IMG/VR virus record: IMGVR_UViG_3300020446_001468
Location: 1-33,820 of that record
Origin: a virus
DNA: 33,820 nt
Reading direction: 5' to 3' (one strand)
In this document: piece after piece, positions 1 to 33,820 of the stretch
How positions within the stretch are numbered: the stretch's first letter is position 1
How the letters are laid out: each line of letters begins with the position of its first letter
Notes under the pieces: model-generated
What the model was told of the DNA's origin: nothing
The model's input: only the letters and a program-made list of their open reading frames with translations
Databases searched by the model: none
Program-made: the position numbers and the translations under genes

Positions 1-67
1 ATCCGTTCTCGAAAGTTTTGGATTTCCTACTAAAGTTGAGTTTGGTAATGATTACTCAGAACTTTAA
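1..67 (+). CDS. 3' end of an upstream gene (partial)
   Basis: An open frame starting at base 2 runs to a TAA at 65-67 and encodes 21 residues ending in the peptide GNDYSEL. Its 5' part lies outside the window. The stop falls 11 bases before the next start, which fits the tight packing of the region. Too little is visible to assign a family. Open frame length alone is weak evidence, but the location just before a same-strand gene supports it. Confidence 0.55.
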   Translation, partial: SVLESFGFPTKVEFGNDYSEL

Positions 68-78
68 TATTTATATAT

Positions 79-705
79 ATGAATAAATTTATTGTAAGCT
101 TATCCCTACTATTATGCGTAGGAGTGTTTCAAAGTAGCTTTGGACAAGATAGAACAGATGTAAGAATTAAAAATGATGTGTTTAGTGTTTCTTATAACGA
201 AACCTTAGAACAACCAAATTGGGTAGAATATGAAGTTAGAAATATCGAAAAGAAATTTGATAGAGGTAGCATGGATTTCTATGTACCAAAAGGAGTTTAT
301 ACATCAGATAATAATGATTATAAAAATAATGTTTGGGATAAAGGGCATATGGCACCAGCCGCTGCTTTTACCGATACTAAGGAAAACCTAAAAACAACAT
401 TCTCATATTTAAATTGTTCCTTACAATTTGATAAATTAAATAGAGGAGCATGGAGGGAGTTGGAAGCACAAGAAAGAGTATGGGCTAAAAGATATGGAAC
501 TTTAAAAGTAAGAATTGTTTTACATTTTAAACCAAACCATTTAATATTACCTACTGGTGGGCATGTACCAAATGGATACTGGAAACATATAACTTTTCCT
601 AATGGAAACAAAGAATGTTTTTATTTTCCTAACTCTACCCCAACAAAACATTGGAGTGATTATGAAATCCAATGTCAAGTAAGAAGGAGTAAAACTATTA
701 TTTAA
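79..705 (+). CDS. Exported DNA/RNA non-specific endonuclease (NUC1 family)
   Basis: This 208-residue protein resembles the NUC1/Serratia-type sugar-non-specific nucleases, which cut DNA and RNA with a Mg2+ ion. Residues 1 to about 22 form a signal peptide: Lys3, a hydrophobic run, then SSFGQ at the likely cleavage site. The catalytic DRGH motif appears as DKGH at 87-90, followed by MAPAAAF. The second family block is also present: N112, N121-R-G-A-W125 and E128 match the metal-binding Asn region and the W-x-x-L-E pattern. The start at 79 is chosen because the signal peptide begins there. An exported nuclease would act in the periplasm or medium, for example degrading host or competitor DNA; that role is inferred. 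The family call is firm, the role is not. Confidence 0.85.
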   Translation: MNKFIVSLSLLLCVGVFQSSFGQDRTDVRIKNDVFSVSYNETLEQPNWVEYEVRNIEKKFDRGSMDFYVPKGVYTSDNNDYKNNVWDKGHMAPAAAFTDTKENLKTTFSYLNCSLQFDKLNRGAWRELEAQERVWAKRYGTLKVRIVLHFKPNHLILPTGGHVPNGYWKHITFPNGNKECFYFPNSTPTKHWSDYEIQCQVRRSKTII

Positions 706-719
706 TCATATTTATAGAT

Positions 720-2594
720 ATGGCTGATAACAACCAATTTTTTGAAGAGATACTCTTAGAACTATCCTATCGTTCAGATGAAGGATATCCTGATTTTAGT
801 AAACCTCAACATATAACAATATTGAGTGAGATACTTACTGAGTGGGGATTGACTGATGTTAAATTCGAACTAATCAAAAACTTACTAAAAGAAGATGAAA
901 AGGAAGATGAAAAATATTTTGGTATAGGTGGTGGAACATATGTTAAAAAAAATGATTTGACACCTGATAACAAACCAAAACCAGATGCTCAGAGATTTAC
1001 AAAAGATGATTCAGGTAGTTATAAAGCAATTGAGGATAAAGATGATAAAGGAGAACCTGAAAAAGATACAACAAAACTAACAGCAAAAGATTTCGATTAT
1101 ACTAAAGATAAAGAAAAAGAAAAAAAAGTAGATAAAACAAAAGAAACTAGAGCTGAAAAGTTAAAAAGGTTTGAAAAATTACCCAAAGAAGAAAAAACCA
1201 AAATAGACCACAACTCAGCTGATAAGTCACTTATGATGACTAAAACAGAAGCTAAAGCTCAAGCTAAAAGAACAAAAGCTGGTGAAAAACAAAATGTAGG
1301 AGCTGGAACACCTGAATCAAGAGCTGGTGAAGCTATGGTTCATAAAGGGTTAAGATTAATACAAGAAGGTAAATCATTAGATGAAATCGAAGCTGAGTTT
1401 ACCAAATTAGTAAATTCAGATGACCATATATTAAATTCCAAAGAAGGTAAAAAATGGGTAGGAGCAACAATCTCATCAATTAAAAAGATTGAAGAAACGA
1501 TTGGTACAGAAAATATCGAAACTGTTGCATGGGATACTGATGCTGGTAGAATGGCAATAGGAGTAGACCCTAACTTGGAAACTTCATCTGATATGTTTGT
1601 AAGAACCAAAGATGGTAGAAACTTAGGATTATCTCTAAAAAAAGATGGTAATGTATTCTTAAATAATGGTGGTTGGGCTAAGCAATCAAAAATACTATTA
1701 GGTAATTTGAAAGAACAGATGGGTGAAGAATCACATACAAGATTATCTAAAGCGATGTCAATTAAAGCATATAATGATGATTTAACTGATAGATTTAAAT
1801 TTGTTGGAGGTACTATTACTGAAGATGTTATTAGAGAAGATTTTGAAAGATTAAAAAATGATGAGAAAAATATAAATAAATTATTTGGCGGAGCTGACCA
1901 ACCAAAATATTTTGAAAAATTAGCAAATCCAAAATTATTATATGAAAGAATGGTTAATGGTACTATGAGTAAGATTGACCAAAAAGTAATAGCTAAACTA
2001 ACACAAGCTTATCACAAAGAGGAATATGACCATCTGAGAGAATCTGAAGGTGCACTAACACAAAGAACATTTGATGTATTGAATAGTGATATGGAAGCAA
2101 AAAATGGTATGAATAAACATATTATTAAATCAATGCACATATCCGAAACATTAGGATTAAATCAAAGGGTAAAAGAAGGTGGTGTAGATGGATTCCAAAC
2201 AATGTATGGTATAGAGCCAGATGGGGCTGTATTGAATGAACAAACATTGGTAAGTTTGTTTGGTTCTAATTTCCAATCTATGTTACAAGAACAGATACAA
2301 GAAGTAAGAGATGGTAACAAAGATTATTCAGAGTTAGAACAATTTATATCAGATTCGATTGAAATAGATTACGAATCAGGTGAAATCTTATTCAGACATG
2401 AATCAAATAAAAAGTTTCCTTTATTTAAATTACAAGGTAGAGCCAGAGGTATAGGAGCTTCACCTACTATGGAAATGTTACAAACTCCATTTATGGCACA
2501 CGCTTTGAAGATGGGAACATTCAATACTGATGAGTGGGATGAAAAATCTTTACGAAGGTTCGAAAAAGATATTGAAGAGGTAGAATCTGATTAA
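720..2594 (+). CDS. Large charged phage protein with possible PD-(D/E)XK nuclease core
   Basis: A 624-residue protein of unknown function. The N-terminal 50 residues (ILLELSYRSDEGYPDF region) look like a short domain seen at the start of various T4-like phage proteins. Residues 55 to about 190 are Lys/Glu/Asp-rich, low in complexity and probably disordered. The folded middle part shows a pattern compatible with a PD-(D/E)XK nuclease: Glu204 in a helix (GEAMVHKGL), Asp291 (SSDMFV) and Lys307 in the strand GLSLKK. A further conserved-looking block, with LQGRARGIGASPTMEML, lies near the C terminus. The motif reading is my inference and a structural role in the virion is an alternative. It begins 14 bases after the NUC1 gene and an ATATTTATAGAT element sits directly before its start. 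Confidence 0.5.
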   Translation: MADNNQFFEEILLELSYRSDEGYPDFSKPQHITILSEILTEWGLTDVKFELIKNLLKEDEKEDEKYFGIGGGTYVKKNDLTPDNKPKPDAQRFTKDDSGSYKAIEDKDDKGEPEKDTTKLTAKDFDYTKDKEKEKKVDKTKETRAEKLKRFEKLPKEEKTKIDHNSADKSLMMTKTEAKAQAKRTKAGEKQNVGAGTPESRAGEAMVHKGLRLIQEGKSLDEIEAEFTKLVNSDDHILNSKEGKKWVGATISSIKKIEETIGTENIETVAWDTDAGRMAIGVDPNLETSSDMFVRTKDGRNLGLSLKKDGNVFLNNGGWAKQSKILLGNLKEQMGEESHTRLSKAMSIKAYNDDLTDRFKFVGGTITEDVIREDFERLKNDEKNINKLFGGADQPKYFEKLANPKLLYERMVNGTMSKIDQKVIAKLTQAYHKEEYDHLRESEGALTQRTFDVLNSDMEAKNGMNKHIIKSMHISETLGLNQRVKEGGVDGFQTMYGIEPDGAVLNEQTLVSLFGSNFQSMLQEQIQEVRDGNKDYSELEQFISDSIEIDYESGEILFRHESNKKFPLFKLQGRARGIGASPTMEMLQTPFMAHALKMGTFNTDEWDEKSLRRFEKDIEEVESD

Positions 2595-2646
2595 TCTTTT
2601 CAAATTCTATATTTATAGATGAATAAATATAAGTTAGAGAGATTTA

Positions 2647-3042
2647 ATGAAAACCCAATTATTGTGTACTTTCACTACAAAGGAGAAACTTCAGACAACC
2701 CTTCAACAGATAAGAGAAACATATCATATAGTTTATAACTACATTTATGTTCTTCAAAACAAATCTGATTTAGAAGAGTTATTTGTAACCTATAATATAG
2801 ATACGGCTTTTAAACCAGAGAAACCATTAAGTGATACTATATTAGTACATAGAAAAAAACAATCTAATACATTGTACACAATTAACGCTCTTAACGAATT
2901 GGTAAAAGAAGAAAACAATGGTGTGTTAGATAAATCATTTACTATTGATTGGGAAAAGTTTAAGAACGCAATTATAGTAACAAATGTTGAAGGAACTAAA
3001 AAAATCAACACAAGAGTATTCGATGTAATAAAATTTTCTTAA
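2647..3042 (+). CDS. Hypothetical protein
   Basis: A 131-residue protein with no family I recognise. It starts MKTQLLCTF, has mixed alpha/beta character, no signal peptide or membrane segment, and a single Cys. The start at 2647 follows a purine-rich stretch (AGAGAG). An alternative 39-codon frame opens at 2619 in another register, but it is short and less protein-like. A promoter for the next gene begins six bases after its stop, so this gene probably closes a transcription unit. Confidence 0.65.
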   Translation: MKTQLLCTFTTKEKLQTTLQQIRETYHIVYNYIYVLQNKSDLEELFVTYNIDTAFKPEKPLSDTILVHRKKQSNTLYTINALNELVKEENNGVLDKSFTIDWEKFKNAIIVTNVEGTKKINTRVFDVIKFS

Positions 3043-3047
3043 TTTTA

Positions 3048-3079
3048 TTTGGATATATCAAATTTTTTTTGTATATTAG
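3048..3079 (+). promoter_or_regulatory. Bacteroidota-type promoter, family member A
   Basis: TTTG at 3048-3051 and TATATTAG at 3072-3079 are separated by exactly 20 bases, matching the TTTG / TAnnTTTG pattern of Bacteroidota primary-sigma promoters. The spacer begins GATATATCAAA and shares its sequence with five other promoters in the window. Transcription should begin near 3084-3086, about 15 bases before the start codon at 3101. Confidence 0.8.
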
Positions 3080-3100
3080 TACTAAATTATAAAAAGTTAT

Positions 3101-3445
3101 ATGAATAAACAATCTGCTGTGGAGTATTGCGAAGAGAAATACCCACAAACTACAAAAGAATTCCGAACAATTTTAGATGAAATGTATGAGACCTTCTGTA
3201 AAAAACAGAGGAACTACGGACCAGGTAATATCTCCGTTGGTACATCTTTGGAAACTGAAGATGATATCAAAGTAGCACTTACAGGTCTTTGGTTTAGGAA
3301 GAATGACAAGATTCAAAGATTGTTACAATTAGTGGTAAAAGGACAGCCCGATGAAGTAGGTGAAAACATTCAAGACACTTATGAAGATTTGTCCGTATAT
3401 GGTGTAATATCACAAATTGTACAAAGGAAAAAATGGGCAAAATAA
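3101..3445 (+). CDS. DUF1599 / MazG-like protein (Nmad1-type)
   Basis: A 114-residue, mostly helical protein. The blocks CKKQRNYGPGNIS, then GLWFRKNDKIQRLLQL, then a C-terminal ENIQDTYEDLSVYGVI resemble DUF1599, also called nucleotide modification associated domain 1. That family is related to the all-alpha NTP pyrophosphatases (MazG/dUTPase-like), and the acidic E-N-x-x-D-T-x-E-D helix would be the metal-binding part. Such proteins are thought to act on nucleotides, possibly clearing or preparing unusual dNTPs. Here it has its own promoter just ahead of the replication genes, which fits a nucleotide-pool job. Enzymatic activity is inferred from family resemblance only. Confidence 0.7.
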   Translation: MNKQSAVEYCEEKYPQTTKEFRTILDEMYETFCKKQRNYGPGNISVGTSLETEDDIKVALTGLWFRKNDKIQRLLQLVVKGQPDEVGENIQDTYEDLSVYGVISQIVQRKKWAK

Positions 3446-3450
3446 ACGTT

Positions 3451-3468
3451 ACGTTTTTAGAAAAACGT
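3451..3468. repeat. Perfect 8-bp inverted repeat upstream of the gp32-like gene
   Basis: ACGTTTTT at 3451-3458 and AAAAACGT at 3461-3468 form a perfect palindrome with a two-base centre. It abuts a TATATTTATATATAC element beginning at 3469. It could be an operator, or as RNA a small hairpin ending the previous transcript. The pairing is seen directly; function is not known. Confidence 0.6.
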
Positions 3469-3483
3469 TATATTTATATATAC
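3469..3483 (+). promoter_or_regulatory. TATATTTATATATAC element (possible second promoter class)
   Basis: This 15-base sequence recurs exactly at 23446-23460, the only other leader where it occurs. In both places GTTTTTA begins 16 bases upstream (3453 and 23430). The TATATTTA part resembles a Bacteroidota -7 box, but there is no TTTG at the usual -33 distance. It may be a phage-specific promoter for the gp32 gene. The match is seen; promoter activity is inferred. Confidence 0.45.
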
Positions 3484-3486
3484 ACC

Positions 3487-3505
3487 GAGTGGAGGAAAGC
3501 CACTT
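3487..3505 (+). promoter_or_regulatory. Leader hairpin and strong RBS of the gp32-like gene
   Basis: In the leader, AGTGG at 3488-3492 pairs with CCACT at 3500-3504 (six pairs if the flanking G-T is counted), with loop AGGAAAG. Downstream, AAAGGAG at 3541-3547 sits six bases before the ATG at 3554. A good Shine-Dalgarno sequence is unusual in this window. In T4 the gene 32 mRNA leader is structured and bound by its own product; a similar autoregulation here is only a suggestion. Confidence 0.45.
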
Positions 3506-3553
3506 AACATTCAACCATAAAATTTAAACATTAATAACTTAAAGGAGTAAATT

Positions 3554-4378
3554 ATGGCAATTAATATTGACGCAATCAGAGGTAGACTGAACAAACTACA
3601 AAACACACAAAAGAAGTCTGACAATTTATGGAAACCAACACCTGGTAAACATCAAGTCAGAATCGTTCCCTACAAATTCGAAAAAGATAATCCTTTCATC
3701 GAATTGTATTTTCACTACAACATTAATAACAAAACTTATCTCTCACCACAATCATTTGGTAGACCTGACCCAATCGTTGAGTTCGCTGATAGATTAAAGA
3801 GAATGGGTGATAAGGAAGATTGGAAAGCTGCAAAACAAATGGAGCCGAAGTTAAGAACTTTCGTACCAATCTTAGTAAGAGGACAAGAAGGTGAAGGAAT
3901 CAAATTTTGGGGATTCGGTAAAACTGTATATCAAGAAATCTTAGGTTACATAGCTGACCCAGATTATGGAGATATTACAGACCCAAAGAATGGTAGAGAT
4001 ATTACTATCGAATACCAATCTGCGGAAGAAGCAGGAACTTCATATCCTGTAACTACTATTAGAGTTAAACCAAATCAAACACCATTAGCTAAAGAAGCAG
4101 ATGATGTTACTAAGTTTTTAGATGGGCAAACTGAAATCACAGATTTATATTCAGAGTTATCTTACGATGAATTAAAAGGTGTGTTAGAAGGATGGTTAAA
4201 TCCAACTGCAGAATCTAAAAATGATGAGGGTGAATCTTCTGTAGCAGAAGAAACACTTTCTAAAAAACCTACAGAAGAGGTAAACGATTTACCATTTGAT
4301 GTAGAAGATGATAAGCCAAAAGCAACTAAGAAAACAGATGATGTTGCAGCGGCATTTGATGATTTGTTTAACAACTAA
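3554..4378 (+). CDS. 32: Single-stranded DNA-binding protein, T4 gp32-like
   Basis: A 274-residue protein that coats ssDNA at the replication fork and during recombination. The N-terminal basic segment with a LNKLQ-type motif, then LWKPTPGKHQVRIVPY, FIELYFHYN and KFWGFGKTVYQEI, follow the order of the T4 gp32 core OB-fold. The C-terminal tail from about 220 is rich in Asp and Glu and ends DDVAAAFDDLFNN, the acidic protein-interaction tail expected for an SSB. The whole protein has no cysteine, so the zinc site of T4 gp32 is missing; the region where it would lie reads SPQSFGRPDP. It precedes uvsX by 12 bases, a logical pairing for recombination and replication. Confidence 0.9.
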   Translation: MAINIDAIRGRLNKLQNTQKKSDNLWKPTPGKHQVRIVPYKFEKDNPFIELYFHYNINNKTYLSPQSFGRPDPIVEFADRLKRMGDKEDWKAAKQMEPKLRTFVPILVRGQEGEGIKFWGFGKTVYQEILGYIADPDYGDITDPKNGRDITIEYQSAEEAGTSYPVTTIRVKPNQTPLAKEADDVTKFLDGQTEITDLYSELSYDELKGVLEGWLNPTAESKNDEGESSVAEETLSKKPTEEVNDLPFDVEDDKPKATKKTDDVAAAFDDLFNN

Positions 4379-4390
4379 TAAACCCCATAT

Positions 4391-5509
4391 ATGGCAAAGA
4401 AAGATTTAGACTTAGCAGATATCCTAGCTGGCGAACTGAATAAATCAGCAAAAGACCAGAAGGTAGCATTTTTCTTGGATTCGGATGAAGCTCCTACAAA
4501 TGTAGAGGGTTGGATTTCGACTGGATGTGCTATGTTGGATGTGGCAATTTCTAATCGCCCGTATGGTGGATTACCAGTTGGTAGAATCACAGAAGTTACT
4601 GGTTTGGAGCAGAGTGGTAAATCATTACTATCGGCTCACTTACTTGCTGAAACACAAAAGCAAGGTGGTGTAGCAGTATTGATTGATACCGAAACTGCGG
4701 TGAGTAGAGAATTTTTAGAAGCAATCGGTGTAGACGTTTCTAAATTACTTTATGTATCGGCAGACTCTGTAGAACAAATCTTTGACTTTACAGAAACTAT
4801 CATCGAAAAGGTTAGACAAACCTCAAGAGATAAATTAGTTACAATCGTAGTAGATTCAGTAGCAGCAGCTTCAACTAAGAATGAGTTGGCAGCTGATTAC
4901 AATAAAGATGGATATGCTACAGATAAAGCTATTATTATCTCAAAGGCGATGAGAAAGATTACCAATATGATTGGTAGGCAGAAAATCTCCTTAGTATTTA
5001 CAAATCAACTTAGACAAAAAATGAACGCTATGTTTGGTGACCCTTGGACTACTTCAGGTGGTAAAGCACTTGCTTTCCATTCCTCAGTAAGATTGAGATT
5101 GAAAGGTATGGGGCAAATCAAAATGAAAGTAAATGGATTGGATAAGGTTGTAGGTATGAAAGTGAGATGTCAAGTAATTAAGAACAGAATGGGACCTCCA
5201 TTGAGAGCAGCAGATTTTGAAATCTACTTCGATAGAGGTATTGATAACTATGGTTCTTGGTTACGAGTTATGAAAGATAACAAACTGGTTAAACAAGCTG
5301 GCGCTTGGTACACATACATTGATACTGATACTGGTGAAGAAATCAAATTCCAATCAAAAGATTTTATCGAATTGATGGATGAGAGGACTGATGTGAGAGA
5401 ACAGATTTACAAAAAGATTTGTGAATCAACTATCTTACAATATAAATCAGATACTTTAGATATCGAAGCTATGGAAATTGATACTGAGTTGGCTGGAGAA
5501 AATGATTAA
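4391..5509 (+). CDS. uvsX: UvsX-like RecA recombinase
   Basis: A 372-residue RecA/UvsX recombinase that forms filaments on ssDNA and drives strand exchange and recombination-dependent replication. The Walker A motif GLEQSGKS is at 71-78, the Glu following LIDTE (near 101) is the likely catalytic residue, and Walker B LVTIVVDS lies at about 149-156. The TNQLRQKMNAMFGDPWTTSGGKAL stretch, broken here as TNQLRQK and SGGKAL, corresponds to the L2 DNA-binding loop and its conserved end. The length is normal for the family. It overlaps the likely downstream start region, so the two genes are probably cotranscribed. Confidence 0.95.
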   Translation: MAKKDLDLADILAGELNKSAKDQKVAFFLDSDEAPTNVEGWISTGCAMLDVAISNRPYGGLPVGRITEVTGLEQSGKSLLSAHLLAETQKQGGVAVLIDTETAVSREFLEAIGVDVSKLLYVSADSVEQIFDFTETIIEKVRQTSRDKLVTIVVDSVAAASTKNELAADYNKDGYATDKAIIISKAMRKITNMIGRQKISLVFTNQLRQKMNAMFGDPWTTSGGKALAFHSSVRLRLKGMGQIKMKVNGLDKVVGMKVRCQVIKNRMGPPLRAADFEIYFDRGIDNYGSWLRVMKDNKLVKQAGAWYTYIDTDTGEEIKFQSKDFIELMDERTDVREQIYKKICESTILQYKSDTLDIEAMEIDTELAGEND

Positions 5510-5519
5510 ATTTAAAATT

Positions 5520-5780
5520 ATGAAAATAGATAAGAAAATTTATGAAATGTTAAAATCAGAAGCATTAGCTGATAAAAACAAAGCTTTATTATCGTTAGAA
5601 CTACTTGGTAGTTTCCCTGCTGGGATAGGAGACCACTCCACAAAAGATTTTTGGGATAACGCAACGGAAGCATTGAAATTATTAGCATCTGCTGATGAGA
5701 GGTTGGAAGTTTTAGAAAAGTACTTTAGTGGTAAAGATACTCTGAACGAAGGTCCAACCTACACAACAACAACAACTTAG
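5520..5780 (+). CDS. Small hypothetical protein between uvsX and the exonuclease gene
   Basis: A small protein, 86 residues from the chosen ATG at 5520 (MKIDKKIYEML). Two further in-frame ATGs lie upstream inside uvsX, at 5478 and 5502. The 5520 start is preferred because it lies after the uvsX stop and the AT-rich run before it matches other starts here. The protein is mostly helical, contains GDHSTKDFW, and ends in a run of five Thr codons (ACAACAACAACAACT-type repeat). No family recognised. Its place in the replication block suggests an accessory function, but this is unproven. Confidence 0.7.
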   Translation: MKIDKKIYEMLKSEALADKNKALLSLELLGSFPAGIGDHSTKDFWDNATEALKLLASADERLEVLEKYFSGKDTLNEGPTYTTTTT

Positions 5781-5781
5781 T

Positions 5782-6828
5782 ATGAAAAAACTCTACAAAG
5801 ATATTCTCAATTCGGTTGAGAGAGCACATGACCAAAATATCGATAGGAAACGAAATGACCGAGTTCTAATTATCGATGGTCTTAATACATTTATCAGATG
5901 TTGGTCATCCATTCCTACAATGAATGATGATGGTGAGCATGTTGGTGGTGTAACTGGTGTTCTGAAATCAATAGGTTATGCGATTAGAAATACTCAACCT
6001 ACGAGAGTAATTGTAGTGTTTGATGGTAAGGGAGGTTCTCAGAAGAGAAAGAAACGTTTTAGTGGGTACAAATCTGAACGTTCAAAGAATAAGTTAAGAG
6101 TCAATAGACAATATGCTGATTTGATGAACGATGAGGATGAAAGAGAATCAATGAAAAGACAATTTGTTTGGTTGGCTGACATTATGAACTATCTACCTAT
6201 GACAACGATGATTTATGATGGTTGTGAAGCTGATGATGTAATGGCATACATCAGTACACAATTACTGAAAGAGAACGAACAAGCGGTGGTTATGTCTACT
6301 GATAAGGATTTCCTACAATTAGTAGATGATACAACCATCGTTTGGTCTCCTACCAAAAAGAAACTTTACAACAAAGAGTTGGTAAAGGAAGAATATGGTA
6401 TTGAATCTAAGAATCTACTTCTATACAGAGTTTTAGATGGAGATAAATCAGATAATATACCAGGCGTTTATGGATGTGGTATAAAAACATTAGTTAAAAG
6501 ATTTCCTGAAATCACCGAAAATAAAAAACTTTCGATAGATGATTTGTTTAGTTTAGCTGAAGAAAAGAAAGGAAAGATTAAAATATATGATGATATACTA
6601 AAATCTAAAGACCAAATCTTAATGAATAGAGAACTAATGCAGTTAGATAATCCTGATTTATCAGGAAATATAAAACTAAATGTTTTAGATAGATTTCATG
6701 AAGAAATAAATCCAATCAATAAATTGGAAATTATGAAAGTGCTCATGAAGTACAAATGTGTAGACCAATTTGGTAACCTAAATGATTATCTTCGTGATAC
6801 ATTTTCAATGATAGTAACAAAAAAGTAA
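5782..6828 (+). CDS. rnh: 5'-3' exonuclease, T4 RNase H / FEN-like
   Basis: A 348-residue PIN/FEN-superfamily nuclease that would remove RNA primers and flaps from lagging-strand fragments. Metal-binding acidic residues are visible in order: Asp32 (LIIDGLN), Asp81 (VVFDGK), the CEADDV block and the TDKDF block. GDKSDNIPGV, with a GCGIKT tail, matches the helix-three-turn-helix DNA-binding element. The basic segment KRKKRFSGYKSER would be the helical arch. Length is close to the T4 protein (about 305) with some extra C-terminal sequence. It starts one base after the previous stop. A strong promoter follows its end, so it closes the gp32-uvsX unit. Confidence 0.9.
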   Translation: MKKLYKDILNSVERAHDQNIDRKRNDRVLIIDGLNTFIRCWSSIPTMNDDGEHVGGVTGVLKSIGYAIRNTQPTRVIVVFDGKGGSQKRKKRFSGYKSERSKNKLRVNRQYADLMNDEDERESMKRQFVWLADIMNYLPMTTMIYDGCEADDVMAYISTQLLKENEQAVVMSTDKDFLQLVDDTTIVWSPTKKKLYNKELVKEEYGIESKNLLLYRVLDGDKSDNIPGVYGCGIKTLVKRFPEITENKKLSIDDLFSLAEEKKGKIKIYDDILKSKDQILMNRELMQLDNPDLSGNIKLNVLDRFHEEINPINKLEIMKVLMKYKCVDQFGNLNDYLRDTFSMIVTKK

Positions 6829-6835
6829 AAAAAGA

Positions 6836-6867
6836 TTTGGATATATCAAATATTTTTCTTATATTTG
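6836..6867 (+). promoter_or_regulatory. Bacteroidota-type promoter, family member B
   Basis: TTTG at 6836-6839 and TATATTTG at 6860-6867, exactly 20 bases apart; the -7 box is a perfect TAnnTTTG. The spacer starts GATATATCAAA, as in member A. Transcription would start near 6874, leaving an RNA leader of about 105 bases before the start at 6980, the longest leader in this promoter family. Confidence 0.85.
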
Positions 6868-6875
6868 TAAAATAT

Positions 6876-6963
6876 AGTCTGAAGATACCTACAGACTTGA
6901 AACGATAGGTATAAATTAATAACAAATATCTCTGAAAACGCACATAGAGGCCAAAGAGATATT
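6876..6963 (+). ncRNA. Structured leader RNA: H-type pseudoknot plus 9-bp hairpin
   Basis: Three perfect helices can be drawn. AGTCTG 6876-6881 pairs with CAGACT 6892-6897. ATACCTA 6885-6891 pairs with TAGGTAT 6906-6912, crossing the first helix, so the two make an H-type pseudoknot with loops of 3, 0 and 8 bases. Further on AATATCTCT 6925-6933 pairs with AGAGATATT 6955-6963, with a 21-base loop, ending 16 bases before the start codon. Pairings are read directly. A regulatory function, such as a translational switch, riboswitch or protein-binding leader, is inferred. I do not recognise it as a known riboswitch class. Confidence 0.55.
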
Positions 6964-6979
6964 AAAAACACAATTATTT

Positions 6980-8461
6980 ATGGAAGAATTATTTATTTAT
7001 TGCGAAGAAGCCGAAGATAAGTTCGGTAAAACAAAAAAATCCGTTTCACATAACGGTGATGTTAGTGTAGATTACTTAACAAGTAATACAACACCATCAA
7101 TTGAAACTGGTGCTAGAGAGTATCAGAGAGAGAAGGTGGCTCCACTTTCTTGGAAACAACTTATTATGTTAACAGTGATATCAAATGGATATCGAAAAAT
7201 ACCACAAATACATATTAGAGTTATTAAAGTAGGTAAAACATATAGGTTTGAGCTAATAGATGGTCAACAAAGGATTACATCTATTATTGATTTCATTAGA
7301 GGTGGATTTTCTTTACCTAATACTGATATCTTTAATTTAGGTAATGGTATTGATGTTAGAGGAATGAACATTAGTGATATTAGAGAAAACTATCCAGCTA
7401 TTTATCAACAAATATTGGGATATAGAATTAGTTGTTTATGGTATGAAAATTTGAGTGATGAACAAACAGCTGATTTGTTTATCAATGTATTGAATAATAC
7501 TAATGCTATGAAACCACAAGAAATTAGAAATGCAGTTAGAGGTTACTTATCTGAGTATATTAGAAATAGTGCTAGATTTGAAGATAGATTAGATTTATTT
7601 GAAAGAACTTTTACTGATGGTAAAAATAAAAAACAAAGACTTAAACATTTTTCTGATTCATTTTCACTAAGTGGTAGAATGGAAGTAGATGAGTGGTTAT
7701 CTGAGTTAATATTTTTGTTACAGAATGGTTACAGAAATGGAGTAGGACAAGCAAAACATACTGCATATATAAAAGAAATCCAAGCTTCTAATGGTTCTTT
7801 ATCTTCTATAGAAGCGTTTGAGGAGTTTAAAGAAGATGTGCTTGATGAACTTTTATCATTTAGTTATGATATTATAACTTCTGTACCAGCAGATTACAAA
7901 TACAAATTGACATCAATGTTATCTCAAGTATTAATTTTATACGGATATGAGTTGAAAACTAAACATGGTAAGCTAATTACTGATAGATATGTATCTAAGT
8001 TTTTCGATGTATATGATAGATGGAGTAATACTGATGATAAATTGTATCTAAACGAAGTAATGTTTGGTACAACAGATGAACAAATGGAGCCATTCAATAA
8101 ATTGTTTAATGGTAAAAATAAGAAAGCTTTCAGTACTATAACTTATGTTCTTGATAAAGAAGTAAAAGAAGATAAAGATTCTTTTGGAGTTATTGATATT
8201 GATAGTAGAGATTTTACTAAACCACAAATTATTCAGAAGTGGGAAGAGCAAGGTAGAAAATGTTTCTTTACAAATCAACCTTTAACTTTAAATCAAATAG
8301 CAGGTGACCACTATATTCCAAGAAGTTGGGGTATTGATAAAGGTGGAGTTACCGAAGTACATAATCTCGTAATAACTTCTAAAAAATTAAATATTAGAAA
8401 GTTAAATGTACATGGAGATGATTTCAAAAAAATGTTAAATGATAAAGAGATTTTAACTTAA
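6980..8461 (+). CDS. DUF262-HNH protein, GmrSD-like modification-dependent nuclease
   Basis: A 493-residue protein with an N-terminal DUF262 (ParB/sulfiredoxin-like NTPase) domain: REYQRE at 46-51 and the signature DGQQR at 94-98 in LIDGQQRITSI. The C-terminal 75 residues form an HNH/treble-clef nuclease: C428, GDHYIPRSWG with His444, and HNL at 461-463 followed by KLN. Only one Cys of the usual zinc pairs is present, so this is a reduced treble clef. In bacteria this architecture (GmrSD type IV restriction) cuts glycosylated hydroxymethylcytosine DNA. Here it is phage-borne, behind its own promoter and structured leader, and overlaps the next gene, a glycosyltransferase, by one base. Attack on rival modified phages is a reasonable inference; the substrate is unknown. 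Confidence 0.8.
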   Translation: MEELFIYCEEAEDKFGKTKKSVSHNGDVSVDYLTSNTTPSIETGAREYQREKVAPLSWKQLIMLTVISNGYRKIPQIHIRVIKVGKTYRFELIDGQQRITSIIDFIRGGFSLPNTDIFNLGNGIDVRGMNISDIRENYPAIYQQILGYRISCLWYENLSDEQTADLFINVLNNTNAMKPQEIRNAVRGYLSEYIRNSARFEDRLDLFERTFTDGKNKKQRLKHFSDSFSLSGRMEVDEWLSELIFLLQNGYRNGVGQAKHTAYIKEIQASNGSLSSIEAFEEFKEDVLDELLSFSYDIITSVPADYKYKLTSMLSQVLILYGYELKTKHGKLITDRYVSKFFDVYDRWSNTDDKLYLNEVMFGTTDEQMEPFNKLFNGKNKKAFSTITYVLDKEVKEDKDSFGVIDIDSRDFTKPQIIQKWEEQGRKCFFTNQPLTLNQIAGDHYIPRSWGIDKGGVTEVHNLVITSKKLNIRKLNVHGDDFKKMLNDKEILT

Positions 8462-9588
8462 TGAGTTTTTGGGAAACAAAAATTGATTACAAAGATGCTA
8501 GAAAGGTGTTGGTGATACCAAATATCACCAATGCCTCTAACATCGAAAAGGACTCTTTTGTAGATGTTCTTTACAATCATATCATCGCATTAGATAATGA
8601 AGGTGAATATTATTGGAATGTAATCTTACCAAAGCCCGTAAAGAAACTAAACTTAGAAAATGTAAAACAACACATCCTACCATTCTCAGGTGATATGATG
8701 AATCAAAGAGCTTTCCCACCTGATTTTATTAAGTTGATGAAGGATGTTGAGTATGATGTAATTTACTCACATTTACCTGATTGGGTTCAAGTTGGTAGAT
8801 ATAAGAAAAATGTTGATACAAAAATAATTGGATATTGTCATTGGTGGGAAATGAAATCTGCCAATGGAGTTGATAGGAGACCGGGCAAAGCAAAATGGAT
8901 GTGGTTACCTATAGAATTATTAGGAGTATCACAAATGGATACTTGTTATCTTAATACGCAAGACCAAAAGAACAGAGTATTGGAAGAAGCTAGTGAAACT
9001 TTTAGTGAAGAGTTTGTTTCTGATTTAGATAATATTCTAAAGGTTTGGAATTTGGGTGTGGATAAATCTAAGATAATTGAGAAACCATCAGATGAAAAAA
9101 GAAATGTTATTGTATTCAATCATAGAGCAGCTGGTTACAAAGGTTATCCTGCTTTTCTAAAGTTGATGAGAGAATACAGAAAACAAAGAGAGGACTTTGT
9201 AGTATGGATTCCTCAGTTGGTTGGTAAATCACCTGAAACTTGGATTGATAATACAAAAGTTCCAAAGCATGAATACTACCAAAGATTACAGAATTGTAAA
9301 GTTGGTGTACAGATGAGACAAACAAATTATGGTTGGAGTGTAAGTGGTACGGATTGTATGATGAATGGTACTCCAATGATATTTCAGGACTCATTGTGTT
9401 ATAGAGAGATTGACCCTAATGGGTTATTCTTCAAAAAGAAAACAGAATTTTTCGATTTGTTAGATAAAATGTTGGATGATGATATATTTAGATTTACCCA
9501 CGAACTTCGTTCTTTAGAAAGAGCAAAAGAATTATCTACAAACGAAGGTAAAATGATTAAAGAACTTCATAAACAGTTAAATACTTAA
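8461..9588 (+). CDS. GT-B type glycosyltransferase
   Basis: A 375-residue protein with features of a two-domain GT-B glycosyltransferase. The N-terminal half has a VLVIPNIT strand and DVIYSHLPDWVQVG. The second begins near VIVFNHRAAGYKGYPAFLKLM, typical of the start of the nucleotide-sugar-binding domain, and includes a late GTDCMMNGTPMI segment where GT4-like enzymes contact the donor. Start and stop use TAATG one-base overlaps on both sides, linking it to the DUF262-HNH gene before it and to the polymerase after it. That position in the replication block suggests a DNA-sugar modification role, though a protein or glycan acceptor cannot be excluded. It shares the opening MSFW(E/D)T with the protein at 12865. 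Confidence 0.75.
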   Translation: MSFWETKIDYKDARKVLVIPNITNASNIEKDSFVDVLYNHIIALDNEGEYYWNVILPKPVKKLNLENVKQHILPFSGDMMNQRAFPPDFIKLMKDVEYDVIYSHLPDWVQVGRYKKNVDTKIIGYCHWWEMKSANGVDRRPGKAKWMWLPIELLGVSQMDTCYLNTQDQKNRVLEEASETFSEEFVSDLDNILKVWNLGVDKSKIIEKPSDEKRNVIVFNHRAAGYKGYPAFLKLMREYRKQREDFVVWIPQLVGKSPETWIDNTKVPKHEYYQRLQNCKVGVQMRQTNYGWSVSGTDCMMNGTPMIFQDSLCYREIDPNGLFFKKKTEFFDLLDKMLDDDIFRFTHELRSLERAKELSTNEGKMIKELHKQLNT

Positions 9589-12107
9589 TGTACCAAAACG
9601 TATATTATCAAAGAGAAAAAAACTTAGTTCACCTTTGGGATGATAAATTAGGATATCGTTCTTTTCCATACACTCGTTATGCGTATGAAAAAGCAGATAG
9701 AGGAGAAGCAGTATCTTTGTACGGAGATAGATTAACAAAGATTTACAAATTCTCAAAAGATGACCCTAACTTATTTGAATCAGATGTACCTGAAACGACT
9801 AGAGTATTAGTAGATACTTATACCGATTCAGATTTACCATCAGAAGGACACGTAATTCTTACATATGATATTGAGTGTGAGATGGAAACTGGTTTACCAA
9901 ATCCTGAAGAAGCTAAGAACGAACTAACTTCTATCGCATTACATGATTCAGCAACCAATCAGTATTGGGTGTTGGTAATGGATAAAGATGGTTTGATGGT
10001 AGAAAAGAAAACAGATAAAGCAATCGTAATCCCATTCAAAGATGAAAGGGATATGTTAATGAAGTTTTTAGAACTATATGAATATATCAATCCATCAATT
10101 GTTACGGGTTGGAATATTGATTACTTTGATACACCTATGTTATATAACAGAATCAAAAGATTATTAGGTGAAAGACATGCAAACAGATTATCACCTATTG
10201 GTAAATGTTTCTGGTCACCTTATAGAAAAAGATTCTTTATGGCTGGTGTATCTTATTTAGATTATTTAGCACTTTACAAAAACTTTACTTATACAGAGTT
10301 GGATAATTACCGATTGGATTCTATTGCTAACAAAGAGTTAGGGAGAGGAAAGGTAGAATATGCAGGTAACTTAGACCAACTATTCAGAGATGATATAGAG
10401 AAGTTCATTGAGTACAACTTAGTTGATGTTGAATTGGTTGTTGATATGGATAAGAAACTACAGTTCATCGATACGGCTAGAGGTATCTGTCATGCAGGTC
10501 ACGTTCCATATGAGGATTTTGTTTATTCATCAAAATACTTAGAAGGGGCACTACTATGTTACCTTAAAAGGAAAGGTATCGTAGCACCGAACAAACCTGC
10601 TGACAGACAAGAGAGGATGCAAGCTCTAAGGGATAACAATGAAGAAAAATTCATTGGAGCATATGTGAAAGCGCCTATCGTTGGTAAGTACGAATGGATT
10701 TATGATTTGGATTTGACTTCTCTATATCCCTCTATCATTATGAGTATTAATATCTCACCTGAAACTAAAGTTGGTAAGATTGAAGATTGGAGTGCAGAGG
10801 ATTTTGTAAAAGGTAAAAGAGATAAATGGATTATTAATGGAGATACAATTACGCAGGAGAATCTCAAAAAGTTCTTTGATAAATCAAAGTTTTCAGTAGC
10901 ATCAAATGGTGTATTATATAGAACAGATACAGTTGGTTGTATACCTGATATCTTAGATATTTGGTTCAATCAAAGAGTTGAATTCAAAAATCAAATGAAA
11001 GAGCATGGAAAAGCAGGGAACAAAGCAAAATATGAATGGTATAAAAAACGTCAGTTGGTACAGAAGATTCTACTTAACTCTTTATATGGGGTGCTTGGTC
11101 TTCCTGCCTTTAGGTTCTATGATGTTGATAATGCTACCGCTGTTACCACGACAGGACAAACAGTTATTAAATCAACTGCTGATATGGCTAACATCAAGTA
11201 CAATAAGGAGCTTGGTGATAGTACTTTGGATTCTAACATATACATCGATACTGATTCTGTATTCTTTTCGGCAGTACCTTTATTAGATAAAAGGATACCT
11301 AATTGGAAAGATAATGAGCAGGATACTATCGCTGGATTTGTAAATGATATAGCAGAAGAGATGCAGGATTATCTAAATGGATTCTATGATATTTTATCTG
11401 AAAAAGTTTTCAATGTAGATAAAGATAAACATCGATTTGAAATTAAAAAAGAATATGTTTCAAAGAGTGGTATTTGGATAGCAAAGAAAAGATATGCTCA
11501 ATGGATTATTTCAGATAATGGAGTACCTGTTGATAAATTAGATGTAAAGGGATTAGATGTTGTTAGGTCATCTTATCCAGCAGCTTTTAGAAAGTTTATG
11601 AGTGAAGTACTCATTGATATTCTGAAAGGTAATACTGAAAGTGAACTAACTGATAAGATTTGGGGATTCAAAAAAAGTTTATCTGAAATGAATGTTGTAC
11701 AAATCGCAAAAAATACATCGGTTAAAAATCTAACAAAGTACTTACCGAAAGGTAAACAACAAAGAATGTTTCAATTTAAATCAGCAACACCAGCTCACGT
11801 CAAAGCAGCTATTGCTTTCAATCAATTATTATCTCACTACAAATGTGAGATGAAATATGAACCGATGAAAAATGGTGATAAAGTAAAATGGGTTTATTTA
11901 AAACAAAATCCATTAGGTTTAGATGGAGTAGCATTCAAAGGTTATGATGACCCAAAAGAAATTATGGAATTAGTCAATACATACATTGATTATGATAAAA
12001 TCTTTGAAAGAGAACTTCTAAAGAAATTAGAAGATTTCTACAACGCAATGGATTGGGGTGAAGTTTTATCCTCAACCAAAACAGCTGAAAAGTTTTTTGC
12101 TTTTTAA
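9588..12107 (+). CDS. 43: Family B DNA polymerase, T4 gp43-like
   Basis: The 839-residue replicative polymerase with proofreading. The 3'-5' exonuclease domain shows Asp94 and Glu96 (TYDIECE), NIDYFDTPML, and the YNLVDVELV block. The polymerase domain has motif A DLDLTSLYPS at 373-382, a motif B region containing KILLNSLYGVLG, motif C YIDTDS at 552-557, and KKRYAQ at 633-638. T4 gp43 is slightly longer (898). The gene starts on the last base of the preceding glycosyltransferase stop. A promoter for the clamp gene begins one base after its stop. The C-terminal tail may carry a clamp-binding peptide (EKFFAF at the very end); that is inference from its position. Confidence 0.97.
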   Translation: MYQNVYYQREKNLVHLWDDKLGYRSFPYTRYAYEKADRGEAVSLYGDRLTKIYKFSKDDPNLFESDVPETTRVLVDTYTDSDLPSEGHVILTYDIECEMETGLPNPEEAKNELTSIALHDSATNQYWVLVMDKDGLMVEKKTDKAIVIPFKDERDMLMKFLELYEYINPSIVTGWNIDYFDTPMLYNRIKRLLGERHANRLSPIGKCFWSPYRKRFFMAGVSYLDYLALYKNFTYTELDNYRLDSIANKELGRGKVEYAGNLDQLFRDDIEKFIEYNLVDVELVVDMDKKLQFIDTARGICHAGHVPYEDFVYSSKYLEGALLCYLKRKGIVAPNKPADRQERMQALRDNNEEKFIGAYVKAPIVGKYEWIYDLDLTSLYPSIIMSINISPETKVGKIEDWSAEDFVKGKRDKWIINGDTITQENLKKFFDKSKFSVASNGVLYRTDTVGCIPDILDIWFNQRVEFKNQMKEHGKAGNKAKYEWYKKRQLVQKILLNSLYGVLGLPAFRFYDVDNATAVTTTGQTVIKSTADMANIKYNKELGDSTLDSNIYIDTDSVFFSAVPLLDKRIPNWKDNEQDTIAGFVNDIAEEMQDYLNGFYDILSEKVFNVDKDKHRFEIKKEYVSKSGIWIAKKRYAQWIISDNGVPVDKLDVKGLDVVRSSYPAAFRKFMSEVLIDILKGNTESELTDKIWGFKKSLSEMNVVQIAKNTSVKNLTKYLPKGKQQRMFQFKSATPAHVKAAIAFNQLLSHYKCEMKYEPMKNGDKVKWVYLKQNPLGLDGVAFKGYDDPKEIMELVNTYIDYDKIFERELLKKLEDFYNAMDWGEVLSSTKTAEKFFAF

Positions 12108-12139
12108 TTTGGAAATGTGAAAAATTTTTCGTATATTAG
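12108..12139 (+). promoter_or_regulatory. Bacteroidota-type promoter, family member C
   Basis: TTTG at 12108-12111 and TATATTAG at 12132-12139, with a 20-base spacer ending AATTTTTCG. It starts right after the polymerase stop codon and would drive the clamp gene, with a leader of about 25 bases containing AAAAGGA just before the ATG at 12170. Confidence 0.8.
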
Positions 12140-12169
12140 TATAAATTTAAAATTAGTAAAAGGATAATT

Positions 12170-12865
12170 ATGGAAAAACAAAAACTAAATGGTTTTATTA
12201 GTAGATATAATCTCGGTGGTGAGGTTGAATCTGTAATGTTAACTTCAACCGATGATTCAGTATCGGTTAAAATGATTTCAGATGACAAAACTCTATTGGG
12301 TGATGTTACTGTAACTGAAAAAGATTTCCCATCAGGTGAGTTTGGTATCTATACCACTTCTCAGTTGAAAGGATTGTTAAGTGTATTAGATTCATCAGTT
12401 AAGATAGAAGAAACAACAGGCGCTCTTAGATTTAGTGATAAGGGAACTAAGGTTCAGTATATGTTAGCTGCACCATCTGTTATACCAGCGGTACCTGATT
12501 TAAAAGAACTTCCTCCATTTGATGCTAACATTACATTAGATGATGAGTTTATTAACAAATACATCAAGTCTAAGGGAGCATTGGCAGATGCGGATACATT
12601 TACATTCACTTGTAAGAATAACAAAGGAGAAATCATCTTAGGTTATTCATCAATTAATTCAAACAGAATTTCTATTTCTGTAAATTGTAGTTGTGATAAT
12701 GATATTGAACCAATAGCATTCTCAGCTAAGTATCTAAAAGAAATATTAACTGCAAACAAAGGTTCAAACAAATCATCACTTAAAATTTCATCTAAAGGAT
12801 TAGCGCATGTAGGATTTGAAGATGGTGATTATACTTCTAACTATTATTTGGTGGAGATTAAATAA
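12170..12865 (+). CDS. 45: Sliding clamp, T4 gp45-like
   Basis: A 231-residue processivity clamp, close to T4 gp45 (228). In T4 a trimer encircles DNA and tethers the polymerase; it also serves as the mobile activator of late transcription. The order of features fits: an N-terminal LNGFISRYNLGGEVESVML, a central TSQLKGLLSVLDSSVKIEE, and the C-terminal block with IAFSAKYLKEIL and NYYLVEIK at the very end. It has its own promoter and ends in a TAATG overlap with the DUF4338-like gene. No late sigma or gp33/gp55 homologue is recognisable in the window, so its transcription role here is open. Confidence 0.92.
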   Translation: MEKQKLNGFISRYNLGGEVESVMLTSTDDSVSVKMISDDKTLLGDVTVTEKDFPSGEFGIYTTSQLKGLLSVLDSSVKIEETTGALRFSDKGTKVQYMLAAPSVIPAVPDLKELPPFDANITLDDEFINKYIKSKGALADADTFTFTCKNNKGEIILGYSSINSNRISISVNCSCDNDIEPIAFSAKYLKEILTANKGSNKSSLKISSKGLAHVGFEDGDYTSNYYLVEIK

Positions 12866-14076
12866 TGAGTTTTTGGGATACAGAACCAGCTAAACCTCAA
12901 TTCGTATTTGAAGATGAGAAGAAAAAACTCATTGATAATATGGATTACCTCATGCAGATGTCTGTAGAGGAACAAACTCTGTACAAAAAGTGGGTAGAGT
13001 TGCAGGAAGATTCTATGCTTAGAGATAAATCTACAATAGCATCTTACTACGATTGGCAGTGGAGACCTACAGATATCAACAATAAAGAACTTACAATCAA
13101 AGAGATTGAGGAATTAGAACCCTATGTTGAAATCGTTGAAGATAAGAATGAAGCTACAAAGTGGACTCATCTTAGAAGAATGATTCATACAATGAGTTGG
13201 ACAGCTAATCCTGGTCGAAATGTTAAGTTGTTTGTTAAGGATAAAAAGAGTGGTAAACTTTTGGGGATGGTATCACTTGCATCTGATGTAACATCAATGG
13301 GTGTAAGAGATAAATATATTGGCTGGACTAAGGATGATAAATTCAAAAAAGGTAAACTAAACTTTACAACTATCGCATCTACGATTGTTTGTACACAACC
13401 TTTAGGATTCAATTTCTTAGGAGGTAAACTTACCGCTATGATGACCACTGTACCTGAGGTTAGAGAATATTGGAAAAAGAAATATGGACAAACTCTTATA
13501 GCAGTTGGTACAACTTCTTTGTATGGTATTCATTCTCAGTATAATGGTATCCCACATTTTAAAACTTTGGGTGAATCAGCTGGAAAGATATCAATCAAAC
13601 CAGATGATGAGTTCTATGACCCGTGGCACCAATGGTTGAAAGAAAACAGAGAAGATTGGTATAAGAAACACATTACCGAAGAGAGAGAAAGAAATGGTAA
13701 GAGTATGGGTTATGAAAGAAACGGACCTGTTAGTGGTATCAAACAAAAGATTTTAGGACAAATCTTTAAAGAGTGTGGTATCAAACAATCCAGTTATCAT
13801 CATGGATTTAAAAGAGGAGTGTATCTTGCTATGATGTATGAAAACGGACCTGAGTTTCTTCGTTCAGAAATTGAAGAAAAAGATTTAAAGATGAAGAAGA
13901 AATTTGAGGATGGTATTGATTACATTAATAAGTGGTGGAAACGACAAGCCATCAAAAGATATACTAAGTTACATGATTCTAATCGATTGAAGCCAGAACA
14001 TCTATATTATATAGATGCCATTGGTATGGATTGGGATACTATGAAACAAAATTATTTAAAAGAAGTCGGAAGATAG
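12865..14076 (+). CDS. DUF4338/DruA-like protein embedded in the replisome operon
   Basis: A 403-residue protein. Residues 98 to about 240 show the pattern I associate with DUF4338 (the core of the Druantia defence protein DruA, a GNAT-like fold): GKLLGMVSLAS, then RDKYIGWT at 148-155, a long IASTIVCTQPLGFNFLGGKL strand-helix region, YWKKKYGQ, and a final TTSLYG...QYNGIPHFKTLG block. The C-terminal 160 residues are basic and mostly helical, possibly nucleic-acid binding. It overlaps the clamp gene by one base and precedes gp44. Activity is unknown even for DruA, so no reaction is claimed. The domain call is by motif reading and needs a profile search. Confidence 0.6.
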   Translation: MSFWDTEPAKPQFVFEDEKKKLIDNMDYLMQMSVEEQTLYKKWVELQEDSMLRDKSTIASYYDWQWRPTDINNKELTIKEIEELEPYVEIVEDKNEATKWTHLRRMIHTMSWTANPGRNVKLFVKDKKSGKLLGMVSLASDVTSMGVRDKYIGWTKDDKFKKGKLNFTTIASTIVCTQPLGFNFLGGKLTAMMTTVPEVREYWKKKYGQTLIAVGTTSLYGIHSQYNGIPHFKTLGESAGKISIKPDDEFYDPWHQWLKENREDWYKKHITEERERNGKSMGYERNGPVSGIKQKILGQIFKECGIKQSSYHHGFKRGVYLAMMYENGPEFLRSEIEEKDLKMKKKFEDGIDYINKWWKRQAIKRYTKLHDSNRLKPEHLYYIDAIGMDWDTMKQNYLKEVGR

Positions 14077-14081
14077 GGGAA

Positions 14082-14156
14082 GTGAGCATCCTATATAGTA
14101 ACTCACAAAATTTTTGTTTGGTAAATCCAAATTTAATCTAAAAACCCAAAGATTAA
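14082..14156 (+). promoter_or_regulatory. Leader of the gp44-like gene with three small hairpins
   Basis: The 143-base gap between 14076 and 14220 contains no gene. It holds GTGAG 14082-14086 with CTCAC 14102-14106 (weak, followed by AAAATTTTT), TTTGG 14117-14121 with CCAAA 14127-14131 (loop 5), and TTAATCT 14133-14139 with AGATTAA 14150-14156 (loop 10). The last two helices are one base apart. AGATTAA recurs at 14171, so an alternative fold is possible. No promoter of the family seen elsewhere is present. A partial terminator or a translational control region for the clamp loader are both possible. Confidence 0.4.
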
Positions 14157-14219
14157 TTAAATTAGAGGTTAAGATTAAATTCAACACAAAAAATCAAATT
14201 TTGAAAGAATGGAGAATAA

Positions 14220-15170
14220 ATGGCATTTTTCGAACAAAAGGAAGAAATGGTTGACAACTCATTATGGGTTGAAAAATACAGACCAATTAAATTAGATGAT
14301 TATGTTGGTAATGAACATCTAAAAGAAAAAGTAAGCGGTTATATAGAAACAGAGGATGTACCACACCTTTTACTATTTGGTAGAGCTGGTACTGGTAAAA
14401 CAACTTTGGCTAAACTTATTGTTAAATCTATAGAATGTGATTATATGGTTATAAACGCATCTGATGAAAACAATGTAGATACCGTTAGAAACAAAGTTAA
14501 AAACTTTGCATCATCGCAAGGTTTTAAAAAGTATAAAATTATCATCTTAGATGAATTTGATTATATGACACCAAACGCACAAGCGATACTTAGAAATCTA
14601 ATGGAAACATTTTCTAAACATTGTAGGTTTATTTTAACCTGTAACTATGTTGAAAAGATTATTGACCCAATCCAAAGTAGATGTCAAACCTTTCAAATCG
14701 TACCACCATCTAAAAAAGAGGTAGCAGTACAATTAGATAAGATTCTAAAATCAGAGGACGTAAATTATGATGTAAAGGATTTAGTTCCAATCATAGATTC
14801 ATCTTATCCTGATATTAGAAAAGTTATAAATACTTGCCAATTGAATTCTGTTAAAGGAGTGTTAAAACTTTCAAAGAATGATTTGTTGGATTCTGATTTT
14901 AAAACTAAGATAGTGGATATCTTAAAAGCATCAGATGATAGTAGAAACAAATATATGAAAATCAGACAAACTGTAGCTGATTCGAAGGTGCAAGATTTTA
15001 CTGAGATGTATTCTCTTCTCTATGATAAAGTAGATGAATATGCTTCAGGTAAAGTGAGTGGAGTAATTTTAGTATTAGCAGAAGGACAACATAGAGATGC
15101 TTTAGCAGTCGATAAGGAAATACCCTTTATGGCTACAATACTAAACATTTTATCAACAATTAATAAATAG
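14220..15170 (+). CDS. 44: Clamp loader large subunit, T4 gp44-like AAA+ ATPase
   Basis: A 316-residue AAA+ protein (T4 gp44 is 319) that opens the sliding clamp and places it on primed DNA. It shows the RFC-box-like LWVEKYRP at 15-22, Walker A GRAGTGKT at 54-61, Walker B IIILDEFD ending at 114, a sensor 1 block ILTCNYVEKI, and the SRC arginine-finger motif at 153-155. The C-terminal helical domain is present. A structured leader of about 140 bases precedes it. The following gene starts directly after its stop, and the gp62-like partner lies one gene further on. Confidence 0.95.
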   Translation: MAFFEQKEEMVDNSLWVEKYRPIKLDDYVGNEHLKEKVSGYIETEDVPHLLLFGRAGTGKTTLAKLIVKSIECDYMVINASDENNVDTVRNKVKNFASSQGFKKYKIIILDEFDYMTPNAQAILRNLMETFSKHCRFILTCNYVEKIIDPIQSRCQTFQIVPPSKKEVAVQLDKILKSEDVNYDVKDLVPIIDSSYPDIRKVINTCQLNSVKGVLKLSKNDLLDSDFKTKIVDILKASDDSRNKYMKIRQTVADSKVQDFTEMYSLLYDKVDEYASGKVSGVILVLAEGQHRDALAVDKEIPFMATILNILSTINK

Positions 15171-15443
15171 ATGGCAAAAATTATAGGAGCAGGTGGTGTA
15201 GGAACACAACCACCTCAACAACCCAAGTTAGATATGAATACTTCTAAACCAATGGTGTGTAAACATTGTGGTTATGATGTATTTATAAATGGAGCAAAGT
15301 TTAGAACAATATCAAGATTAGCAGCAGGTACACCACAAGATGTAATGATACCAATAGAGGTTTATCTATGTGGTGAGTGTGGAGCAGTTAATGAAGATTT
15401 ATTACCTGATGAAGTTAAAAAGTTAGATAAGAAAAATGGCTAA
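15171..15443 (+). CDS. Small zinc-ribbon protein
   Basis: A 90-residue protein with a four-cysteine zinc ribbon: CKHC at 30-33 and CGEC at 67-70, separated by a 33-residue insert with FRTISRLAAG. The N terminus is Gly/Pro/Gln-rich and the C terminus is charged. It is nested between the two clamp-loader subunits, with no gap on the left and an 8-base overlap with gp62 on the right, so it is probably made with them. It could bind DNA or RNA, or join replication to transcription (small zinc proteins do both), but no specific function can be assigned. Confidence 0.75.
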   Translation: MAKIIGAGGVGTQPPQQPKLDMNTSKPMVCKHCGYDVFINGAKFRTISRLAAGTPQDVMIPIEVYLCGECGAVNEDLLPDEVKKLDKKNG

Positions 15444-15885
15444 ATCATTATTTGACCACATAAAGGCAATCACAAACGAACAGAATCCAAAGTACTTTGA
15501 TACATTAGAAGAAGCAGATATGAAGAGTTGGTCTAATTATATGATTCACAGATTTCTTTCTATGAATCCTGATTGGATTGATTTGATAGCTGAGTTACAA
15601 CCTTATACACAATCACTTCCACCCAAAGCATTGTATTTAGCATACATTGGTATTTTACCAAAAGGTAGACATTATCTCAGATATGTTAAGGGTAAGAAAA
15701 CAGATAAGTATGAAGATTGGTTAGTAGAACTAATGGTTAAAGATTATCAATGTTCTAAAAAAGAAGCAAATGAGTATTTAGAAATACTTTACAACAGTAG
15801 AGAAGGTAGAGAACATATTAAGTATGTTTGTGAGAAGTACGGAACAGAGAAAAAACAAATCACAAAATTAAAATTAAAGGTATAA
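15436..15885 (+). CDS. 62: Clamp loader small subunit, T4 gp62-like
   Basis: A 149-residue helical protein. It is matched to T4 gp62 (187 residues) by its pattern: an N-terminal LFDHIKAITN, then WSNYMIHRFLSMNPDWIDLIAELQPY, a YLAYIGILPKGRHYLRYVKGKK segment (split here into YLAYIGILPKG and RHYLRYVKGKK), and a C-terminal helix with EYLEILYNSREGREHI. This family diverges fast, so the assignment also relies on its place two genes after gp44. It overlaps the zinc-ribbon gene by 8 bases. Family B promoter D begins four bases after its stop. Confidence 0.75.
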   Translation: MAKSLFDHIKAITNEQNPKYFDTLEEADMKSWSNYMIHRFLSMNPDWIDLIAELQPYTQSLPPKALYLAYIGILPKGRHYLRYVKGKKTDKYEDWLVELMVKDYQCSKKEANEYLEILYNSREGREHIKYVCEKYGTEKKQITKLKLKV

Positions 15886-15888
15886 ATA

Positions 15889-15920
15889 TTTGGAAATATC
15901 AAATATTTTTCGTATATTTG
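15889..15920 (+). promoter_or_regulatory. Bacteroidota-type promoter, family member D
   Basis: TTTG at 15889-15892 and TATATTTG at 15913-15920, spaced by 20 bases (spacer begins GAAATATCAAA and ends TTTTTCG). It fits the TTTG / TAnnTTTG consensus best of all six. Transcription would begin near 15927, about 14 bases before the helicase start at 15941. Confidence 0.85.
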
Positions 15921-15940
15921 TTAAAATATAAAAGTTATAA

Positions 15941-17302
15941 ATGCAGGAGATAGATAATTTATCAAAATTTGGTAATTCATTTCAATCAAAGGTAGTATCA
16001 GCATTACTTACTGATGGTAAGTTCTTAGAAAAACTTTCTGAGATATTATCACCAAAGTTTTTTGAATCAGAAGCAAACAAATGGATTGTTGATGAAATCA
16101 TTGATTATAATGAAGAGTTTAGAAAACCACCTACTATGGATGTTTTCAAAGTTAAACTTTCTAAATTAGATAATGATATTCTAAAAACTACAGTTGTTGA
16201 ACAACTTAGACATGTTTATACTCAGATTGGTAATGTAGATTTAGATTACATTAAAAAAGAGTTCACCGCATTTTGTAGAAACCAAAATCTTAAACAAGTA
16301 ATCCTTCAATCAGTTGATTTACTAAAAGCTGGTAACTTTGATAGGATTAAGGATTTGGTTGATAAAGCTATGAAGGTTGGTACTGAAACTGATTTAGGAC
16401 ATGATTATAAGGATGATTTTGAATCACGTATAGAAGATGTTAAGAGAGATACAGTTCCTTCTGATTGGCAACCACTAAACGATTTGATGGATGGTGGTTT
16501 AGGACCTGGTGAATTGGGAGTTGTAGTAGCTCCATCGGGTGTTGGTAAAACTTGGATTCTAACGGCTTTAGGGGCATCTGCGGTAAGACAAGGTTTGAGT
16601 GTTGTTCACTACTCACTAGAGTTATCTGAACACTATGTAGGACAAAGATACGATACAGTATTCTCAAAGATACCTTCGGCAAATATAAAAGAAAAGAAAG
16701 ATGAGGTTAGGGAAAAGATTAAATCACTAAAAGGTAATCTTCTCATTAAATATTTCCCACCTAAAGGTGTATCCGCTAAAAAGGTTGCACAACATATTGA
16801 TAAGATGATAGCTAACGATAACAAACCAGATTTGATTATTATTGATTATGCTGATTTGTTACTATCACATTCAAACAAAACTGATTCTACTTATGCAGAG
16901 CAAGGTGGTGTTTACATCGACTTGAGAGGTTTGAGTGGTGAGTATGGGATTCCCATATGGACAGCATCACAAACCAATCGTTCAGCAATAGATTCAGAAG
17001 TTATTGAAGCTGATAAAATTTCAGATTCTTACGCAAAAGTAATGAATGCTGATTTCATTATGAGTTGGAGTAGAAAGAGTAAAGATAAACTCAATAATAC
17101 TGCAAGATGCCACGTTATGAAAAACAGATTTGGACCTGATGGTATTACCTTCCCTTGTAAGATGGATACTAATACTGGATTCATAGAAGTTTATGATGGA
17201 ACTTCCGCTGAAGGTATGTTATCAACCAAAGAATCTGCTAGTGGTAATATTGAAAGAAAGCAATTATTACATAAAAAATATGTGGAGAGTATGAACTTTT
17301 AA
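15941..17302 (+). CDS. 41: Replicative DNA helicase, T4 gp41-like (DnaB superfamily)
   Basis: A 453-residue hexameric helicase of RecA-like fold that unwinds the fork ahead of the polymerase. Its helical N-terminal domain (about 1-150) is followed by Walker A APSGVGKT at 197-204, the HYSLELSE block at 223-230, Walker B PDLIIIDYADLL near 296-307, and ASQTNRS in the H3/sensor position. Length is close to T4 gp41 (475). It has its own strong promoter. No primase gene (T4 gp61) is recognisable in this window; it may lie outside it or be unrecognised. Confidence 0.93.
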   Translation: MQEIDNLSKFGNSFQSKVVSALLTDGKFLEKLSEILSPKFFESEANKWIVDEIIDYNEEFRKPPTMDVFKVKLSKLDNDILKTTVVEQLRHVYTQIGNVDLDYIKKEFTAFCRNQNLKQVILQSVDLLKAGNFDRIKDLVDKAMKVGTETDLGHDYKDDFESRIEDVKRDTVPSDWQPLNDLMDGGLGPGELGVVVAPSGVGKTWILTALGASAVRQGLSVVHYSLELSEHYVGQRYDTVFSKIPSANIKEKKDEVREKIKSLKGNLLIKYFPPKGVSAKKVAQHIDKMIANDNKPDLIIIDYADLLLSHSNKTDSTYAEQGGVYIDLRGLSGEYGIPIWTASQTNRSAIDSEVIEADKISDSYAKVMNADFIMSWSRKSKDKLNNTARCHVMKNRFGPDGITFPCKMDTNTGFIEVYDGTSAEGMLSTKESASGNIERKQLLHKKYVESMNF

Positions 17303-17318
17303 AAGAAAAACTAAAATT

Positions 17319-17366
17319 TAACTATGGAACATATTTGTTTTTGAATATATACTATAGTTATATCTA
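17319..17366 (+). promoter_or_regulatory. Possible promoter and flanking inverted repeat for the histone-nrd unit
   Basis: TTTG at 17334-17337 and TATATCTA at 17359-17366 are 21 bases apart, a weak match to the Bacteroidota pattern without the conserved spacer. TAACTAT at 17319-17325 and ATAGTTA at 17354-17360 are an exact inverted repeat flanking the -33 box and touching the -7 box, and the 8-mer ACTATAGT at 17351-17358 is itself a palindrome. This layout could be an operator. Activity is inferred. Confidence 0.45.
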
Positions 17367-17393
17367 CGAACACTAAATAAAGGAAAATTAATT

Positions 17394-17564
17394 ATGGCAA
17401 AATCACAAGAACTTTTCGAACAAATCAAAGAATTATTTATCGAATTTGAAACAGAACACAATGGTAGCTCAAAAGCTGCAAAATCAAGAGCTAGAAAAGC
17501 TATTGGTGAAATCAAAAAATTAGTTACAGATTATCGAAAAGCATCTGTGGAAGAAAACAAATAA
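17394..17564 (+). CDS. Hc1-like histone H1 family protein (56 residues)
   Basis: A short gene of 56 codons plus stop, easily missed. The protein begins MAKSQELFEQIKELF, then has SSKAAKSRARKAIGEIKKL and VTDYRKASVEENK. It matches the layout of the short Hc1-type histone-like proteins found across Bacteroidota: an acidic N-terminal helix, a KAAxxRxRKA block, and a second amphipathic helix. Those proteins are relatives of chlamydial Hc1 and bind DNA. Start is supported by AAAGGA about ten bases upstream, and nrdB starts 14 bases downstream. In a phage it might organise newly made DNA or interfere with host chromatin; that is inference. Confidence 0.75.
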   Translation: MAKSQELFEQIKELFIEFETEHNGSSKAAKSRARKAIGEIKKLVTDYRKASVEENK

Positions 17565-17577
17565 AGGTTATAAAAAT

Positions 17578-18573
17578 ATGAGCAAATTATTCGAAGAACG
17601 AGTCCCGTTCAAACCATTTGAGTATCCGATATACTACAATGAAGGTTGGTTAAAACAAGCACAAGCATTTTGGCTCCATACTGAAATCCCAATGCAAGGG
17701 GATGTGAAGGATTGGAATGAAAGATTAACTGATTCCGAAAAGAATCTGGTAGGTAATATCCTATTAGGATTTGCACAAACAGAATGTGCAGTATCAGATT
17801 ATTGGACTAATATGGTTACGGACTGGTTTCCTAAACATGAAATAAGACAGATGGCAATGATGTTTGGTTCACAAGAAACTATTCATGCAACTGCATATTC
17901 TTATTTAAACGAAACTTTAGGATTGGATGATTTCTCAGCATTTTTACATGAACCTGCAGTAGCTGAAAAGTTTGAGTTACTGACAGCAACTTCCGCAGAG
18001 TGGAAACACACAGACTTACAAAAGAACGAAAAAGCAAGACAGGAAGTAGGTAGGAGTTTAGCAATCTTCTCAGCATTCGCTGAAGGTGTATCTCTTTACT
18101 CTTCCTTTGCTGTTCTTTACTCATTTCAAATGAGAAACAAACTAAAAGGAATCGGACAACAAATGAAATGGAGTGTAAGAGATGAATCACTTCATAGTAG
18201 AATGGGATGTCAATTATTCAGACATATGTGTGAAGAATATCCCGAACTCAAAGAACAATGTAAAGATTCCATTGAAGAAGCTGCTAGATTAATCGTTGAA
18301 CTAGAAGTCAATTTTATTGATAAAATGTTTGAGATGGGCGATTTAGAAAATCTAAAAGCAGATGACTTAAAAGAATTTATTAAAGCAAGAACAAACTCTA
18401 AGTTAAAAGAATTAGGATATGAAGGTATCTTTGAATTCGATAAAGATAAATCAGAAAACTTAGATTGGTTCTATCATTTAACAGGTGGACATACCCATAC
18501 AGATTTCTTCGCTATCAGACCTACTGATTACAGTAAAGCAAATGAAGGTGAAGATTGGGATGATTTATTTTAA
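17578..18573 (+). CDS. nrdB: Ribonucleotide reductase small subunit (class I, NrdB)
   Basis: The 331-residue radical-generating subunit that, with NrdA, converts ribonucleotides to deoxyribonucleotides. Metal ligands can be read as Glu69 (AQTEC), Glu100 and His103 (QETIH), Glu169 (AEGVSL), and Glu203 and His206 (RDESLH). The tyrosine equivalent to the radical-bearing residue is kept (Tyr107, seven after Glu100). The first ligand is Glu where classic class Ia/Ib has Asp. A Glu ligand with Tyr kept recalls what is reported for subclass Id dimanganese enzymes of flavobacteria, so the cofactor may not be the usual iron-tyrosyl type. nrdA follows after 9 bases. Confidence 0.93.
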   Translation: MSKLFEERVPFKPFEYPIYYNEGWLKQAQAFWLHTEIPMQGDVKDWNERLTDSEKNLVGNILLGFAQTECAVSDYWTNMVTDWFPKHEIRQMAMMFGSQETIHATAYSYLNETLGLDDFSAFLHEPAVAEKFELLTATSAEWKHTDLQKNEKARQEVGRSLAIFSAFAEGVSLYSSFAVLYSFQMRNKLKGIGQQMKWSVRDESLHSRMGCQLFRHMCEEYPELKEQCKDSIEEAARLIVELEVNFIDKMFEMGDLENLKADDLKEFIKARTNSKLKELGYEGIFEFDKDKSENLDWFYHLTGGHTHTDFFAIRPTDYSKANEGEDWDDLF

Positions 18574-18582
18574 TTAAACATT

Positions 18583-20367
18583 ATGGCAAAAACTAATTAC
18601 GGCTCAGAATTTGGCTGGGAGTTGGATGTTGATTTTCCTTCTTGGGCAAATACAGAAATATATGTAAAAACTATATCCAAAGGATATCTATTAGCTGGTG
18701 AAAAACCAAAAGATGCTTATTGGAGGGTGGCAACAACTGTTGCACGAAGATTGAATAAACCTCAATTAGCAACTAAATTCTTCGATTATATTTGGAAGGG
18801 TTGGTTAAACTTAGCAACACCTGTACTTTCTAATACTGGTACTGATAGAGGATTACCAATCAGTTGTTTTGGTATCGATGTAGCAGACTCAATTTATGAT
18901 ATTGGTAAAAAGAACTTAGAACTAATGTTACTTGCCAAACATGGTGGTGGAGTAGGTATTGGTATTAATCAAATTAGACCAGCTGGTTCTATTATCACTG
19001 GTAATGGAACATCAGATGGTGTTGTACCATTCGCTAAAATATACGATTCTACAATTCTTGCTACGAATCAAGGTTCAGTAAGAAGAGGAGCAGCATCAGT
19101 AAACTTAAATATCGAACATGATGATTTTGAAGATTGGTTAGAAATCAGAGAACCAAAAGGTGATGTTAATAGACAATCACTTAATCTACATCAATGTGCA
19201 ATCGTTGGTGATAAGTTTATGAGAAAACTACAAGATGGAGAGCCAGATGCTAGAAGAAAATGGGGCAAATTACTTCAAAAAAGAAAAGCAACTGGTGAAC
19301 CCTATATTATGTTTAAAGGAAATACCAACAAAGCTAATCCCGAAATGTATAAAAAGAATGGATTAAAAGTTTTTATGACTAATATCTGTTCTGAGATAGT
19401 ATTACATACAGATGAATCACATTCATTTGTTTGTTGTTTATCCTCACTTAACTTAGCAAAGTATGATGAGTGGAGAGATACCGATTTAGTTTATACAGCT
19501 ACAACATTTTTAGATGGAGTTCTTTCAGAGTTCATTCAGAAAGCAAAGAATATGAGAGGATTTGAAAATGCAGTTCGTTCAGCAGAAAAAGGTAGAGCAT
19601 TAGGACTAGGAGTTTTAGGATGGCACACTTACCTACAACAAAGAGGTATTCCATTTGAAGGTATGGAAGCACAATTTGAAACTCGTAAAGTATTCTCACA
19701 ATTAAAAATTGAATCAGAAAGAGCTAGTAGAGATTTAGCATCAGAATATGGTGAACCACTTTGGTGTAAAGAAACTGGATTTAGAAACACACACCTTAGA
19801 GCAGTTGCACCAACAGTATCCAACTCAAAGTTAGCTGGTAATTCATCACCAGGTATTGAGCCTTGGGCAGCAAATGTATTTACAGAACAAACTTCTAAAG
19901 GAACTTTCATCAGAAAAAATCCTGAATTAGAAAAAGTATTAAGAAAGTTAAAATTAAATAACAAAGATACTTGGGATACAATCTTAGAAGATGGAGGTTC
20001 AGTACAAGGAATCAAAGAATTAGATAAGTGGTGTTACTTAGAAGGTAAAATGGTTCTTTGTAAGGATATAACAAATGGAGATAGAGATAAAGTATATCCA
20101 GTAAAAGATGTATTCAAAACATTTAAAGAAATTAATCAAATGGATTTAGTTAAGCAAGCTGGTGTTAGACAGCAGTACATTGACCAATCTGTTTCGTTAA
20201 ACTTAGCATTCCCTTCGATAGCAACACCGAAGTGGATTAATCAGGTAACAATGGAAGCTTGGAAGCAAGGGATTAAAACATTGTACTATATGAGAACTGA
20301 ATCAGTACTAAGAGGTGATATCGCAGAAAGAGCAGTAGACCCAGATTGTGTTGCATGTGATGGTTAA
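18583..20367 (+). CDS. nrdA: Ribonucleotide reductase large subunit (class I, NrdA)
   Basis: The 594-residue catalytic subunit of class I ribonucleotide reductase. Active-site residues are visible: Cys95 (PISCFG), the N267-x-C269-x-E271 triad (NICSE), the paired Cys284/285 (FVCCLSS) supplying the second redox cysteine, the radical-relay Tyr568/Tyr569 (LYYMR), and C-terminal Cys589/Cys592 (DCVAC) that re-reduce the active site. It is much shorter than the E. coli enzyme (about 760), because the N-terminal ATP-cone is absent: the protein starts almost directly in the catalytic fold. Loss of the cone would free it from dATP inhibition, useful for a replicating phage. A thioredoxin gene lies 20 bases downstream as the likely reductant. 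Confidence 0.94.
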   Translation: MAKTNYGSEFGWELDVDFPSWANTEIYVKTISKGYLLAGEKPKDAYWRVATTVARRLNKPQLATKFFDYIWKGWLNLATPVLSNTGTDRGLPISCFGIDVADSIYDIGKKNLELMLLAKHGGGVGIGINQIRPAGSIITGNGTSDGVVPFAKIYDSTILATNQGSVRRGAASVNLNIEHDDFEDWLEIREPKGDVNRQSLNLHQCAIVGDKFMRKLQDGEPDARRKWGKLLQKRKATGEPYIMFKGNTNKANPEMYKKNGLKVFMTNICSEIVLHTDESHSFVCCLSSLNLAKYDEWRDTDLVYTATTFLDGVLSEFIQKAKNMRGFENAVRSAEKGRALGLGVLGWHTYLQQRGIPFEGMEAQFETRKVFSQLKIESERASRDLASEYGEPLWCKETGFRNTHLRAVAPTVSNSKLAGNSSPGIEPWAANVFTEQTSKGTFIRKNPELEKVLRKLKLNNKDTWDTILEDGGSVQGIKELDKWCYLEGKMVLCKDITNGDRDKVYPVKDVFKTFKEINQMDLVKQAGVRQQYIDQSVSLNLAFPSIATPKWINQVTMEAWKQGIKTLYYMRTESVLRGDIAERAVDPDCVACDG

Positions 20368-20387
20368 ATTTAATTAGGAGAAAAATT

Positions 20388-20651
20388 ATGTTAGAAGTAA
20401 AAAAATTTGAAGCTCAATGGTGTGGTCCTTGTAAAGCACTAAAACCAATATTTGAAAATGTTTCCAATAAATTTGGAAATAACGTAAATTTTTCGTATAT
20501 TGATATTGATGAACAGTTTGAAGTAGCTCAACAATATCATGTACGTTCAGTACCTACTGTAATCATTGAGAAAGATGGTGAGGTAGTTCAAAGATTTGTT
20601 GGTGTTCAATCAGAACTGGCTTATACGAATAGTATTAATGAAAATTTATAA
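20388..20651 (+). CDS. Thioredoxin-like protein
   Basis: An 87-residue thioredoxin fold protein with the active site WCGPCK (Trp11-Lys16) and the cis-proline motif SVPT. It is shorter than usual (about 105) because the first strand and helix are trimmed. A Shine-Dalgarno sequence AGGAG at 20376-20380 precedes the ATG by seven bases. It directly follows nrdA, whose C-terminal CxxC needs such a reductant, so it probably recycles the reductase. Uniquely, its coding sequence at 20472-20503 contains a full match to the phage promoter family. The next gene starts with no gap. Confidence 0.9.
   Translation: MLEVKKFEAQWCGPCKALKPIFENVSNKFGNNVNFSYIDIDEQFEVAQQYHVRSVPTVIIEKDGEVVQRFVGVQSELAYTNSINENL
20472..20503 (+). 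promoter_or_regulatory. Promoter family member F, inside the thioredoxin gene
   Basis: TTTG at 20472-20475 and TATATTGA at 20496-20503 are 20 bases apart, and the spacer starts GAAAT and ends AAATTTTTCG, as in the intergenic members. The stretch encodes NKFGNNVNFSYID. It would give a transcript covering the end of thioredoxin and the downstream HTH and Mom-like genes. The -7 box ends GA rather than TG/AG, so strength may be lower. Confidence 0.6.
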
Positions 20652-20855
20652 ATGCCAATAAGAAGAGGTCAAACTCATCCATCTGCAAAGTTAACGGATG
20701 AGCAAGTTTTATCAATAAGAAGGTTATGGAAAATGGGTCATCGCAATATAAGAGTGATGGCTCGTAACAATAAGGTATCACCTGCTAATATAAATAAAAT
20801 AGTAAACAATCGGACTTGGCAACATCTAAATGAGTTTTGGTCTGGTAGTTTATGA
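20652..20855 (+). CDS. Small helix-turn-helix DNA-binding protein
   Basis: A 67-residue basic protein. The pattern HPSAKLTDEQVLSIRRLW, then RNIRVMARNNKVSPANINKIVNNRTW, is a helix-turn-helix of the kind found in phage regulators and beside HNH/homing enzymes: one helix up to about residue 32, a turn at GH, and a recognition helix around SPANINKIV. It starts right after the thioredoxin stop and overlaps the first Mom-like gene by an ATGA junction. It may regulate the pair or guide it to DNA; the function is inferred from fold and position. Confidence 0.7.
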   Translation: MPIRRGQTHPSAKLTDEQVLSIRRLWKMGHRNIRVMARNNKVSPANINKIVNNRTWQHLNEFWSGSL

Positions 20856-21598
20856 AAAAATATTGTGATACATCAAAGTTATCGGTTAGGAAGATTTCTA
20901 AATCCGTAGCTAAAGATATAATAGTGAAGAATCACTATTCACATCTTTGGACTAAAGTATCTCATTCATTAGGATTATACATAGAAGATGATTCTCATCA
21001 GTTCTTTAATTCATCAGAAAAACTTATAGGTGTAATATGTTACGGAGACCCAATAGGAAGATTAAGTGGGCAATCAATATCACCTTTATTAGATAGAACA
21101 GAAGTATTAGAATTAGTTAGAGTTTTTATATTTGATGATTATGGTTCAAATATAGAAAGTTGGTTTATAGGACAGAGTTTTAAATGGTTAAGAGAAAACA
21201 CACCACAAATTAAAGGATTAATATCATACTCAGACCCAAAAGAAGGACACGCTGGTACAATCTATCAAGCTACGAATTGGATTTATCAAGGTAACTCACT
21301 AAGGTACAATGATAGTTGGAGTTTTAAATTTAGTGAAGATGGTGAGTGGCAGCATGGAAGAACAATCTTTCCTTACTATGGAACAAATGACCCAAAGAAA
21401 ATACAACAACAAGTTGATAAACCATTTTGGATTCGTAAAGAACCAAGAAAACATAGATATGTTTACATACTCGCTAAGGGTGGTGAACGAAAGAAAATAT
21501 TAAAAACATTAAAACATCCATCAGAAACTTATCCAAAGGTTACTGATACCGATGAATTAGAAATACAAAAATTAGAACCAATTGAAAGTAGAGGGTAA
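20852..21598 (+). CDS. Mom-like GNAT-fold protein (first of a tandem pair)
   Basis: A 248-residue protein that resembles the Mu Mom family: GNAT-fold enzymes acting in DNA adenine hypermodification. Visible blocks are KDIIVKNHYSHLW at 21-33, a substrate loop with LIGVICYGDPIGR at 58-70, VLELVRVFIFDDYGSNIES at 85-103, ISYSDPKEGHAGTIYQATNWIYQG at 124-147 (quoted here in parts SYSDPKEG and YQATNWIYQG), and a basic C terminus with KHRYVYIL. The region from 85 to 147 would hold the acyl-CoA-like binding core. Modification of phage DNA against restriction is the natural inference; the substrate is unknown. Confidence 0.65.
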   Translation: MKKYCDTSKLSVRKISKSVAKDIIVKNHYSHLWTKVSHSLGLYIEDDSHQFFNSSEKLIGVICYGDPIGRLSGQSISPLLDRTEVLELVRVFIFDDYGSNIESWFIGQSFKWLRENTPQIKGLISYSDPKEGHAGTIYQATNWIYQGNSLRYNDSWSFKFSEDGEWQHGRTIFPYYGTNDPKKIQQQVDKPFWIRKEPRKHRYVYILAKGGERKKILKTLKHPSETYPKVTDTDELEIQKLEPIESRG

Positions 21599-22385
21599 AG
21601 AATATTGTGATGTTAGTAGGGTATCCGTAGCTCAGATATCCAAATCAATAGCAAAAGATATTATTGTTAAGAAACACTATACTCACGCTTGGACTATGTG
21701 TAGGTACGCATTGGGTATCTATTATAGATTAGATGAAAAGGATATCTTTGGTAATGACCAAAAACTAATCGGATGTGCTATTTACGGATTCCCAGTTGGA
21801 GCAAAAGCAGCTACATCAGTTTGTGAAGGATTATCTAAAGATAACATTTTAGAGTTGACTAGATTATATGTTGATGATGGTTATGGTTCTAACATAGAAT
21901 CAAATGCACTTTCCAAAACATTTAAATGGATAAAGGATAATGATAAAAATATCAAAGTTCTTTTAAGTTACGCTGATAATGGACAAGAACATTTAGGTGG
22001 TATCTACCAAGCAACCAATTGGATTTATCAAGGATTATCAACTGATATAGCTCTCATGCCTAATTGGGGTATCTCACTTACAAAAGACCCACATGATTGG
22101 ATTCATAGTAGAAGTGTATTTAATTTATGGGGTAGTGGTAACTTAGAACATCTGAGAAAAGAAATCGGTAAGCAAGGTTACAAAGAGTTTTGGAGGAGAG
22201 AAGAACCACCAAAACATAGATACATACAGATTCTACCTCAGAGTAAAAAAGAAAAGAAAGATTTAATCAAAAGATTAAAACATAAAACAAAACCTTACCC
22301 AAAAGAAGCATCGGATTACAATACAGAAATAGTTCATCATACTACATATGAACCTGATGCTGATAGAGAGAAAACTTTTTGGTAA
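21582..22385 (+). CDS. Mom-like GNAT-fold protein (second of a tandem pair, TTG start)
   Basis: A 267-residue paralogue of the preceding gene. The two align from the first residues: EYCDVSRVSVAQISKSIAKD versus KYCDTSKLSVRKISKSVAKD. They then share KHYTH / NHYSH, LIGCAIYG / LIGVICYG, DDGYGSNIES / DDYGSNIES, YQATNWIYQG and KHRYIQIL / KHRYVYIL. No ATG is in frame before the conserved N terminus, and the last in-frame stop is at 21573-21575. The start is therefore TTG at 21582, overlapping the end of the first gene by 17 bases. The pair look like a duplication that diverged, possibly forming a heterodimer or having different substrates. Confidence 0.65.
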   Translation: MKVEGKEYCDVSRVSVAQISKSIAKDIIVKKHYTHAWTMCRYALGIYYRLDEKDIFGNDQKLIGCAIYGFPVGAKAATSVCEGLSKDNILELTRLYVDDGYGSNIESNALSKTFKWIKDNDKNIKVLLSYADNGQEHLGGIYQATNWIYQGLSTDIALMPNWGISLTKDPHDWIHSRSVFNLWGSGNLEHLRKEIGKQGYKEFWRREEPPKHRYIQILPQSKKEKKDLIKRLKHKTKPYPKEASDYNTEIVHHTTYEPDADREKTFW

Positions 22386-22389
22386 AATA

Positions 22390-22421
22390 TTTGGATTTCT
22401 CAATTATTTTTCGTATATTAG
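22390..22421 (+). promoter_or_regulatory. Bacteroidota-type promoter, family member E
   Basis: TTTG at 22390-22393 and TATATTAG at 22414-22421, 20 bases apart; the spacer ends ATTTTTCG like the others. The -7 box ends only four bases before the ATG at 22426, so transcription would begin at or within a base or two of that codon. Confidence 0.8.
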
Positions 22422-22425
22422 TACT

Positions 22426-22578
22426 ATGAGAATACTTACAATTTTAACACAACTTTCACAAATTGAAAAAGATTTAAAAGCAAAGTGTGAACATAGTACA
22501 AATGAAATAGAAGGAGATAAATGGAGTAAACACCACGATAATATCATAAGTTTAATCAAAGATTTATCAAATGGCTAG
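22426..22578 (+). CDS. Small hypothetical protein (50 residues), possibly leaderless
   Basis: MRILTILTQLSQIEKDLK opens a 50-residue, mostly helical and charged protein of no recognised family. The longer reading from 22348 is rejected because it would run through promoter E. There is no other Met in the frame. The start lies at the predicted transcription start, hence a leaderless mRNA is likely. It overlaps the next gene by 8 bases. Coding status is moderate, resting on position and length only. Confidence 0.55.
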   Translation: MRILTILTQLSQIEKDLKAKCEHSTNEIEGDKWSKHHDNIISLIKDLSNG

Positions 22579-23428
22579 AGTTTCTTACTCTCAATACTCA
22601 ATGTGGAGTTCATGTCCACAACAATACAAACTAAACTATATCGATAAGTTAGGTGAAAGTTCAGGTAATATTCACACAATCTTTGGTACGGCTATGCACG
22701 AAACCATTCAACACTTTTTGGATGTAATGTATAATGTAACAAAAAAGCAAGCTTTAGAAATTGATTTAGATATCTTACTAAAAGATAAATTAGTAGAAGA
22801 GTTTAAGAAAGAAAAAGAAAAGCAAGGAGATAGATTACCTTGCACACAAATAGAGTTAGAAGAATTCTTTGGTGATGGTAGACAAATTCTAAAGTTCTTT
22901 AAATCCAAATTAGCTAAGTGGTATTCTAAGAAAGGACAGAAGTTAGAAGCTATAGAATTACCATTACATGCTGAAATAAAACCTAATGTAAACTTCATTG
23001 GATTCATCGATGTGGTACTAAGAAATCTACACGATAACTCCATAACAATAATAGATTTAAAAACTTCAACAAGAGGGTGGAATAAGTACCAAAAAAGAGA
23101 CCAAATTAAGAACTCTCAGATACTTATATACAAAAAGATTTACGCTGATAAATACGGGTTACCTTTAGATAAAGTTCATGTGGAATTTCAGATACTAAAA
23201 AGGAAGATAAAAGAGGATTGGGATTTTCCTATTCCTCGTATATCAACCCATATACCAGCGAATGGTAAACCATCCATCAATAAGGCTTGGAATGGGTTTA
23301 TGAACTTCATTGAAACTGTATTTGATTCCGATGGAAAATATAGAGATATAGATTACTTTACTAACAAAGGTAAACCATGTGATTGGTGTGAATTTAAACA
23401 AAGAGGACTTTGTACCGCTTGGAATTAA
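22571..23428 (+). CDS. Cas4/RecB-like Fe-S PD-(D/E)XK nuclease
   Basis: A 285-residue nuclease of the RecB/AddB/Cas4 type. The catalytic set is present: His43 (GTAMHE), Asp147 (GFIDVV), Asp162-x-Lys164 (IIDLKTS) and the Q183-x3-Y187 motif (QILIY). Four cysteines positioned to bind a 4Fe-4S cluster are also present: Cys15 (SSCPQQYKL) and the C-terminal trio Cys270, Cys273, Cys281 (CDWCEF then GLC). That arrangement is the hallmark of AddB/Cas4-type iron-sulfur nucleases. It could process DNA ends for recombination or packaging, or degrade host DNA. The helicase partner that RecB/AddB need is not next to it. Confidence 0.88.
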   Translation: MARVSYSQYSMWSSCPQQYKLNYIDKLGESSGNIHTIFGTAMHETIQHFLDVMYNVTKKQALEIDLDILLKDKLVEEFKKEKEKQGDRLPCTQIELEEFFGDGRQILKFFKSKLAKWYSKKGQKLEAIELPLHAEIKPNVNFIGFIDVVLRNLHDNSITIIDLKTSTRGWNKYQKRDQIKNSQILIYKKIYADKYGLPLDKVHVEFQILKRKIKEDWDFPIPRISTHIPANGKPSINKAWNGFMNFIETVFDSDGKYRDIDYFTNKGKPCDWCEFKQRGLCTAWN

Positions 23429-23445
23429 TGTTTTTATATTTTTCT

Positions 23446-23460
23446 TATATTTATATATAC
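23446..23460 (+). promoter_or_regulatory. TATATTTATATATAC element before the RHH gene
   Basis: Identical to the 15 bases at 3469-3483 and with the same GTTTTTA positioned 16 bases upstream (23430). The TTTTTCT just before it resembles promoter B, but no TTTG lies at -33 (GAAT at 23422-23425 instead). It would drive the small RHH gene at 23482 and perhaps the long glycan operon. The match is observed; activity is inferred. Confidence 0.45.
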
Positions 23461-23481
23461 TTATATACAAATAGAGAGATT

Positions 23482-23676
23482 ATGGTAGAAACAAAATTAA
23501 CAACGGTAAAAATCCTTAAAAATGTTTACTCAAAATTTAAAAGGTTATCTTTTGAATCTGATATCACTTTACAAAAGTTAGTCAACAGAGCAGTTGATAA
23601 GTATGTAGAGGATGAAGATTTTAGAAATGAAATAAATGATTATACACTATTAGAGGTAAGTGGGTCACAATACTAA
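23482..23676 (+). CDS. Ribbon-helix-helix (RHH) DNA-binding protein
   Basis: A 64-residue protein from the ATG at 23482 (MVETKLTTVKILKNVYSKF). The longer reading from 23410 runs through the promoter-like element and reads as a Tyr/Ile-rich artefact, so it is rejected. The pattern of one beta strand (TTVKIL), helix (YSKFKRLSFESD), turn and helix (TLQKLVNRAVDKYVED) fits an Arc/MetJ-type RHH fold, usually a dimeric DNA-binding repressor. It is the first gene after the promoter-like element and precedes the glycan operon, so it may be an autoregulator of it. That is inference from position. Confidence 0.75.
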   Translation: MVETKLTTVKILKNVYSKFKRLSFESDITLQKLVNRAVDKYVEDEDFRNEINDYTLLEVSGSQY

Positions 23677-23677
23677 T

Positions 23678-23827
23678 ATGGCAAACGATATAAAAAATCA
23701 AGACAATGGCAACACCCAACTAAATGGACTCAGAAATGATTTCAATGAAAAAGTTGGAAAAATGAAATTCTTAGGTGCAACACCAAGAATGTATTGGAAT
23801 GATAGAAGAAGATTCAGAACAATTTAA
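23678..23827 (+). CDS. Small hypothetical protein (49 residues)
   Basis: A 49-codon frame plus stop, starting one base after the RHH stop and ending ten bases before the first large glycosyltransferase gene. The peptide starts MANDIKNQDN and ends in a basic, aromatic tail RMYWNDRRRFRTI. I recognise no family. The tight fit between neighbours and sensible composition support it being translated. Function unknown. Confidence 0.55.
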   Translation: MANDIKNQDNGNTQLNGLRNDFNEKVGKMKFLGATPRMYWNDRRRFRTI

Positions 23828-23837
23828 ATAAAGGTTA

Positions 23838-25226
23838 ATGGCAAAAAAGAAGAAGATACTATTGTTATCCGATGACTTACGGATGACCTCAGGTATCGCA
23901 ACAGTATCCAAAGAATTCGTTATGGGTTCGATGGATAGATTTCATTGGGTTCAATTAGGGGCAGCAGTAAAACATCCCGACCAAGGTAGAGAAATAGATT
24001 TAGGTGAAGATGCTAGAAAAGAATCTGGTGTTAAAGATGCTTCACTAAAGATAGTTCCTTGGACTGGGTATGGTGATGCTAATATTCTTAGACAACTCAT
24101 AATGAGACATCAACCAGATGCGATACTTCACTTTACAGACCCAAGATATTGGAGATGGTTATATGAAATAGAAGCAGAGATAAGAGAAAATATTCCGATT
24201 CTATTTTATCACATTTGGGATGATTTACCAGACCCAAAATATAACAGAGATTATTATGAAAGTTGTGATTGGTTAGGATGTATATCAAAACAAACTTATG
24301 GTATCGTAAGTAGAGTTGGTAATATAGATTCTGAAACAATCAAACCATTAGAGGATTGGCAAGTAGATTATGTACCACATGGTATCAATCCAAAAAAAGT
24401 TTTTAAAACCGAAGTACCTGCTGATTTCAAAAAAGCAGCATTGGGTGGAAAAGATTATAAGTTTGTTTTATTTTGGATGAACAGAAACATTAGAAGAAAA
24501 CAACCATCAGATGTAATTTGGGCTTACAAAAAGTTCGTAGATGGATTGCCAGAAAAAGATAGAAAAGATTGTTGTTTACTGATGCATACCGCACCAGTTG
24601 ACCAAAATGGTACTAACTTGTACAAAGTAAAAGAAGCAATCTGTCCTGATTATGAGGTTAGATTTTCAACTTCAAGAATTGGTGATACGGAATTAAATTA
24701 TCTTTATAATTTAGCAGATTGTACAATCAACATAGCTGGTAATGAAGGATTTGGATTAACAACTGCAGAATCAGTAATGGCTGAAACACCAATCATTGTA
24801 AATGTTACAGGTGGAATGCAAGACCAATGTGGATTTAGAAAAAAATCAGATGGTAAGTTATTCACTGCTGATGATTACAAAAAAATCGGTTCACTTCATA
24901 ATTGGAGAGAATGGGAAGATAAAGTAACTCATGGTGAGTGGGTAAAACCTGTATGGAGTAGAGTACAAACTATGACTGGTTCTGTTCCAACACCTTATAT
25001 CATTGATGATAAAGTAGATGTAACAGAAGTATCAGAAGCAATTAGATATTGGTATGATAAAGGTGTAAAGGGAAGAGCAAAAGCAGGTAAAGCTGGTAAA
25101 AAAGCATTCTTAGGAGAACTTGGTTTGGGTGTTGATAATCAAAACAAATGCATGGCAGATGGTATTGAGAAAGCAATTAAAAACTTCAAACCGAAAAAAC
25201 GTTATAACTTATATAAATTAGCATAA
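23838..25226 (+). CDS. GT4-family glycosyltransferase
   Basis: A 462-residue GT-B glycosyltransferase with retaining GT4 features. The N-terminal domain has ILLLSDDLRMTSGIAT, typical of nucleotide-sugar GT4 enzymes. The C-terminal domain has VLFWMNRNIRRKQP and the donor-binding E-x7-E motif from Glu303 to Glu311 (NEGFGLTTAE), followed by TPIIVNVTGGMQDQ. It is the first large gene of the glycan operon and overlaps the next glycosyltransferase by one base (TAATG). The sugar and acceptor are unknown. Confidence 0.9.
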   Translation: MAKKKKILLLSDDLRMTSGIATVSKEFVMGSMDRFHWVQLGAAVKHPDQGREIDLGEDARKESGVKDASLKIVPWTGYGDANILRQLIMRHQPDAILHFTDPRYWRWLYEIEAEIRENIPILFYHIWDDLPDPKYNRDYYESCDWLGCISKQTYGIVSRVGNIDSETIKPLEDWQVDYVPHGINPKKVFKTEVPADFKKAALGGKDYKFVLFWMNRNIRRKQPSDVIWAYKKFVDGLPEKDRKDCCLLMHTAPVDQNGTNLYKVKEAICPDYEVRFSTSRIGDTELNYLYNLADCTINIAGNEGFGLTTAESVMAETPIIVNVTGGMQDQCGFRKKSDGKLFTADDYKKIGSLHNWREWEDKVTHGEWVKPVWSRVQTMTGSVPTPYIIDDKVDVTEVSEAIRYWYDKGVKGRAKAGKAGKKAFLGELGLGVDNQNKCMADGIEKAIKNFKPKKRYNLYKLA

Positions 25227-26488
25227 TGAGTAAACCATTATTAATATATCAGGCGCCAGTAGCAACTAGAAGTGGTTATGGTGACCATTCAAGAGATATT
25301 CTAAAATCAATATTTGAGTACGATAAATTTGATGTGATTACTATTCCAACTCGTTGGGGTAACACACCACAAAATCAAATTAATCCTCAAACAGATTTTG
25401 GTAAAAAAATGTTATCAACAATTGGTAAGCAAGTAACAAAACAACCAGAGGTACATATTCAAATGACTGTACCAAATGAATTCCAAAAGAAAGGTAAATT
25501 TAGTATTGGTATTACTGCTGGTATTGAATCAACATTAGCACCAAAGGATTGGATTGATGGTTGTAATAGAATGGATTTGATAATTGTACCATCAGAGTTT
25601 TCTAAAAAAGTGTTAGAAGGAACTGTTTATGATGAGAAAGATAAACAAACAGGTAATGTAATTAGACAATATAAGATTACTAAACCAATAGAAGTATTGC
25701 ATGAAGGTGTAGATTTATCTACATATCTAAAACCAAAAGTAGATGTTGATGTTTTAGAAGGAATAGATTCTGATTGGAACTTTCTTTTTACAGGTCATTG
25801 GTTGAAAGGTGATTTGGGTAAAGATAGAAAAGATGTTGGTATGATGATACAAACATTCTGTACTGTATTTAAAAATACACCAAAGAAAAAACAACCTGGT
25901 TTGATTCTTAAAACATCATCAGCTGGATTTTCTGTAATGGATAGAGAAACTATAGCAGAAAAGATAAAAGGTATTACAAACCAAATTGGTGATAAGTGTC
26001 CACCTATACATTTATTGTTTGGTGATTTATCAGATGATGAAATGGCATCATTATATCATCATCCAAAAGTAAAAGCTATGGTATCCTTTACAAAGGGTGA
26101 GGGATATGGGAGACCTTTATGTGAGTTTACACTTACAGGAAAACCAATCTTAGCCACTAAATGGAGTGGACATGTAGATTTCTTACCTGAGGGATATACG
26201 GATTTCTTAGAGGGAGGATTAGAAGAGATACATCAGAGTGTAGCAGACCAATTCTTACTAAAAGAAGCTAAATGGTTTCAAGTAAACTACTCACAAGCTG
26301 CTGGTATGTTAGATAAAGTATTTAATAACTACAAAACACACTTAACAAAATCAAAAGGATTTGTACCTAATACTAAAAAGAACTTTTCACTACAAGCTAT
26401 GCATGATAAGTTCAAAGTATTAATGGATAAATATATTAAGTTGCCTGAGTTTGTAAGTTTAAAATTACCAGAAATTAAAAAGTTATAA
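25226..26488 (+). CDS. GT4-like glycosyltransferase
   Basis: A 420-residue GT-B enzyme. An N-terminal SGYGDHSRDIL block and APKDWIDGCNRMDLIIVPSEFSKKVL (quoted as NRMDLIIVPSEFSKKV) precede VLHEGVDLSTYL, typical of the linker before the C-terminal domain. Donor-site E-x7-E runs from Glu292 to Glu300 (KGEGYGRPLCE). It overlaps the gene before and the gene after by one base each, so the three are translated from one message. It probably adds a second sugar to the same glycan. Confidence 0.9.
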   Translation: MSKPLLIYQAPVATRSGYGDHSRDILKSIFEYDKFDVITIPTRWGNTPQNQINPQTDFGKKMLSTIGKQVTKQPEVHIQMTVPNEFQKKGKFSIGITAGIESTLAPKDWIDGCNRMDLIIVPSEFSKKVLEGTVYDEKDKQTGNVIRQYKITKPIEVLHEGVDLSTYLKPKVDVDVLEGIDSDWNFLFTGHWLKGDLGKDRKDVGMMIQTFCTVFKNTPKKKQPGLILKTSSAGFSVMDRETIAEKIKGITNQIGDKCPPIHLLFGDLSDDEMASLYHHPKVKAMVSFTKGEGYGRPLCEFTLTGKPILATKWSGHVDFLPEGYTDFLEGGLEEIHQSVADQFLLKEAKWFQVNYSQAAGMLDKVFNNYKTHLTKSKGFVPNTKKNFSLQAMHDKFKVLMDKYIKLPEFVSLKLPEIKKL

Positions 26489-27000
26489 TGCCAAATTATA
26501 TAAATCAATATAAAGAGTTTTTGGTTCCTGAAAAAAGAGTACCAAAGAATCAGATAAAACAATGTAATATCTACAGAGTTTCTACTTATGGAAGTGATAC
26601 AAAAGCTGGGCCTGAATCAAGATATATTTTTGTAATTGGTAGAGTAAAAAATAAAATACATTGTATAAAATTAAATGAAGTTTTACCTGCTAATTTTGTT
26701 TTGTTACTAAAAAAACTTAGAGATAAATCAAAACGATTAACAGAGGATAAAGATTTATCTGATGTTTTGAGAACATTTGATAGAGAAGGTCAACGATTAT
26801 TTAAGGGATTTATAAAAAATAATAGAGGTGTATATTCCCATAAGTTAGGAAATTATAGAACTTATTTTTTTGATAAACTGAAGTATGTTAGTTTAATAGA
26901 TTTCGAATATGAGGAAATGCTAAAATTATTCTCAGAAGAGACTGATACTAAAAGAGAAGTAAAAGAAATATTAAAAGAAGATAGAAGTGAAAACGATTAG
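26488..27000 (+). CDS. Hypothetical protein within the glycan operon
   Basis: A 170-residue charged protein, no signal peptide or membrane helix. A beta-rich first part (YIFVIGRVKNKIHCIKLNEV) is followed by a helical, Lys-rich part and a C-terminal acidic helix. I do not recognise the family. It sits between two glycosyltransferases and overlaps the next gene by 14 bases, but nothing in it points to sugar chemistry. It may be an unrelated gene carried in the operon. Confidence 0.7.
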   Translation: MPNYINQYKEFLVPEKRVPKNQIKQCNIYRVSTYGSDTKAGPESRYIFVIGRVKNKIHCIKLNEVLPANFVLLLKKLRDKSKRLTEDKDLSDVLRTFDREGQRLFKGFIKNNRGVYSHKLGNYRTYFFDKLKYVSLIDFEYEEMLKLFSEETDTKREVKEILKEDRSEND

Positions 27001-27616
27001 TTATGGAGTTACAGTCTGTAATGAAATTACAGAAATAGCAGTTTTAGTAGATACTCTTAAAGAAAAGTTAAGAGAAGGTGATGAGATTGTAATTCAATAT
27101 GATGAGGGTTCAGTAACAGATGTGGTTATGGAATACCTTAATATTATGAAGAATATGCATAAGGATTTTATTAAGGTTATTGGATTCCCACTTAATAAAG
27201 ATTTCGCATCTTACAAAAACAATCTTAAATCACATTGTAAAGGAGATTATATATTTCAGATTGATGCAGATGAAGTACCAAATGAATATCTATTAGATAA
27301 TTTGCATGAGATTTTGGATGGTAATGAAGTAGATGTAATCTTTATACCAAGAGTAAATACAGTTGAAGGATTGACCGATTCTCACATACAAAAATGGGGA
27401 TGGCAAGTAAACGAAAAAGGTTGGGTAAACTTTCCTGATTATCAAACTCGTATTTACAAAAATACAAATGATATTATGTGGATGAATAAAGTTCACGAAA
27501 GAATCACTGGATATAATTCTGTATCTAATTTTCCACCACAAGAAGAGTATTGTTTGTATCATCCAAAACAAATAAAAAGACAAGAACAACAAAACGAATT
27601 TTATGAAACAATCTAA
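26987..27616 (+). CDS. GT2-family glycosyltransferase
   Basis: A 209-residue GT-A enzyme. The start VTVCNEITEIAVLVDTL is the nucleotide-sugar binding strand and helix of GT2 proteins. The metal-binding DxD appears as DAD in FQIDADEVPN. The later MNKVHERI matches the acceptor-side motif of this family. It overlaps the preceding and following genes by 14 bases each. An inverting mechanism is typical of GT2; the acceptor is unknown. Confidence 0.88.
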   Translation: MKTISYGVTVCNEITEIAVLVDTLKEKLREGDEIVIQYDEGSVTDVVMEYLNIMKNMHKDFIKVIGFPLNKDFASYKNNLKSHCKGDYIFQIDADEVPNEYLLDNLHEILDGNEVDVIFIPRVNTVEGLTDSHIQKWGWQVNEKGWVNFPDYQTRIYKNTNDIMWMNKVHERITGYNSVSNFPPQEEYCLYHPKQIKRQEQQNEFYETI

Positions 27617-28505
27617 AATTACTTTTATCTACGCCTATGAAAATGAAGAATGGTCAACACCACTATCTTTGGCAACTGAGTTCGATGAGAGAGGTTGGAA
27701 AGTTGGTATAGTTTCAATAGGTTCTAATAAAACTCAAAAGTATCACGATGATAATATAAGAGCTTGGTTATCTGAAAAAGATGATTCCGATATAGTTTTG
27801 TATATGGATTGGGGTAGATTTGATTCCCATTTATTAGATAAAGAGAAACTACCATCAGCATTTTGGGTACAAGAAAGTGGAGATGACCCACAAAACTTTG
27901 AAAGAAACTTTCCAAAAGCTGAGAAATTTAACATAACACTTTCACCCGATGTAGAATCAGTTGAAAAGTATATAGGAAGGGGTATTGATGCTTATTGGTG
28001 GACACACTTCGCTGATACAAAAGTACAATTTCCAATTGAAGAAGTTGAACCATCTTATGTAGCAGTAACAAGTAGAGGAAAGGGTGGTTCTCAATTCTTA
28101 GATACATTAACAATTCATTCTGAGGGAGCTGTTGGTAATGTAAACGGACTGGGACCTGTAGACCACACTACATTCTTAAACACTGGTAAAATGGTTATTC
28201 AAAATAGTAGATGGGGAGAAATTACTCGTAGAATATTTGAGGGTATGGCTTGTGGTAAGATGGTTCTATGTGATAGATTAGATAAATCTAAAAAATTAGA
28301 TGAGTTATTTGAAGATGGTGAAGATATAGTTTACTATGATGATATGGTTGATTGTATTAATAAAATGAATAAGTATTCATCTAATGATAAAGAAAGAGAA
28401 AGAATCGCACAAAACGGATATAGAAAAGTTTTAGAAAATCATACTCAGAAACAAAGAGTAGATTTTATAATTGAAAAATATAACGAATGGAAAAACAAAA
28501 ATTAA
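27603..28505 (+). CDS. CgeB-like GT-B glycosyltransferase
   Basis: A 300-residue protein with a Rossmann-like N-terminal half (IVLYMDWGRFDSHLL) and the end signature of CgeB/Glyco_transf_1_2 enzymes: RRIFEGMACGKMVLCDR, FEDGEDIVYYDD and IAQNGYRKVLENHT. These are usually involved in protein or surface glycosylation. It overlaps the previous gene by 14 bases and the next by 19. Sugar and target unknown. Confidence 0.82.
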   Translation: MKQSKITFIYAYENEEWSTPLSLATEFDERGWKVGIVSIGSNKTQKYHDDNIRAWLSEKDDSDIVLYMDWGRFDSHLLDKEKLPSAFWVQESGDDPQNFERNFPKAEKFNITLSPDVESVEKYIGRGIDAYWWTHFADTKVQFPIEEVEPSYVAVTSRGKGGSQFLDTLTIHSEGAVGNVNGLGPVDHTTFLNTGKMVIQNSRWGEITRRIFEGMACGKMVLCDRLDKSKKLDELFEDGEDIVYYDDMVDCINKMNKYSSNDKERERIAQNGYRKVLENHTQKQRVDFIIEKYNEWKNKN

Positions 28506-29296
28506 GTATAGGTATTTTAGGTTGGAACAGTAATAATTCTTCTTTACCTAATACTTTATTTTCATATCTTAGAAATGATTTTTTTGAAATTAGTGATGAT
28601 ATTACAATATTTTTTCAAGAACTGAAAGAAGAAGATAAGAAGTTAGCAAAATACTTTAATGTAAAATATATAGGAGATGATACTAATGTTGGTATTGCAA
28701 AAGCATTCTATAGTTTAGTTGAAAATGCAAAGTATGAAAACTTTCTTATATTAGAACACGATTGGTATTTACAAGAAAATAGAGAAACTACATTTAAAAG
28801 ATTAAAATCATCTATAAATCTTTTAGATAAAGGATATGATTGTGTAAAATTAAGAAGTATGAGTAGACCAGGTTTTACAGATTTCTCAGTAATAAGATAT
28901 TTGGATAATCCATTGGAATACTTTGATGAAGAATTACAATTACCATATCCTCATTTATTAGATGCGTGTCATGTCTACAAAGATATACACAAAATGTTTC
29001 CAAACGAAATTGAGCAAATGTATGATGGAGATTGTATGTACTACACATCATCCAGTAGATATGGTAATTACACAAATAATCCATGTATGTACAAAACCAA
29101 ATTCTTTAAAGAAATATTAGAAAGATTCTTAGGAGATAAAGATTCTCTTGAAGGTTTAATTTCAAGATGGTGGGCTCATCAAAATTTTAAAGTAGCACAT
29201 TCTGAAGGATTATTTACACATTTTGATGTTGTAAAGTACGCACCTTATTGGGATACTATTAATTATTATGCAAAAGAAAAAGGATTACTAAAATAA
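28487..29296 (+). CDS. GT-A-like glycosyltransferase
   Basis: A 269-residue protein that looks like a divergent GT-A glycosyltransferase. It begins LSIGILGWNSNN, and the FLILEHDWY segment sits where the DxD motif of GT2 enzymes lies. NVGIAKAF matches the 'N-x-G-x-x-x-A' segment common in GT2 proteins. The C-terminal half has no recognisable motif. The ATG at 28487 gives a 19-base overlap; no other Met is near. Assignment is moderate. Confidence 0.7.
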   Translation: MEKQKLSIGILGWNSNNSSLPNTLFSYLRNDFFEISDDITIFFQELKEEDKKLAKYFNVKYIGDDTNVGIAKAFYSLVENAKYENFLILEHDWYLQENRETTFKRLKSSINLLDKGYDCVKLRSMSRPGFTDFSVIRYLDNPLEYFDEELQLPYPHLLDACHVYKDIHKMFPNEIEQMYDGDCMYYTSSSRYGNYTNNPCMYKTKFFKEILERFLGDKDSLEGLISRWWAHQNFKVAHSEGLFTHFDVVKYAPYWDTINYYAKEKGLLK

Positions 29297-29305
29297 ATAA
29301 CAAAT

Positions 29306-29611
29306 ATGGAAGGTAAATTTAAACCATTGGGAGATAGAGTATTAATTACTTATAACGATGGAGAAACTAAAACAGAAAGTGGATTAATCTTAACAGATAG
29401 TGCACAAAGAGGACAAAAAATGTGGGGAGAAGTAGTATCAGTTGGACCTGGTATTTTCACACAGAATGGTTCTCGATTACCAATGAGTGTATCACCAGGT
29501 GATAAAATAATGTATTCAAAGGATATGGCAGGTGATGTTATCAAATTAGGAGAAGAAAAATATCTACTACTACAAGAACACCATTTATTGGGAGTACTAA
29601 AGAATGAGTAA
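29306..29611 (+). CDS. GroES-like co-chaperonin (Cpn10)
   Basis: A 101-residue Cpn10, the cap that works with host GroEL in folding. It shows PLGDRVLI at 7-14, a mobile loop with SGLILTDSA that carries the hydrophobic GroEL-binding tripeptide, GEVVSVGPG, and VSPGDKIMYSK. Length is like bacterial GroES (about 97), not the shorter gp31 fold. T4 makes gp31 to fold its large capsid protein; here the same job is likely. It lies within the glycan operon, 9 bases after the previous gene and overlapping the next by 8 bases. Confidence 0.92.
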   Translation: MEGKFKPLGDRVLITYNDGETKTESGLILTDSAQRGQKMWGEVVSVGPGIFTQNGSRLPMSVSPGDKIMYSKDMAGDVIKLGEEKYLLLQEHHLLGVLKNE

Positions 29612-30971
29612 AGTAAAGTTAATTATATTTGATTTAGATGGTGTATTAGTTGAAGCTAAGAACATACACTACGAAGCACTTAACGAAGCATTAGGTGATA
29701 GGTATGCTATCAGTTGGAATGAACATTTATCGACTTACGATGGATTAAAAACTACTCAGAAGTTAGATATGTTATCTGAAAAGAAAGGATTACCAATTGA
29801 TTCTCATAGAGATATTTGGGAACACAAACAAGAACTTACATTAGAAAAGTTAAGAGCATTAGAACCAAATGCAGGTTTGATACAATGTATGAGAAACTTA
29901 GTTAGTGAAGGTTATAAGATAGCAGTATGCTCAAACTCAATCAGAAAGACAGTTTTGACTGTACTTTCAAAGTTAGGTATTATGGAGTTTATGGATTTGG
30001 TGATATCCAATGAAGATGTAAAGAACTCTAAACCACATCCAGAGATGTATTGGAAGGCAATATCAATGATGAGTTGTTTACCTGAAGAAACTTTGATAGT
30101 TGAAGATTCACCATATGGATTACTTGCAGCAGCTCGTTCTAAATCACACATTCTAAGAGTAAAGAATACAAAAGAAACAAATTATAATAACATATATAAT
30201 AAATTAAATCAAATAGAAATGGGAGAACAACAATCAACACCAGCGTGGAGAGATGAGAATCTTACAGTATTAATTCCGATGGCTGGGGCAGGAAGTAGAT
30301 TCCAACAAGCTGGATATACTTTTCCAAAACCACTAATTGATGTAAAAGGTAAACCTATGATTCAGTTGGTAGTGGAAAATCTAAACATCAAAGCAAACTA
30401 TGTTTACGTTGTACAAAAAGAACATAGAGAAAAGTATAACTTAGATACTTTATTAAATCTAATTACACCAGGTTGTAAGATTGTTGAGGTAGATGGAATT
30501 ACAGAAGGAGCAGCTTGTACGGCATTACTTGCTAAAGAGTACATTAATAAAGATACTCCACTATTCTTCGCTAACTCAGACCAATTTGTTGAGTGGGATT
30601 CAAATGAATTCCTATACAAAATGAATGAAACAAATGCCGATGGTGGTATTGTATCATTTAGAGCAACACATCCGAAATGGAGTTTCGCTAAGATAGATGA
30701 GCAGGGATTGGTAACTGAAGTTGCAGAAAAGAATCCTATCTCAGATATAGCAACTGTTGGATATTACTATTGGAAGAAAGGTTCTGATTTTGTAAAGTAT
30801 GCTGAAGATATGATTGAGAAAGATATCAGAGTAAACAATGAGTTTTATGTTTGTCCTGTATTCAATCAAGCAATAGAAGATTGTAAAGAGATTCGTACCT
30901 TTGATATTCCTAAGATGTGGGGATTGGGTACGCCTGAAGATTTAAAATACTATTTAGAAAATTATAAATGA
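29604..30971 (+). CDS. HAD phosphatase-nucleotidyltransferase fusion
   Basis: A 455-residue two-domain enzyme. Residues 1 to about 205 form a HAD-family hydrolase: DxD nucleophile at Asp10/Asp12 (FDLDGV), CSNSIRKT, KPHPEMY and VEDSPYG. Residues from about 220 form a sugar nucleotidyltransferase: PMAGAGSRF at 225-233, PKPLIDVKGKPM, and a metal-binding ANSDQ block. The likely logic is dephosphorylation of one sugar phosphate and activation of another to an NDP-sugar. The natural sugar is unknown. It overlaps GroES by 8 bases and the GDPD-like gene by 4 (ATGA). An internal ATG before the second domain could give that domain alone, but no evidence supports this. Confidence 0.85.
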   Translation: MSKVKLIIFDLDGVLVEAKNIHYEALNEALGDRYAISWNEHLSTYDGLKTTQKLDMLSEKKGLPIDSHRDIWEHKQELTLEKLRALEPNAGLIQCMRNLVSEGYKIAVCSNSIRKTVLTVLSKLGIMEFMDLVISNEDVKNSKPHPEMYWKAISMMSCLPEETLIVEDSPYGLLAAARSKSHILRVKNTKETNYNNIYNKLNQIEMGEQQSTPAWRDENLTVLIPMAGAGSRFQQAGYTFPKPLIDVKGKPMIQLVVENLNIKANYVYVVQKEHREKYNLDTLLNLITPGCKIVEVDGITEGAACTALLAKEYINKDTPLFFANSDQFVEWDSNEFLYKMNETNADGGIVSFRATHPKWSFAKIDEQGLVTEVAEKNPISDIATVGYYYWKKGSDFVKYAEDMIEKDIRVNNEFYVCPVFNQAIEDCKEIRTFDIPKMWGLGTPEDLKYYLENYK

Positions 30972-31417
30972 AACTAATTTCACATAGAGGAAATGTGGAT
31001 GGTAAATATCCACAATACGAAAATCTACCTGAGTACGTTGATAAGGCATTAGATTTGGGATACGATGTTGAAGTTGATTTATGGATTGATAATGATGGAT
31101 ATTACTTAGGACATGATGAACCTACTTACCCAATAGATTTAAAATGGTTAACTGATAGGTATCTACATTTGTGGATTCATTGTAAAGATTTAAGAACTTT
31201 AAGTGAGATGAGAGAACTACAGTTGGAAATGCATGTAAATCTTAATTACTTTTTTCATAATACAGATGATTCTACGATAACATCAAAAGGTGATTTGTGG
31301 GTTTATCCTGGTAAACAACCAGTAAAAAATAGTATAGCAGTGATGCCAGAATATCATAAAGATGATATTTCTCAAGCATATGGAGTTTGTTCAGATTATA
31401 TAAAAAATTACAAGTAA
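30968..31417 (+). CDS. Small GDPD/PI-PLC-like protein
   Basis: A 149-residue protein with the catalytic signature of glycerophosphodiester phosphodiesterases: HRG at 6-8 (LISHRGN), the E-x-D pair Glu35-Asp37 (VEVDLWI) and a second His49 (LGHD). It is far shorter than usual GDPD proteins (about 240), so the barrel must be reduced. Similar short proteins lie beside nucleotidyltransferases in bacterial surface-glycan loci, as it does here. It may process a phosphodiester in the glycan or precursor. It shares ATGA with the gene before and TAATG with the gene after. Confidence 0.72.
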   Translation: MKLISHRGNVDGKYPQYENLPEYVDKALDLGYDVEVDLWIDNDGYYLGHDEPTYPIDLKWLTDRYLHLWIHCKDLRTLSEMRELQLEMHVNLNYFFHNTDDSTITSKGDLWVYPGKQPVKNSIAVMPEYHKDDISQAYGVCSDYIKNYK

Positions 31418-32124
31418 TGAAAATAGCAATAATGTTAACTGGATTGGCTAGAAAAGTACAAGAAGGTTACGATAGTTTTTGGAAAGGTATTATAGAAAAC
31501 AATGATGTAGATTTATATCTTCATGCGTGGGAAACTAAACCAGATGGTATAACAAATAATGAGGATAGTGATGATGTTTTAAAAGTTTATCCTAATCCAA
31601 AATACATATACATTGAGAAACCATTTAAGTTTACAAAATATAGAGAGGGTATAAAAACTCCAAGAGATGATAAATCAAGACCATTAGAAGATTTTGATGT
31701 ATTTAGTAACTTCAGAGCATTCCCAATGTTGTATGGTTGGCAAGAAACTTATAATGCGTTAAGAGTTACAAGACACCAATATGATTGTGTAATTAGAAGT
31801 AGATATGATATAGAAGGTGATTGGGCTTTGTTAAATAAAACCTTAAAAGAATGTGATTTAACAAAAATTTATACATCAAATAGCCATTGGCCTAATAGTC
31901 CAGTACATGATGATAATTTTTATATGTCTAACCAAGATAATGCAGATAAAGTTTTTTCAAACATATTTGATAATATTGTATCTTACAATAGACAACAAGG
32001 GATTATGGATTGTGCAGAACAAAACTTCACAAAATATTTAGAAAGAAAAAATTTAATTGATATCTCAATAAAACATGATGGAATTAGATTCGGATTGTTG
32101 AGAGATAATAAACTATGGTACTAA
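31417..32124 (+). CDS. Conserved glycan-locus protein, putative glycosyltransferase
   Basis: A 235-residue protein from the ATG at 31417, where the previous stop and this start share one base (TAATG). The extended reading from 31387 adds ten codons inside the upstream gene and is less likely. It begins MKIAIMLTGLARK and has the blocks VDLYLHAWET, SNFRAFPMLYGWQE and CVIRSRYDIEG, which I know from LPS/capsule-type phage and bacterial loci (WavE-like). RSRYD may be the metal-binding element of a GT-A fold. It is followed by another one-base overlap. Confidence 0.7.
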   Translation: MKIAIMLTGLARKVQEGYDSFWKGIIENNDVDLYLHAWETKPDGITNNEDSDDVLKVYPNPKYIYIEKPFKFTKYREGIKTPRDDKSRPLEDFDVFSNFRAFPMLYGWQETYNALRVTRHQYDCVIRSRYDIEGDWALLNKTLKECDLTKIYTSNSHWPNSPVHDDNFYMSNQDNADKVFSNIFDNIVSYNRQQGIMDCAEQNFTKYLERKNLIDISIKHDGIRFGLLRDNKLWY

Positions 32125-33320
32125 TGAAAGAAACAATACCTTTATTTAAAGTATTTATGTCACCCACAGCTAAAGATAAAGCTGGTGAGGTTTTAGATAG
32201 TGGATACATAGGACAAGGAGCTAAAGTTGATGAGTTTGAAAAACAGATTGGTGATTACTTTGGTAATAACAAAGTGGTAACAACCAATGCTGGTACATCG
32301 GCTTTACACTTAGCATTACATTTATTAAAGAAACCTAAACCACATTGGAATGAGGATGTGTTTCAAGGAGTAGCATTTGTATCTCACAATTGGCCTGGTA
32401 TCGAAGATGGTGATGAAGTATTAGCAACACCACTAACTTGTACCGCATCCAATTGGCCAATCGTAGCAAACAATATGAAAATCAAATGGGTAGATATAGA
32501 CCCGACAACTTTGAATATGGATTTGGAAGATTTAGAAAGAAAGATGACTCCAAAAACTAAAGCAATTATGGGAGTTCATTGGGGTGGATATCCATTAGAT
32601 TTAGATAAGATTAGAGATATCAGAGGTAGATTTAGAGGTAAGCATGGATGGGCACCAGCACTAATCGAAGATGGAGCACATGCTTTTGGTTCAAAGTATA
32701 AAGGAAAGTATTTAGGTAATCACGGAAACTTTGTAATGAATTCACTACAAGCTATCAAACACATCACATCAGTTGATGGTGGTTTACTTTATTGTCCACA
32801 TGATGAGTTGTACGAAAGAGCAAAATTACTTAGATGGTATGGTATCGATAGGAATCCAAAAGGTAGAACTGATTTTAGATGTGAAGCAGATATCGAAGAG
32901 TGGGGATTTAAATTTCATATGAACGATGTATGTGCAGCTATCGGTATAGAAAATTTCAAACATATGGATAGGTTGGTAAGTAGACATAAAGAAAATGCAG
33001 CTTACTATGATTTAAGATTACAAAATGTAGAGGGAGTTACACTTTTAAAAAGAGAAGAAGGATTTGAATCAGCATTTTGGATTTACTCACTATTAGTTGA
33101 TGATAGACCTTCGTTCTATGAGTATATGAAAGAGTGTAACATTATGGTATCTCAGGTGCATGAAAGAAACGATAAACATAGTTGTATGGCTGAGTTCCAA
33201 TCTGAATTACCTAACTTAGAAAAAACAATTGGTAAGGTTGTATCCATACCTGTTGGTTGGTGGGTAACCGATGAACAAAGAGATTATATCGTAGATTGTA
33301 TTAGAAAATGGAAAAAGTAG
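32124..33320 (+). CDS. DegT/DnrJ/EryC1/StrS-family sugar aminotransferase
   Basis: A 398-residue PLP-dependent aminotransferase that makes amino sugars on NDP-keto-sugars. The start MKETIPLFKVFMSP at 32124 is preferred (TAATG junction); an in-frame ATG nine bases upstream is possible. Signatures: VTTNAGTSALHLAL, a binding region with LTCTASNWP, the IEDGAHAFGSKYKGK block, and the PLP lysine Lys212 in AIKHITSVDGG. It is followed by a GNAT acetyltransferase (13-base overlap), the classic pair that makes an N-acetylated amino sugar. The upstream keto-sugar enzymes (dehydratase/epimerase) are not seen in the window and may be host-supplied or lie beyond the edge. Confidence 0.92.
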   Translation: MKETIPLFKVFMSPTAKDKAGEVLDSGYIGQGAKVDEFEKQIGDYFGNNKVVTTNAGTSALHLALHLLKKPKPHWNEDVFQGVAFVSHNWPGIEDGDEVLATPLTCTASNWPIVANNMKIKWVDIDPTTLNMDLEDLERKMTPKTKAIMGVHWGGYPLDLDKIRDIRGRFRGKHGWAPALIEDGAHAFGSKYKGKYLGNHGNFVMNSLQAIKHITSVDGGLLYCPHDELYERAKLLRWYGIDRNPKGRTDFRCEADIEEWGFKFHMNDVCAAIGIENFKHMDRLVSRHKENAAYYDLRLQNVEGVTLLKREEGFESAFWIYSLLVDDRPSFYEYMKECNIMVSQVHERNDKHSCMAEFQSELPNLEKTIGKVVSIPVGWWVTDEQRDYIVDCIRKWKK

Positions 33321-33748
33321 TTTTAGCTCCACTTATGGAAAATGATTTAGAATTTCTTTTAGAAGTAAGAAATGATGAATCAACTCGTAATCAGTTAAAA
33401 GATAACACAATATACAATTTGGAAGAATGCAAAGAGTGGTTTAAAAATTTAAAATCTTTTTGGTGGATTATTTGTAAAGAGGAAACCTTAGAAAAAGTAG
33501 GATACTTTAGAACTGAAGGAAACGTAATAGGATGTGATATTCATCCTAATCATAGAAGAAGAGGATATGCTAGAGCAGCTTATAAAAAATACTTTGAAAT
33601 ATCTAATAGAATTAATTTAGAGTTAGATGTATTTGAGGATAACCATGCGAAGAAACTTTACGAAGAATTGGGATTCAAAGAAACTGGTGAGATAGAATTT
33701 ATAAGGGGTAGAAAATATTTAAAAATGGTTTATGAAAATAGGGATTAA
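33308..33748 (+). CDS. GNAT N-acetyltransferase
   Basis: A 146-residue acetyl-CoA-dependent enzyme. The acyl-CoA-binding motif is clear: GCDIHPNHRRRGYARAAYKK with Arg83-Arg85 and the G-x-A step, after the strand VIGCDI. The last part LDVFEDNHAKKLYEELGFKETG is typical of the GNAT C-terminal domain. Placed immediately after the aminotransferase with a 13-base overlap, it probably acetylates the amino group of that sugar. It overlaps the next gene by 17 bases. Confidence 0.88.
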   Translation: MEKVVLAPLMENDLEFLLEVRNDESTRNQLKDNTIYNLEECKEWFKNLKSFWWIICKEETLEKVGYFRTEGNVIGCDIHPNHRRRGYARAAYKKYFEISNRINLELDVFEDNHAKKLYEELGFKETGEIEFIRGRKYLKMVYENRD

Positions 33749-33820
33749 TTTAGTTGGTGTATCTTATAACAATGCAATCGGAGGAGGTAGATTAAGAAAC
33801 TACGAAGATGCTATTGATAA
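33732..33820 (+). CDS. 5' end of a further gene (partial)
   Basis: An open frame starts at 33732 (MKIGINLVGVSYN) and continues to the window edge without a stop. It overlaps the GNAT gene by 17 bases, in line with the operon. The 29 complete codons read as a beta strand, a Gly-rich loop (IGGGRLRNYED) and the start of a helix, which fits another GT-B-like enzyme, but the sequence is too short to be sure. Confidence 0.6.
   Translation, partial: MKIGINLVGVSYNNAIGGGRLRNYEDAID

Follow-up and report, generated by a model that had tools for sequence, protein, structure and literature searches.

Locus and gene content

The window, by which we mean the whole 33,820-nucleotide stretch of DNA analyzed here (IMG/VR virus record IMGVR_UViG_3300020446_001468), is a virus contig of 33.8 kb that carries a T4-like set of replication genes. 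Its DNA polymerase is <60% identical to that of any named phage (best 53%), and close relatives of this polymerase occur in hundreds of IMG/VR contigs, which include contigs of 130-270 kb. The features considered below are as follows.

3554-4378: gp32-like SSB gene (PHROG 1e-21)
5782-6828: 5'-3' exonuclease gene
6836-6867, + strand: Bacteroidota-type promoter, TTTG-N20-TATATTTG, predicted from the sequence
6876-6881 (AGTCTG) with 6892-6897 (CAGACT), + strand: stem 1 of the best H-type pseudoknot of the leader
6885-6891 (ATACCTA) with 6906-6912 (TAGGTAT), + strand: stem 2 of the same pseudoknot
Loops of the pseudoknot: L1, AAG; L2, 0; L3, TGAAACGA (sizes 3/0/8)
6913-6924, + strand: unpaired A/U-rich linker from pseudoknot to hairpin (CAACAA/TAACAA kept in the related loci L005 and L205)
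6925-6963, + strand: 9-bp hairpin (6925-6933 with 6955-6963), start of the loop, GAAAACG, conserved
6964-6979, + strand: unstructured A/U-rich 16-nt spacer up to the AUG (translation initiation region)
6980-8461, + strand: DUF262 (GmrSD_N-like)-HNH nuclease gene, downstream of the leader
8461-9588, + strand: glycosyltransferase-like gene (weak Glyco_transf_4 and Glycos_transf_1 matches; synteny in most relatives)
9588-12107, + strand: family B DNA polymerase (gp43-like) gene (Pfam DNA_pol_B 3.1e-41)
Other replication genes in the window: RecA/UvsX-like protein, clamp, clamp loader and DnaB-like helicase

The nuclease, glycosyltransferase-like and polymerase genes overlap by 1 nt at 8461 and at 9588, which suggests that their translation is coupled. 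The Bacteroidota-type promoter (TTTG-N20-TAnnTTTG) recurs at 3047, 15884 and 23436 and is also found in most related loci; judging from these promoters, the host probably uses non-Shine-Dalgarno (non-SD) initiation. A Shine-Dalgarno-like AAAGGAG precedes the ATG of the SSB gene (3530-3556), which is unusual given such promoters. In addition, a DruA-domain (Druantia) protein is encoded at 12865-14076, between the clamp and clamp loader genes (Pfam 1.4e-20; PADLOC DruA 6.9e-20).

The DUF262-HNH protein matched Pfam GmrSD_N at 4.7e-7 with 30.5 bits against a curated cut-off of 33.2, which was passed by the relatives in L035 and L100. It also matched the PADLOC profiles NsnA (1.9e-8) and REase_II (3.6e-8), and its C-terminus matched PHROG endonuclease VII (4.7e-5). 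In Foldseek, its fold weakly resembled ParB-N, HNH nucleases and BrxU; the matches to HNH domains had a probability of 1.0 over 75-98 columns, yet E-values of about 0.05. The protein has in common with the DUF262 nucleases GmrSD, BrxU and SspE a GmrSD_N-like N-terminal domain with a DGQQR motif and a putative C-terminal HNH domain. Unlike them, it is encoded by a phage, in a replication operon beside a glycosyltransferase, and its Pfam score falls just under the cut-off. The nuclease was not found in a scan of 84,980 bacterial and archaeal genomes, and a tblastn search of annotated phage records returned no DUF262 homologue.

Structure of the leader in the window

An earlier note on this DNA had proposed two crossing helices with loops of 3, 0 and 8 nt in the nuclease leader, next to a 9-bp hairpin ending 16 nt ahead of the AUG. 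All of these positions, those of the helices and of the hairpin, were confirmed, and an independent H-type scan with stacking energies returned the identical pseudoknot as the top one of the leader (stem 1 of 6 bp, L1 of 3 nt, stem 2 of 7 bp, L2 of 0 and L3 of 8 nt). Its score was reached by none of 4000 dinucleotide shuffles, in a simple energy model (stacking, coaxial stacking and a fixed pseudoknot penalty) that serves the comparison with shuffles and does not yield free energies. The nested fold of the leader gave a z-score of -4.3, and none of 200 shuffles was as good. Thus, the leader folds better than its dinucleotide-shuffled controls.

The pseudoknot begins 8 nt past the -7 box of the promoter at 6836-6867, so that its 5' edge would lie within a few nucleotides of the expected transcription start site (TSS), a position that we infer from the promoter. 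Its 3' end is 67 nt from the AUG, and the open stretches between the two amount to 12 + 16 nt only, the hairpin occupying the rest. The note had also considered this to be the only long leader of its promoter family. This agrees with the three other promoters, whose leaders are 21, 30 and 20 nt; a regular-expression scan, for its part, also returned a 149-nt case (22421-22571) and a 176-nt case on the minus strand, both of which are doubtful. No terminator was found in the leader, including after the hairpin and between the RNA and the gene, and a transcription attenuator was ruled out because no terminator follows the hairpin.

We also considered a toggle at the start codon, specific to the window, in which the stem 2 strand TAGGTAT has two alternative partners, its pseudoknot strand and the TATTTAT that spans the AUG; formation of the pseudoknot would then open the start. 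The bases near the AUG are indeed about 90% paired in the nested ensemble, and in the MFE structure they pair with the TAGGTAT strand. However, the competing duplex is much the weaker of the two (-2.6 versus -6.2 kcal/mol), and none of the folds predicted for L205, L016 and the sister group described below showed it, which makes such a switch very improbable.

Relatives of the window leader

The DUF262-HNH gene sits in a hypervariable slot upstream of the glycosyltransferase and polymerase genes. In the contigs with the most similar polymerases (L033-L035, 93-97% identical), the slot is occupied by other genes or lies outside the contig, and the contig with a 100% identical polymerase (L032) starts within the glycosyltransferase gene. 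Therefore, relatives of the leader were sought via the nuclease. The slot lies between the exonuclease or L005-type genes of 225-265 aa and the glycosyltransferase-polB pair, and it holds a dozen or more genes of 400-680 aa that are unrelated or only very distantly related; these genes (DUF262-HNH, DGQHR-HNH and others without a Pfam match) swap among phages with near-identical polymerases.

L205, which was located by a search with the hairpin sequence, has a hairpin almost identical to that of the window, and over their first 42 residues the two proteins share about 80% identity. At its 5' end, the L205 leader instead carries another H-type pseudoknot in the same place, ATGGG-GC-GGAGT-CCCAT-AGACA-ACTCC, which has no stem or loop sequence in common with the window pseudoknot and was matched by none of 2000 shuffles. 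L016 has a third distinct pseudoknot, GGG-TGA-TTGATGAG-CCC-(10 nt)-CTCATCAA, and again 0 of 2000 shuffles were as good. In other words, the pseudoknots of L205 and L016 have the topology, place and loop sizes of the window pseudoknot but differ from it in their letters. A weaker candidate is present in L025 (p = 0.03). L005 has no pseudoknot. Its hairpin is retained, differing from that of the window by two compensatory changes and two G-U changes, and its loop likewise starts with GAAAACG. In L006 and L017-L022, only the hairpin part (outer and inner stem) is present, with no pseudoknot, and its architecture is common to the window, L006, L016, L017-L022 and L025. The homologous alignments are small, with 4 and 6 distinct rows, and the L017-L021 set is by itself too small for a covariation test; comparative support for the window's own pseudoknot is topological (from L205 and L016) and not column by column. 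When IMG/VR was scanned with the letters of the window pseudoknot as a pattern, none of the eight matches had the fold.

Given that the pseudoknot sequence is not conserved in close relatives, a sequence-specific operator or aptamer is excluded for this part of the leader. The sequence of the hairpin is kept, and sequence-specific recognition is possible there. The earlier note had suggested, among other means of control, the sensing of a ligand. Small riboswitches typically contain compact pseudoknots, and the long 5' leader would suit one. However, an Rfam search with the leader gave no match at the gathering score and only chance-level ones at a relaxed threshold, and there are no core nucleotides common to the window, L205, L016 and the sister group, so that we regard a riboswitch as the most improbable of the readings discussed here. 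An upstream ORF in the leader was also rejected; it occurs in L205, is absent from the window and is not conserved.

G-U pairs occur on the + strand in L149, L140, L005, L205 and L017-L021, and they would be A-C if the other strand were read. Because the G-U pairs are confined to the + strand, the molecule under selection is the mRNA. Palindromes acting at the DNA level, as protein-binding sites, are disfavoured for the same reason.

A sister gene with tandem pseudoknots

A sister gene occupies the same slot in L042, L061 and L140-L160. Its protein is of the DUF262 type, with DGQHR and HNH-like motifs and a PADLOC NsnA match like that of the window protein; a structure model of the sister protein stayed below a usable level of confidence. 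The leader of this gene consists of two tandem H-type pseudoknots, which are related but non-identical units. In the first, both sides changed in 5 of 11 pairs, with 100% of the cells paired, and in the second, compensatory changes were found in 3 of 12 pairs; together, 8 of the 23 base pairs had compensatory changes, counts that support the structure rather than measure it, the sister rows being few and related. The pairing was lost when the partner strand was slid by 1-3 columns. A scan with the pattern of the second pseudoknot found the fold in the same leader only, and the remaining matches were judged to be due to chance. Thus, as the earlier note had expected of real helices, their variation among relatives is accompanied by compensating changes (in the sister pseudoknots and in the hairpin relative to L005), and in L205 the place is taken by a pseudoknot with other stems.

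Specificity and geometry across the phage family

We scanned 108 distinct leaders of these phages without bias, and the top five pseudoknots all belonged to leaders of slot nuclease genes. Leaders of DUF262-type slot genes were longer than those of other slot genes (67-122 versus 24-78 nt; Mann-Whitney p = 2.6e-7, phylogeny ignored), and they folded better than controls (p = 0.003, in a small set with 11 controls). Most of the other slot genes, which share the promoter type, have leaders that are short and unstructured; further long slot leaders with possible pseudoknots were found in L053, L097 and L101. The link between DUF262-type genes and pseudoknot leaders is therefore strong, not exclusive. 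More distant DUF262 genes, from phages with SD-type hosts, have hairpin leaders, three of seven clearly above shuffles, and no clear pseudoknots. The leader of the DUF262-HNH gene is a real cis-acting RNA element that accompanies the nuclease gene.

Across relatives, stem 1 of the pseudoknot measures 3-6 bp, L1 1-3 nt, stem 2 5-8 bp, L2 0 and L3 5-10 nt. The 3' end of the first pseudoknot lies 61-76 nt ahead of the AUG, and in most relatives the last structure ends 13-23 nt ahead of it; the spacing of both to the AUG is constrained. It has previously been reported for Flavobacterium johnsoniae that pairing is generally lower between -20 and +20 and that structure in this region tunes initiation (PMC6847099). 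With structure that ends 13-23 nt before the AUG, the leader is folded up to, and not into, the initiation region.

Comparison with known systems

The operator of gene 32 in T4 and RB69 consists of a 5' pseudoknot followed by a less structured A/U-rich segment with the RBS (PMC535899; PMC3014915). The window leader resembles the T4/T2/RB69 operator in its 5' H-type pseudoknot with coaxial stems about 60-70 nt before the AUG, in the A/U-rich initiation region that follows, and in its occurrence in T4-like phages with a sequence that diverges and a shape that stays. Unlike that operator, it would govern a DUF262-HNH nuclease gene at the head of a polymerase operon and not the SSB gene, it carries an extra hairpin or a second pseudoknot, and its host, judging from the promoters, would be non-SD. 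The operator's less structured segment of >40 nt with UUAAA/UAAA repeats is missing in the window, where the 9-bp hairpin lies instead. Membership of the gene 32 type was therefore rejected (wrong gene, no long open segment), and the leader would work most like this operator without belonging to it.

This likeness raises the question of whether the phage's own gp32-like SSB is the effector, nucleating on the pseudoknot and repressing the nuclease-polymerase operon when it exceeds the single-stranded DNA. Such a protein is encoded in the window, and the distance from pseudoknot to AUG, 67 nt, is the value given for T4 (PMC3014915). However, a hairpin lies between pseudoknot and AUG in place of long unstructured UUAAA repeats, the regulated gene is not that of the SSB, and the SSB gene's own leader has no comparable pseudoknot. 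For these reasons, this assignment of the effector seems distinctly unlikely.

The leader is also reminiscent of the RNAs of type III toxin-antitoxin systems (ToxI, CptI and antiQ), in which an H-type pseudoknot lies just upstream of a nuclease gene. The ToxI monomer is itself an H-type pseudoknot, and closely related toxins of type III have conserved antitoxins (PMC5086642). In favour of a pseudoknot RNA that binds and restrains the DUF262-HNH protein in a similar manner, one or more pseudoknots stand immediately upstream of a potentially toxic nuclease, and the sister group has a tandem pair. However, the window has one pseudoknot and no tandem near-identical repeats of about 34-36 nt, no Rho-independent terminator separates RNA from gene, and the predicted enzyme is a DNA nuclease, not a ToxN-like endoribonuclease. 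Moreover, the pseudoknots of the window and L205 are unrelated in sequence despite the similarity of their proteins at the N-terminus. We consider an inhibitory RNA to be very unlikely, and membership of the type III antitoxins was rejected on the absence of window repeats, of a terminator and of conservation with the protein.

Phage homing endonuclease genes (I-TevI, mobE and segB) have leader hairpins that sequester the RBS and are thought to delay or reduce synthesis. The window leader is similar in that RNA structure precedes a phage nuclease gene, but it is a pseudoknot and not a simple hairpin, and the start is left open by a conserved structure that stops 13-23 nt upstream of the AUG. 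An RBS-sequestering hairpin was rejected, since no RBS or start codon lies within a conserved stem and the pairing of the AUG predicted for the window was not seen in the folds of relatives.

A proposed mechanism

Based on these results, we propose that the leader is a cis-acting control element, most likely translational, in which a protein binds the folded 5' end and limits or times initiation on the nuclease gene; we place the probability of this reading at about one half. The mRNA would be folded from just past the TSS to the ribosome-binding edge, as H-type pseudoknot, A/U linker and hairpin, the last ending about 16 nt before the AUG at the edge of the presumed 30S subunit site. A phage or host protein would read the pseudoknot by shape and the hairpin by sequence and shape, and once bound it would limit or time initiation in the A/U-rich stretch around the AUG, the way gp32 works from the T4 pseudoknot. 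Via the one-base gene overlaps, repression could spread to the glycosyltransferase and polymerase genes by translational coupling. The phage's own SSB and the nuclease itself are candidate effectors. The reality of the structure, its association with DUF262-type genes, its constrained spacing to the AUG and selection on the + strand are observed, and action on translation, a protein effector, its identity and the coupling are inferred from them. That the shape of the pseudoknot is kept while its letters are nearly free suggests that the shape itself sets the amount of enzyme made.

Its main rival is that the pseudoknot and hairpin, bound by nothing, stabilise the 5' end, shielding the operon mRNA from 5'-end-dependent decay while keeping the AUG open. 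A fold at the 5' end, free in sequence with its shape kept, that stops before the initiation region fits this, and a fold that reaches the ribosome footprint is also expected of a pure mRNA stabiliser. However, this explanation accounts neither for the mostly short open leaders of the other slot genes with the same promoter type nor for the near-invariant hairpin of the window and L205 beside a changed pseudoknot, and we judge it to be unlikely. Counting against translational control by a bound protein, L005, L006 and L017-L022 manage without a pseudoknot. The earlier note had held that a nuclease gene of this kind would need tight control, for which a ligand, a phage protein or translation were named as possible means. 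What stands is a real RNA element of the DUF262-HNH gene, of a gene type with typically structured leaders; the ligand found no backing in Rfam or in a conserved core, and the best remaining reading would be regulation through translation or through a phage protein.

These genes form an independent phage gene set with repeated 5' pseudoknots, whose shape is kept while the sequence turns over, in probably non-Shine-Dalgarno hosts. The natural variants (window, L205, L016, L140, L148, L151 and L159) offer a ready-made test of how shape by itself is read, and they also bear on how phages restrain a nuclease able to cut their own DNA. A broader and rather unlikely reading is that a shape-only, sequence-free pseudoknot operator forms an evolvable cassette that travels with the DUF262-HNH nucleases of large T4-like Bacteroidota phages, its stems being rebuilt in close relatives, and that it couples an anti-competitor nuclease to DNA polymerase synthesis, or even inhibits the nuclease as RNA.

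Other structured regions

A genome-wide pseudoknot scan of three large relatives returned many high scorers, which were mostly terminator-like or tRNA stretches, or unrelated noncoding RNA (ncRNA); the slot leader of G001 was the only recognisable tandem case in that scan. On the minus strand of the 213.6-kb relative G003, the region 18190-18800 (L191) is stem-rich and has its own promoter, without a convincing ORF. It contains a strong H-type pseudoknot and terminator-like hairpins, gave no Rfam or ARAGORN match and may be a phage ncRNA. In L048, L052, L056 and L082, a short conserved hairpin (GGGTCGGAGCACC, GAGGTCGGAGTACCTC) stands at the head of the leaders of different slot genes and is similar to the first (5') half of the pseudoknot in L205.
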